Source: Nannochloropsis oceanica (taxonomy: Eukaryota; Sar; Eustigmatophyceae; Eustigmatales; Monodopsidaceae). Taken from it: DNA of 64,000 nt. The position numbers and the translations under genes were made by a program. A model generated the notes under the pieces. It was not told the DNA's origin, did not search any database, and was given only the letters and a program-made list of their open reading frames with translations. The first letter of the stretch is position 1, and each line of letters starts with the position of its first letter. Where the stretch lies: contig CP038115.1 in assembly GCA_004519485.1 (NCBI GenBank), forward strand, positions 248,001 to 312,000, read 5' to 3'. Shown in pieces: positions 1 through 64,000 of the stretch.

Positions 1-1178
1 CCCTCCCTTTCTCCCTCCCTCCCTCCCTCCCTCACATTCCGTAACAACTGCCTCAGGCAAGGCTGGAGGAAACTCTCTTTGCCTTTCACCATCTCTCCTT
101 CTTCGTCATTAAAAAAGAAATCCGAAGGCATAGCAGAAGACTGGGCCGAGAAGACATGGAGGAAGGCGTGATAGAGGGGGAAGTATTGAGGGAGGGAGGG
201 AGAGAGGGAAGCGTGGCAGAGCAGGGCGGTGGTTTCTTTCCAGTGCTTGAGGCCGGCCATGGAGTACAGGTTAAGGAAGAGAAGGAAGGCGAGCTGATAC
301 TCGCCTAGAAGGGCTTTCCAGGCTGACGAAGAAGGAAAAGAAGGAGAAGAGGATGAGGACGAGGAGGACGAGAAGGACGAGGGAAGGAGGGAGGCCGAGG
401 ATGAGGACGAGCCTATTTTACTATACACATCCCTCAACACTTCCTCCAACAGTTGAGAGCGATCCAAGTGGTATCGTGTCACTTCTGCCGGTGTCATGTC
501 CAATGCATTCTTTGGCCGTTTCGCGCCTCGTACATCCGTGAAAGTGGCCGCGTGGCCCAACCCTGGAAAGAACGGCACCAACTCCCCTCCTTCCCTCTTC
601 TCTTCTTCGCCTCGAGCATGTATTTTCTCCTCTTCCCAAGCTCCTGGTAAGATACGCGTTTCCACTTTCAAACCACATAGTGCCAAGACGTCCTCTGTTA
701 TGTACTCGCTCAGATCCCGCCAAAGCCTCCCCTGCTCCCTTTCAGGGTATGCCCCTAATTGCTTGTTCAATTCACCCCTTTGCAGGGCCTGGAGTAGATT
801 ATGCATAGACCCTTCCCGTAGTCCTGTTCCTTGCTCAATTAATTCTTCTTCTGTTGGGTCCCATGATTTGACGAGGACTTCATACGGACGGGAAATGTGA
901 ACGAAAAAGCCTTGGCGGAGGCCTTGGCCTGTCCCGAACGTCAGGAAATGCAAGCCTAAAGGCACGCCCGCAACGCCTCGAAAGTTGGGGCCGACCTGGT
1001 TTATTTGCATGTCGATTCCAAACTCACTCCCGGAGGGCATGCCCAGAATAATAACGATGCCGCCTTCTTGCAAGGGGGGGGGGGGAGGGGAGGTCGAAGA
1101 GGAGCTGGAGACGGGGGAGTGATGCGTAGAGGAGGAAGAGACCGAAGACGCACAAGAGGTATCTAAGTCTTGGTACAT
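1..1178 (-). CDS. AAR2: AAR2-type U5 snRNP assembly/splicing factor (3' end beyond window)
   Basis: The minus frame is open without a stop from an ATG at 1178-1176 to the window edge, about 392 codons, so the C-terminus is missing. Residues about 38-90 carry the AAR2 signature: a hydrophobic strand ending LGMPSGSEFGID, then QVGPNFRGVAGVPLGLHFL and GFFVHI. Further on come TPAEVTRYHLDRSQLLEEVL and, near the edge, EYQLAFLLFLN, LKHWKE and PSDFF, matching the helical C-terminal domain. AAR2 binds Prp8 in the cytoplasm during U5 snRNP maturation. A Ser-rich insert of about 25 residues sits between the two domains and comes from TCC repeats. No intron is needed. The gene is divergent from the Lon-like gene 265 bp away. 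Confidence 0.9.
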   Translation of the reverse strand, partial: MYQDLDTSCASSVSSSSTHHSPVSSSSSTSPPPPPLQEGGIVIILGMPSGSEFGIDMQINQVGPNFRGVAGVPLGLHFLTFGTGQGLRQGFFVHISRPYEVLVKSWDPTEEELIEQGTGLREGSMHNLLQALQRGELNKQLGAYPEREQGRLWRDLSEYITEDVLALCGLKVETRILPGAWEEEKIHARGEEEKREGGELVPFFPGLGHAATFTDVRGAKRPKNALDMTPAEVTRYHLDRSQLLEEVLRDVYSKIGSSSSSASLLPSSFSSSSSSSSSPSFPSSSAWKALLGEYQLAFLLFLNLYSMAGLKHWKETTALLCHASLSPSLPQYFPLYHAFLHVFSAQSSAMPSDFFFNDEEGEMVKGKESFLQPCLRQLLRNVREGGREGERE

Positions 1179-1443
1179 GCTTTTGTGTTGTAGCTGCGGT
1201 GATTGTCTGTGTGTGTAAATGGTCGTCTTGGGGACGGGAAAAACGCTTTAATCATCAGATACCTCCCCCCCCCGTGCAGTTCTGCTCCTATTCACATCGG
1301 CCCCTTGCCACCCTTTTCCACTTGTCGCATATACTCTTAAGACACATTAATCCACGTCCAATCTAAACACGTCACTAGTTACTGCACTTGGGCAAGGTGG
1401 GTGTCTTCAGCTGCAGGATTTTGCGCGCTTTCGGTCAGGTTGA

Positions 1444-4160
1444 ATGATGGAGGCCGAGGACGAAGAAGGCGATGCCATGATGGTCAGCAGCAGGAACAGC
1501 AGTGAAACCAGTCCACCCACAAAGAGCTGCAGCAACAGCAGCAGTAGCAGCAACAACAAACGTCGTTCAGGGCAGGATTATGAAAATCCCGATTTTCTCG
1601 AGCATCTGCTGCATGTCACAGGCATCACGGGCACGGCCAGCAAGCGGCGGATGCTAAAACACTCTCCGTCCTCCCCCCTCTTCCTTCGAAGCACCGACCA
1701 AAATGCTCCCGGCGTGGGCTTTTGCAACAATTGTACGACGAATTTCAACAATAATGTCAATGCCTTCTATTGGTCCTTGCCGTTTCGGCCCACACCTCTC
1801 CAACCAAGCCCACCATCACCACCAATCTCCTCCCCCTTGCTTTTCCTTCAGTCGCCTCATTACGACGAGGTCATGAATACAATTATGAGCGAAGGCGGGA
1901 GAAAAGAAGTAGGGATAGGAAGAGGAGGAGGAGGAATGGCCAGCATGGCGTTATGCGCTCTCCAACGGCAGCAGCAGCAGGAGGAACAACAACATCAGCA
2001 TTACCAGCAGCAGAAGCACCAGCATCAGCATCAGCATCAGCATCAGCATCAGCAACTACTACTACAGCAACTACAAAATTCTGACGGTTGAGCAGGTGCG
2101 CCGCTCCATTACCCCTTAGGAATGGATCTGGGTCTGTTATCTCCATTCACGTCGGTGGCAAGGAAGAGTGTAAATAGTAGCAGCAGCAGCAGTAGCAAAA
2201 GTAGCATGATGGAGGACGAGAAGAATGTTCAGATGAGAGGAATAGCAGCAAGAGTACAAGATCGCTGTAGCACTTCAAGTTCTATTTTCGTCATGAAATG
2301 TAGCGTACTGCCGTGCAGTCGCAGCAGCAGCAGCAGCAGTAGCAGCAGCAGCTGTAATGTAAGGGTGCAAGGGCCAGGAGGGAGGGAGGTGGTCACGTTG
2401 ACAGAAGCAGCTCTCTCTTGGCAAAGGCGTTTTTGCGGCTGTGGGGGAAGGAAGTCAGAAGGTGGTTCAGACTTGGTACGGAGTATGGAGAGTGGTTGAT
2501 GGAGGGAGGGGAAAAGGAGGGGGTGGAGGAGGTTGTAATATATTTGGAGCCGTTGAGGAAGGAGGGCTGCTGGCAGGGGACAGAAGCAGCAGCAGCACTA
2601 GCACCAGCGGCAGCAACAGTAGCAGCACCAGCAGCGACGTTGGGATGTAATGATATGACATGTAGTCGTTCCCTGTTCTCTTCCATCTCTAGTGAAGCAG
2701 CAGCTGCAGTAGGAATGGATGGAGGGGGGATGGGGGTGTCGATCTTCCTTTCGTTGCTACAGCTGTGGGTGAGTAAAGAGAGGCTCGCCTTGAAGCCAAA
2801 CGTGGTGGTCATGGGTGAATTGATGTTGTGCGGGAACATCATCAGCGGGTATTCTCATCGACAGCATCGAGGGAAGGAGAGAGGAAGAGAGGGAGAGGAA
2901 GAGTGTGTGTTGGCGGGCATGCTACGGGCAGCGAGAGAGGGAGGGGTGGGCTGCTTGATCTTACCCAAGGACATGCAGGAGGATGTCGCGTCTTTCCTGT
3001 GTGCCAATGCTGCTGGTGCTGCTAGTGCTGCTGTTGCTGGTGCTGCTGGAGCTGCTGCTGCTGCTGCTGCTGCTCCGAAAGCCGATGTCCGTTTTCTCTT
3101 TGCTGAGGACATTGTGGACTTGCTTGGCTTTGTGAGCGGGTCCTTCTCTTTCTCTTCCTCCATCCCCCCCCCCTCCTACTGGGGTAATCAGGCCTCCTTC
3201 CATCCTTCCTCGTTATCTTTTCGCTCCTCCTCCTCCCCCTCTCCCAAGTTATCGCTGCTCGTGGGGAAACGCCTGAGTTGCACACACGAAGAGAAAGGAT
3301 GGACGGGAGAGAGGGAAGAAGGGTGGATTTACGTGGCACCAACCCTTCTACCTGTCGATGACGTGTCTGTTTCTTTTCGGAGGGTGGAAGTAGCTGTCTT
3401 GTTAGGTGGAGGACGAGGGCAGTTCCTCGTTACAACCACAGGCCTTGCCTCCTCCTCCTCCTCCTCCCTCTCCTCTTTTACCTTTTCATCCCCTTCTTCT
3501 TCAGTAACAGCATCACCCATCCTCCTCTCCAGCAACAGCATCAACCGCACTAGCAGCAGCGGAAGCAATGGCAACATTATCAGTAGTAGGAGACGTAGTA
3601 ATTGTGGAGGAGGAAAAGGAGAAGGCGGAGGAGGAGCCGTCTGTGCCGCAATAAACGTCGCGCGCGTCCTGCTCCTCAAGAACCAACAACAGCTCTGTCA
3701 GTTCCTTGGTCCCCCCACTATCGACCTCCGCGCAATGTCCTCCCTCCCTTCTTCCCTCCCTTCCTCCCTCCGGAAGAAGATTGACATTCACGTTTACATA
3801 CCCCAGTGCCTCCCCTCTGCTGCTGTGGGGGCATATGCCCTCCCTGCCTTTCTTGCCCTCGTTGCTGCGTGCTGGCCTGGTCTCCGGGGCTCCCTCGATG
3901 GGACTGGTAGCTTGGGCGAATTGAACGGGATGGGAACCATGTCACTGCACTCCTGTCGCCTCCCTCCCTCCTTCGTGTCTTCCCTCCCTTCCTCGGTGAT
4001 TCGCAAAATGGTCATGCCCAGGGCGCAAGCGTGTGAGCTGGTGAGGAGCGGGGGCGGGGTGGGAGATAAGTGGCTGCTGGGCAACGGTGTACTAGTGGTG
4101 GGAGCAGAGAGTATTCTGGACGCGATCCAGTGTTTTTTTCTGGGGAACGATGGGATCTAG
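1444..4160 (+). CDS. Tandem degenerate Lon-protease-domain protein (pseudoprotease), reading frame broken or spliced
   Basis: Two diverged copies of the Lon (S16) proteolytic domain can be read. Copy 1 runs from about 2240 (GIAARVQD, IFVMKCSVLP, TLTEAALSW) to about 3150 (LALKPNVVVMGELML, VGCLILPKDMQEDVA, DVRFLFAEDIVDLL). Copy 2 runs from about 3330 to 4155 (IDIHVYIPQCLPS, MVMPRAQACELV, VLVVGAESILDAI). Where active Lon has D-G-P-S-A-G, copy 1 has DGGGMG, and the catalytic Lys is also missing; copy 2 has lost both as well. No AAA+ module is seen. The segment 1444-2091 may be a degenerate LON N-terminal domain (LPFRPTPL then PLLFLQSPHYDEVM), which is weaker. That segment and the one from 2092 share a frame separated by one TGA at 2089-2091. 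The frame then shifts between about 2418 and 2499. An intron, a base error near the T-run at about 2430, or true decay could explain this. Function unknown. Confidence 0.55.
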
Positions 4161-5154
4161 GAAGAGGGAAGATCTATTTCCCTCTTTCCTTCTTCCTACC
4201 CTCCTTGGACGTGCTGCAGAGGACGTAGGAGGAGGTAGGGATGGAGGGAGAGAGGAAAGGACGCGAGAAGAAATTGAAGGAAGAATATATGAGCTGGCCG
4301 GTGTGTATCTAAGAGTGATTGTACAGTGAAGAAATAAGCTCAAAAGCAAAGGGTAAAAGAACTATCACACGATGGGGGGTAGCGGTCGGGAATGGCTGAA
4401 GACGCGTTTCTAGCTCAATTTACAGTGATGGATGATTATTTATTTTTTGTTTACCTCTTCTGTTCACTTTGAGGGGGAGAAGTAGTTGCATTATGTTCTT
4501 GACGCTGCCACAGGGTAGACAGTGGATGGACGTCGCACACAAGTCTTTGAGTGCCCTTCTCCTCATTCCTTCCAGACCCCCTTCCTAATTTTTCTATTTT
4601 GCTCACCATCATTGCGGTAGCCAGGGCATGCTTACGTACTTTCCTGTCGTACTTTTTGGTCTGTTTCTCTTTCTCTCAAAAACCTTCTCTCTCCCTCGTC
4701 ATTGATCTGTTTCCTTCATTTCTCCCCTTCCTTGTGCCTTCTCACACCCCTGAAGGTAAAGCTGAATTCGTGCTCTCATTGTCATTTTCAATAGGGTACT
4801 GCGTGTGCTGTCTGGCCTATGGCAGGGATCATGGAAACATGGCAGCATTCACATCTTTGTCTCTCTTTGTTGATTTATATTTACATGGAAGTGATTTACC
4901 TTTTCGACCTTTTTATTCATTCTGCCGGCCTTGCTCTTAATTTTGTTTTCTCTCCTCAACTTTATTCTTATTCTAATTCTTTTTCCAACTCCTCTTCCCC
5001 ATATTCTTCTTGTCCGCCTCCTTTTCTTGTTCGCCTTCCACCTCTTCCTCCTCCCCTTCTTGTCTTCCTCCTGTCCTACTAAGTTTTCGATCATCCCATT
5101 CGCGTGACTCATTCTCAAAGTTGACTATTCTTCGTGCCTCAGAAATGCATTCAC
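4161..5154. other. Intergenic region, convergent 3' ends
   Basis: This stretch lies between the 3' ends of the Lon-like gene and the PAS gene. It is T- and CT-rich on the plus strand, with only short open frames that look like nothing known. I see no gene; it probably holds the two 3' UTRs. Confidence 0.6.
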
Positions 5155-7005
5155 CTATTCACCTCCATACCCTTCCCTCCCCTCCGGCCTCAAGAACAAC
5201 ACCAACCCAAGCTCGCTCGACCTCAGCGTCAAGTCCACCCTCGTCGACCTCTCCTGTTGATGTTCCTGCTGTTGCTGCTCGACTGCCCCATCTACAGTAA
5301 GCGGGAGGGGAGGCGTGCGAATCGTAACCTGGACAAACATCGTGTTATCGTTACTCGACATGCACTTCCCAACGGCTGCGACTACTGCTCCCGTATCCAT
5401 TTCATCCATCCACTCCCACAAACACCTCCCAGCAAGCGGCTGCTCCTTCCCTCCCCGCAGTGGCAACTTCAACAGCTGATTGCACCGGTCATTCACGAAC
5501 AGGATTCGGGCACTCACGTCTGGGGAGAGCAGTAAAATCGCGTCAGGCGCTGCCGTGACAAGCACCTTGAACATGGACAGCGTATTCACCTTCTCCCTAA
5601 GCTGATTCTCTTTCTCTACCTGCCTCTGACGCGCCATCGCACTGTATTGCCGAGCCCTGGCCTTCTTCCACTCCATCTGTTCCTCTAATGTAAATTCACT
5701 CAAATCCATTTTGGGGGCCCTTCGCTTCCTCTCCGCATAATTCTGATACTGCTGGTTTATCATTTTTCTTCTTCTTCCTCCTCCTCTATTTCCCCTTTCC
5801 CCTTCATTATGCTCCTCCTCTTCCTCCTCGCATTCATTCTTCCAGCTGCTGCTACCACGGCTGTTGCTACTGAGTCTTCCTACGGCAGCAGCAAGTGAAG
5901 AAGCATTCGGGTGAAGCATGGAAGCTGTGTGAGTATGAGACGGGAGTACAGCGGTATTGTGGTTCGGCGCACGCTGTGAAAAATGATTGTGAGGAGGGAG
6001 GGAAGGAGGAAAAGCGCCAGCAGTGGAGGGAGCAAGGAAGCCACCAGAGCCCCCGCCGCCCATTGCAGTGTTGCGGAGGAAGGCGTGCGAGGTGTGGGAG
6101 GGGGCGGTTGAAGAGGAGGTTGAAGATGAATTAGGGAGAGAAAGAAGAGAAGAGCTGGTAGCTGTAGATAGGGAGGGGGAGGAGGAGGAGGAAATAGAGG
6201 AGGAGGGAGTGGAGTTGGAGGTGGAGTTGGACGTGGAGGAGGAGGATGAGGAGGGAGGAAAGTAGGGGGGGAAGGAGGGAAGGAAGGAGGGGGACTGTTT
6301 TTGCTGTTGTTGGGAGGCTAATTGGAGCATGTAGGCCTTGTTATTTGGGATGTGGTAGATTGTGCTGCTGCTGCTGCTGCTGCTATTGCTACTGTTGTTA
6401 AGTTCCATGGCACGATGTCTGTGTTGTGGGGCGCTGGCGGCAGGTGAAGCAAGGTAGGCTGCGGGCTGTCGATACTGCTGATGTTGCCGCTGATGCTGCT
6501 GCTGCTGCTGATACTGGCGTTGTAGATGCTGTAGTTGACGCTGTTGTTGCTGGAGTAGGGCCATTGGGGCAGAGATAGTGGAGGAGAGGGCGGAGAACCG
6601 GCCATGGGGTGGAAAGGACACAGAGGCGGGGGTGCATGTGTCCTTGTCTATGCCATAGCGTGCCTTTGCTGCTGCTGCTGCTGCTGCTACTCGCATTAAC
6701 GATGGTGATAGCGACTGGTGATCATGGTGGGGGTTTTCCATGGAATATTTGGTGGGTTGGGGGGGCGTTGGGACTGAACTTGTCGAGCTCTCCGTCGTAA
6801 TGATGACGGGCCCGGCCGCGGAATCTGCCGCTGATGACGAGGCCGTGGGCAGGGAGGGGAGCGACAAAGTCGAGGGCTTGGAGGGAGGTGTCTCAGTGCT
6901 CTTGACTGCCCGGAGAAGAGATTGGACCGTGCGGGTGCTTTGCGCGGTGCTGTCAGTGCTGGGACCAAGTTTAGGACCGCCGGGCGTGTCTGTATCGGCG
7001 ACCAT
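5155..7005 (-). CDS. PAS-domain protein with long Ser/Gln-rich N-terminus, possible bZIP-like regulator
   Basis: A single 616-residue frame. Residues 1-400 are low complexity: Ser, Gln, Pro and Ala runs. From about residue 427 comes MDLSEFTLEEQMEWKKARAR, then a basic, heptad-like helix (QYSAMARQRQVEKENQLREKV) and at once a PAS domain of about 100 residues (MFKVLVTAAPDAILLL, ARILFVNDRCNQLLKL). Stramenopiles have many bZIP-PAS factors with this order. Here the basic region lacks the usual Asn-x7-Arg pattern, so DNA binding is uncertain. The LOV flavin motif (NCRFLQ) is absent, so it is not an aureochrome photoreceptor. The start is the ATG at 7005 in the context GCCATGGTCGCC on the coding strand. 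That start region is repeated upstream in the 7.0-7.5 kb array. Confidence 0.65.
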   Translation of the reverse strand: MVADTDTPGGPKLGPSTDSTAQSTRTVQSLLRAVKSTETPPSKPSTLSLPSLPTASSSAADSAAGPVIITTESSTSSVPTPPQPTKYSMENPHHDHQSLSPSLMRVAAAAAAAKARYGIDKDTCTPASVSFPPHGRFSALSSTISAPMALLQQQQRQLQHLQRQYQQQQQHQRQHQQYRQPAAYLASPAASAPQHRHRAMELNNSSNSSSSSSSTIYHIPNNKAYMLQLASQQQQKQSPSFLPSFPPYFPPSSSSSSTSNSTSNSTPSSSISSSSSPSLSTATSSSLLSLPNSSSTSSSTAPSHTSHAFLRNTAMGGGGSGGFLAPSTAGAFPPSLPPHNHFSQRAPNHNTAVLPSHTHTASMLHPNASSLAAAVGRLSSNSRGSSSWKNECEEEEEEHNEGERGNRGGGRRRKMINQQYQNYAERKRRAPKMDLSEFTLEEQMEWKKARARQYSAMARQRQVEKENQLREKVNTLSMFKVLVTAAPDAILLLSPDVSARILFVNDRCNQLLKLPLRGGKEQPLAGRCLWEWMDEMDTGAVVAAVGKCMSSNDNTMFVQVTIRTPPLPLTVDGAVEQQQQEHQQERSTRVDLTLRSSELGLVLFLRPEGREGYGGE

Positions 7006-7525
7006 GGAGGGCCTGTCAAGTAAGGAGCGGGAATGGAGATGATGTGAGCTCGTGTTATGTTATCATATCACTCAGTGTCGTCTGAAAGTGAGGAGACAGG
7101 AGCTCTGCGCGGTGATGCTGCCAAGACCAAGTGTGACGGTTTTGCTCATTTGTTGAGGACCGCAGGGGTGTCTATCGGCGACCATGGAGGGCCTATTAAA
7201 TAAGCGGCGGGAATGGAGATGATGTGAGGTCGTGTTATGTTATCATACCACTCAGTGCCGTCTGATAGTGAGGAGACAGGAGCTCTGCGCGGTGATAGCG
7301 CCCGTACTGGACTGGCTGTGACGAATTTGCTTCAAAGTTAAGGACAGCCGACCGCGTCGGTTTTGGCGACCATGTGCATCTCCCTTGACGGCCAATACTA
7401 CACAATGTAAAACCGAGGAGACAGAGCTGCGCGGTGCTGGCCTTAATGGATCGTTCAGTTTCATGGGTTAGCGAAGCAGTTTAGGGCCCCCGAATGCGTC
7501 GTCTTGGCGACCATGGAGGGCCCCA
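6962..7525 (-). repeat. Four-copy decayed tandem repeat of the PAS gene 5' end
   Basis: The block around the PAS gene start (GGCGACCATGGAGGGCC at about 6997, plus strand) recurs at about 7177, 7364 (partial) and 7506. The first two units, 6972-7115 and 7155-7298, match closely over about 145 bp. The third and fourth are shorter and more worn. Shared landmarks are GGAGACAGGAGCTCTGCGCG, TGTTATGTTATCAT and the start context. On the minus strand each copy keeps ATGGTCGCC, so each carries a copy of the start codon and first codons. This looks like unequal tandem duplication of promoter, 5' UTR and start. Confidence 0.8.
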
Positions 7526-9366
7526 CGCTTTTGCCCATAGCTGTCCCATGTCCCTCCCCGGGACGAACATGGGGGACGCAAATGAAATATCATCACATGA
7601 TGTGCGTAGAGGACATTCGTACTTGGCCCAGTATTACTGTAAGAATCGAATCGCAACTCTTGTCATCTCAAACCATCAGAATTAGTTTCCTTGACACATA
7701 CGGGCACTTGTGCTCCAATTGACCCGCTGTTCTTTGAATCGGTTCGTTCGCAACGTTTCTCCCTGAGGAAAACCCGGTAGATATCGGATATGTGTAGTTT
7801 TTTGGGGGGAACCGTATTACTCACAGAGTTACGACTTTCAGACCATGATCGACAGAGTTTCTAACCTGTCTCGAAAATAAGTGGCCACATGATGTCTGGA
7901 TGAAAATGGAGGGTCCAATCTTTCATCACCTACAGTGGACCGCCAAGCCAAATCTTGACCTTAACAGTTGAAATATTCCCACTAGAAACTGATCATGCCC
8001 TTGAAGCCGGAACCGTAATCTGGAGCACAGCTATCCAACGTACTATTTGCCCCTTTTTTTTCACGTGTTTGCCACGCCTTTTCATAGGCCATATCCTATG
8101 CCACATGATACTCGAACCTCGGTCCATCTCTCCCCTTTCCTTCGTCAATGAAGGATTCAGAGGATCTTCCCCGGTCTTCTTCGCCAGGGCCAGCAGGCGC
8201 TCCAGCGTCATGCCGAGAGTTGTGTCAAGGAAGTGTCCAGAGGCAATCTCGATGCCCATATTGATCATTAAAACAGCTTGAAGCGTCATTTTCGATGATC
8301 CTTTCATCATTGACACCCCATTCATTGTTATGTCACGAATGAGAGTGCAGTTGCACGATGACCATTTTCCGGTTTAAACTCGCATAAGTTTTAGAGACGA
8401 CGGACAGAGTCCAGTAGGTCAAAGATGATTACAACTTACACGTGACAATAATATCTAGTGGACTCAACGGCCTGCTGTTGTGACGAGTATATTTGGTGCG
8501 TCTGGATCGCCTCAACGACCAGACTAGGAGGGGTCGGAACGCTGAGGAGGTGTTTATGTCTGAAGGGCTTTCTCTCGAGGCTTCGCGCACAAAATGATGT
8601 CGAATAGTCCACCAATATCTAGCAGTTTCGGGTGTTTCTCCGCATTTTTCTATTTCTTGGTCGCGTTCATGGATCTGTAATTCTGATCAGAATTCTGATG
8701 TCCCCTCGAGCTTGTCTTGAGGGTCCATGGGCGGTAAGGGGGATCCATGCAAAAGAACTTTTGTTCTTCTCGCTAGTTCGAATCTAGAATTGTGCGAAAC
8801 GTCATTTTTCACCATTTCGATCATAAGCTGTCCCCTGCGCAAGACATCCGAAATGTTTTTGCCATCTTTCCACCCTTCCAACCTCTTCAATCTACACTAA
8901 AACACCAAATTATTGCCATCTATTCTGTCTAGGTGTGTGGTGACTTTAATTTATTATTCCTGCCCACCAGTGGCACCACTGGGGGTCCTGCAGACGGCGC
9001 CAGACCGAGGGAATCGTCTGGGAAAGCCGCGAACGCATGACGCCTGCAACAACAAAAAACATTGCCGCTTTTGCAAACGCAATCAGCCCGCGAAGTGCAA
9101 GCGGCAGGCAGCAGACTGCGAAGCATGCAGAGATGACCAACTGATGGTGGGGTCAAGCGAAGAGGTGTCGAGAACAACGCTGCTGCCCTCCCCTCGGGCA
9201 ATGAGGTCGCGAAAAAGCAAGGGTAGAGGCGGATAAACGACAAGAGGACGGGACGGAGGTGCAAGTGGACGACAAAGGAGAGGAGGGGGAGGAAAAACAC
9301 TTTTCAGAGGAGGACATTCGTGATACAATGGGCAGATGGAGCGCCCTAAGGTAAAAGTTTTTGCGG
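7526..9366. other. Gene-poor region, no supported gene; possible decayed coding fragment at 9000-9335
   Basis: I recognise no gene in 7526-8900; the longest frame (7993-8325, minus) matches nothing I know. Between about 9030 and 9335 two overlapping plus frames look less random. One holds a Cys cluster (HCRFCKRN, CEACRDD). The other reads KHFSEEDIRDTMGRWSALR and then stops at 9336-9338. They could be relics of a transposase or of a small host gene. There is no start, domain or splice evidence to choose between these. Confidence 0.35.
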
Positions 9367-9374
9367 ATGCTTTC

Positions 9375-9990
9375 AAGGAAGGAGGTCGGAGGAGGTGTAG
9401 ACGGGGAGGAGGAGGGGAGGAGAAGGGGAGGAGGGGGAGAAGGAGCAGTGGAGGAGGGGAGGAGGAGGGGAGGAGAAGGGGAGGAGAAGGGGAGGAGAAG
9501 GGGAGAAGAAGGGGAGGAGAAGGGGAGGAGGGGGAGAAGGAACAGTGGAGGATGCGGTGAAGGTAGAGGAGGCAGATAAAGGGAGGAAGGAGGTTGGAGG
9601 AGGTGTAGACGGGGAGGAGGAGGGGAGGAGGGGAGGAAGAGGGGAGGAGGGGAGGAGGAGGGGAGGAGGGGAGGAGGAGGGGAGGAGGAGGGGAGGAGGG
9701 GAGGAGGAGGGGAGGAGGGGAGGAGGAGGGGAGGAGGGGAGGAGGGGAGGAGGGGGGGGGGCGGAGAGATGCGGAAGAGACAGAAGGAGGCGGAGAAGGT
9801 GAGGCGGAGAAGGCGGAGAAGGGGAGGAAGCGGAGGGGGAGGAGGGAGAGGACTCGGGGCACAGAGATGCGGAAGAAGGAGGTGGAGGGAGGCGGAGGGG
9901 GAGGAGGAGGCAGAAGGAAAAGGAAATAGGCGGAGGGGGAGGAGGAGGCGGACAGGGAAAGGAAATAGGCGAAGGGGGGAGGAAGGAGGC
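9375..9990 (+). repeat. GGA-rich polypurine minisatellite
   Basis: About 600 bp are nearly all purine on the plus strand, built from GGAGGAGGGG and GGAGAAGGGG units. A higher-order period is visible: the phrase GGAGGAGGTGTAGACGGGG occurs at about 9389 and again about 9596, each followed by the GGAGGAGGGG array. A run of nine G lies near 9752-9760. Mirror-symmetric polypurine DNA of this kind can form triplex or quadruplex structures. The long open frames on both strands here come from the lack of stops in the repeat and are not genes. Confidence 0.85.
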
Positions 9991-9997
9991 AAGGCTA

Positions 9998-10365
9998 AGT
10001 TTTTTGCTCTTTTTACTTTTTTGATGTTTTAATCACCATAACGAGCCTTGTCACCGGCATAAAGACATCTCCTTCTATCATATTTTGAGCACCAAAATAA
10101 GACCGCCCCGCATGACGGGGAAGCTGCCGGCATCAGGCCACTGGCGTTTTCGCGGGACGATGACGCCATCCCGCTCTAAATAAGCCGCTCCTTTGGCTGC
10201 CGGTCATTCCGCACCAACGTGTGGGACTGATGCCGGCAGCTTCCCCGTCATGCGGGGCGGTCTTATTTTGGTGCTCAAAATATGATAGAAGGAGATGTCT
10301 TTATGCCGGTGACAAGGCTCGTTATGGTGATTAAAACAACAAAAAAGTAAAAAGAGCAAAAAACT
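9998..10365. mobile_element. 368-bp foldback/MITE-like element with 139-bp inverted arms and TA flanks
   Basis: The left arm (9998-10136) and right arm (10227-10365) are reverse complements with one clear mismatch near the outer end (GATG against GTTG). The 90-bp spacer is 10137-10226. The termini are AGTTTTTTGCTC at the left and its complement at the right. A TA dinucleotide flanks both ends (9996-9997 and 10366-10367), as expected for a Tc1/mariner-type target duplication. There is no open frame, so it would be non-autonomous. The near-identity of the arms implies either recent insertion or arm homogenisation. A plain foldback element or a replication-made palindrome is the alternative. Confidence 0.65.
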
Positions 10366-11113
10366 TAAATAACTTTCTGTATAGTCCGTACGGTTTATGT
10401 TATTTTTTTGGTGTTTTGTACTGCCTTGGATCTACGCCGGAGGACGAACCTCTCAGTGGGAGGTGAGAATCAAAGCTTCAAAAAAAGAAAGATGGAGTGG
10501 AGAAATCGCCTCGACTGTACGTCATTCTAAGTGTGTACTTCATTTTTTCGTCATATATTTGTTATATTGTGGGCAAGAAAGAGTCCACGGCTGTGAGGCT
10601 TTCCTTCTTCTAAGTCTCCAAGAGCACATCCCTCGCATACACCGGGCAAGTTTTGTGCGAAAAAAGCCTGAATAAGTTACTATTGCAATCAGTTGACAAT
10701 AATTGTCCGTAGCTGTGATTCATTTTTGTTATGTTTGATGAGGGCACAGCTACGGAGTAAAAAGTTCTGCCATGAAACATTTTCGAAAGCTTGTTCAGGG
10801 CGGGATGGGGTCATCCTTTCGCAAAAACGCCATTTGCGCAAGCCTGATGCCGATATATACCGTGTGACTCGTGAAGGGCTTATTTCTTTGCTCATAATGC
10901 GAACTTCGTTGTCACCATGCTGGTACAAAACACATTGTGGCGATCGAAACAAAATTATTTTATAAAACTTTCTAGTTGTGCTTGATGTGGACCCGGACCG
11001 ACCAGGACAATTGTTGCGATAACATAACAACTCAAAGTTATGGCAACAACTAAGACAGCTAAAGTATCTTGGCGGATGCTTGATAAGGCTGCGTGTCTTT
11101 CAACAGAGTGGGG

Positions 11114-11897
11114 CCTCCTAAATTTCGACAACATCCACATACCCGTGGTCACAGCCATTCCGTGTCCGCATCTTGTGGGATCGTCGGAAAAGGATTGTTT
11201 CGTCCACATCTTTAAAAGTGGTCATTCGTACAACATCGGGCAAGCCGTGGTGTCACTTGCTCAAGGCACCAAGTGGCATTCCATTCAGTACGGATCACTC
11301 GCTGTGCGGTCATCTTCTGACTTCGAGTATGTGATTACCTCCTCCGTCCACATGTGCATAGGATGCCAGGAGCCCCGTTGCCACGACACAATGAAAGTGT
11401 ACCTCCTTCTTCGGACCAACTCCTCGAGTGTGCCAAATCTGAGTCCAGCAAATGTGCGTGAATGGCTAGAGACGATGTCCTGGCTCCACATTCAAATGTG
11501 CGTGAATGGCTAGAGACGAATGTGGAGCCAGGACATCGTCTCTAGCCATTCACGCACATTTGCTGGACTCAGATTTGGCACACTCGAGGAGTTGGTCCGA
11601 AGAAGGAGGTACACTTTCATTGTGTCGTGGCAACGGGGCTCCTGGCATCCTATGCACATGTGGACGGAGGAGGTAATCACATACTCGAAGTCAGAAGATG
11701 ACCGCACAGCGAGTGATCCGTACTGAATGGAATGCCACTTGGTGCCTTGAGCAAGTGACACCACGGCTTGCCCGATGTTGTACGAATGACCGCTTTTAAA
11801 GATGTGGATGAAACAATCCTTTTCCGACGATCCCACATGATGCGGACACGGAATGGCTGTGACCACGGGTATGTGGATGTTGTCGAAATCCAGGAGG
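11114..11897. repeat. Nearly perfect 380-bp inverted duplication (hairpin locus)
   Basis: The left arm 11114-11493 and right arm 11518-11897 are reverse complements with only a handful of mismatches (for example at 11120-11121); the 24-bp spacer is 11494-11517. The spacer plus two bases (11494-11519) repeats 26 bases already present in the left arm at 11450-11475. That is the mark of a template switch. Each arm holds the same open frame (11040-11513 plus; 11510-11905 minus), with phrases such as FDNIHIPVVTAIPCPH and PANVREWLETMSWLHI. I do not recognise the protein. A transcript through the locus would fold into a long double-stranded RNA. Confidence 0.8.
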
Positions 11898-12470
11898 TGG
11901 ATCAATTTTCGATGCTACCTGTGATCGCCGAACTAGAAGACACCGAACAAGTGCAAAGCTTGGATGAGCAATGCACTGGGTTCCGTGGCCTCGACCACCC
12001 CTATCGCTACGGGAAATACGTTCTTCTTTGACTTGCCGAACTACATGTCCTCGGCGTCGGGTTCCCAAGATCTGGGCTACGTTACGTATATTCGCGCTTC
12101 TTTGGACGCGTCCTCTCTCACGTCGTCCGACAATAGCGACTGGCATTCCCTGGGGCTTTCGACGTCAAGAACAAAAACATTGTTAAGTTCAAGTGCCTGC
12201 CAAATGAAGACCTAGTTCCCATTTCATGCTCGTTCCGTTTCATACATATATGGAAGTTCGTCGTAGTACACTCGTGTAGATCAATCAAAGGAATAATGAG
12301 AATGCAGGCGGAACCGCGTGATCTGAAATGTGATGATCGCTGAGAAGTTTTCATCGATGGGCCTCTTGAATTTCTTTAATTGTGCCCATTACATAGTCGC
12401 CGCCCATCCACTCAATCCCCGGCAAATGCTAGACACACACGCGCCACTATAAACAGCATATCTGAAAAAG
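11898..12470. other. Region upstream of the potassium channel, no supported gene
   Basis: The plus strand has a short frame at 11964-12215 (DLPNYMSSASGSQDLGYVTY) that looks coding-like in composition. It has no known match and no clear start. It may be part of the same unknown sequence as the inverted duplication. The rest should hold the channel promoter and 5' UTR. Confidence 0.35.
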
Positions 12471-15400
12471 ATGAAAAGCAGGCCCTATGACGAGACGGTG
12501 GACAAACCTACGCCACGGAGGCCAGCCAACGGAGAAGGTGCTATGAGCAGCAGCACCTCTACCAGCAAGACCAAGAAGAAGAAGGCAGCACCACCCCACA
12601 TTCATGCGTATAGCCATGGTGGTGCAAACTCGCTACGTAGTGGTCGCTCTTTGCGTGTGAAGCGGCAGCAGCATCAGCACCGCAGTCTGTGGATGGTTTG
12701 CTGTCAGTGCCTGCGTGGGAAGCGTGCGGAGGAGTGGGGGAGCAAGATCCGTCAATTCTTGGTGGGCGAGCTTCCCGCATCCCTGTCCTTGCCGACCAAG
12801 ATTCGAATTGTCCTCGAGGTAAGCACGGTCAGCCTATATGAATGGTGTGGTTGGCAAGGCATGTGTTCGTAGAAGAGGCGAAAAGAGCGCAGACAGTGAA
12901 GGCTTGGGTTTCATGCAAGGATGTGGGTGGGTAAGCGGGTCGTTGCCCCGGGCGTGGGCGCTGATGAGGACAATCAAAAAGAGTGTTTTTTGACATAAAC
13001 GTGACGAATACGAGGCAATTAATGTCGCGCTTTAGCCTAGCTTAGTCTATTTCACCACTCGCATCGAACACCCCCGACTTGATCTCCGTCACCTTCGTCC
13101 TCTTCCTATTCATCCACCCAGACACGACGCCTAGGCCATCTCTGGATGATCTTCCAGGTGATAATAACTTTGGTGTCTTGTGCTTCTTTTGCCATGTATC
13201 CCGTGGATGAACGAGACGTCACTGGTCTGTTTATTGAGGAAAATGCCTTCGGGGCCTCTGTGCTTACTGATTTGCTTTTGCGCTTCTATGCATCGGATCA
13301 CCGGTAGATAAGGGTGGGATTGAATAAAGAGAAAGTCGGATAGACTGCGGATGATAAATTAGCACGCCATTTACTCGTGCCCGCATGGACGTGGGGAACA
13401 TGAGTCTGCGGGCCAGATCGATTTCTACCTAATTGTTCCCTTCACTTTCACTTTCACTTTCACTTTCACCCGATCCCCCCAATAGGAAATGGTTCTTCCT
13501 CGAAAAACGAGCTATTGTCGACATGTTAGCCATCATTCCCGTTTTTACCGACATCCTACGAGCGCTGATCACCAATGCTGCGCAAGACACGGTGTTCAAC
13601 GCCCCAGCTTTCCTCCAAGCTGTCCAAGTCTTCAGGCTTATTCGGATCCTCCGCATCTTCTACGTGGGCAGACAGTTTTCCTCTCCAGCCATTCGTCAGG
13701 GTGTAATTTTGGTTCTTGCTGTCATGTGTATCGTCTATATTTCTGCCTCTTTGATTAACATGGCTGAAGGTATTTCTTTCGCGTCGGCCGTCTACTTCTC
13801 TGTCGTTACCATTGCCACCGTTGGGTATGGTGATGTGTTGGTTGTCTCAAGTTTAGGGCGATTTTTCGTCAGTTGCCTCATTTGTGTCTCTTTCATTTGG
13901 TTGCCGTATGAAATTAACAATCTGACGCAGATGCGTTCCCTTCGGTCGAGGTATTTGACCACGTTTACGCCGCGGGCGGATAAGTACGTAATTATGCGTG
14001 TTGGAAAGGAGGGAGTGAGGGAGGGAGGGGCGACATAGCTGCTGAGAATGGCTCCCATTCTCTCAGCGACTTATAATTCTTTCTTTCTTACCCCGCCCTA
14101 CATACAGGCCCAATGTATTGCTCGTGGGTCATTTAGATGCTGCCAAGCTCAGTACCTTTCTGGGCGAGTTCTTCCATCCCGACCGAAAGACGGATGGGAG
14201 TCAATCGGCTTTCTACCATGTGAGAATAGTGATTATTGATAATAACCTCCCTCCGGAATCACGTCATAAGCCTTCATTATGGTTTGATTTGAATAGGCAT
14301 GTAACTCACACTCCTGCCTCTCTCTATCTCTCCTACTCGCCACCCTCCAAAAAAAGGTGGTCATCCTCTCAAACGAAGAGCCAGACGACGAGGTGAGGGA
14401 AGTGGAGGACAAGGAAGATTGCGCTCAATGTGACTTTAACAGAAATCAGTTTTCCACTTATGACAATCTCTCATTCTTCAATCGTCTTCTGTCTATACTG
14501 TCTCTGTAGTTAGTGGAGGTGCTGGAAGCCCCTCTGGTCGAAAGCCGTGTCACCTTCATTAAAGGCACCATTATGAATGAAGATGATCTTGTCCGAGCCG
14601 GGGCCAACACCGCGGTTGCCTGTTTTGTCTTCAACGACGGGTTAGCCGCGGACCCAGACGCGGCAGACGCCATTACTGTGCTGCGCGTGTTGGTGCTGAA
14701 GACATTTCGGCCTGTTCTTCCCTGCTACGTCCAGCTGCATCATTCACACAACCGTATTCAATTGCATATGGTCAACAAACAGCGGCTTGTCTGCATTGAA
14801 GATTTGAAGATGTCCATCATGGGCTTGTCCGCATTGTTCCCTGGCTTTACAACCTTGCTGACAAACCTGCTCAAGTCGTCGGTGGATCAGGTGGTGGACG
14901 CGCGCGTGAGTGAATCGGGGAGGAGTCAGTGGGTTGAAGAGGGGTATTTCATGTCATATCAATGCTTCTCTCTTCACATCTCAAACAGTGGCCAGATTGG
15001 CAAAAGGAATACATTGAAGGTAGCCAATTGGAGATTTACGTAGTGCAATTGCCTCAGTCTTTTTCGGGGCTACGCTTTCATAAGGTAAAATGTCGTGCAG
15101 ATATAATTCTTCTCTTTCTTCATACTCGCATCTAAGTCATCAACTATAAAGCTTATCATTCACAAAAGCTATCACACACTAGTACCAACACAACCTCACT
15201 CTCCAATTCTTTTTTACTTTCTTTCTTTCCAGGCGGCCCGCGATTTGTACATGCACTTCAATGGCCGCATCTCCCTGCTCGGCGTCGAGGAACGAGAGCT
15301 CCGTAACAATGCCTGCGACGCCTTTCCACCCGCATCCAAGCACTATGTGAAGCGTGTGCTCATCAACCCTGGCAGCAAATATCGAATCAAGGTCGTTCCC

Positions 15401-17391
15401 CCCATACTTGAGGTACGATCGCAGCCATTTTCTCTTGTTCCCAACAATTACTCTTGACTTAAAACCATCACATACATGCACATGCACATTAGACATGGGG
15501 CTATGTCTTGGCTGGCAATCGTCATGCGGCAGAGCTGGTGCAAACACTGCGTATCAATTCTGAGCGCGTCATTCCAACCTCGGTAAGTTCCTGGTTATGC
15601 TTCCGGAGCTTTCGCGCGTATGCCTTTGTCATCCGATGTCTATGCTTTTCTTGCTCACAATCACGAACCTCACCCTTCCAGCAGCCTGTAGCCAATATCA
15701 GCAAATCCACGGCCTCTACTGCCTGTGGCGTTGCGCCGAGGCAAAGGAACCAAGGCCGCGCGTGTTTGTCGTTTGATCACTCTGCCAACTATGACACGCA
15801 AGGTGATGGTTGGCAAGTCTCTTCGTGCCTGCTGCACGACATCACACCGACTGAAAATTTGGCAAGACTCGACGCGTCCAACTTGTCATTAACTATCCCA
15901 GGCAACATTCCATCCTCTTCCATTCATTCTTTAAAAAGCGGGGTTGGTGGCACATCTGATCGCGAAGTTTCGCTTGAGTCTAACGTCAGCTCGCCGCCGC
16001 AGGACGAGGCACAGGTCAGGGAAGCTGCTTGTGGCATGCGCTTGGTAGACGATGTCCGAGTCCTGGAGGGTGGACCTTTGAAAGATCACATCGTCGTTCT
16101 CTTGCCTAAGGCTGTGGGCAAGATTCATCACTTGCTTCGCCCATTGCGCAGCCAGTTCTTGCAAGGGACAGCCTACTCCAAGGGCGTGGTAATTCTCGCG
16201 GACGGCAATCTGCAGCACCTCGAGCGGCAATTTCAAGACCTACAGGTGTGCCCCAGCTCATTCCGTACGTGCGAAACCCCGGACACGATGCTTTTGGACC
16301 TGTTTATCGTCGAAGGCCAACCAGACAAGGTCAGTGATCTCCGCCGGGCGGGCATCGAGACAGCCTATACGTGCATTCTGCTGGCTGACCGCTCGAGCGT
16401 GCAGGTGATCGACGAGGAGGCCGTTGACGAATTCGTAATTCATCAATTTGTCACCATTGAGAAGCTTCGCTCGCGGATGGAAAATGCGGCACGGCGGCCT
16501 CTCAATTACGTCGTCGAGGTCCTGTCCTGGCCAACCCTCAAGATTTTGGATCAGACATACAAAACATTTAAGGGCAAGGCCAAGAAGCACCGCCGACATC
16601 GCACTCAGGGTCATTTTAGTGAATTACGCGACCGACTTAGCATGCTCCGAGGAGGGTCCCCATTTCGTCAATCTGTGCAGCGGTCCGTGGGACGCGGACT
16701 TCCTCCAATTGACGGATCGCCGCTTTCGGCCACCAGTTCTCAAACACCGCTACAGCCGCAAAGCAGCCAGTTGCAGCCACATCACCTGTCTCCGCAGCGG
16801 CAGTCGAAAACCCTTGAGCATCTTCAGTCGTCCTTGGACTGGGAGACGCGCGTTGGCACCACTGATGGCCAGACAGCGGTAGAGTTCGGTGTGAGTCATG
16901 CGACTATGTACCCGTTTGTAACGGCGGGAACCTCATTTTTGATCGACGTGTTTGATATTATCTCTTGTCAACTCTTCTATAATTCGGATCTCATCCGGTT
17001 TGTGGACTTGCTGCTGACGCTGGACTCGTCTACGGGCCCCAGCGGTTACAACGAAGGGATCAAGATGGTGCACGCAGGGAGCCACGACAACAGCGATGAA
17101 TATGGCTTTGATAACGACGACAACAACCGCTTTGCCGTCTCGGGGCGCTTGGGTCGCATTCCCATGCCATCTGACTTAATAGGACAAACTTATGGGGAAT
17201 TGTACGAAGCCTTGATGGTTGACTTTGAGGCCATGCCTATCGCGCTCTACCGCCACGATCACCGGTCGGACGTGTCATACATTTTTACGGGCCCACCTCT
17301 CCATACATTGCTGCGAGCAATGGACTGTGTATTCTTCTTGGCGCCGGTCGAGACGATGAAGTCGATTTTGCTCAAATATGGTCCCCGGTAA
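12471..17391 (+). CDS. Slo/BK-type potassium channel with two RCK domains
   Basis: Ten exons join in frame: 12471-12818, 13158-13303, 13486-13983, 14108-14219, 14357-14392, 14510-14905, 14989-15084, 15233-15412, 15493-15582 and 15682-17391, giving 1203 residues. A six-helix membrane part ends by about residue 310, with an S4-like segment (FRLIRILRIF, about 213-222) and the selectivity filter TVGYGD at about 276-281. RCK1 begins at PNVLLVGH (about 332) and includes NRIQLHMVN and CIEDLKMSIMGLSALFPGF. RCK2 begins near DHIVVLLPK (about 767) and includes YPFVTAGTSFLIDVFD (about 1043). This is the order of eukaryotic Slo channels, which pass K+ across a membrane under voltage and ion control. The Asp-rich calcium bowl that precedes YPF in animal BK channels is not seen, so the gating ion is open. 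Every junction is GT-AG and keeps frame. Confidence 0.9.
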
Positions 17392-18034
17392 TGGTAGGGA
17401 GTGAGAGGGAGTGAGATTGAGTAACGTGGGAATGGCACACACAATCGAGAAAAGTATGCGCAAGAGCGGGTGTGAAATAGAAACATGTCGAAGCACTGAT
17501 GGCGATCTGTATGTATACACCGATGACAGCCTGAGTAATCGAATTTTGATAGAAAGAAACGAGCTCTGACAATAAAAAGGACAGGGCTCCTCGTCTCTGG
17601 TGTTTTCTTCTTCTTTTGATCACCAGTGCTTGGTTTTGATCGTATGTAAAATTGTACATACCCAAACCTCTGACTCCACATACATACACACGTATATATA
17701 AACACACACCACACACACACAATTTTCTCTCTCAATCAAACCCACCGACCTGCAAGAATAACGACAAATATCTTTCGCTTGCCTTGCTAGCGCCCGGATA
17801 TCAGATATCTTTAAACCCTCCTCTTCAATCTTGTAATTTTCGTATGAGTCAGTTTCTTATGTACTCTTATGCGCTTGTCTCCCCTTCTTTACTTCCCTTG
17901 TCTTTGTCTAACTTATAGTTACCCTTGCTCTCGATTTGTGCCATTTCACCGTTGCCGCTCCTGCTTCCCCTCTTCATCCTCTCCCTCACTCTCACATTTA
18001 TACCCTTTCAGCGCCTCCCCTCCGTCGAGTCTGA
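17392..18034. other. Intergenic region, convergent 3' ends
   Basis: This lies between the 3' ends of the channel gene and the membrane-protein gene. It has a CA/TA-rich simple stretch near 17680-17720 and CT-rich sequence after 17860. I see no gene here. Confidence 0.6.
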
Positions 18035-19022
18035 TCAAGGCGTACTACATATCCCATCCTCCTCGTCGCCCAACTCCAGCAACGGATCCCTCAACGATGT
18101 TTTCCCCGCGATTCGCACCTTCTTCGCCTTTTCCCACTTTCCATAGCTCTGTCGAGTGTGTTGCTGCGAGTGGTTATGGTATTTCTTGCTCGAGCAAGCT
18201 GCTGTAGCGCTTTGTCGTGCTGCCCCACGGCGGATGATGATGAAGGCGATTCCACTGAGGCACAAAACGCCTGCAATAGTGACAAGTATTGTGGCCCACA
18301 CAGGGAAAATCGACCCACCCCCATCATTTTGGTATTGGTCGTCCTTCGCGCGCAAGCCCATGACGACCCCCGAGGCTACCTCGAAGGTGTAGGAGCAGTT
18401 GAATCGCTCTCCTTTTGACTTCAAATGACGCACTACCAACATGCTATTGGATCCCATTGTGACATTGAAGGTTCGTGGAGGTGTCGTTCCTGGGAAGGTC
18501 CAGATAGCCGAGTTATTTGCGGCAAGGTAGACGCCTAGACCACGGGGACAGTCACAACGTTTCTTTGTGTTCGAACGAACAGGGACGGATGGCGACATTG
18601 GGATGGGGGCGACGACAGAGGAGATGTTCAACAAAAAACTAAGTTGATTGATCTTCAGCTGCGCAAGACACTGCCCGAAGCACGTCTTACTCAGCTGTGT
18701 GAGACAGCCGGCAGGAACCGCGTCCGTTCCGTTGCGGTCATAGCTCGGAGCCAGCGTGCTTGACAAGCGGATGGTGCCTTCTGCTAGGGGGAGCCCGCCC
18801 CCGGTGGGAAGATTCAGGTCGTGCCGCGCAAGCTCCTCCTTCAGCGCCACCAAGAGAGGGTCGTCATCGCCGCTGGTGGTGGTGGTATGTGGCATTGCCA
18901 CAATGAAGGTCTGGTGTAGTATAATGTAGATTTGAGCAAGGAGCGTGAAGGGGGAGGAGCTAAAGACTTACCAGAAGAAGGAAAGCCAGCAGCAGCGGGA
19001 GCAGAAGAGACAACGGCCTCAT
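18035..19022 (-). CDS. Single-pass membrane protein with signal peptide, unknown function
   Basis: Two exons (19022-18972 and 18910-18035) join in phase 0 to give 308 residues. Exon 1 encodes only a signal peptide start (MRPLSLLLPLLLAFLLL), which the second exon continues (TFIVAMPH). The lumenal or extracellular part has six to eight Cys (for example CLTQLSKTCFGQC, KKRCDCP) and several N-glycosylation sequons (NGT, NIS, NNS, NVT, NCS). A transmembrane helix follows at about 222-247 (VWATILVTIAGVLCLSGIAF), then a short basic tail ending DPLLELGDEED, which resembles a sorting signal. I do not recognise the family. Type I topology is inferred. It is divergent from PUS3, 224 bp away. Confidence 0.7.
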
Positions 19023-19246
19023 CCCTTGCCTTGGTGATATGCCTGTGTGGTTTTCGGTAACGTATGAATGGTGTGGGGCGTGGGTGTGCGTAAAGGTCGA
19101 ATAAGAGCGCAACCGCTCCCAGCTTGGAATTACTGGTTCGGTTCCGGGGAAAGCTGCAAGCAACGTCACACACGCGCATGAATTGATCTTTTTATAAAGT
19201 AAGCTCATGTCCAGTGCACACATTTACACAAATAAAGGCGCTAGTG
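19023..19246. promoter_or_regulatory. Shared promoter region of membrane-protein gene and PUS3
   Basis: These 224 bp separate two divergent start codons. A TTTATAAA box lies at about 19191-19198, roughly 50 bp before the PUS3 start. Its near-palindromic form gives no strand. That this is the core promoter is inference. Confidence 0.4.
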
Positions 19247-21878
19247 ATGAAGCACGCAGTAGCAGGAGCTGACATCGGTTGTCGTGCGGAAGGACAAGCG
19301 GCTCCCACTTGTACATCCAATAAATACGCTCCTCCGCAATCACCATCAGCATCATCAAACGGGCATGCTTCCATGGACTCTCTGCCACCTCCACCGCTAC
19401 AGCAAGAGCAGCTCCAGCTACAGGATGTCACGCGGGAACAGCTCTGCCGTGTAGTGCAGCACATCATGGAGCAGGACGGAGGGAAAGGTGCGTCCGTGCT
19501 GCGCGCACTTTCCTCTCCTCCCCACTCTCTCTCTAACCGATCTCCCAAGCCCCTCCCCTTCCACACCACAAAAACACACCATCAACCGTAGTCAATGCTT
19601 CAGCGCATTTACATCGGCACTCATCTTGTTCAACCTATCTCCCCTTCTACCACCGCACACACACACTTTCTCTTTCTCTCTCACAGCTCTGGTCCATCAG
19701 GCCCTCGACATGGTTCGTCCCCCTCCACCTCTCCTCAAAAACCCAAAACTCCCACCACATCCTCAAAAACCTAAGCGTACCCGTCAATTTGATTTCTCCA
19801 AACATGCCACCCGATTTATTGCCTTGCAGTTTTCCTATGAAGGTGCTCCTTACAACGGATTGGCCTCGAATGGAGAAGACGAGATAGAGACCGTGGAGGC
19901 CCAACTACTCATGGCATGCATCAAACTCAAGCTCATTCCCGACAGGGCCTCTGCATGTGTCTCCCGCTGTGGACGGACTGATAAAGGTGTGAACGCCCTA
20001 AGACAAGTAGTAGGCCTAAGGGTGCGTTCTGCCTTGCCCTTATCGGACACTTCTTCGGTTTCTTCTCCTTTCACCGTTGATGCTCCTGCGCCTACCACTA
20101 CCGCAGCTGGTGATGCTGATGATGCTACAGCAATGGCCACATCTACTTGCACACCACTCGTCCAGTACCAAAGCAGCTGCAGCGATGGTTGCATCACCAC
20201 CTCCTCCTCCTCCTCCTCCACCACCACCACCACCACCACCACCACCACCACCCATAACAATGACGTTAACGAAGCAAAAGGACAAGACCTGAAAGACACG
20301 TCGCTAAACCCGGTCGCTCTTCTCGCCGATGGCGACATCTGGTCCATTCCATATCCAAGCACTACCTCCCACGAGCTCGACTATGCCACCCTACTCAACC
20401 GCGTTCTCCCTCCCGACATTCGCGCCTTGGGATGGGCCCCCGTACCCCCCGGGTTCTCTGCCCGTTTTTGCTGTGCCCATCGGACGTACCGTTACTTTTT
20501 CGACGGCGAAGGCTTGGACCTGGAGAAAATGAGGGAGGGGGCGAGGAAGCTGGTCGGACAGCACGACTTTCGCAATTTCTGTAAGATGGACGTGACGACG
20601 GTGCAGTCCTTCGTGAGATTAGTCAAGGAAGCAGAGATTTTGGAAGTTGGAGAATGGAAGTGGGTGATTGATTCGAAGGGAAAACCTCTCTCCAGCAGCA
20701 GCAGTAGCGTCAGCAAAGGTAGAAGCCCCAGCAGTAGTCGCAGCAGTAGCAACCCCACCGCCTCCTCTTCCTCCTCTTCCTCCCCCCCTCCCTCCTCCCA
20801 CAATAAACTCTGCTGCCTTCAAATTCAAGGGCAAGCCTTCCTCTGGCATATGGTGCGCTGTATCATGTCCATCCTTTTCACCATCGGCCGAAAACAAGAA
20901 TCCCCGGGGATTGTCGACGACCTCCTGAACATTGCTCTCTACCCCGCGAAGCCTCACTACCCCCTTGCCTCGGAACACGCCTTAGTTTTGCACGATTGCC
21001 ATTTTGCTAAATTGAAGTTCACCTATCAGCCCTCTGCGTTGTTTCGCCTTTGGACAGAGCTCCGAATGGGATGGGGGGCAGCAGCTGTAAAGCTTGCGAG
21101 ATTGAACAATCACTTGGAGTATGTGGGTGAGCTAGAGGTAAGCAGAAACGAGCTTGAGCAGTGGGCGGACACTGAGTTGAAGGAAGGGAGGTTTCAACAG
21201 GGGCAGCAGCGTCGACAGCAGCAGAATCAGGGGGAGGGAAAGAGGAGGAAGAAGGAGGGCGAGGGAGGGAGGGTGGGAGAAGTGGGGGGAGAGGATATAA
21301 GTGTGGATGGGTCGGGGAAGGGGAGCGATGATGGTGATTGCAGCAACGACGACCGGGGAAAGGAGGAAGAGGAGGAAATGGTGATGATTAAATGGCACGA
21401 TGCTCTTGCCTTCTTATCCACCCGGGGCATTGTGCCTGATTTGGAGGAGAGCAAGAAGAGGAAGGGGATTTGGACTCCTTACATCCCTTTGAGAGACCGG
21501 CCATTGGGCAAGAGCTATGAAGAGGCTGTCGCTGAAATGGGAGCGAAGAAGAGGGAACTTTACAAACAGGCGCAAAAGAAGAGGGAGACGGCTGAGAGGA
21601 AGGGGGGAATGGCCGATTTTTTTTTAAGGATGCGCGGGACTACCCCCACAGTGAGTAGTAGCCGCAGTAGCAATAGTAGTACCATTAGCAGCAATAGTAG
21701 TACCATTAGCAGCAAGTGCAGCAGCAGTGGTGGTAGTAGTAATTGTAGAAGCAGTAGTGGAAAATGTGGTAATATTAGTGATCTGCAGCGAGTGGACATG
21801 TCAGCCATATATCGGCCGGAGGTAGGGGAGAGGAAGCAGGGAGGGAGGGAGGGTGAAAAGGTGGGCTTGCAAAATTAG
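19247..21878 (+). CDS. PUS3: tRNA pseudouridine(38/39) synthase, PUS3/DEG1 family
   Basis: Exons 19247-19487 and 19687-21878 join in frame (donor GTGCGT, acceptor CTCACAG), 810 residues. The TruA-fold core begins at RFIALQFSYEGAPYNGLASN, typical of Pus3/Deg1 with its GxASx variant. It carries the catalytic motif RCGRTDKGV with Asp about 179, and later FCCAHRTYRYFF, HDFRNFCKMD and FLWHMVRCIMSILF. Pus3 makes pseudouridine at positions 38 and 39 in the anticodon arm. The protein is much longer than usual (about 480) because of Ser, Thr and Gly inserts and a C-terminal tail. The first ATG in frame is 19247; a GTG at 19214 is less likely. A second TruA-family gene, PUS1, lies 15 kb downstream. Confidence 0.9.
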
Positions 21879-22211
21879 ACCGACCAGAATAGTCGAGGTA
21901 GAGGGAAGAAGAAGGAGGAGGAGAAGAGAGAGGGGGAGTGAGAAGAAAGAAGAAGAAGAAGGAGAAGGGAGAGGGGGGGGGGGGGGGGGGGGGCATGAAG
22001 TGGTGGGCTTGCGGGATGGGACGGGCTGGGATATGAAAGCAGAGCATCAATCGACAAAGGAAATACATGTCATGTAATGCACCCGTCAGATTCCTTATCT
22101 CTTTCTTTTATTTCTCTCTTTGCCACTTTGATTTATAGTGTTTACAAACTACCTTTCATAGTAGACTTATCTTCTTTCACTTGATGTTCTCAAGCAGCCA
22201 CTCGCTTACCC
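21879..22211. other. Intergenic region between convergent PUS3 and NELF-A
   Basis: About 330 bp hold both 3' ends, purine-rich at first, with the 21-G run. No gene is seen. Confidence 0.6.
21973..21993 (+). repeat. Run of 21 G
   Basis: An uninterrupted poly-G run of 21 bases lies about 95 bp after the PUS3 stop, inside a purine-rich stretch (21895-21995). It may form a quadruplex, and the assembled length may be unreliable. Confidence 0.9.
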
Positions 22212-23801
22212 CTACGAAGACACCATCCCACCTCCTCCTTCTCCTCCTACTCCTCCTACTCCTCCCACCTTCCCTCCCTCCTTGGCCCTCGACACCTTTC
22301 TCGACAACACAGCCTTCTTACTGTCGTAATTCAGCGTCAGATACAAACTTTCCTTCACTCTACTCCCATCCTCCTTCACCTGTTCCTCCTCGTTAATTTT
22401 GATCTTCACCACCTTCTGTTGCTCATCCTTGCCCTCCTTCCCTCCCTCCCTTGCCCCATGCAAATAGAAACTGCGGATGCGCTCGTCATCTTGGGGAGTC
22501 AATCGGTTGCTTTTGGCCTTCATGCGATAGTAATCAGCAAGGGCATCTGTAATAGGAGCAGCAGCACCAGCAGCACCAGCCGGGGGGAGGGACGAGGGAG
22601 GGGGGGAGAGGAGACCAGCGAGGGCCTCGGCGGCGTTGCGTTTGCGAAGTTCCTGGGATTCAGCCAAGGAAGAAGATGGAGAAGAGGAGGAAGAAGAAGA
22701 AGGGGGAGGAGGAGGTGGTGGTGATGGCGGCGTCCGTTGCTGTTGTTGTTGATGCGTTTTTTTAGGGATGGGGAAACGGAGGGGTTGGGTGCTGCCAAAT
22801 TCTTGAGATACTGCCTCGTTTCGGGCTGCGATTTTGGCTTGGTTGCCTCCCCCTGTTTTTATCTCGTCGAGCTTAATAATTTTAAGGCGGGGTTTATCTT
22901 TTTTGGTATTCTGGTGGTGGTGTTGGGAGAGAAGGGAGGAAGGGGCGCTGAAAGATGAGGAGGACGAGGAGGAGGAGGGACGGCGTGGGAGCAAGTTGGG
23001 ACGTGGTGATGGAGGGGGCGGTTGTTTTAGCTCAGCTTTGAGAAGGGAGGAAGAGGATGAGGATGAGGAGGAGGAGGAGTGGGGGGCCGGGAGGGAGGAA
23101 GGGAGGGAGGAAGGGAGGGAGGGAGAGGGCATGAGGCTGGAGTCGGGGATGGGTTCCATTTCGACGTCTTTCAAGTCGCCAACGACGAAGTGGGCGTTTT
23201 GCTTCCGGGTCAGAGGGGCTTGACGGTGATGGCGCTGGATGAGGGCTTCGGAGAGATAGAGATATTCAATGGGACAGAAATAAGGTTCTGGTTCAACGCG
23301 ACAGCGGCGGCGGCGAGCGCGTGCGGCAGGTGACCCTCCTGCCACGGCTGCTGCTGCTGCTGCTGCTATTGCTTCATTTGCCTCCTCCTCCTTTTCGTCG
23401 TCTATCCCCTCTGCAAGCACCCCACATTTGTTGAAGACGTCCATCGTCACTTCCGCTGCGGGAGGGCGGGAACCAGGCCCTGTCATACCTGTGCTGCTGC
23501 CAAAGAGGGCGTCGCGGACCATGCATGCACAGACCTTAACCCACTCATCCTGGTCGCCGCCCGCCTCGTCCAACACGGACAGCAGCATTTCTTGGGGTAA
23601 TGCCGCGATTTCTTCGGAGTCTAATGCACGGAAGGCGAGAAGGACGCGTAGCTTAATGGCGTGATCAAGGGTGCGGAAGACATTGGAGATGTCGGAGAGG
23701 AAGGAGGGTTTGCTTTCCAGGTAAGCTGCTAGTTCAGCGCTTGACCAGGTGCTGCTTAGCTTCCTGTGGAGGAGTAGCTTGGGCTCCAGGAGAGATGACA
23801 T
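22212..23801 (-). CDS. NELFA: Negative elongation factor subunit A (NELF-A)
   Basis: The protein is 529 residues from the ATG at 23801; an ATG at 23864 would add 21 residues of little character. The N-terminal helical domain matches NELF-A: LHRKLSSTWSSAELAAYLES, AIKLRVLLAFRAL, then PIEYLYLSEALIQR and APLTRKQNAHF, like its LECQYLN and LTPPVKHFQL. The middle is disordered, with Ser and Pro runs. The C-terminus matches the conserved NELF-A tail: YYRMKAKSNRLTPQDDERI, VVKIKINEEE and LYLTLNYDS. NELF-A belongs to the nuclear complex that with DSIF pauses RNA polymerase II near promoters. NELF is well known in animals and Dictyostelium but absent from yeasts and land plants. It is divergent from the TAF1C-like gene, 328 bp away. 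Confidence 0.8.
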   Translation of the reverse strand: MSSLLEPKLLLHRKLSSTWSSAELAAYLESKPSFLSDISNVFRTLDHAIKLRVLLAFRALDSEEIAALPQEMLLSVLDEAGGDQDEWVKVCACMVRDALFGSSTGMTGPGSRPPAAEVTMDVFNKCGVLAEGIDDEKEEEANEAIAAAAAAAVAGGSPAARARRRRCRVEPEPYFCPIEYLYLSEALIQRHHRQAPLTRKQNAHFVVGDLKDVEMEPIPDSSLMPSPSLPSSLPSSLPAPHSSSSSSSSSSSLLKAELKQPPPPSPRPNLLPRRPSSSSSSSSFSAPSSLLSQHHHQNTKKDKPRLKIIKLDEIKTGGGNQAKIAARNEAVSQEFGSTQPLRFPIPKKTHQQQQQRTPPSPPPPPPPSSSSSSSPSSSLAESQELRKRNAAEALAGLLSPPPSSLPPAGAAGAAAPITDALADYYRMKAKSNRLTPQDDERIRSFYLHGAREGGKEGKDEQQKVVKIKINEEEQVKEDGSRVKESLYLTLNYDSKKAVLSRKVSRAKEGGKVGGVGGVGGEGGGGMVSS

Positions 23802-24129
23802 TGCTCTGTGGGAGTGATCGTGTGAGATGTGTAAGCATAATGGTTGTGTTGTGTGGAAGGACATGGGAACGTGGAGGATGAGCAGGGGGGGGGGTCAGGA
23901 GGTCGAGCAGCATGGCTGTTTTGGGGTCTTGTTCACAGACAGCTCTCACTTAACACCCGCACGCACGCTTACATACAACAAACATAGATAAAAAGAGAAC
24001 TAGGACGCCATGTCGCGCAAATTTGGATGCGAGAGAAGCCACAACGACCTTGACAAGCTATCGCGGGCAGCAGCCTCATCGATGGGATGGAGGAGGCGAG
24101 TGCTACGATAGGCAACCAGGATAGGCATT
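23802..24129. promoter_or_regulatory. Shared promoter region of NELF-A and TAF1C-like genes
   Basis: These 328 bp lie between two divergent starts. A run of ten G is found at about 23886-23895. I recognise no core element, and promoter function is inferred from position. Confidence 0.35.
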
Positions 24130-26823
24130 ATGGAGGCCGACGAGAAAGACAGCGCCGCCTCTACAGGCAGCAATAATAGCAGCAACCAGGATCATTACTG
24201 CAACAGTACCAGGGCACGCAGACGGCGAATTTATGGGGTGGATCGTCCCGTCCTAGGATATCGAAACGTAGCAGCCTACGTCCACGCACGGGAAGGGCCA
24301 GACGGACGATTTGGCCCACCTCCCGGCAGACAGCGACTAGGAGGGGTTGCTTATTCACAAGCTACCTTGTTGCAGCAATGGCAACCAGATCTTATGCTCG
24401 ACATGGACACCATGGTGGAGTTGCTGAAGGAGGATTGGGAAGAACGGCCAGCTCGACGGAGGGAGGGCATGGAGAGGCAAGGGAATGCGTTATGGATCCC
24501 CTTCTTTCCCCTCGCCTCCAACCAGCAGCACCAACAACAACATTTACTGGTGCATGCGGGGGGGGCTATCATGGACCGGTTGTATTTTTCGTTGTTGGAC
24601 GAGAGAAGGAGCTCAATCAGGAGTGGTGGCGGCCATGAAGAGGAAGAGGAGGAGGAGGAGGAGGAGGAGGAGGAGGAGGAGGGGAGAATACGAAATAAAA
24701 GTAGTAGCAGTAGATTTCATCCTCCGACATGCACGGTGCATGGAGGAGGGATGTGGGTATCGGGAGAAGTAGGGGGTATACGCCAAATTGCACCTTTGAA
24801 TCAATATGAGCCTGCTGTTACCGCTGCTGCCGCTGCTACTGCTCCTCCGACGTGCTTCATCCGGGGGACCACTGAAGCAGCTCTTTTTCAGCTACGACCA
24901 TTAGAGGAGGAGGAGCAACAGTGGTCCTACCCCTTTCTCCTCACCCCTCTCCAAAAGTGTCAGTTTCAGCATCCTCTGCTTGACATAGCCACACGCCCTT
25001 CCTCCCCCCACCGTTGTGCCTTCCTAACCGACCGTCTCGAGGTATTCGAATGGACAAGCGCTGCTGGTGCTACCCGTATCAATTACCAACTCTCTCTTCC
25101 TTCCTTGCTTTCTCCCCCTTCGGTTTCTGCGTCGAGGTTGATGTGGGGGGCGCATCCCCGCTCGCTGTGGTTGAGTATAGATGATGCTGGTGCTGCTGCT
25201 TCCTCTGCAGCTGGTGGCACTTCCCTGTACCACCTTGATTTGAGACAAAAGATAGCGGCAGGTAGATTGAATCTAGGAGGAAGAGGAAGAAGAGTAGATG
25301 GAGGAGGTGGTGGGGGAGGAGGAAGAGGACAAGGAGGGAGGAGGAGGATCACTGCTAAAGGTCATCTGCTCTCCACGGGTCGGTTCCCCTCTGGACTTTT
25401 AGGGCCCGAGAAGCCCTTGGTAGAAGGAGGGAGGGAGGGGGGGAGGGAAGGAGGGAGGGTTGGGGCAATGGAGCGTCATCCCACCGACGAAAATTTGTTG
25501 TTTGTGAGTGTGGCGGAAGCTCTCCTTCTGTTGGACTTGAGACAACCGAGCACCCCTCTAGCGGTGCTACCACAAGCTGACTCATGCCATCTCCTTGCTG
25601 TTGGTCTAGAGCAGCAGCAGCAGCAGCAGCAACAACAACAAAAGACGTGGGTGACCGCGGGATGTCGAACAATGCCCCGGCTTCATTTTCATTTCGAGGA
25701 GGAAGGAGGCGGGAAGGAGGGCGGGACAGCAGTCTCAGGGAGGGGGATCGTGGAGGAGTGGTGCTCGGGAGTGGACTGGTTGACAAGAGGAGGGAGCGAG
25801 GGAAAGAGGGCGGGTTTGAGGTATGAGACTGGCACGTTCGTAAATTGGGATCTCACTCCCGAGAGAGGACAGTCAGTCTGGCTGGCGGGGTTGGGGGCCA
25901 TCCCTTCCTCCCTCCCTTCCTCGTCCTCGTCCTCGTCCTCATCTTTTTACCTGCCGTACCTGACGTCATTGGGCGATCTATACATGCAGCGGGTGTTAGT
26001 GGGAGCGGGAAAGGGAGGGAGGGGAGAGGGGGGGGAGGGATGGCGTACGTGGGAGACGAGGGATATGCCTTGTGGAGTTTCTCGTCACCTTCGCGATGAT
26101 GGAGGGGAGGTGGAGGAGGAGGAGGAGGAGGAGGAGGAGGAAAAGGAGGAGGAGGAGGAGGAGCAGCAGCAGCAGCAGCCACAACAGCAACAACAGCAAC
26201 AACAGCAGCACCAGCAAGAGATAAATAGGAGAAAACTGCAATTATCTTCCCCTTCTATCCCTTCCTTGCCTTCTTCCGCTTTTTTCCAACCCTACGCTAA
26301 AGACGATCTGAAGGACTATCAAGTTGCTGCTCTCGACCCTCCACACACTGCCTTCGGCACTGACCTTCTCGCTGCTCCTGTGGATACCACCTTTAGCAGC
26401 AGTAGCAGCAACTGTAGTAGCCGCAGAGTGGCGACAGATGTAAATAGCAAAGCGCTAGCTCGGAGGACGAGGGAGGGGGGGAAGGAGGGGTTGCATCGCG
26501 TGGTTAGAGAGCAGTGGGGAGAGCTAGCGAAATTCCTGTGTGAGCATCCGAAGAGCTTAATTGAAGTCGCATCGTTTTTGGAAAGAAAGACGAGTGGGTG
26601 CATGAGGGGAGAAGGGGGAGGGATGGAGGGAGAAAGCGGAGGAGGGCAGGAAGGAGGAAGGCGAGGAAAGGTGGCGCGAAGGTTGAGAGACTTATGGGAA
26701 GTCTTGTACGAAGAGGAGGAAGTAGCGAGAGAGGATGGGGGGGAACGACTCATGCACTTACAGTTGGCCATGCCGTCATCGAAAGTGATGAGGGTGGAAG
26801 ACGGAATCCAGGTGGTGGGGAGG

Positions 26824-26855
<32 letters not shown>

Positions 26856-27525
26856 TGAGGAGGTGGAGGAGGATGAGGATGAGGATGAGGATGAGGAGGA
26901 AGAAGAGGAAGGAGAAAGTGGCAAGAGCAATAGTAGTAGCAATAGTAGTAGCAGCAGCAGTGGCACAACGAGCAACTCTGAGGTGGAGGAAAAAGAAGAG
27001 GAGGAGGACAACGAGAATGGATTGACCTCCCTGTCGAAGAGGAGAAAGAAAGCGAAGAAGACGAGGAGGAGACGGTCCTGTACCTGTACAATTGCTGATG
27101 CTGCTGCTGTTCCTATTAGTACCACTACAAGTATTGCTAATGCTGCTGCTTCTGACGCGAGCAGAGATCGGGATAGGCGGAGTGGTGATGGTGTCGTCGC
27201 TACCACTACAGCTGCTGTTGTTGCTACTGTTGCTCCAGCTGCTGAGATGCGACAGAGGCGGCCATGTGGCTCTTCTTCTTGCCTAGTCCCTGCTCTGTGT
27301 CTATATTGGATTGTGGATTCTGATGCCTTAAAGCCAAAACTAAAGCAAGACAAGGAGGAGGAGGGGAGAGGGGACAGGGAACAGCGAGGAGGTAGAGGAG
27401 GAAGGAGGAAGAAGGAGAGGAGAAAACGAGCTTCGGCCTTGCAAGGATTGGACGGGGAGACTCTGCATTGGTTAAGGGCGAAGTGGCATGAGAAACAAAG
27501 CACGATGATTACGGATGTAGTTTAG
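24130..27525 (+). CDS. TAF1C/Rrn6-like RNA polymerase I initiation factor (putative)
   Basis: One uninterrupted frame of 1131 residues. The recognisable part resembles the beta-propeller core of TAF1C/Rrn6: PLLDIATRPSSPHRCAFLTD, then RLMWGAHPRSLWLS, SLYHLDLR, and RHPTDENLLFVSVAEALLLL with LLDLRQPSTPLAVL. This order (hydrophobic blade, W/F-G-x-H-P-R, L-D-L-R, H-P-x-x-x-x-L) is typical of that family, whose members bring RNA polymerase I to rDNA. About half of the protein is low complexity: Glu runs of 10-17 residues, Gln/His and Ser runs, Gly-Arg-Glu repeats from GGGA, and a basic nuclear-type stretch (KRRKKAKKTRRRRS). The call rests on motifs read by eye. A generic WD40 nuclear protein is the alternative. 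Confidence 0.5.
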
Positions 27526-27936
27526 CGTGAAAGATGTGGATATACTGGGGCAGTAATAGCAGCAGCAGCAGCAACAACAACAAAAAGAGCCATTGACAAA
27601 AGCAGCAGCACAAATAGCTGTGATGAGATTGAAGGAATCAACCATGCTAACAATAGGCGAAGAAATAAAACAAAACAACTAAAGTGACTGTGTATCACAC
27701 ATGGAAAAGAGGATCCCGTAGCTCGTCCCTCTCTCGTTTCTCATTCATTCCTCCCTCCTTTTAGTCTCTCTGCATTTTCTTCCTATCGACTACTCACACA
27801 GCAAATTTGAACTCTGATTTTTTTGGAAGTCCACAGCTTTCCATTTCTTTTACTTCATTTTTCTATTGAACTGCGACTACTCAATTTAGAAAGTATCACT
27901 CACTCTCCTCTTTTCCTTCCATTTCCATGTTTACTT
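27526..27936. other. Intergenic region, convergent 3' ends
   Basis: About 410 bp between the TAF1C-like and NDUFAF5 stops. There is a short AGC/AAC repeat at 27556-27615, then T-rich sequence. No gene is seen. Confidence 0.6.
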
Positions 27937-29499
27937 CTATTTGTGCCTTGAACACCCACCACTGCCATCATTCCCGCCCTCGCTAATATCCCCTTTCTGC
28001 AGCATCTTGAGACTCACCTTCCCCGAACCCCGCTTCTTGGGCTGTGGCTGCGACTCGTGCGGCGCCCATCCAATCATGTACACAACTTGAAACGTAGCCG
28101 GGACCGACCCGTCGTTTTCCCCATAGAGCTCCTGAAGAAGAAAACAGGAATGAGTGGAAGGTTCAAATGAGTATGTGTGAGCATAACACAAAGATGCCCT
28201 GCAACTATAATCTTTTACCCTCCCGCCCTTGCCCTTGCCCCTCCTCCCCAATCTGATATCTGGTGGATGCTGCCACAAAAATTGCTTGACTCACACATGG
28301 CCACCGTGTCAGCAGAATGGACCGTGACTCTCTCGTTCCCTGCCAATGGCCCATCAACACCAACGCTTCCTCTCCATCCCTCCATCTCTATGCCCCTACC
28401 TGATATATAGCAGCTGCTGCCAGGAAGGTCTCTCGACTAACGTGTTGTCTACGCGTCAATATGGCACTGCTCTCTCCCATTCCCTGCAGATGCTCCATCA
28501 ACACCAAAGCGTCCGGGAAATTTACAATCAGTGTATCCACGTCCACCGTTGGCAACGCAAAGCCCGCCGCTTGCAATAGTGCCCCACAATCAGCCACATG
28601 CGCCGCTGGGGAGACATGGGGGGAGATACCCCCTTCTCTTTCTTGTTCGGCGAGTTGTAGAGCGATCCTAAGCTCTTTGAGGGTGTTGCCGCCGAGCATG
28701 GAAGCAAGGAGGACGCCGTCGGGTTTTAGGGCTTGGCAGGCTTGTCTCATCGCGTGGGGGAGGTCATTGATCCAATGCAAAGAGAGATTGCTGATGATCA
28801 AATCGAAGGACTGGGGGGAGAAGGGAAGATGTTCCTCGTCAGCCAGGACGGGAAGGATTTTGAGCGGTGAAGAAGAAGAATGAGAGGAAGAGGGAAGGAG
28901 GAGGCCTTGCTCGGTGACGCCGCAGCGGACCAGGCGTTCGATTCCACCTGCACCACCCTCTGCGTAAAGATGTATGCGTATATTTGTATGTGTGTGTATA
29001 TGAGCGTATGTATGTGCTGAAAGGGAAGACGACGAGCATACTCTCTTGGTGTAAGGTGACTCTACTACTTACTGCCACTCAATCCCTGGACAGCACAAAT
29101 CTCCTTGGCAACGTGAGGGCCGTACGCCCCCAACTCCAAGGCCTCTGGGAATTCACGCATAATGTCTTCCAACCGATCCACAAGTCTCTTGGCAACTTCC
29201 GCCCTCAAATAATCGTATTCGGGCCAGTTAGATGCCAAGGAAGCCCGGGCACGCTGACGTTTCTTCCCCGCCCGGTCAAAGATGTTCATGGTGGGCATGG
29301 ATGAGAAGGAGGAGGCTGCCGGCCGGCCTGCTACAATCGTTACTGGGACGGAAATAGGCCTGTGTCTGAGCCTGCCGAATGCCTTTGCTGTTGCAGTCGC
29401 GGCAGACGCCTGGCTTCTTTTTATTACCAACATTGTCCTGTTTGTGCATGTCGGTGGAGGACGGGGGGTGAAGAGCTGTGAAGAAGCTGTCTGCGTCAT
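27937..29499 (-). CDS. NDUFAF5: NDUFAF5-type complex I assembly factor (arginine hydroxylase), mitochondrial
   Basis: Three exons join in frame: 29499-29073, 28959-28400 and 28131-27937, giving 393 residues. The N-terminal 90 residues are Ala, Arg and Ser rich and suit a mitochondrial presequence. The methyltransferase-fold core shows VLADEEHLPFSPQSFDLIIS, NLSLHWINDLP, LKPDGVLLASMLGGNTL and, in exon 3, ELYGENDGSVPATFQ with YMIGWAPHES. These match NDUFAF5, which hydroxylates an Arg of complex I subunit NDUFS7 during assembly. The usual glycine-rich SAM loop around the exon 1-2 junction is changed (QGLSGK then GGAGG). The ATG at 29499 (MTQTASSQ) is the first with a fitting presequence. It is divergent from the disordered protein gene 312 bp away. 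Confidence 0.88.
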
Positions 29500-29811
29500 G
29501 ATGGCGAGGCAGGGGAGGTCAGACGGCGGCCCATGATGTTCCTTCAATCTTTCGCAGCCCCATTCCCCCTTGTTTTTCGTTAGTTTGGGTTGCCCTGTAG
29601 AACGAATGATACAAAATTGTCCACAAACATTTTTTTCTTGCGGATCTTTGCCCAACCTGTGTTATTTTGACCGGGCACCCGGGGGGAAAAGACCTTTTTT
29701 TCAAATATTCTATTTTGGGCCTACGGGAACCGCGGGCTAAACCAACAACCTTTGGCTCCGAAAATAAAGTCGGCCTCACGTACGCATCTTTACCATGTAA
29801 AACAACAAAGA
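29500..29811. promoter_or_regulatory. Shared 5' region of NDUFAF5 and the polyQ protein gene
   Basis: These 312 bp separate two divergent ATGs. A T-run with TTTTTTCTTG lies at about 29631, and GGGCACCCGGGGGG at about 29674. I see no gene and no clear core promoter element. Confidence 0.35.
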
Positions 29812-31055
29812 ATGACCAGACAGCCGCCAGAGGCCGCGACATGCAAGGGCTCTGCTGCGGCAGGCAAGCCCCAGCAGCCGCCCCCGCCCACCAACGCGCG
29901 TCCTGCATACCTTGCGCTGCCTTCAGTCTACGCCACGCCATCGCCATCCTCCACGTTTCCCCCGCGTAAACTCCCTACCACATCGTCCCAGCTCCAGCCC
30001 TCCCGCTCCCGTCTGAAATACCGTGGAGAGGAGTACGACTCCGCGGCACCGGTGGAAATTACTTTTGACTCGCTGGCGTCGGGCTCGCCTCGGATGGATG
30101 CAGGAGTGGGGCGTGGTGGTAAGGCAACTCACGACAGCAGAGGGCACAACCAGCTCTCCTTGCAGAAACAGCGTGAGTTGGACCGTCTGAAAGAGATCCG
30201 CCGTGCGCAACAGGAGAAGATTGAGCGCGCGAAGGAATGGTTATTGCAACGCCGTGCTTCCTCTGCAGCCCCGTCCCTTTCCTCCTTCCCCTTATCCGCC
30301 TCCGCCGCCTTACCCATCATCCTAGGGTCTACATCCTTCTCTATTGCACATACAGGTCCGCCGTCCTCCGCGTCTCTGTCGTCCTCTTCGATCGCCCTCA
30401 CCGCCCGCCTGGACGAAAAGCCTCCCGCTGTTGAAACCGCTGAGGGGGCGTCTCTGTCAGCCCTCCAGCCTTTGGCTGTAAACTTTCCCAACAAAAACAA
30501 TAAAACAAAGGCCACTTGTGTTCAAGCACTGGTGGCCGAGGCCCTGGCCGCCATCAAGGCAGCGATGGAGAGCAAAAGCACGCAGGTTGAGGAAGGGGAT
30601 TTGCCTGTATCTGCTTCTGGTCTTTTGGCCGTGGATGCGTCGATCATGGCAGCGGTAGCCATCGAACCCTCTCTTTCTCCTTCTATTCTTATAAAAGGCA
30701 ATAGAGTTAAAGGCGAAACTGTATCATACGATGTAGGACAAGGGCAAGAGCATCAGTGTCAGGAACAGGAGGAGCTACCCTTGTCGTTGCCTCATCCGGA
30801 GCAGCTGTTGGCCACGGGAATGGAAGGTATAGTCAGTAGCATACCACCGCAAGACAAGGAGGAAGCGTCGACAACGACAAGAAATAATATCGAGGGCTCT
30901 ATGGCCTCAGCTGCCATTGAACCTGAAGACACGCCCGCGGCTGGGGGGTCGTTATCGTCGCCCCCGCAGGCCGTGCTCTTCTCCTTGCTGGAGCAGCAGG
31001 GTGAGGAGCAGCAGCAGCAACAGCTACAGCTACAGCTACAGCTACAGCTACAGCT

Positions 31056-31120
<65 letters not shown>

Positions 31121-32685
31121 GACACCAACGACGTATGACAGCTTTGGGGGAGCGTTTGGAAGCTCGAACTTTCGTCCGTGGCTTTTTGGTGGAGGTGCGG
31201 AAGGACGTCATCTCCATGCTGCAGGAGGAAGGGGCATTTGACGGACCTGATGCTGTGGATGCTGGTAGCAGTATTGCTCCTGAAGAAGCTGTGGAAGCTG
31301 CAACCGTGAAGGCTGTTGCTACCGCTACAGCAGCTACAACTACTATGGCTGTTGCTGTAGAACTTGTCGCTGCTGCCGGGGCCTCCCTCGCGCAGGTGCT
31401 ACGGGAGGAGGAACTAGCGGGGGAGGACGAGGCGCATAAGAAGGAGGAGGAGGCGGAGCAGGAGGGGCCGCATATTGATCTAAGTGCTGCTAATGTTAAG
31501 AAGAATTTCTTAAGTGCCACCCCTTCGGTAACAATGTTTTCCGCGTCTTATGAGGAAGAGCAGAAGGAGCAGGGGGATGAGGAGCAGCAGGAGCAGCATC
31601 CGCAGATAGGACAAGATATGGTTCTTCCTGCTGACGATGTCTCGGCTATCATCGAGGTGCAGGAGCACGCTGCAGAGGGAGAGAAGGAGATTAAAGTGGC
31701 AGAACTTACCTTCCCTGACCAGCAACAGGAGGCAATGGTTTTGCCTGTCCTCCTGGAGGGAGATGAGGATGTGAAGCCCGGGGCGCAGGCTGAGGTCGTC
31801 ACCCTCTCTTTGCACTCGCAACTGCAACCACCGTTCTTGCATGTGCTTCAGGAGGAGGAAGGGGGTGACGATAAGGAGGCACAAGACGAGCCAATTCTTC
31901 TTGAGCAAGAGGGTGAGGGCTTGACAGTGATGGAGCGGGCCACAGCCGTGGCGGCAGCGGCGACTGACGGGAAGGGGAATCAGCAGGGGCAGCAACAGCA
32001 GGAACAACAGCCCTCTATGCTCGTTTTGGAGCCGGTCGAAGAGAGAAAGAAGGCGGAAGCGCCTGTGGTGGCGATCGAACCTGGTTTGATTGTGACCACA
32101 GCGCCTGCAGGGGAGGAGAAGGAGGAGGAGGAGCAACAGCAGGAGCAGCAGCAGGAAGGGGAGAGGGAGGAGGAGGAGGAGGAGGCGGCGGCATTTGTAC
32201 TACAGGCGGACGAGGAGGAGAAAGAGAAAATGGCGAGCGCGGTAGCCACCGCGGTGGTTCCTGAGGAAGACGAGGAGAAAGAGGAAAAGGAAGAGGAGGA
32301 GGAAAAGCAGCAGCAGCCTGCGTTGGAACCGAGAAAGAAGGAAAGAGGTAGAAAGGAACAAAGAGATGAGGAGGAAGCAGGGGCGTGTGGTCCTCTCCAT
32401 GCGGCGGCAGAAGCTTTTGAAGCAGTCCCCTCTGTTGACAGGGAAGAGGTGCTTGAAGCAGGGGCTGAGGCAGATGCAGGTAGCATGGTTGAACCTACGG
32501 TGGTCCTGTCCTCCGTCTTGGTGGAAGGGGGAGAGGAGGACCAAGAAAGTTCCATTCGGCTCGAAGCGAGTGGGGCGGGCGATGCGACGGAGGAGCAAAA
32601 GCAAGAGAAGGATGAGGATGAGGGCAGCTCCAGCAATGGAAAGGACAGGACAGTGGAAGAGGCAGGCCTGATTGAGGAGGAGTAG
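29812..32685 (+). CDS. Large disordered Glu/Gln-rich protein with polyQ tract, unknown function
   Basis: A single frame of 957 residues from the ATG at 29812. Only a basic-acidic helix near residues 115-145 (RELDRLKEIRRAQQEKIERA) looks structured and could form a coiled coil. The rest is acidic and low complexity, with E/Q/A-rich segments such as EEEEQQQEQQQEGEREEEE and a polyQ run of more than 20 residues encoded at 31057-31119. I recognise no domain. The frame is real in the sense that it stays open for 2.9 kb with codon-periodic composition, but repeat-rich DNA also tends to keep frames open. It could be a scaffold or nuclear protein; there is no evidence for either. Confidence 0.55.
31024..31119 (+). 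repeat. CTACAG then CAG trinucleotide tract inside coding sequence
   Basis: About five CTACAG units lead into a pure CAG tract of 21 units (31057-31119), read as Leu-Gln repeats and then polyglutamine. The purity of the tract suggests length variation between strains. Confidence 0.9.
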
Positions 32686-33282
32686 CAAGCTACGACAAGT
32701 ATAGAAGAGAAGAATGAAGAAAATGGGGTGACAGTGACGACAGTTGTCTCTGGCGCCGAGCAAGAGGTTGAGAATTAGAAACGTGGTGGACGACAGTGCA
32801 TGGAACGAGGAGAAAGATATAGAGAGAGGAGAATATAATCTACCAATGTAGGAAAATGAGAGCAAGTACAATTAATTTTAAAAGAATTGGAGGGTGGAGA
32901 ATCATGAGGGATGCTGTGTCGCTGATCTCTCCGGCCAAGAGAAAGTGGTCGAATGACAGATGAGTCGTGGCGTAGAGATCGTACTGTGTGAAACATGCCC
33001 GGATGTGTCGTGTTGATGTGTGTGTGCACCATATCTTTGTATGTACTAACTCAGGAAAGTCGCACTGGAATTTGGTTTCATTGGAATACGGTGCCATGCG
33101 CAGTGCGACATCAAGGAGAGACACAAGCAAGAAGACAAATAAAAAAAACTCAAATGTATAGGCTACAATTGGTTATGTAGTCGCTTTCCGTGTTCCTGTT
33201 CTTTAAATTCGGAGATGTCACTATCGCTGGATTGATTGAGTGACGAGGAATGAAAGAAGGGAAGGGCGAACCGCTCAATTTT
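32686..33282. other. Intergenic region, convergent 3' ends
   Basis: About 600 bp between the polyQ gene and grpE. It contains AAATAAAAAAAAC near 33138 and no frame worth calling; probably both 3' UTRs. Confidence 0.6.
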
Positions 33283-34185
33283 CTACGGACCAGGGCCTAA
33301 AGAACAAGCTACCTTGGCGGGCCTCACCACCTTCTCCCCTATCATAAACCCTTTACTAAACTCCCGCGTAATGATATCTTCAGGCCACTCATCACTCGCC
33401 TCCGTGAACATGCAATCGTGCAATTTGAAATCAAACGGTTCCCCCACAGTCTTGACCTCCACCAAGCCCTCATTCATCATCCCCTTTACAATGGCATCTT
33501 TCACTCCCTCGTAGCTCTCCAGAATCGCCGCCTCTTCCTCCCCCCCCGGCTTGTACGCCATCCGCGCCCTCTCGAAATCATCGACGACACCCATGATTTC
33601 GACGAATACGTTGGATCGACCAGTCGTCGCTACCTCAAGCGTGTCGTTGTAGTATTTAGCCTTCAGGTTATCGTAGTCCCTCTTCATCACTGCCACTTTC
33701 CCATCCCATTCTCCAGCCAGTTCCCCAAATTGTTCGGACAGTGTTTGGAGGTTTTCGTCGATGGACGCCATTTCCTTCTCCATCGCCTCCTTCCGTTTCT
33801 GCAAGAAGGGAAGCGAGTTGAACACGTCGTCCACCACCGTAGTAGGCGCGGCACCTGCTGCAGGCTTGCCTGCTGCCTCAGCTCCTTCCTCTTCGTGCTC
33901 TCCTACCGGTAGCTCATGCTCAAGCTCTTCTTTAATCTTGTCCGTCTTTCCTTTGTCGTCGTCCATAGCGGCGGCCGCAAGGGCGACGGGGGCGTGGTTG
34001 AACGCGGGGGAGGCAGGGCGGAAGGAGATGTAATTCATTGCAATATTGGAAGACAAAGTCTGGATCCTGATGCTACTGCGCATTAGCACGGGAGTAATGG
34101 GCAGGAAGGCATTTACCAAACTGTTGGTAGCCAGGAGCAGGCCCAGCAATGTGGCGGTGTGGGTTGTGCCGTGGCGCTGCGTCAT
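33283..34185 (-). CDS. grpE: GrpE nucleotide exchange factor, plastid-targeted
   Basis: A single exon of 300 residues from the ATG at 34185. GrpE releases ADP from DnaK/Hsp70. The N-terminal long helix is present (FLQKRKEAMEKEMASIDENL), then AVMKRDYDNLKAKY, the core FVEIMGVVDDFERAR and the beta-wing region (EGLVEVKTVGEPFDFKLHDC, EFSKGFMIGEKVVRPAKV). The leader MTQRHGTTHTATLLGLLLAT then SLVNAFLP is a signal peptide ending at an Ala-Phe junction, the ASAFAP-type signal of red-derived plastids, so it should act in the plastid stroma. Earlier in-frame ATGs (up to 34512) would bury this signal and are rejected. It is divergent from PUS1, 357 bp away. Confidence 0.93.
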   Translation of the reverse strand: MTQRHGTTHTATLLGLLLATNSLVNAFLPITPVLMRSSIRIQTLSSNIAMNYISFRPASPAFNHAPVALAAAAMDDDKGKTDKIKEELEHELPVGEHEEEGAEAAGKPAAGAAPTTVVDDVFNSLPFLQKRKEAMEKEMASIDENLQTLSEQFGELAGEWDGKVAVMKRDYDNLKAKYYNDTLEVATTGRSNVFVEIMGVVDDFERARMAYKPGGEEEAAILESYEGVKDAIVKGMMNEGLVEVKTVGEPFDFKLHDCMFTEASDEWPEDIITREFSKGFMIGEKVVRPAKVACSLGPGP

Positions 34186-34542
34186 TTCTTGCTTGCTTTG
34201 CCCGTGCGGCTTGGAGAAGAGAGCAGAGACTGTTCGACTGGTTTGCGGATGGGGTTGAGAAGGGGAAAAGATAAGGTTGCTATCGTCGTTACAGCGCCGT
34301 AGCTGCTGTTGCAGCTGGACACGCTGCAAAGTGGCAAGACACAGAAACAGCAGGACGCCGGCGTCTAGAAAGTTGCTGTTGCCGTTTGCGTGCTGTGCGG
34401 CTCCGATCATTATGGATTTCGAAGTGGGGGACCGATGGCCCTCCGCTCTATGCTGCTCTTTCTCATTCATTTCCACCCTATCACGCACAACAACGCAAGC
34501 AGGACCAAACAAACAGACATCTCTAGCACCATATAGAGCAGC
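34186..34542. promoter_or_regulatory. Shared 5' region of grpE and PUS1
   Basis: These 357 bp lie between divergent starts. The grpE frame stays open backwards through most of it, which I take as chance. No core element is recognised. Confidence 0.35.
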
Positions 34543-37317
34543 ATGGGTAGAGGCCGCGGTGGTTGGGGAGGAGGAGGACGGGGGAGGGGAAGGGGAGGTA
34601 GGGGACGGGGGAAATGGGGCGATGGTGGTGGTGGTCCAAAAGCCAACAAGCGCAAAAGTGGAGGATCAGAGGAAGTTGGAGGAGAAGACGGTTGTGCTTA
34701 TAAGCATCCTCGATTTAATGATAGCAAAGAACCTCATTCGGGGTCTTATGCTGCGCAAGTCAGGGAGAATGAAGATGGGCAGGGCATTCAGTTGGGGAAC
34801 AAGAAAAAGGTCGCCTTGGTCATTGGGTACTGCGGGACGGATTTTCAAGGCATGCAGATGAATCCGGGTGCGGCCTCCATCGAAGCAGAGCTGGAAAAGG
34901 CCATGTTTGAGGCGGGTTGTATTAAAAAAGAAAATTTTGGGAATTTGCAGAAAATTGGGTGGTCTCGGGCGGGAAGAACTGATAAGGGTGTTCATGCTGC
35001 AGCGCAGATTGTGGGATGTAAGCTGCATGTGAAGATGAAAGAGGAGGAAGATGAGGGGGGGGAGAAGGTGATGGCAAAAAAGGGTACGGGGGAGAGAGGC
35101 GGAGGAGGTGGAGAGGGAGGGGGAGGGGTGGCGGTTGCAAAGGAGGAGAAGAAAAAGAAGGAGGAAGAGGGGACTGGAATGGTGAAAGAAGGAAATATGA
35201 GAGATATTTCCATCGCCATGACAACTGCGGACTCGGATACAGCTGTAGCGACAGAAGCAGTGCAAACAGCAACAGCAACATCTACAACAGTAGCGCCACC
35301 ACCACCAGCAGCAGCAGCTTCACCTACCACCCAAGCCTCCTCCTCCGCCCTTTCTCCCGATGATCTTGCGGACGCTTTCGAACGTACCCGCGATTCAATC
35401 AACGAAAAACTTCCTCCTTCCATCCGTGTCCACGGTGTATTACGTGCAACGCGAGGGTTCAACGCTAAAAATGATTGTACCAAACGTAGATATTGCTACT
35501 GGCTCCCCACTTTCCTGCTGGCGGATGCTGAGGGTCGGGAAGAGAGAGAGGGAGGTGTGAAAGGAGGGGTGGGTGCGTGGTTGGATGCTTGTGCGCAGCA
35601 GAAGAAGAAAAAGGAGAGGAAAGTGGTCTTGGATGCCAAGGCAGAAGGGGAGGAGGGAGTAAAGAAAGAGGGGTTGGAGGTGGAGGAGCAGGAGGAGGAG
35701 CAGGAGGAGGAAAAAGACGGGATAAGTACAGAGCAGCAGGATGAAGAAGACGAAGAAACGGGCACTGGCGGGGCAGATGACGACGACGATGACGATGCCC
35801 CCCCTCCTCCTCCTCTTGTCCCTGCCCTTGTCTCCTCCTCCCCCCCTCCCTCCTCATCCAACCGGGGAAGTCCCTCCGCGAACTACCCTCAGCCTGACAT
35901 GGGCTTGCTGAAACAGTGCTACCTGGAGAGATTGAAGCCTTATCGCGTGAGCCGACAAAAAATAGATTTATTAAAAAATACACTGAAGCGGTATCTGGGT
36001 ACTCACAAATTTCACAACTTCTCGATTCGCATGAGCTATCGGTCGGGGGCGGTTCAGCGATATATAATGGGGGTGGAGGTATCGGAGCCGGTGGTGGTGA
36101 TGGAGGGAGGGGAGGAGACAAGTGAAGAGACAGGGAAGGGAGAAGGGATAGAGTGGTGCAGCATAACGGTGGTGGGGCAGGCGTTTTTGTTGCATCAGAT
36201 TCGGAAGATGGTGGCGGTGGCAATTAAGGTAAGCAGCTTAGTTTTTTATTTAGTTCTTTTTGGGTCTATCTTCTATTTATTTGCCTATACATATTTTTAT
36301 TAATCTCTCTGTATTATACATACAAATTTATTTGTCTTTGATTTAACCAATTTATTTATTTCTTAATTTATACATGCACTGCAGCCATGATGGCAGCTGT
36401 GCATGTTCATACTTTCTTCCTTTTAAAATCACAAATAAAAAAATAAATGTTTATTCCATACCGAAATATACGCACAGATTACCCGTGGCTCCGCCACTCC
36501 CACCCTTATCGAAGACGCCTACGAGGACGTGATGCTCACCTTGCCCATGGCCCCGTCCGACGGCCTCTTCCTCGACAAAGCCTTTTTTGAACAGTACAAC
36601 AACCGCGCGACGCAGATCGGCTTGGCTGCGTCCCTGGACTGGGAAGATGACAGTGGAGGTGGTGAGGAAGGGAGGGAAAGACGGGCGGCAGGGAAGAGGG
36701 GGAGGGAGAGAGAGTGGAAATAAAAAGATAGAATAACTGTCAATTAAAACTCACGAGTATTTCTTATTCCCATCCTCCTCTCCTTGCCCTGCTTCACTAG
36801 CCACGAATCAGAAACAAGTACCGTCGTTGTCAGTGGCAGTACTGAAGGAACGAGTGAAAAGATTTAAGGAGGAGGCGATTGTCGGTCATATCACCAAGAG
36901 CGAGGGCAAGGTACGTGCGAGAAAAGAGTGTCTGTGTGTGTGACTTTCATTCGCTTGTTCCATTTTTTTCGTGCTGTGTGCGTGCTTGTCTTTGTTGTAG
37001 TTTGCTTATCTTCCTCTCGCTACCAACCCCCATTTTTTGCTTCCTTCCTCCTTCCCTAGACGTTGGCTTTCACCAAGTGGCTTTATCACGGTCGTTTTAA
37101 GTATGAAAAAAGTGGGGGGAAGGACGTATTTGCCGCGCGTGGGCTCACGATTGCAGAGCAGCGAAGCGAGGTTCCAAAAAAGGAGGTTATGGCGGCCAAG
37201 ATCAAGGAGAAGGATGAGAAGGATGGGATGAGGCGGGGGGAGGAGGGAAAGGAGAAGGAGGATGTGGTGATTGACGGAGGGGTAGTGGAAGAGAGGGGAG
37301 GTGAAAAGGGCAAGTGA
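34543..37317 (+). CDS. PUS1: tRNA pseudouridine synthase, PUS1 family
   Basis: Four exons join in frame: 34543-36228, 36478-36661, 36801-36910 and 37060-37317, 745 residues. The N-terminus is a Gly/Arg-rich tail (GRGRGGWGGGGRGRGRGGRG). The TruA core follows: VALVIGYCGTDFQGMQMNP, WSRAGRTDKGVHAAAQIV with catalytic Asp about 147, THKFHNFSIRM and GQAFLLHQIRKMVAVAIK. Exons 2-4 supply the C-terminal part (LPMAPSDGLFLD, VKRFKEEAIVGHI), as in eukaryotic Pus1, which modifies positions 27 and 28 and other sites of tRNA and snRNA. Long Glu/Lys/Ala inserts enlarge the protein. An exon 2 read-through would end at 36723, but splicing (donor GTGAGG, acceptor TTCACTAG) restores the family's C-terminus and is preferred. 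Confidence 0.9.
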
Positions 37318-38672
37318 AACATCGAAGGAAATCCAAAGTGGGTAAAACAAAGGATGAAAGGACGACCACGTAGGTGACGTATGAACCAATTTTACCCTCT
37401 TTGATTGCTTCTTTTTTTACTTGAGCGGGCATCGAAGAGGAAAGGAGGAGGATAAGGAAGGGAGGGGATGGGGATGAGGTCCGAGAAAGACGAATGAAGC
37501 CGGGCTGTTGCAAGCAACACAACAACAGATGGTGACGTCGCCAGCCCGAGCCAACAACTGAGCCGGGATTCCTTGAGTGAAAAACACAACGCAGAGGAAC
37601 CAAACTAGTCCTGCGACTTTACATATGTGGCTCGCGCCCTTTTATTCTGGAGCCCTCCCTGCGAGCACATTTGGGTGGAATAGGGGGTATGTGTCCGGAG
37701 GCAAAAGACACGTGCGTGCAGCCAAGAGGTGTTCCTGTTGAGGATGAGGGGAATGCGGCCTATAAAGGCCTCGACCCACCACACGAATAGCATTCACTTT
37801 CTTTATATACCTAGCCAATATATCGATGTGTCCAAGCCATGGGCTTGTTTTTGGCTCCCTAAAGTTCGCTTAGATAAGGCACTTCTTGCCTGCCCTTTCG
37901 CTTCTCGGCCCGCGAGAAGCGAGGGAGGGAGAGAGAGGGAGCTTGTAGGGCATGCCCCAGGTTCTTTTTTTGGGTCCACCCCCTGGGCCCTCAGCCCCCG
38001 CGATAAGCACAATGTGTGAATGCAATGCTTGCCAAGGGCTGTGGGGGATCAGCTCCCCTGCCAGCTGGTCAATTTGTGGTCGGCGCGTGGTCTTAAAGTA
38101 GTCGTGTACACGTGCTCCTCCTTGTTCCTCCCTACCCCCTCCCATGTGTCTTTTGGCCTGCCCCTTCTTACTCCTCCCTCGCACTCTTTCCTGGCCCCAT
38201 CTCCACCCCTATAGACAAGCATCTACCCACATAAATACACTCGGGCGGCGTCGTGACGCGGTCCAAGTGCAGTTTGTGGTCTCAAAGGTGAGAGGAGCAA
38301 AGGCAAGGGTTTGGGCTCTTGTAAGTTTTCCGGGCCTCTTTTCACCTCGTGCATGTGTATCAGTCCACCAGCACATAAATTTGATGTGTTGTGGGTATAT
38401 TAATGTTTGATATGGGGTGTTGACGGCGGGAGGCTTCACATCTTGGGCGAAGTGGGTCATGTCCCCTCTGGTACCCATCTATTGAATGATCTGCCTGTGC
38501 GCCCTCCGCTAGGCTCCCTCGCTCCCTCCCTCGCTCCCACACAGCTGCAAGCCGCAAGCATATACCTACATGTGCAACAAAGAAAGTCTTTCGTTTTAAC
38601 TTATCCCCTCCTACCTCGTCTCCCTTCCGCCCTCCATCTATCCCTCCCTAGACATCGACCGAACAACTACAA
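37318..38672. other. Long 5' region of the bHLH-PAS gene
   Basis: About 1.35 kb with no supported gene. It holds a CTATAAAGG box at about 37758, two CACGTG E-boxes (37709-37714 and 38109-38114) and a hairpin with a 9-bp stem and 5-base loop at 37899-37921 (CGCTTCTCG / CGAGAAGCG). It is likely to contain the PUS1 3' UTR and the promoter and leader of the next gene. Confidence 0.5.
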
Positions 38673-40826
38673 ATGGATCCGACCACGGAAGACATTTTTT
38701 TCAGCGCCGAAACATTTGAACATACTTCCTCCACCTTTACTACTGCCCGTGGCGGTATGCATGGAGGAAAACTGAACAAGCGGCAGCAGCAGCAGCAGCA
38801 GCAGCAGAGAAGGAGCGACCGCAGGCAGCACCAGCAGATGGATGATGAGGACGAGGACGAGGACGATGGGGAATTGTCTGATATGTTATTGAGCGACATT
38901 GACTCTGGGATATTTTTCAATGAGGCGAGCGTCGAATTCTTTGGAGGGGGAGGGGGAGGGGGGGAGGCAGGAGTACAAAAATATCACCAGGGAGGAGAGG
39001 AGGGTAGTGGCATCAGCACCAGCAAGGAGCAGCAGCACCAGCAACAGGAGGACGGCGAGTATTCCTCCCCAGTGCCTTCCTTCCCTCATGCCCTGCTTTC
39101 CTCCAAAAATGTCAGTTCCCTCCCGAGTACGGTTAACAGCGGGCTTTCTTCCTTCCTTGCCGCTGGCCCTCCTCTCTGGAAACAGCCCGCGCCGGGCGTT
39201 TCGCACCACTATCAGCAGCAGGAGGAGAAGCAGCAGCAGCAGCACTTCGGAAGTCAATTCCAGCAGTCGCAGCAATACAAGCAGCTGCTCGAGCCCCCGC
39301 AGCAACATCTCCAGCAGCGGCAACAGCTCCAGCTCCAGCAGCAGCAGCATCAGCAGTTGAGTGTCTCTATGCCTGGCTTTGGATTTGAGAAATTTGGGAC
39401 AGGAAATGCGGTCGTCGAAGGAATGCAAGGGAAGGAGGGAGGGAGGAGGGGGAAAAGCGAAAGCCCGATCGGTCTCATGGATGACGCCGCGTCAATTCTC
39501 TCGTCGGACGCCTCCTCCATCTGGGGAATGGACCCACAGGACGGGAGAGGGGGAGGGAGCGATAACACCATTCCTCCCCAATACCAGATGAATCATGAAG
39601 GGTACAGCGCCTCGTCGTTGATGATGATGTATCCCAGCCCTGGGAGTAGCTCTGCGAGGAGCGCGGTGAGTGGGGTGAGCAGCGGGAGCAACAGTGGCCT
39701 CAGCAACAACAGCAATGGTGCTACAACTGCTGGTGCTGTTGTTGTTATTGGTACTGGTGCTGATGGTGAGACAACTCTGCTTCCGCTGGGTGCAGGGGAG
39801 AAGGCGAAAACGAAGGCGGCAGGAGGAGGGACGAGGCGGACGCTTGGCGGAGGGAGCAGCAGCAGTAGTAGCATCGGTGGTGGTAGTGGAAGAGGAGGTG
39901 GAGGAGGAGGGGGAAGGAGTGTGAGAGCACAAGCGCAGGTGGTGGCTGATGCGAGGGGGGCTGGCGCTGATACGACGAATGTGGGAGGTTTGCCCTCGTC
40001 AGGGGCGGAGGGAGGGAAGGTGTCGAACGGAAAGAGGAAGCAAGATCGTAATGCCAGGGAGCAGAAGAGGAGTTTGAAAATAAGTCAGCAGATTGGGCAC
40101 CTGAAGACAGTGCTAGAGAAGGAAGGGAGGAAGGTGAAGAAGAACAGCAAGATGGCCATTTTGTTGTCGGTGGAAGATTACATCAAGGAGCTGGAAGAGG
40201 AGGTGGCGGGAATGACAATGAGGTGGGAAGGAAAGGAGGAAGGGAGGGAAGACGAGGAGGCAGAATATGGGGGATTTGGGGCCGGGGATGGAATTACCAC
40301 GGTGGCAGCTGGAGCGGCGGTGGCAAGGAGAGAGAGGGAGGAGGAAGAGAGGAATAATTGGAACGGTGTGAGTGGATGTGCAAGGGTGGTGACCGGAGTG
40401 CGAGAGGGGGCGGAGGAGAGGGAGGTGGCGTCGGGGGTGGGGTATCAGTTATTGTTCAAGCAGGTGAGCACCCCTCTGGCGGTGGCAAGTGTAGACGGTA
40501 AGCTGATCGATGCGAACGTGAGGTTTGAGATGGCCTCGGGGTATAGCAAAGAGGAGTTGTTGCGGTTGACCTTCTTTAATCTGGTGTCCCCTGAAGACTT
40601 GCAGACGACATTCGCAGCAATCGCCCGCATGATCAATCAGGGGGGGGAGGAGGACGAGGACGAGAGGGTGGGAAGGAGGGAGGAAGAACTGCTTAAGCTG
40701 ACGAAACGGGCGGTGCCCAAGGGAAGGGCGGGCGGGGAAGAGGGAGGATTATTGTTGTACATAACGATTTCTTTAGTTAGACAGCATGGGCAGAATCCGT
40801 CGTTCTTCCAGTGCAGTTTGCACTAG
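38673..40826 (+). CDS. bHLH-PAS transcription factor (resembling diatom RITMO1-type)
   Basis: One exon, 717 residues. The N-terminal 450 residues are disordered, with Gln/His, Gly and Ser runs. The bHLH domain is at about 455-511: a basic region with RNAREQKRSLKI, helix 1 QIGHLKTVLEKEG, then KNSKMAILLSVEDYIKELEE. One PAS domain follows at about 590-660 (LLFKQVSTPLAVASVDGKLI, SKEELLRLTFFNLVSPEDL), with a short tail ending in FFQCSLH. This REQKRS-L-K-I bHLH joined to a single PAS is the layout of stramenopile bHLH-PAS proteins, which include the diatom diel-rhythm regulator RITMO1. Orthology is inference. Two E-boxes lie upstream, so self-regulation is possible. Confidence 0.8.
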   Translation: MDPTTEDIFFSAETFEHTSSTFTTARGGMHGGKLNKRQQQQQQQQRRSDRRQHQQMDDEDEDEDDGELSDMLLSDIDSGIFFNEASVEFFGGGGGGGEAGVQKYHQGGEEGSGISTSKEQQHQQQEDGEYSSPVPSFPHALLSSKNVSSLPSTVNSGLSSFLAAGPPLWKQPAPGVSHHYQQQEEKQQQQHFGSQFQQSQQYKQLLEPPQQHLQQRQQLQLQQQQHQQLSVSMPGFGFEKFGTGNAVVEGMQGKEGGRRGKSESPIGLMDDAASILSSDASSIWGMDPQDGRGGGSDNTIPPQYQMNHEGYSASSLMMMYPSPGSSSARSAVSGVSSGSNSGLSNNSNGATTAGAVVVIGTGADGETTLLPLGAGEKAKTKAAGGGTRRTLGGGSSSSSSIGGGSGRGGGGGGGRSVRAQAQVVADARGAGADTTNVGGLPSSGAEGGKVSNGKRKQDRNAREQKRSLKISQQIGHLKTVLEKEGRKVKKNSKMAILLSVEDYIKELEEEVAGMTMRWEGKEEGREDEEAEYGGFGAGDGITTVAAGAAVARREREEEERNNWNGVSGCARVVTGVREGAEEREVASGVGYQLLFKQVSTPLAVASVDGKLIDANVRFEMASGYSKEELLRLTFFNLVSPEDLQTTFAAIARMINQGGEEDEDERVGRREEELLKLTKRAVPKGRAGGEEGGLLLYITISLVRQHGQNPSFFQCSLH

Positions 40827-42649
40827 AAGGAGGCAGGAAGGGAGAGAGGGGTGTACAGACAGACGATTAACATTGCAAGATGCGCAAACAGATAGACCAA
40901 CGGGAAGGATTTGATTTGCTGGTAAGCGAGAGAAAGAGAAATGAGGGGAGAGTGATAAGGGGACAAAAAAGAGATACAAAAAGAGAAAAGAGGGAAGGGT
41001 AGATGCTGTCCATGTGCACTCATACAATCATTCTCTGATAACAGAAAAGATACGAGAGGAATTAAGAGAGCAGACGATCCACACCACCAACACACACCCT
41101 TCTTGAATGTTTTTAAGTGAAAGGAGGAAGGGAAGACATCTTGTCTTGTCTTTCATTCATTGCTCCTTGGTGCAATTTGTAAAGTGTGTGGGGGGAAAAA
41201 AAAGGCAATGGTACCTTCACGACCTGTCAGTGCAATCATAATATAATTATGATTACGACAACCATTTAAATTATCACAATCAATTTAAAATTAAGAGGAG
41301 CGAGAAAAGAAGCGAGGGAGGGTATAAAGGAGAAAGGGAGGGAAGGAGGGGGGCTTTGCTGGCTGGGAGCCAAACGCCTTCCACATTTTTCCACCTCAGG
41401 CCGCAAGAATAATGGAAGCAAAGCCAGTGAAAGAAAGGAAGAAGAATCGTTAAGGGAGTTTGCAGAGTGGGAAAGTGGTAAATGACAAGAGCAAATGCAC
41501 GAAAGAATAATAACATGATCACAGTAATAGGAGAAGAATTCAGGCCATGAGCGAGTAGATAAAGCAAATGAGAGAGAGAACATGTGTGCTTTTAGTCATC
41601 CCCAGCAGGCACAGTAGCAGGAGCTGGAGAATCAATAAGAGCAGCGAAAGAAATGAGAGTCTCGGACAAACAAAAGGAACCCAGGAGAGTGGACGTGCGT
41701 GGATGCGTCGGAATGAGTGTGCATGTAGTTTCATTGAAAATTGCGTGGTATTGGCTTTATTTTGTGTGTTATGGCATGTTTGAATACACACCTAGCCGAT
41801 GACAGGAAAAAATGATGAGAAAGATAGCAACGATAAGTAAAAATCCATGGACATATGAAAATAACAGAAGGCAACGACAAATGCCGTTAGTGCTGGGAGC
41901 TCTCCTTAGCTCAAGTTCCATGCTACGCCATTTTCTTTCCTCACATCTTTCTTCTTGGACCTCTTTCCATTGGGGCGGTGTGGTCGCGCTCATGTTTCCG
42001 TTTAGGGTTAGGCTCACACTCTCTTCCCCCCCACCTTTCTCCACAGCATCGCATGGAGGCACATGCAGCGCAAATGGTGAGCGGCCGCCTGTGGACCCCT
42101 TGTGTGTGACTACACTTTCTTCCTCCCCTGTCTTCTTCCCTCCCTCCCTCGTCATCTTTCACTATCCTTCTTTCTCCGTCGTCATTTCCCCCCTTTTGTC
42201 ACGTTGCTCTTTTGTCTCACGTTTTACGTCACATACACACTCTCTCCCTCCTTCTTCTTCCTTCTATCGCGCACTTCTTTTCGTTCGTTTGCCTTCATAC
42301 TTCTCTCGCGCGTCACCGTGCCTTCCTCTTATTCTCCCTCTTACTGTGGCACAATCCTCTCTCTTGTAGGAGGTCGTCATTTTTGGTCATCGTGTAGGCA
42401 CCCAAGCATAGCACACTCTACTCGATCCCATAACTCCTCCCTCCCTCTATTGCCCACTCCCCCTCCCTCTCCTCTCCTTCAATTCTTCTCTCACTCCATC
42501 TCTCTTTCACTCGCTTTATTTCACACGTCGTGCCCCACCGAAGCGCACAACCGCCTCGGGCCTTACGAGCACATAGAAAATACCTACACTAAAACAACTA
42601 GCAAGATTCCTCCGTCCCTCCCTCGTCCCTCCCTGCTTCCCTCATTCCC
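40827..42649. other. Long intergenic region, no supported gene
   Basis: About 1.8 kb between the convergent bHLH-PAS and CDK genes. A plus frame at 41812-42369 stays open for 185 codons, but it is CT-rich, Ser/Phe/Leu-biased and resembles nothing, so I do not call it. The part after 42100 is a pyrimidine-rich tract on the plus strand. Confidence 0.5.
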
Positions 42650-44581
42650 TTATTGCCTGAACTGCTGTTTGTCAAGGTCCTCGAAGTACCGGTGGTAGAG
42701 GGCGGCCTTGGCGCTTATCCGCCCCTTGGGATCCAGCACGACCAGTTTCTGAGATAGGGAAAGAGGAAAAGAGGGTGAGATGCGCTTCGCGACCCAGACG
42801 TAGACACAACGACAAGGACACGCCTTCCCCCCTCTTTTTTTTCTTCGCTTCAGATCAGTCTTCTCTCCAGCTCCGCCTCGTCGATGACCACGTATTGTTC
42901 AGTTATTTCGTGAGCGTCACGGCGGGCCGAAAAGGGGGGAAAGAGAACCGGTAGGGAGGAGAGGAGAAGGAAAAGAGAGTGAAGGAGGAAAGATGGGAGG
43001 GACGGAGGACGTACCTCCAACAAATCTAGCCCCGCCTCGTCGATGGTCGGGCAGTACTTTGTTAGCTTCACGGCGGGCCAGATGGGAAAAGACGGGTTCC
43101 AGTCCTGGAGTGCCGTTACGCCTGGCCAGCATTCCTCCGAAGGCGTGCCACAGGAGCGGAAAATCTATAAAGAGGAAGGGAAGGAGGGAGGGGGCAAAGG
43201 GAGAAGGGATCAGTGAGGTGGTGCTTTCATGCCTGGCCAGCATCTCGAATGAATACGTCTCACGAGCGCAGGCGCCGAGGGCTCGGAGGGAAGGAAAGAG
43301 GGAAGGAGAGAAAGAGGGGAAGAGGGGGGAAGGGGAACCTATTGAGTGTACCTTGAAGAGCTGATCAATCTCGGAGTCGCCTTGGAACATGGCGCGCTTA
43401 CAGAGCATTTCCACAAAGATCACGCCGCACGCCCACACGTCCACGGGAGGGGCGTACGTCTGGGAGCCCAACAAAATCTCGGGGGGGCGATACCACAACG
43501 TCACCACCTCGTGCGTCAAGGGCCGAATCGGAGGGACGAAGGCACGGGCCAGGCCGAAATCAGCAATTTTCAACCTCCCTTCTTTGGAGACCAACAGATT
43601 TTGTGGCTTAAGGTCTCGGTGCATAATTCCCCTGGCATGGCAAAAGGCGAGGCCGTGGAAAATTTGGAAGAGGAAGGACTTGACGACACTGCGGGCGAGT
43701 TGCCCCGACTGGGCCTCCATGTATTTTTTCAGGTCTCGGTCGACGAACTCGAAGACGAGGTATAGCCGGCCTTCGCTTTGGACACAGTCCAGTAGTCTGG
43801 GGCGGGGGGAAGGAAGGAGGGAGGGAGTGAGCGAGGGAGCGAGGGAAGGGGTCAGATGGAAGAAACCGAGGAAGCGAGGCAGAAAGTGGGAAATGGATTT
43901 CCCATTGCTTATGTATCCATGCTCTCGACCACCTTCCTCTTTTCAGCTCACACGCCCTCTCTCCCTCCATCCCTTCGTCACTCCCTCAAAAACGTACTCA
44001 ACAATGCAGGGGTGCCTCAGCTCTTGTAGCAAGGAAATCTCCCGCAACGCTGTGCTGGGGATACCTTCATCCTCCATCTCTAGACGAATCCTCTATTGGT
44101 GTCGGGAGTGAAAGGGTGTGCGTATGAGTGTGTTTTGATATACGTGTGTTTTGAGCCACCAAGTAATGCATGCGCCCTGGCATCGACAAGGAAATGATGC
44201 CCATAACACGGGGAAAAAACAAAGCATCGACACAATGAATTACAAATTATTATCCTACACATTTCTATCTAATTCATAGGCTCGGTCTCATTCCTTGACT
44301 TTCACCATGCCGCTCTCTTTCCCTCCCCCCATTTCCTCCTCTCTCTCTACCTTGAGGGCGACGATGTCGTTGGTCTGCTTGTCCCGAGCCTTGTACACCA
44401 CACCGTACGTCCCCTCTCCCAGATTTCCGCCCCCATTTTTCTCAATCTTTTGATATCTGAAGATAGCGGGAGTAGGAATAAGTGGAAAGGAGGGAGAGAG
44501 GGGGGTGTAAGCCTGCGTGGCTAAAAGGGCGCAGGGGAAAGCGGGGAGGGGGAGAAAGAAGCGATTCTCTTACCTGTCCAT
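42650..44581 (-). CDS. Cyclin-dependent kinase, CDK1/2 (CDKA) type with PSTALRE helix
   Basis: Six exons join in frame: 44581-44574, 44456-44351, 44092-43998, 43796-43352, 43164-43015 and 42748-42650, exactly 300 residues, the usual CDK size. Exon 1 codes only Met-Asp and two bases of an Arg codon. Visible motifs: glycine loop [13 protein letters not shown] with the inhibitory Thr-Tyr pair, cyclin-binding helix PSTALRE in place of [25 protein letters not shown], the activation-loop Thr in [25 protein letters not shown], and the C-lobe end [13 protein letters not shown]. The protein drives the cell cycle with a cyclin partner. Five residues are inserted before the glycine loop ([12 protein letters not shown]). 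Introns 4 and 5 carry decayed copies of parts of exon 5. Confidence 0.93.
42869..42928 (-). pseudogene. Decayed copy of the 3' half of CDK exon 5, in intron 5
   Basis: This segment matches exon 5 at 43028-43079: CCGCCTCGTCGATG and TCACGGCGGGCC are shared, with diverged bases and a small indel between. A minus frame still reads [10 protein letters not shown] where exon 5 reads [11 protein letters not shown]. No useful donor follows. Confidence 0.7.
43221..43270 (-). pseudogene. Decayed copy of the 5' half of CDK exon 5, in intron 4
   Basis: The plus-strand text here shares TGCCTGGCCAGCAT and the spaced CGT...CAC.AGCG pattern with exon 5 at 43110-43160. Translated in any frame it no longer reads as kinase, so it is a relic of an exon duplication. 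Confidence 0.65.
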
Positions 44582-45328
44582 TGGCTGTCCGTCCGTGCCC
44601 TACCGCTGTATCCGGGACACGTCTCTGTCACATATTTGTAAATGTGTGATTGCGCGGGTCAGTGTGAGCGTGTATGAAAGTGTGCGTGAGACGGGGGTGT
44701 CGAAAACGACCCTCTCCTTAATTCTGTGTGACTTCGCTTGGCCCGTGCAAGCAGGTGCAAGTCCAGATGTCCCTTCCGGCCCTCTCCACAGCCAAGGAGA
44801 TCCATACTTATCACATCTACATTGTATGGGTCCTCACACCGCAAACGTCCATTGTCTTCCATAACCCACAGCTCGCTTGGTCGTAATGGTAACCTATATA
44901 AACCTGAGAAGGTGGGACGAGGCAGAGCAAGGAAAACATGCCGGCCGTACATTTCGACCAGTCCAAGCTCCAGGCGTCTTTTTCCTGGACACAGTCACTA
45001 CCGATTTGCCAAGGCTCGTCAAGTTTGCGTTTGGATGCATGGGTATTTGTTGTGGCTGTCGCGAACAGTGGTCCACTTGAGTGTTTGGGCGATGCAAGCG
45101 AAGGGATAGGGCAGGGTTGCCTTTATTCACATTTTCCCCATGCACCCTCTGAGGCTGCGGCTTTGTGGCGTCCGGTCTCTGCCCCTTAGCCTAGATCCAG
45201 GCACAATACCATGATGCACTTCGTTTCTTACCTCTGGCAATCCTTCCGGTACTTCTTGCCAATTTCCATCACAAGCACAGAGAGTTCCGAAGCCCACTGC
45301 CGACCTCCTCTTCATCCTCCCCACTACC
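44582..45328. promoter_or_regulatory. Shared 5' region of the CDK and Cgi121 genes
   Basis: About 750 bp between divergent starts, with several short frames and no recognised gene. A TATATAAACC box at about 44893 is the best core-promoter candidate. It is far from both ATGs, so leader introns are possible. Confidence 0.35.
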
Positions 45329-46317
45329 ATGACGCCCCCTCCTTCCCCTACTCCTTCACCCTGTTTTCCTGCTGCAGACCACAACCAACCTCGAGAAGAC
45401 GTGCAAATTAATCCTGATGATGAGGATACCATCTATGAGACGGTGCTTTTTCCGCAGAACCACACGGTACGTAGGTCGAAAAAGAGAGACATTTGCGCAG
45501 CGGCGGTGTGTGGGGATCAGGAAAGCAGGAACGAAGACACGGTACCACCCCGTCGGCGTTTCGTTATGTCAAGAGAATGGACATAAGATCAATTATACGC
45601 AAAACAAAGCGCCTGAGTGCAGACGTCACCGCACATTCAAATTAATTTACCCAAACCTCACCTCTTCTTTCACTCTCACAGCTCCACATTCTCCTCTACG
45701 AGGACGTGGTCAATGCTTCGGAGATTCGCACCGCACTGCTCGACGGTACCCTGCCTGAATTCGCTCTCATTAAACCTAGCATGGTTCTATCCTCCTTCCA
45801 CATCCTCCTCGCCGCCTCCACCGCCCTCCTCCAACTAGCCCAGGGCACCATGCGTTTGAAGACTCTCCACGCCGAGCTCCTGTATTCTCTCTCCCCCACC
45901 ACTAATATCTCAGAAGCCTTCCGTGTTTTTGGTGGTGGTGCTTCTGCTGACAGCAGCAGTAGCAACTCCTCTACTCCTCTCCTCTTAGCGTTTATTGATT
46001 CTTCCAAGGAAGCAATAAGAGAGAAAATCATCCCTCTCGTGCAGGGCAAGGCAGTAGCAGCGGAAAAAGTGATGGCTTATTTGAACGCACGGCCCTTGTC
46101 GAAAGAGCGGATAGAGAGGTTTCGAAAAGTGTTCAAGATAGAAGAGGGAAAGAGGGAAGGAGGGAAGGGTGGAGGGGGAGGGAGGAGGAAGCAGAAAGGA
46201 AGTGAGAGTATTGTGGTGGAGGGAGGAGGAGGGGCAGGAAGAAGGGCAGGGAGGGATGAGGCGGAGGAGTTGGAGCATGCAGTCGTGTCCAGGATAGCGG
46301 CGAAGCGTCTTCTGTGA
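45329..46317 (+). CDS. CGI121: EKC/KEOPS complex subunit Cgi121 (TPRKB)
   Basis: Two exons, 45329-45466 and 45682-46317, join in phase 0 to give 257 residues. The core matches TPRKB/Cgi121: LHILLYEDVVNASEIRTALL, FALIKPSMVLSSFHILLAAS, LKTLHAELLYSLSPTTNISE, AFRVFGGGA and the C-terminal helix ELEHAVVSRIAAKRLL. Cgi121 binds the Bud32 kinase and tRNA in the complex that makes t6A at position 37 of ANN-decoding tRNAs. The family is usually about 175-180 residues. The extra length comes from the N-terminus and a Gly-Arg-Lys insert (GGKGGGGGRRKQKGSESI) placed just before the last helix. The start is the only ATG that leaves a short sensible exon 1. Confidence 0.85.
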
Positions 46318-46766
46318 TTTCAAGAAGAGATGTATTACGTTCCCTTCCTCCCTTCCTCCCTCCCTGCCTCCGAGGCAAGGGAGCGACCTGTCTCCTGTAA
46401 AGAGATAACGGCGATTGAGAACTGCTGATAGTTTGGTCCCAGACAATCGAATAGAAGTATTTGTTTGAAAATTTAAGGAATGAAAGTAAAATGTGAAAGG
46501 TGAAATATTTGACTGGCAAAAGGCGCGTCTAATGCCTCCAGTATTCACAGGCCCCTCCTGCCTCCTCATTGCTTTCTCGGGCCCGGGTTTTTTCTTCTCC
46601 ATTTCCTTCTTCTGCTTCTTCTGCTTCTTCTGCTTCTTCTTAATCTTCATACCCTTCTCAGTCCTAGTCTTCTTATCGCCATACTTCCTCTTCCCCTTCT
46701 TCTATCCCTCCTCTCTTTTTCTAGTGTATAAGCGTATCCCCTCCCTCCCTCCCTCCCTCCCTTCCT
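46318..46766. other. Intergenic region, convergent 3' ends
   Basis: About 450 bp between the Cgi121 and ETFB stops. It contains CTTCTTCTG repeats (46607-46640, plus) and a CCCT tetranucleotide run (46741-46760). No gene is seen. Confidence 0.6.
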
Positions 46767-48085
46767 CTAGACCACTTTCGCCTCGTTTTTGAGCTTGTCT
46801 ACGAGCTCATCCACCGTCTCCACCATGATGCCCCCCTTCCTCTTGGGCGGATCTGCCACGGAAAGCACGGTTATTTTCGGCGTAAGATCGATCCCTAGTG
46901 CTTCGGAGGTGAGGAGCTCCATGGGCTTCTTCTTGGCCTTCATAATGTTGGGGATGGTGGCGTATCTACAAGGTTCAAGGGAGGCAAGGGAGGGAAAGAA
47001 GGGAAGGAAGGAAAGGGAGGGAGGGAAGGGAGGGAATGGAGGGAGGGAGGGAGGAAGGGAAGGGTTTTGAGTGGGGTTTGTCTAGGAGGCTTAACGATGC
47101 CGAGGGAAGAATGGAGGTTCAAGGAATTCCGTCCGCTTCTTTCTTTTAAAACATAATTTACGTTGCTGACGGAAGTGATTCTATGCTTTTCAAAGACAAT
47201 GTGAACGCATGGGTATATGTATGTGCATGTGTGCGAGTGTACGAGAGTCAAACTGATGCAGGGAGAGGGAGGAAAGGCACGCCCAAGCATCTCCACTTAC
47301 CTCGGAGTATTCAACCGCAAATCCGTCGAGATCACCGCTGGTAGATTAATTTTGAGGACTTCTGAGCCTGTGTCTGTTTCTCGCTCTACCTGCAGGGCCT
47401 TGTTGCCGTCCACAGGCTCCACCCCCGCGGAAAACGTCGCCTGGGGCCATCCGAGCAAGGCAGCAAGCATAGGGGCGGTCTGTGCGTAGTCACCATCAAT
47501 GGACTGTTTCCCCAGGATAACCAATCCGGCCTTTTCCTTCTCGACGAGCTTGGAGAGGATTTTGGCCACTGCCAGGGGCTGGATCTCTTGGTCAGGCCTT
47601 AGGGACGTCTCGATGTGAATGCTGCGGTCAACGCCCATGGCAAGGGCGGTCCGCAGAGTCTCTTGTGCTTGCTTGGGCCCTACGGAGACTGCAACAATCT
47701 CGGTGGCGACTTTTTTCTCCTTGAGGCGCACGGCTTCTTCGACGGCTATTTCGCAGAAGGGGTTCATAGAGTGCTTAACATTGTTGAGCTCTACGCCTAG
47801 TGTGGGGGGGGGGGGAAGAAGGAGGAAGGGAAGGAGGAGGGAGTGGGGGGCATACTTAGCGAAGGATACTGGAAAAAGTCGGACTTGCGGCTGCCCTGTG
47901 GTAACAGTGCTTGAAGCTGCTTGGCAATTGAGAGGTGCCTTTGGGCATCGCCGACGAGGGGTCTGGAGACCCCGTCCCAACCCTCTACCCATCTGCCCAC
48001 GTAGACACTTACCTTTCTTGTCGGCGGCAACGCGTACTTTGACGGCATAGTCAATTACACGCTTGACGCCTACGAGGATGCGCAT
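46767..48085 (-). CDS. ETFB: Electron transfer flavoprotein subunit beta
   Basis: Exons 48085-48013, 47796-47301 and 46965-46767 join in frame to give 255 residues, the length of the human protein. Motifs: [19 protein letters not shown] at the N-terminus, [38 protein letters not shown], and the ETF-beta recognition loop [19 protein letters not shown], followed by [15 protein letters not shown] takes electrons from matrix acyl-CoA and amino-acid dehydrogenases and passes them to ETF-QO. No clear presequence is seen at this start. The frame stays open upstream to an ATG at 48334, which would add 83 Gln/Ser-rich residues. The short form is preferred by homology. Confidence 0.94.
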
Positions 48086-48935
48086 AGTTGTTGTAAAAGT
48101 ACAGGTGCTGCGAGCTGCTGCGTTGCTCCGGGTGCGCTGCTGCTGCTGGCGATGAAGCGTGACAGAGCAGGAGGGGGTGGCGGATTGTGACTGCTGGCTG
48201 ATCGCTTTGGCCTGGCCACCACGACTCGTGCAAGCCTCCTGTGACGGCAGTGAGAGGGAAGTTTGCTGGTGAGTGGGCTGTGTTTGATGTGGGCGATGCA
48301 GAAGGTTCGCATTTGGTCGCCGGTCAGTCATCATGACGAAGCCGCAGCTTCAGCCGTTGCCGTTGTGTCTGTTCTTCATCAAAAGTGTTAATCGATTTCT
48401 GTCCGTCGCGAACTTACCATCATTTCTTTTCTACTTTGCACCCAAGGTAAAACAAAAGCGAACGCCAGAATGATATTTTGATCCCAAGAATACCTCAAGC
48501 ACAAAAACGATAGAATGTGGAAAGGCTTCGTTCGTGTGTCAACTTCAGCATTTTTGCTTTCTATGAGCTCTTTGTCAGACACTGTATGGAGGTATGATGA
48601 GGTTGGCCGTCAGTGTCGAACAGCACAAGGCAGCAAGGAAATGAAGATCAAGCAGTGATTATAATCAGAGCCGTCAACAAGAACACATATGTCTTGTAGC
48701 GACCTGAAATTTTTTACAAACTTGCCGAAGTAATATTTGAGTCAGAGAGAGAAAGGTATTGTACCGTGGCGACAACCATTTTTTTCGTTTAAATCACAGC
48801 AACTCTTCGATATACCTGTTAAATTATGATATGTAAACACCGCAAACATTCACAAAGACATACACTCGGATATTCCTTTCTCTGTCCTCATTGAAGCCTT
48901 ACATTCTATCGCCCTTCCTCCTCCCCTCAGGAAAT
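48086..48935. other. Region between ETFB promoter and Sec14-like gene 3' end
   Basis: About 850 bp, relatively AT-rich around 48640-48860, with no frame I can support. It should hold the ETFB promoter and the Sec14-like 3' UTR. Confidence 0.5.
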
Positions 48936-50033
48936 CTAAACCTCACTCGGATCAAATGCCCACGTGTTCTTCCCCCCACAGCTCGCCAATAGTTCCTCTG
49001 TGTCCACATACTCCCTCAACCCCTCCATCGTGGCCACCATCCGAATACGAGACGCCCGGCGTTCGTCCAAGAACCGCGCAAATGCATTCCACATCGTCCG
49101 CTGCAGCAATCCCACTGGAGCAATAACCAGCTGAGCCAGTACCTCGGGGTACTGCGCACGAAAGAAATTTAAAAATTCCCGGAGGAATTCCGTGTCGGTG
49201 TTCTGTTTTCAGTGAATTTAGCGGAGAGTGTGTGAGTGTAGGTAAACGGCCTTTCCTCCCTTTCCTTTCCCCATACTATCCCTACCTTCATGCCCGTGTT
49301 GCGCGTGTCCCAGATGATGGTAAAGCCCTTTACATTGTCCGGCATTTCCGACAAGGCCTTTTCGACCTGTGGCGTGGAGGGAGAAAGAAGGGAATTAGTC
49401 AGTGGGGAATGGAGGGAGGAATAAGAAGTTCTCTTTTGCTTGTGGCCCAAGCAAGAGCAAGAGGCAATGAACGAGGCAAAGGGTAAAAGGGGTAGAGGAA
49501 GCAAAATGATGAAAAGAATTTTATGAGTAAGACTACCTGATATGTCATCATCCGCATGATTTCCGCAAGATCTCGATGTTTGGGGTCATGGCACGCCAGC
49601 GAGTAGTAAGCCACGGGCCGACCCTTTTTGTCGGACCCATGGAAGTAGAAGCGACCCTTCTGCAGCTCGGTCAGGCATGATTCTTTGGTAACGGGCAGGT
49701 TCTCGGCGCGCCTTGGAAAGTGGGGAGGGAAAAGGGTGTGGAGATAATTCTTTGTTATCCCTCTCTCGTCTCTCTCTCCTTTCCCTGTGCCATACCATGA
49801 CAACATCATTTCAAGCAGCAAAACACTCACCACTTCAAGTGCGCCTCGTATGCTGAAATCGCCTTGTCCGCTTTCTGGTGGAAGCCCATCAAAAATCGTT
49901 TCAGGTCCTTGGGCTTGGCATCCGGGAAGCGGGCAATCATGCGGTCAAGTTCTCCTTGCAAGACCTGCTGAGTGTTCTTGCCGCCCGGGCTCAGGAGATC
50001 CCACACACGCGGTGTTAGTATTTCCAGTACCAT
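48936..50033 (-). CDS. CRAL-TRIO (Sec14-like) lipid-binding protein
   Basis: Four exons join in frame: 50033-49831, 49711-49537, 49366-49286 and 49202-48936, 241 residues. An N-terminal helical part (LKRFLMGFHQKADKAISAYE) leads into the CRAL-TRIO fold: GRFYFHGSDKKGRPVAYYSL, EKALSEMPDNVKGFTIIWDT, FLNFFRAQYPEVLAQLVIAP then the exchange-loop region AFARFLDERRASRIRMV. Such proteins carry a lipid or other hydrophobic ligand between membranes. The phrase YPEVLAQLVIAPVG takes the place of the usual YPERL...N-A-P. The start is the first ATG in exon 1. A splice acceptor (CGCACTAG) just upstream means there may be an earlier exon I cannot place. Confidence 0.82.
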
Positions 50034-50609
50034 TTCTTCTTGAATGTCCTAGTGCGAGAGAAGTTCCTGTGTGCACGGGTCGGGAAAGTGGGAAGGCGGG
50101 GTTTAGTCTCCTGAGGGCTTGGTGGATCTTTTTTCGTGTAGGGCGGAAATGCAGGGAAGAGTGGCACTAGTCTCTATGGAGCGAGAAATCTCTTGGATTT
50201 TATTTGTTTAGATGACTATCTGTGGTCCTTGCCCTTCGTGTGGTGACTTTTTAGGGCCTGGGTGTGTCGGGTGGATCGACGAGAGAGACAGAAGGAAAGA
50301 AGCACGTCCTGCTTTTCGTGCTCGCTTCCCTGGCCAGCCAATGAAATACCTGCCTTGTCCATGCGGTACCTGTCTCTCCACCCCTCTAGGACATGATGGT
50401 AGCATGGGGGCAGAGTGGACACCCCTTTGTGTGGCCCATGACCTGCTGGTAAGGTCAACGTGCGCGCCAGTTTGTCGCCCACGGCGAGCTCCAACTGCCC
50501 GCATAATCCTTATTCCTTCTAGCAAGTCAACTACCGAGTAAATTTATCACCACACCCACTTAACTGCTACACAGAGAAGCGTACGCGCTCGCTTTTTTCG
50601 TGTGATCTC
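50034..50609. promoter_or_regulatory. Shared 5' region of Sec14-like and DLST genes
   Basis: About 575 bp between divergent starts. Short frames on both strands are probably chance. A missing first exon of the Sec14-like gene could lie here. Confidence 0.35.
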
Positions 50610-52417
50610 ATGCTGCGTCGCGGGGTCCAGTCCACGTCCCAGGGGCTTCAGGGCAGCATCAACGCAGCGACCAAGATGGCGGTAGGGGTAAGTTCTTGCT
50701 TGCTTCCATAAGTTGTACTTTTCGACCCAAGCGGTGTGGGAAATAAAAAGCGGAGGGCATTGGTTGTATCGGCAGGGTGTGACTGATTCCCATTAAGCAG
50801 GTCTGTGGGAGTTCCAGTGCTCGCAATTGTCATAACGATGTTTGGCTGGCAACGAGGACAAAGGCAGGATGGGGAGGGTGATGAATCGGAGGAGGACGGA
50901 CGAGTCCCAATCAAGTCCAGCTGCAATCTTGGGGTACGCCCGCTCGAGCAAGACAGAAAGGGGAAGAGGAGAAGACAAGTGTATCGTCACCTAGGACCCA
51001 CTTTATCCATCGAAAGAAGGACGACGATGATCGCCCCCCCCTCTCTCACCCACCCCCTCCCACACTACCCACAACACCACAGCACACCCGCAACACCTTC
51101 AAGTCTGTGCCGCTGGTCAGACTTCTGCATGCCTCCTCTTCCCCCTCCTCGACTCATCTCCTGTTGCGTAGCACAGTCAACCGAATCCAACATACCTTTA
51201 CGCAGCGAGACCCCTTCCAGTTCGCAGTTCGGGCCTTCTCCACCCCCGATGGGTCCAACTTCCTCCTCAACGTCCCCAGTATGGGCGATTCCATCACAGA
51301 GGGCACCATCGTCAATTGGCAGAAACGAGAAGGGGACTGGGTGAACGCCGATGATGTCATCGTGGTCCTCGAGACCGACAAAGTCAGTGTAGATGTCCGT
51401 GCACCCCGCGCAGGGATCGTTAAGGAGGTGATTGGCGCTGAAGGCGATACCGTTGGCGTCGGTTCTCCCCTAGCCAAGATTGACACGTCGGCCGCCAAGC
51501 CTGAAGGTGCTTCCCCGGAAGCAGTTGCTTCTGCTCCTGCCCCTCCTCCCCCTAAGGCCGCTGCTGAAGCTCCTGCTTCTGCCACCCCTCCTCCTCCCCC
51601 TCCTCCCAACCCGGCCCCTACTGCGGCCAAACCTACTCCTTCTCCTGCTGCTGCTGTCAAACCCTCCTCTCCTGCCCCCGCAACCGCTGCATCAGCCGCC
51701 GCTGGCTCGCGCACGGAGACCCGGGTGAAGATGAACCGGATGCGTCTTCGTATTGCCGAACGGCTTAAAAGTGCGCAGAACACCGCGGCGATGCTGACGA
51801 CCTTCCAGGAAGTGGACATGGGTAACTTGATGGAGATGCGGGCTGCTTACAAGGAGGAGTTTGAGAAGACCCACGGTGTGAAACTTGGTTTTATGTCGGC
51901 GTTTGTGAAGGCCTCGACGGCCGCTCTTCTGGAGCTGCCGGCCGTGAATGCTTTCATTGACGAGGGGACCAAGGAGATCGTGTATAGAAACTACTGCGAT
52001 GTTTCGGTGGCTGTAGCGAGTCCGGCTGGCTTAGTCGTGCCAGTGTTGAGGAATGCAGAGAGTATGTCTTTCGCAGGGGTGGAGAAACAGATTGCTCTGT
52101 ACGGGAAAAAGGCGAAGGAGGGGCAGCTGGCCTTGGAGGACATGGCGGGCGGAACGTTCACGATTTCGAATGGCGGGGTGTTTGGGAGTTTGTTTGGGAC
52201 TCCAATTATTAACCCGCCACAAAGCGCGATTCTCGGAATGCATGCAACCAAGATGAGGGCGGTGGTCGGGAGGGATGGCCAGGTGATGGCGAGGCCGATG
52301 ATGTACTTGGCGCTGACGTATGACCATCGTTTGATCGATGGTCGGGAGGCGGTGACGTTTTTGAAAAGCGTTGCGGCCAAGATTGAAGACCCGAGGCGGA
52401 TGGTGTTGGAACTTTGA
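50610..52417 (+). CDS. DLST: Dihydrolipoamide succinyltransferase (E2 of 2-oxoglutarate dehydrogenase)
   Basis: Exons 50610-50687 and 51083-52417 join in phase 0 (donor GGGGTAAGT, acceptor ACCACAG) to give 470 residues. Exon 1 ([20 protein letters not shown]) and the start of exon 2 form an Arg/Ser-rich mitochondrial presequence. The lipoyl domain has the modified Lys in [14 protein letters not shown]. An Ala-Pro-rich hinge follows, with no E3-binding domain, as usual for eukaryotic DLST. The catalytic domain reads [40 protein letters not shown] and [12 protein letters not shown] with His about 441 and Asp about 445. It transfers succinyl groups to CoA in the TCA cycle. The lack of the E3-binding domain separates it from the pyruvate dehydrogenase E2. 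Confidence 0.94.
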
Positions 52418-52978
52418 GTGTAGAGGGGAGTAGGGGAGCATAAGAGGAGAATTTATGTTGTGTAGGGGTAGATGGGGGATGAATCTGGCGGGAGGGGCTT
52501 GACTTAGTATATTTATTTCTTGTTCGGTTGGAGCGTAAGGACAAAGCATTACTTTTGTCGGAGGAACGGGGATCTACTAAAACGGGCGAGAAAATAGAGA
52601 GAGTTGGAAACGCGGAGGGTGGCAGGGCACGGCAGAAATGTACGAAAGAGAGTAGCCGTGCAGAAGGCAGTTAGACGCAACGACCTCTGTATCGAAGAGA
52701 ATTTTGAGGCTGTCAGGTGAACATTGTTACTTTTTTATCTACGTCTTTCTACCATGCACTTCGACACTACCTCTCTACTCGGTGGATTGCGACCGATTCC
52801 ATTGCGCGGTGGTCAGCGCATTCATTCCAGCCTCTTTATCGCACGCAATGCGCATGGTAGGGCAGGGCAGCCCAGCCCCAGCCCAGCCTCGGCAATATAT
52901 ATCCCCGCATAAATAATCTCGCTTCCACTAATCAGACACGGCAACCAATCTTGAGCACAGATGCGGCGCTGAGGTGAA
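52418..52978. other. Region between DLST and the CRT-like gene
   Basis: About 560 bp on the same strand as both neighbours. It contains a short GCCCAGCCCCAGCCC repeat and TATATATCC near 52896-52904, about 75 bp before the next start, a fair core-promoter candidate. No gene is seen. Confidence 0.45.
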
Positions 52979-54728
52979 ATGGAGGTGCGAGCAGAGATCT
53001 TGGAGGCGCTGCATAATGCGGCGGCAGACATAGACGAGGTAAGCAAGCAAAGACGACATGGGAAAATCGTGGCGGCGCGGGGTTGGACCTCATTATCCGC
53101 AGGACAACAGTGGAGCAATCTTGCAGGGGGGAGAAGGGGAGAAATCAAGGGAGGAAGAATAAGGATAGAGGAGGGTGGGTCGTGACTTCATTAGATTTTG
53201 CGTGCGTGCGCCTTATGCGACGCGTAGAAACCGATCATCAGGTCCTCAATATGACCCTCCCATTCCTCCAAACCCATACACACAAACACACCACACAACA
53301 CAGTCCACCGATGAAGAAAAGCTTGAAAAACTCCGCCTGAATGGCTTCTGTAATGATTTGGAAGCCCCCTTACCAGCTTCCTCCGCCCTCTCCTCCTCTG
53401 CCCACGCCACACCTAGCGTGGCCCCAGCCTCCTGCACTCTCTTCATCATCGTCGCCGCCCTCGTCTCTGTCGGGACCGTCCTAACGATTATCACCAAACT
53501 CATGACGATACCGATGGCTAATTACACTTCGGCTCTCACCCTTCAAACCGTCTTCGCCTTTATTCCTCTCACCTTCATCCACATTGGCTTCAAACACAAA
53601 ATGGGCAAATTGCTCCGTGCAGATTTCTTCTACCCCTGGAAGCCTGTCGTGATTATCTCCATCCTTTACGCCCTCGGCCAGTTTCTCTTCATTTTTGGAA
53701 CACAATTCACCAGCGGCCCAATACAAGTCATTATATCTCAATCAGCCATTCCATTTAGCATGGGCATTTCGCATTTAATGCTTGGCTCGAACTACAGGAG
53801 AAGACATTACATAGGAGCCGTACTCGTCGTTCTCGGCATCATCCTCGCAGTCGGTGGCTCTCTTGCCAGCGAACAAATCGATGCATTCGAAGCAGGATGG
53901 ATTGTTGGCTACATACTCTCTATGGTGCCCCCGGTTATTTACACGGTCTACAGCGAGAGCCTCTTCAAAGAGAGAGCTACCCCTCCTGACCCTGTCATTT
54001 TTACGGGGCTAATCTCCACCATTCAATTTTTCTTCCTCTGCCTTCTTGCTCCCATCTTTCCCTACCTCGAACAACCTCCATCTACCCTCTCTTCTCTCCT
54101 TCCCTCGCTCCTCGCGGGGGGGAAGTGCTTGGTAGGGATAAATACATTGCCTTCGGACGACTGCTGGCCCCTTGCTCCCTCCCTCGTCCTCACCTACAAC
54201 ATTTTAAATATTGTCTTACTCTACCCCACGTTCGCCTTGCTTGACCGCGGGTCATCAAATGTCTTCTGGCTCGCCTGCACACTGATTGTACCCTTTTCGG
54301 GATTTGCTTTCTCCCTTCCCGTAATCCCCGACGCCCAACCAGTGACACTTGAGAACAGCCTCGCGCTCTTGGTCATTGTGCTCGGCTTGGGGACCTACGG
54401 TTTCTCCACGAAAACGGCTGAGGCGGGGTTAGCATACATAAGACGAGCTTTATCGGGGCAGAGAGCCATTGCCAGCGATAGTGACAATTTGCTGACAAGG
54501 CTCGAGATGGTCTCTCTTCCTTCGTCCTCCTCTTCCTCCTCGTCTTCCTCCTCCTCCTCCACCACGGCAACCGTCTCCATCATGTCCTCCTTCTCCTCCC
54601 TTCCTTCTCCACTCTCGCCCTCAACGCCACAGGTACGCCAACGAGGGCCGAATGAAAAGAAGAAGGGAGAGAATGTGGCCAGCACTTTGCCGTCTCCCTT
54701 CCTTCCCACCGGCGCCGGAAGAGGATAG
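52979..54728 (+). CDS. CRT-like (chloroquine-resistance-transporter family) drug/metabolite transporter
   Basis: Exons 52979-53038 and 53304-54728 join in phase 0, 494 residues. About ten hydrophobic helices can be seen from residue 65 on, for example CTLFIIVAALVSVGTVLTII, VVIISILYALGQFLFIFGTQ and YIGAVLVVLGIILAVGGSLA. The motif PIQVIISQSAIPFSMGISHL followed by Y-R-R-R-H-Y-I-G-A, and later PPVIYTVYSESLFKE, fit the CRT-like branch of the DMT superfamily. Plant and algal members move glutathione or other small thiols or peptides across plastid or vacuole membranes; the substrate here is unknown. The first 60 residues lack a clear presequence. The tail after residue 430 is Ser-rich and cytosolic by inference. 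Confidence 0.78.
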
Positions 54729-55216
54729 GGAGGAGAGAGAGAGAGAGAGCGAGAGAGGGCGAGAGAGAGAGATGTGGTTAGGGATGGACGATGAGGAGTG
54801 AAGGAGGAAAGAATACATTTTGACGAGTAACAATGATTCATCTCTATCTCCGAGTATCCTGCAGAGGGCTGTGTCGTGTCTGGCCCATACGCCTAGCAAG
54901 AAAACCCCAACCTTAGCCGACAACTCAAACTGTATGTAAACACCGATCCAAGAAAGAAAAGGGGCATTAGACATGATTGAATGAGTATCTTAAATGAATA
55001 CGCTTCCTCTTCTCAATGCCAGAGCTGTCTTTCTCTGTTGGAACTTGTTTGAATAAAGCCGACCGTTCCCGATATCTGTGTCTTTGTCTTGTCTTCGCCA
55101 GGCGCTGTTGTTTGTTGCTCTTTTTCTCGAAGCCATATTCACATGCATGCACAAATCCTTTCCTCCCTGCCATCATCCATCCCTTCCTCCCTACCTACCT
55201 ACCTCCGTCGTGGTCT
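54729..55216. other. Intergenic region, convergent 3' ends
   Basis: About 490 bp. It begins with a GAGA/GCGAGA microsatellite (54731-54770). No gene is seen. Confidence 0.6.
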
Positions 55217-57367
55217 TCACAACTCCGCCGTTTCCAACCATACTTCCCTACGCCCCAACTCCTCCGTGTCGTCCTCTCTTTCTCTCCCACTTCTCCTCCT
55301 CCTCCTTTCCGCCACCCTCCTCAACAACGTCCACACACCCTCCTCATTCCATTCGTCTTTCTCCATCGCTCTTTCAGCCAATAATCTCCGACCCAAATTT
55401 AAATCAGTGTCCATTTTTAAACACGCACTAATCAGTGTTAATTTCAGCACATCCCTCTGTGCATGCGAGCCTCCAATCAAATGCCACCGACTCGAGGAAG
55501 AGGAAAGCAACTTTACAGTTTGGGAATAATTGCCTTGTACATAATGAATTAAGGCCTCACTTATGTCCAATCCCACTTCAGAGAGAACGTAGCTGTTCGT
55601 GGGTTGCGGGAGGAGGAAGGGCAACCCGGAGGAGGAGGAAGAAGAGAAGTGTCGTGCCTGTCTCTTTTTCCCTCCTTCCCTCCCTCCCTCCCTCTCCTCC
55701 TCCCGAAAGGTCCGTTGAAGCCAGTCAGATAATGTGGGTATTTTCAACACTCGCACAAGCTGTCCTATCCCATAGACAACCTCCCACCATCGAGGCCATT
55801 GCTCTTGTTGTACGTGCTGCTGCCTCAGTTCCCTGAGTTGCTGCTTGAGCTGCTGCTGTTGTTGGGGTAGGCTGGCAGCAGCGTGTCTCTTCATGGATGA
55901 GAGAGAGGCTTTGGCGGCGGGGATGTCAGTGACTGAGAGACACATCATCATGTGGACGTCATTAAAGCTAGTGGTGTGCATGGTCTCGTACCCCCCATCC
56001 CCATACCACGTCCGCAATTCCTCCCATTTCCTCCTCTCCCGCCCTCTCTCCTTGCCTCCCCCCCTCTCTCCCTCCTCCTCTCCCTCGTCCTCCATCAACA
56101 TCATTCTCCACAACAAGCTTGCCGCGTCTGCCAAGGCCAACGGCGTCGCCGGTGCCACTGTCCCTCCCTCCTTCCCCCCCTCCTTCAATAGCACTCCATC
56201 CAACACCTCCCACACAATCCCCTCCTCTCTCCCCAACGCCAACACAGCCCGATGCCAGGCCACGTGGTTAGTGAAAAGGGAAGGAAGGTCTTCCCATTTT
56301 CCCTTGAATTCTTTGTAGATTTTTTCCCCTTCTTCTCTCCTACCTGTCATTTCGTAGGTATGTATCAAGGCATGTAAAGCAGTTACATCTGTAGCGTCTT
56401 CCGACAGGACTTGACGGGCTACAAGGGCGGCACGGTTCAGATCGCCTGTTTCTTCCAAGGCGAAAGCCCACATACTTCGAACCATACGGTAATCATTCTC
56501 CACCTTCGCCTCCTTCTCCTTCTCCTCCTTCTCCTTTTGGGGCTCCGAACGTTTCTCGTCCTCCAATGCTTCCTCCCTCCCATTCACCCTTTCCTCCCCC
56601 AAGTCCCATCGACTCAACACCCTGGCCAAGCTCCTCTTCATTCCCTCGCTATCCCCTAAAATAATGTACGCGTCATGGACACTCCTTACCGCCAACAATT
56701 CCCGAGGGTTCATTGCTAAGACCTCTTCCCAATACATGGCGGCAAGTGCGAAATCAGGAGTGGGCGGGTAATACAGGGCATGAAACGCGAGATAATACCA
56801 ACGTTCACGAGCTGTTGGGCTTGAATACGGGTACTCTTGCTGTTGCTGTTGGTGCTGCTGGTGGCGCAGCTGTTGCTCATGGGAAAGGTGGTGGGAGGGA
56901 GGGAGGTCCATGAAGAAGGCAGCAGCGGCGTGATAGCTTTCTCGGACAAGTGGGCTATTTTTTAGCACACCTGTCGACAACAGAAGGATGGAACCTCGGT
57001 ATATATGTGCCATCAAATATGAGGATGACGAATTGAGGGAGAGAGAGAAAGGGGTGCTGGTGGTGAGCTCCAAGAGGGGTTCAAGCACCTGGCCTCGCAG
57101 CCCCGCATAAGACCGGACAGCTTCATTGAAGAGTGTGATAGCCTCGGGGGGGACAGGTGTGGAAATGGGACCCCAGGCATCGGATGTACGAAGATCAGAT
57201 GGAACCGAGGGAAAGGATTGAGTAGAAGAAGTGGTGCTGCTGGAAGAGGGATAGCCGATGGCGTCACGCGAGGAGGCGAAGGTCAACACGGCCACGATGT
57301 ACACAGACATGAAGAGGCGCAGCGCAGCCAGGGCGGGAAGAAGGCCAAGGTATGGTGGTCTAGCCAT
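55217..57367 (-). CDS. TTC38: TTC38-like tetratricopeptide repeat protein with N-terminal membrane anchor
   Basis: One exon, 716 residues. TPR-like helices resemble TTC38: WYYLAFHALYYPPTPDFALA, MVRSMWAFALEETGDLNRAA, VLSEDATDVTALHALIHTYE then MTGRREEGEKIYKEF, FTNHVAWHRAVLALG and SFNDVHMMMCLSV. The order H-x-x-x-H/Y-E-M, then N-H-x-x-W-H, then N-D-x-H-x-M is that of TTC38, whose role is unclear in any organism. The first 30 residues (ALAALRLFMSVYIVAVLTFA) form a hydrophobic helix absent from human TTC38, suggesting a signal anchor or targeting peptide. Gln/His and Gly-Arg-Glu inserts enlarge the protein. It is divergent from the DUF1995-fibrillin gene, 304 bp away. Confidence 0.75.
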   Translation of the reverse strand: MARPPYLGLLPALAALRLFMSVYIVAVLTFASSRDAIGYPSSSSTTSSTQSFPSVPSDLRTSDAWGPISTPVPPEAITLFNEAVRSYAGLRGQVLEPLLELTTSTPFSLSLNSSSSYLMAHIYRGSILLLSTGVLKNSPLVRESYHAAAAFFMDLPPSHHLSHEQQLRHQQHQQQQQEYPYSSPTARERWYYLAFHALYYPPTPDFALAAMYWEEVLAMNPRELLAVRSVHDAYIILGDSEGMKRSLARVLSRWDLGEERVNGREEALEDEKRSEPQKEKEEKEKEAKVENDYRMVRSMWAFALEETGDLNRAALVARQVLSEDATDVTALHALIHTYEMTGRREEGEKIYKEFKGKWEDLPSLFTNHVAWHRAVLALGREEGIVWEVLDGVLLKEGGKEGGTVAPATPLALADAASLLWRMMLMEDEGEEEGERGGGKERGRERRKWEELRTWYGDGGYETMHTTSFNDVHMMMCLSVTDIPAAKASLSSMKRHAAASLPQQQQQLKQQLRELRQQHVQQEQWPRWWEVVYGIGQLVRVLKIPTLSDWLQRTFREEEREGGREGGKKRQARHFSSSSSSGLPFLLPQPTNSYVLSEVGLDISEALIHYVQGNYSQTVKLLSSSSSRWHLIGGSHAQRDVLKLTLISACLKMDTDLNLGRRLLAERAMEKDEWNEEGVWTLLRRVAERRRRRSGREREDDTEELGRREVWLETAEL

Positions 57368-57671
57368 GAATGTGCGTAGCCTCTGCGGTGTGTAGGGTGG
57401 GTCAGAAAGGTACTGCTGCTTTCTTGCTTAAGGAACGAAGCTTGAAGCAAATCAGCGATTGACGGCAACCAACACACAACTCGCAAGCGTGCCTGCCCAC
57501 GAGGGTTTTAGCTCTACGCTTGTCCTTGATAGTCACGCATGAGTAGGCTGGACGTCCAGGAACGCAAGGTCGATGTTCTTGCATGTATTTGTACTTCCCA
57601 TCTCCTCCCTGACCTCCCTACATCTTCCCCTTTCCTTCGTACAAAACACAGGTGAGGTCCTAGAACAAAAC
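57368..57671. promoter_or_regulatory. Shared 5' region of TTC38-like and DUF1995-fibrillin genes
   Basis: These 304 bp separate two divergent ATGs. No core promoter element is recognised. Confidence 0.35.
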
Positions 57672-59454
57672 ATGCCACTCCCTCGGCGTCGTCTTCTGCA
57701 GGGCCCGCCCAGGACTGCTATCCTCCCCACGCTGCTCTTCGCGGGCTATGCGTTTGTTCTCCTTCTTCAAGCCGTGTCGGCGTTCGTCCTTCCCAACAGC
57801 CGCCACCATCACCATCATCGCCAGCACTATTACCATGTTCAACCGACCAGCACTCGCCTCGCCCTCTCCCAAGCCTTTTCCCTCGGGTTAAGCGCTGATC
57901 AAGTCGAGGAGAAGCTCGAGGAATTGTGGATGACGGACGTACCCAGCTCACTTGATTCTATCATCGATGAGGCACAAGCCTCGTTGGGTGTTGCCTTGGC
58001 GGCGGGGGAGAAACGCTTGCGTGTTGACGTGCGGACGCCCGGGATGGACGAGCAGTTCGAACAGACTGCCATCCGCGAAAAGGTAGGGTCCAGGACACGA
58101 ATAAATTTACTTATTTGTGTCGCTTGGTATCTTATGCATGGCTCCCTTTCTCCCTCCCTCTTCCCTCCGCTCCCCTCCTCAGGCCCTTCTTCTCGGTGTC
58201 ATCGAAGCCTTCTTTCCCCTCTTCGCCGCGCAGCCCACGAAAATTCTCTTCGATTCTGAAGGCGATGCAGCCTTAGCTAGTAAAGCCTACAGCCGCGGTT
58301 TTGACATCCCTGCGACTTGTTCCTTTGCTGGACTCTCCCCACAGTCCATCGCGCCAACCGACGAAATCATTTTTTTAATCGAACCGACCAACCGCCCGGG
58401 CTCCCCCGTGATTAGCGCTATTCAGTCTTTGCTTGACACTAATCCAGATAAGACTTTTATTCTGTTTAACCCTAACCTTGAGCCGTCCGGTGCAGGGCTT
58501 GGAATCCGCGAACGCGATCGCCGGCAGCAATTTCTTGACTCCTTCAAATCTGCGTACATCTACTTGTGTCTCGCCTCGCTCTCGCGCCCCGCGCTGATTC
58601 CTAGGGAATTAGGGACCTTTCATTATCAATTTGAACAGAACAACTATCGCCTTTTGCGGTGTCTCCTGACAGAAGATGGCCCTGGGAGCCTTAACCGTTT
58701 CCTCAAACGCCCAATCTACCCTTCCTCGTCCCTCACCCCTACTGCTACGAATCCGCCCAAGTTTTATCTGGTTAAGGAATGGGCAGGCGTACGACCGGCT
58801 CAGGAAGAGTTGTCAAGAGCAATGCAAGGAGCTGAGGCAGTCTTGGAAGGATTGATTCGAGGACTGAGCGAGGGTGAGGGAGGGAAGGAAGGAGCGGCAC
58901 GGAGCGTAATGAAAATAGAAACAGTCGACGAAGCCAAGCGCGTCCTAGTCGAGGCTTCACAAACTCGAAAGGTCGCCCCTGAACTCGTCGGCGCTGCCAT
59001 ATCTTTCCTGGAGAAAAGTGCGCGAAAAGGGAAAAAGTCCCCTGAAGACGGCGAGAAAGAGGCAGAAGAGCTCTTGAGGAAAATAACAGGTCGCTGGCGC
59101 CTCATTTTCACCACGGGGACCAAAGGCACACAAAACACAATTGGCAAAATTAATTACTTCCCCGTCAAGGCTGTGCAAAGCTTCGGAGTGCCGTTCTCGT
59201 CTTCCCTCCCTCCCTCGTCCCCGAGTGAGTATGCGAATGTTATTTATCTCGGTCCCTGGCCAGTTGTGCAAGTGCTCGGGTCGTTTAATTGCCCGAAATT
59301 TCAAAAATTGGAATTCAAAGTTGATAGTATTAAGCTGGGTCCCGTTGGGTTTGGATCAAAGGGGGATGGATTCTTCACTTTTTTTTATGTGGATGAGGCG
59401 GTGGCTGTTGCGAGGGGGCAGGGAGGGGGCTTGGCTCTATGGTATAAGCAGTAG
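57672..59454 (+). CDS. Plastid DUF1995 plus PAP/fibrillin fusion protein
   Basis: Exons 57672-58082 and 58183-59454 join in phase 0, 560 residues. The leader has a hydrophobic signal peptide (LPTLLFAGYAFVLLLQAVSA) ending AFVLP, an ASAFAP-type plastid signal. Residues about 92-340 fit DUF1995: VPSSLDSIIDEAQASLGVAL, AAGEKRLRVDVRTPG, KILFDSEGDAALA, DEIIFLIEPTN, LRCLLTEDGPGSLNRFL. Residues about 445-560 fit the PAP/fibrillin fold: ITGRWRLIFTTGTKGTQNTI, NVIYLGPWPVVQVLGSFNC and FFTFFYVDEAVAVARGQGG. DUF1995 proteins include the photosystem II assembly factor LPA3, and fibrillins bind plastid lipids. The fusion suggests a thylakoid-linked role, which is inference. Confidence 0.82.
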
Positions 59455-59705
59455 GGAATAAGGAAACGCAGGGAGGAGACGAGGAGGAAGAGGAGCAGAA
59501 TTGTCGTGTTTGTACATTGCACTTATCATTTTAGTGAATAATTTATTCTATTAACCACTCAACCATTAAAGAAAAAGCGTGTAAGTGAGTGAAAAACAGA
59601 AACAGTCATGAAAAAATGGGAGGGGGTTTACAGCGAAACGTTTCCTTGTTTTCTTCGTTTGGTTTAACCTTTTCGTTTCATCGCAATCCCACCCACTTTT
59701 GTCGC

Positions 59706-61875
59706 CTACTCTTCTTTCTTATCCTCTTCCCCCTCCATCGCCCCCCTCTCCATCCCTCCCTCCTCCCCCACCACCTCCACCACCTTCCTTTTCTTCCCCT
59801 TCGCCTTACTCTTGGGGCCCCAAAAAGCCTCGGGGTTGGGCGGATACCGCTTCACCTTCTTCTTCGGGGTCAACAGACTTGGAGGCAGGGAAAAATTAGC
59901 CTGCAGCTTCGGAGGCTTGGATAATATCTTCGCAGCCATGCTATTCTCCTTCTTCCCCCTATCCCCGACGGGGTGTTTCTGCACCCAACACCTAAAAATA
60001 TCCCACATCACCTCGGGAGGGGCATCGGTCTTGAACGCCCGCGGCTCCTTGTGTTGGTTGCTGACGCGGTAACCCGCATTGAGCAAAGCTGCCTTGACAT
60101 CATCGACTCTCGGGCATGTACAGTGTAAAGTTCCCGCCATATCCTGTAAGGTATAGTGCAAAGGCACGTCCACCAACTCCTCCGACACCGCCGTCAACAA
60201 TCCAATCATCCGTTCCGTCGTCGGCAACGGTGCCGATGCAGGCATTGCCCCTTCCTCTCTCCCTTCAGTTTCTCCTTCCCCTTCCTGTTCCTGCTGTTCC
60301 TCTGCGCGATTCAAGGCTTCCATCACCCATTCCATGTCATGCATAGGCGCGGACCAAATCGGGCCTCCTAACCTAAAACCCGCCCCTGTCTCAGGACACA
60401 CGGGCGGACACGTCGGCCCGGTGCTTCCTTGATAATTACCATTGCCCGCACCTCCTGTGAATTTTCCAACCGGTTGAAGGTAGAAGGAACCACACCCAAG
60501 GGATTGGTGGACGTAAGAAGTTTTCAAGGAAGCTTTCTTGACTTCTTGCGGGGAGGTGAAAACACGAACGAACACTCTTAGATAAAAATCGATGCCCACC
60601 GAAAGCAACGGCACGATGTAACGTCTGTAACGATTAGCTTGTGTTTCGAGGGCTTGCAGGACGATGCGGACGGCCATTTCATGCATATACCGGGCTTTGG
60701 TTGGCATGCTTCTATACTTCCCCCAGCACACCTCCGGGTGATTTCCATTCAGTACTGCCAAGTCCTGGAGAAAGAGAAAGGAAACCAGGTAGGTAGGAAT
60801 AAAGGAAAGGAGAGGCGAAGGGAAAGTAAGAAAATATACCAAGAAGATACGTAAGGAGACACTTGGCTACGACACTGACTAACGCCGAAGCCGGCTTTCC
60901 CGCGATCCCTCCGTTTTTCTCCCCCTCTCTTACCGTGCAAGTCACACAAAGCATCCCTCCATTTGCCACCGCCTGGACAGCAGCATCCATAAAGGGGGCT
61001 GCAGATCCATACGGATCGAGGTCAATCACATCGAATTGCTCCTTCCCGGCTAGGTTTGGCCCTTCCATATGCTGATACATAACTGAAAGATAACGGAGGG
61101 AGGGCAGGGGGAGGACATGAAAGAGGTGCGCTTGCTTGGAGTCCTTCCTTTCAGAGACAGATCTGGGGTCAGGATCAGTATTTTTGTGATAGAAAAGGGA
61201 AGGAGGTCGACAAGGGGGGAGGGGTGGTGTCTAGTGGTAATACACACCTAGGTTAGCATTCCCCTGCTGCGGGACCACCCGGGTCGGGTCCACGTTATTA
61301 TATGCCACGTTACGATGCGCTTGCGCCACGGCCGCTTCCTCCAAATCATTTACGATCACCTTCTTCACTCCCGAAACCTCCTTAAAATAGCGGATGGAGC
61401 GTAGCCCCGACGCCGCTAAGGCATCAAGGACCACCAAACCATCTTCCGCCGCTGTCTCGGCCACTTTTTTTGTCCAGTCCACGTCGGCGAGCTGTGCTGT
61501 AATTTGTTCTGGTGTCAAACCTTCACGCTTGAGGCGTTTGGCTTCTTTATCTCGTAGGCGGCGTTCGGCAAAGAGCCGCAGCATCATGATGGATAAGTCG
61601 CGGTTCAGGACTTGGACCTTATTGTAAAACACTTCGTTTTCCTTTGGAAAAAGCATGCTCGCTTGACCCTCCTTGATGAGCACAAAGCCTTTAGGTACCT
61701 CTTTTGTGATGGATTTGGGAGCGGGGTCTGCCATGGTCGAAAAGAAGGCACGCACACGCCACGCGGAAGGGATAAGGAGGAGGAGGCTGGGGCTCCTGGT
61801 AGGGAGGCCGCGACTCGATAGAGAGGGCGCAGACGCGGTGACGATGCGACAAGCAAGGAAACGAGAAACCAACAT
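59706..61875 (-). CDS. TRM1: tRNA (guanine26-N2)-dimethyltransferase Trm1
   Basis: Exons 61875-61248, 61082-60934 and 60764-59706 join in frame, 611 residues. Trm1 makes m2,2G26 using SAM. Motifs: [20 protein letters not shown] with [49 protein letters not shown], the catalytic [28 protein letters not shown], then in exon 3 [47 protein letters not shown] and the C-terminal [20 protein letters not shown]. The first 47 residues ([17 protein letters not shown]) are Arg/Ser/Leu-rich and may be an organelle presequence. A second ATG in frame (61734) would give a form without it, so dual localisation as in yeast is possible. Confidence 0.93.
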
Positions 61876-62436
61876 GCAAGGAGCGGCCGGATCCGCTGCT
61901 GCTGGCTGTATAGGTTTATGTGGGTTATGTGCACGTGGGCACCGGTGTAAAGCGGTTAGTATCCATTTTGTGTGCGGTGGTTGGTAAGGGAGGCTGGGGA
62001 GGTGGCCCTACCACAGCCCGATCCCAATGGCAAGCATCAGCGGTAGATGAGCAAGTTTTGGAACAAACATGACAACCCGACGCATGCAACTCAACTCTGC
62101 CGATTCATTCGCTGCGGGACGCGGTGCCCGTGTGGTGCCCGGGACGCAAAGTAAACAAGCGGTTTGTTTTTGGGGCTTGCGGCCCATCTTGGCTCTCTTC
62201 GCTGCTTGACCAATGTGGGCGGCTGCCTTCGGTGGCGTTGTACCTCGCCATCTACTCTGTGTCACCATTTTTTTAATTGTTCGTATCACTGCCCTGCCAA
62301 TCTCATTTTCCATCCCCCATATTACTCCTCCTCCCTCGCTTCATATTTCTTATCTTCACCTCTCAATATGTGTGGTGTCTCATCCTTTCCTTGTTTCTCC
62401 CTCTATATGTTTCAATATTCACACCCTGTTTTCGTC
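61876..62436. other. Region between Trm1 5' end and dehydrogenase 3' end
   Basis: About 560 bp with no supported gene. It should contain the Trm1 promoter and the 3' UTR of the dehydrogenase. Confidence 0.5.
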
Positions 62437-63555
62437 TTATTTCCCCCCATCTTCCCCCTCCTTTTTCTCTCTCGCCACTGCAAAAGGCGAGAACGCCTGC
62501 TGCGTCGGCATCACCTCTAACGCGTTCACATTCACATGGGCCGGCAACGTCGTCGTCCAGTACACCACCTCCGCCATATCCTCCGCACTCAGAGCCTTCA
62601 TTCCTTCATAAACCTTCCTTGCCCGTTCCTCGTCCCCCCCAAATCGGACCAAACTAAACTCCGTCTCGCACATACCCGGCAGGAGGTTGGTAACCCTCAC
62701 GTTCTTCCCCAATAAATCCGCCCGCAGGTTCATGGCAAATTGGTGTATGAATGCTTTGGTTGCTCCATAGACGTTGCCCCCCGGGTAAGGATACCTTGAT
62801 GCTACCGAGCCCATCATCACAACGTGGCCTTTTTTGCGCTCTACCATCCCAGGCAACAACAGATTGGTGGTGGTCAAGACCCCCTTGATGTTCGTCTCGA
62901 CCATCGCATGCCAGTCTTCCAAGTTACATTCATGTGCCATGCCCAACCCAGCAGCAAACCCCGCATTGTTCACCAATACGTCAACCTCTTTGAATGAAAG
63001 AGGGAGAGAAGCTACTGCCTTCTTCATCCCCTCTGTATCCGAGACGTCTGCCGCTATGGTATGCAACCTCCCTTCCTTCCCCTCCATCCTTCCCCCCTCC
63101 CCGCTCTGCTGCTGCTGTTGAGCGTTGTGGAGAGAGCGTAGGGCTTCCAAGCGGTCGGCACGTCGCCCCAAGGCAACAACGCGGGCGCCACTAGCGAGGA
63201 AACGGAGGGCGGTGGCTTGTCCGAATCCGGCGGTGGCACCCTTATGGAGAAAGAGATGGAAAGGAAGAAGGTAGGGTTCAATAAGTGACTGTATTATGAG
63301 GATTAATATACGAGGGGTTCTGGCGAGAAATACAATGAATGGTTGCGTTGAGGCATTGGACAACGGTAGCAATTAAGTGCAAGATAGGAGAGGAGGGAAA
63401 GGAGGGAGGGAGGGACAATTAAGCAGTTTATTCTAGTCAGTGCTTCTTCTTCCCTTCCTCCTTCGCTCCCTCGCTCCCTTCCTTGCTTCCACGACACCCA
63501 CCGTGATGAAGACGCAGAGCTTCTTGGGGTCCAAATGCTGGTATTTACTCGCCAT
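62437..63555 (-). CDS. Short-chain dehydrogenase of the YdfG (3-hydroxy acid / serine dehydrogenase) type
   Basis: Exons 63555-63502 and 63240-62437 join in phase 0, 285 residues. The Rossmann motif TGATAGFG spans the junction (exon 1 ends CVFIT, exon 2 begins GATAGFGQATALRFL). Then come RVVALGRRADRLEAL (NADP-type Arg pair), DVLVNNAGFAAGLGMAHECN, the catalytic Ser-Tyr-Lys in MGSVASRYPYPGGNVYGATK, and NVRVTNLLPGMCETEFSLVR, TTTLPAHVNVNALEVMP. The last phrases are those of YdfG-like enzymes, which oxidise L-allo-threonine, serine and 3-hydroxy acids with NADP. A Gln/Gly/Glu insert (QQQQQSGEGGRMEGKEGR) lies after the first alpha-beta units. The 18-residue first exon is supported by the reading frame and the completed Rossmann motif. 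Confidence 0.9.
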
Positions 63556-64000
63556 TATTGCTTTGCGTTCGAGTAGGGAGGGAGGGAGGTAGGTAGGGAC
63601 GGCTGGGCCGTCTGGTAGTGTAGACCTGTGGCTTGGGGGGAGGGGAAGGGGTAGAGAGAGAGGGGGAGAGAGAGTGAGGCATCCAAAAGATATGCGAAGT
63701 AGATTTCGATAAGTGGGCATATGTGCCTTCCTGTCATTTTTATATGAACGCGCATTTCTGCATTTCTTCCTTCTTTTATCTTCTCTCTTCTGTCCTCTTC
63801 TGTCTACTTTCTTCTTTCCTTTGGGCGTCGTTCTTTCGTCGGGATTCCCGTCACAGTCCTTGGCTCCTCTTCTCTCTTCCTTCACTGTTTTACAGTCGTG
63901 AAAAAGACGCAGATTTTAAATCAAACGTGGCGCCTCTAAATTTATGGAAGGACGGGCAATAAAACACACCCCATCTCCCTTTCCGCCGCGCGAATTCGCA
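63556..64000. other. Region upstream of the dehydrogenase
   Basis: About 445 bp to the window edge, with GGGA repeats near 63570-63590 and a GAGA stretch near 63652-63676. It should include the dehydrogenase promoter. I see no gene. Confidence 0.45.

Follow-up and report, generated by a model that had tools for sequence, protein, structure and literature searches.

A degenerate, motor-less Lon_C protein in the alga Nannochloropsis oceanica and a tandem Lon_C gene in the same genome

Lon usually joins motor and protease in one polypeptide, and its protease domains pack as hexameric rings. A gene in a 64,000-nucleotide stretch of the Nannochloropsis oceanica genome (the window; C18:248001–312000 of a 29.26-Mb, 32-contig genome) raises the question of whether the protease fold has persisted in an alga without its motor and without its active site. 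A first-pass annotation had read positions 2122–4160 as one protein with two tandem Lon protease domains, both lacking catalytic residues and neither attached to an AAA+ motor. We find that the window gene encodes a degenerate, motor-less Lon_C protein and that a second gene, on contig C28, is the firmer half of the story.

Plain sequence searches gave no sign of this ancestry. Pfam, NCBIfam and PDB sequence searches of the window protein returned no Lon, the Pfam gathering score for Lon_C (PF05362; S16) was not reached, and PF05362 was absent from both halves at E ≤ 10 over positions 2418–4157, an outcome that, at the plain-sequence level, the first-pass annotation had itself named as counting against its claim. 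We built Lon_C profiles from 36 Lons and, in a later version, from 75 Lons with or without both domains of the C28 gene. In hhalign against the 36-Lon profile, window positions 2421–3140 scored 30.3, which none of 200 shuffles reached (best 22.9), and among 137 stop-to-stop window ORFs of at least 120 aa the Lon-like ORF ranked first (30.6; next 18.7). HMMER with filters off and a Lon-only profile gave the first half 7.5 bits, or 18.7 bits with its low-complexity inserts cut (0/1000 shuffles in each case), and the profile of 75 Lons plus both C28 domains gave 11.8 and 22.9 bits, respectively (0/2000 each). For the spliced product predicted below and for its domain 1 with inserts kept, one of 1,000 shuffles reached the Lon-only HMMER score and none of 1,000 did so once the C28 domains were added. 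Global hhalign of the first half was matched by 0/300 shuffles with inserts cut, and a repeat with the profile of 75 Lons plus C28 gave 0/100 both locally and globally. Across 462 algal ORFs (≥100 aa) from 16 sources, a set that is not random because 13 of the sources were fetched for similarity to the queries, an hhalign score of 25 or more was reached only by exons of C28 and by the window ORF, which is present a second time in the overlapping locus L010. Together, these profile comparisons show that the first half of the predicted window protein descends from a Lon_C protease domain.

Structure prediction of each half, proposed as a check in the first-pass annotation, succeeded for one half only. 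AlphaFold was supplied in both cases with 27 Lon rows from viral contigs, and the first-half model, being built with Lon rows, leans towards Lon. This model has a mean pLDDT of 58.5, with block means of 54–89 from residue 101 and below 54 before it, and every one of the 33 PDB chains that Foldseek returned at E ≤ 0.001 is a Lon (best E 1.2e-4, probability 1.00); the best 50 of 211 rows are all Lon proteases, and the matches include hexameric LonA entries, by title. The second-half model, built with the same rows, has a pLDDT of 44.2 and no Lon among its 21 matches, which indicates that supplying Lon rows is not enough to impose the fold. Its alignment places the start of the domain poorly, a fault that could by itself spoil the model, and the result is therefore not a clean negative.

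We next examined the catalytic positions. The Lon serine-motif site (2718–2735, plus strand) reads DGGGMG for DGPSAG, with serine replaced by glycine in both alignments, and a Ser-Lys dyad is excluded in the first half because this serine is missing. The lysine column of the first half (GG-x-KEK) holds glutamate, with acidic residues there in the second alignment too; a KER in a nearby insert fits the column only by an extra insertion, an unlikely alternative, and judged from these alignments the catalytic lysine has almost certainly been lost. In the second half, neither alignment puts a lysine at the lysine site, and the serine column holds alanine in one alignment and, in another, made with MAFFT, sets PSAA on PSAG. 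The earlier statement that the catalytic residues are gone thus holds for the first serine, almost certainly for the first lysine and for the lysine of the second half, and depends on the alignment (Ala or Ser) for the second serine; a Ser-Lys dyad in the second half appears very unlikely, and the predicted protein is probably inactive as a protease. Nor was a motor seen, in agreement with the first-pass annotation: Pfam detected no AAA+ family in three frames over 1444–4157 or in the two neighboring genes. A genome search with AAA (PF00004), in which 19 of 128 candidates were scored, has its nearest listed matches on C18 ~100 kb away and adds nothing on this point. Compared with Lon_C (PF05362), domain 1 of the window protein (2700–3125, plus strand; supported by hhalign, HMMER and AlphaFold/Foldseek) keeps the order of elements from the serine-motif helix to the C-terminal helix and the predicted fold, whereas it lacks the catalytic serine, has a changed lysine site, carries large low-complexity inserts, falls below Pfam detection and has no AAA+ module that we could see.

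A search of the genome, in which only candidates were scored, revealed at least six Lon_C matches in at least three genes, with loci at C7:7580 (a complete Lon_C), C7:973945–974438 (Lon_C exons) and C28:187312–188124. A plant Lon survey reports that algae have a single mitochondrial Lon and lack a peroxisomal one (PMC6460959); in the genome studied here, a second Lon-type locus lies at C7:973945, besides C28. The C28 gene, identified with Pfam and hhalign, lies on the minus strand of locus L007 (C28:183000–191500) from 5188 to about 3166, with inferred GT-AG introns at 3921–3665 (257 nt) and 3545–3439 (107 nt), and its predicted product, with splicing inferred, is at least 552 aa long and contains two Lon_C domains, D1 and D2. 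A 422-aa exon piece matches Pfam Lon_C at 7.5e-47, and against the PDB the exon piece comprising D1 and most of D2 retrieves Lon proteases (best 9.4e-28, aligned to D1). D1 keeps both serine and lysine (NGPSAG, GNVKEK). D2 aligns to Lon columns 22–200 in hhalign (score 124.4, 99.1% probability), its serine motif now reads DVSING and its lysine is lost. Pfam found no AAA+ in the three pieces of the gene scanned. The last exon came to light through an unassigned ORF that scored 26.6 in the 462-ORF scan and reads as the end of D2; this value is close to the score of the window second half and fits the score scale.

For close relatives of the C28 tandem, prokaryotic genome contigs yielded one weak match, in a Gly-rich stretch at query residues 295–334, viral contigs yielded none, and 0/63 matching plasmid records cover 80% of the C28 query. 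Among 41 genomes of one phylum no listed frame has two Lon_C domains, and in three frames a single domain is split over two pieces. In the open-access literature, among the matches listed, no tandem Lon domains without AAA+ are described in any eukaryote, and no tandem dead Lon in algae, which agrees with the novelty that had been claimed for the window protein.

Is the window gene a relative of the C28 gene? The two predicted proteins resemble each other in having no visible AAA+ module, a Lon_C region first and long low-complexity stretches, and in both a second Lon_C region follows the first, as a candidate only in the window protein. They differ in that the C28 protein has two clear Lon_C domains with the Ser-Lys pair kept in D1, whereas the first domain of the window protein has no catalytic serine. 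Once extended by C28 D1 and D2, the 75-Lon profile scored window domain 1 at 35.4 instead of 29.5 and domain 2 at 28.4 instead of 26.6 (34.7 and 28.6 with a corrected C28 D2). The Smith-Waterman tests used a version of C28 D2 that ended in intron-coded residues; hhalign and HMMER were repeated with the corrected D2 and behaved alike. In Smith-Waterman comparisons domain 1 scored 63 with the C7 Lon, 59 with a bacterial Lon, 57 with C28 D2 and 52 with C28 D1. When the genome was searched in six frames for matches to the window ORF (E ≤ 1), it returned the gene itself and nine other places, none of them C28 or another Lon gene and three of them (L029, L030 and L031) repeats or low complexity by eye, and the reciprocal six-frame search with C28 did not return the window gene. 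Descent of both genes from one tandem ancestor is thus plausible on architecture, and sequence searches do not link them.

Whether the window protein is itself a tandem turns on its second half, a candidate Lon_C-like domain at 3345–4157 (plus strand) with a Ser/Asn/Gly-rich insert, on which local profile tests and global and structure tests differ. The competing account, a realistic possibility that we hold at somewhat less than even odds, is that a single dead Lon_C domain occupies the first half and that the second half is unrelated or disordered low-complexity sequence, with no tandem at all. In local hhalign the second half scored 26.4, above all 200 shuffles (best 20.6), and with C28 in the profile its 28.4 compares with 22.7 for the best unrelated ORF among the 462; this alignment spans only 16–18 columns, and the signal comes chiefly from a single strand motif, KKIDIHVYIP, within the best-matching segment LPSSLRKKIDIHVYIP (3756–3803, plus strand; hhalign local 26.4–28.6), which corresponds to the Lon ...DVHIHVP strand. 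Globally the alignment fails, with shuffles reaching the score in 216/300 and 39/300 cases and, in a repeat, in 27/100 and 40/100. Lon-only HMMER gave 1.3 bits (15/1000 shuffles), or 1.9 bits with the insert cut (9/1000), with 7–15 of 1,000 shuffles reaching the score across Lon-only profiles; with 75 Lons plus the C28 domains these values became 4.2 bits and, with the insert cut, 7.3 bits (1/2000 each). The best of four Smith-Waterman partners was C28 D2 (59; 1/500 shuffles), barely ahead of a bacterial Lon (58; 2/500), in a match that is partly Gly-rich. The single-domain account also draws on the model of domain 2, which is un-Lon-like despite the same 27 Lon rows, although the poor alignment at the start of the domain alone could spoil it, and on the absence of a clear codon signal in frame 3 over 3381–3920. 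Against it, strand, helix and strand elements of domain 2 can be traced by eye in Lon order in the alignment down to the C-terminus. The C-terminal strand-helix-helix-strand-helix (4008–4142, plus strand), with block-mean pLDDT of 58–76, is the best part of the otherwise poor model. The earlier claim of two tandem Lon domains therefore stands for the first half, where profile tests beat shuffles, and is only suggested for the second; Lon_C ancestry of the second half, and with it a tandem architecture of the window protein, is plausible.

We favor, at a probability of about 0.4, a reading in which the window protein is a pseudoprotease derived from a Lon S16 domain, a far-diverged relative of the C28 tandem that has been kept as a non-catalytic ring subunit or regulator. 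Within it, we infer that domain 2 derives from Lon_C, that the window gene and C28 share an ancestor and that the protein has an oligomeric role. The window protein would be a derivative of the Lon proteolytic domain, most likely distantly related to the C28 tandem, in which D1 keeps serine and lysine and D2 has lost both; domain 1 of the window protein has lost serine and almost certainly lysine, and domain 2, if it is Lon_C, has lost its lysine. Since Lon domains pack six per ring, three copies of a tandem protein could complete one, and the window protein may contribute non-catalytic subunits to such a ring or regulate it, either by itself or together with the C28 protein. With serine and lysine in its first domain, the C28 protein is a candidate partner for such a scaffold or regulatory role.

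These proposals borrow from known systems. The Lon-like domains of RadA and ComM are not known to be proteolytic and are attached to ATPase DNA motors, whereas the window protein showed no ATPase domain; BrxL is a bacterial defense protein with an ATPase module, a further difference from the window protein; SepM is grouped here with YlbL; and ClpP/ClpR and FtsH/FtsHi offer analogies for protease and pseudoprotease subunits. The Lon-like domain of RadA and ComM serves as a hexamerization module (PMC11612176), which is the oligomerization role proposed for the window protein and the model for it. BrxL of BREX shares an inactive Lon fold, having a C-terminal inactive LonP (PMC12839542). Bacterial YlbL, for which no domains other than transmembrane, Lon and PDZ are described, shares the Lon domain; it differs in being membrane-anchored, with a PDZ domain, a single Lon domain and a putative Ser-Lys dyad that is kept (PMC6051672). 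FtsHi in Arabidopsis provides a precedent for pseudoproteases in plant organelles (PMC8197885). By analogy with these systems, the simplest role for the window protein would be that of a regulator or of an oligomer subunit with a non-catalytic Lon fold. A bolder version, which we consider rather unlikely, combines a half-active C28 protein and an inactive window protein in a two-gene, motor-less tandem Lon system whose mixed three-subunit rings would have their proteolysis tuned by the inactive share; the logic of pseudoprotease subunits in such proposed mixed rings is comparable to that of ClpP/ClpR and FtsH/FtsHi. If the favored reading is true, algae would have separated the Lon fold from its motor and put it to new use. 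C28, with one active site, and its window relative, with none, would form a pair open to test: one can ask whether cleavage by the C28 protein is independent of ATP and whether the window protein is bound to it.

How the protein is encoded bears on a third account, that the locus is a decaying pseudogene of the C28 family. The interval 2122–4160, first read as a single protein, is divided between two frames (2122–2499 in frame 1 and 2358–4157 in frame 3) that a putative intron could join. Frame 3 is open for 600 codons from 2358 to the stop at 4158–4160, longer than every open frame in Markov resamplings of 1401–4300 (0/1000 at each of orders 1, 2 and 3; longest 442). A putative 68-nt GT-AG intron (GTAAGGG...GGCAAAG, 2359–2426, plus strand) has the top simple consensus score (22) of 113 frame-restoring GT..AG pairs of 40–350 nt, with runner-up candidates at 2170–2426 and 2151–2404 scoring 20 each. 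It would explain the change of frame near 2420 and would join, in phase 0, a putative first coding exon (2122–2358, plus strand, frame 1, from ATG 2122, with a weak codon score) to the main coding exon (2427–4160, plus strand, frame 3), giving a predicted spliced product of 656 aa; ATG 2499 is an alternative start for the frame-3 exon. A one-base change at 2420, either a sequencing error or a true frameshift, was also weighed, and the intron was preferred. The stretch 2122–2421 shows no Lon strands beyond chance, with its similarity reached by 226 of 500 shuffles and a score of 29 against 22–30 in the other five frames.

Upstream, a Gln/His repeat-rich open frame (1444–2091, plus strand, in the same frame 1 as 2122–2499) has a weak DUF533 match below the Pfam cut-off and is ended by a TGA at 2089–2091; it is a candidate N-terminal part of this gene or else a separate one. 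A pyrimidine-rich acceptor-like site ends at 2119. A 33-nt intron excising the TGA at 2089, noticed by eye, was rejected as too short beside the inferred C28 introns of 257 and 107 nt. The codon score, for which 12 long ORFs of the window served as training set, is weak throughout; it makes frame 1 the top plus frame in nearly all stretches over 1401–2390 and frame 3 in most stretches over 2391–3380, with a minus frame higher in two stretches of each region; over 3381–3920 the value for frame 3 drops close to zero, often below that of another frame. The switch of this score near 2390, where frame 3 takes over from frame 1, the in-frame TGA of the upstream frame and the loss of catalytic residues are what one would expect of decay, yet a neutral copy so diverged would hold many stops. 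A 600-codon frame that is still open in so diverged a gene suggests that the protein was once under selection; in addition, the GT-AG intron can account for the frame change, and either ATG 2122, with splicing, or ATG 2499 yields an open product. We therefore regard a pseudogene as unlikely. That a composition-biased protein without Lon ancestry resembles Lon by chance, as the lack of a Pfam hit and the much Ala-, Ser- and Gly-rich sequence might suggest, is highly improbable given a frame-3 first half that shuffles never reached in hhalign and HMMER (1/1000 for longer spliced forms) and that ranked first among the 137 window ORFs.

The gene is flanked by an AAR2 homolog (3–1178, minus strand) and by a Gln/Ser-rich protein (5155–7005, minus strand) with a weak PAS match (0.00036, just under the Pfam cut-off). 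Elsewhere in the window, plus-strand ORFs of 1137 and 1004 codons (24112–27522 and 29671–32682) have no Pfam match at E ≤ 0.0001, and an ORF at 53169–54725 (plus strand) matches a CRT-like (chloroquine-resistance-transporter-like) membrane transporter family at 2e-46. At 38652–40823 (plus strand), one ORF of this alga matches both a PAS fold and a helix-loop-helix DNA-binding domain, a pairing reminiscent of bHLH-PAS proteins.
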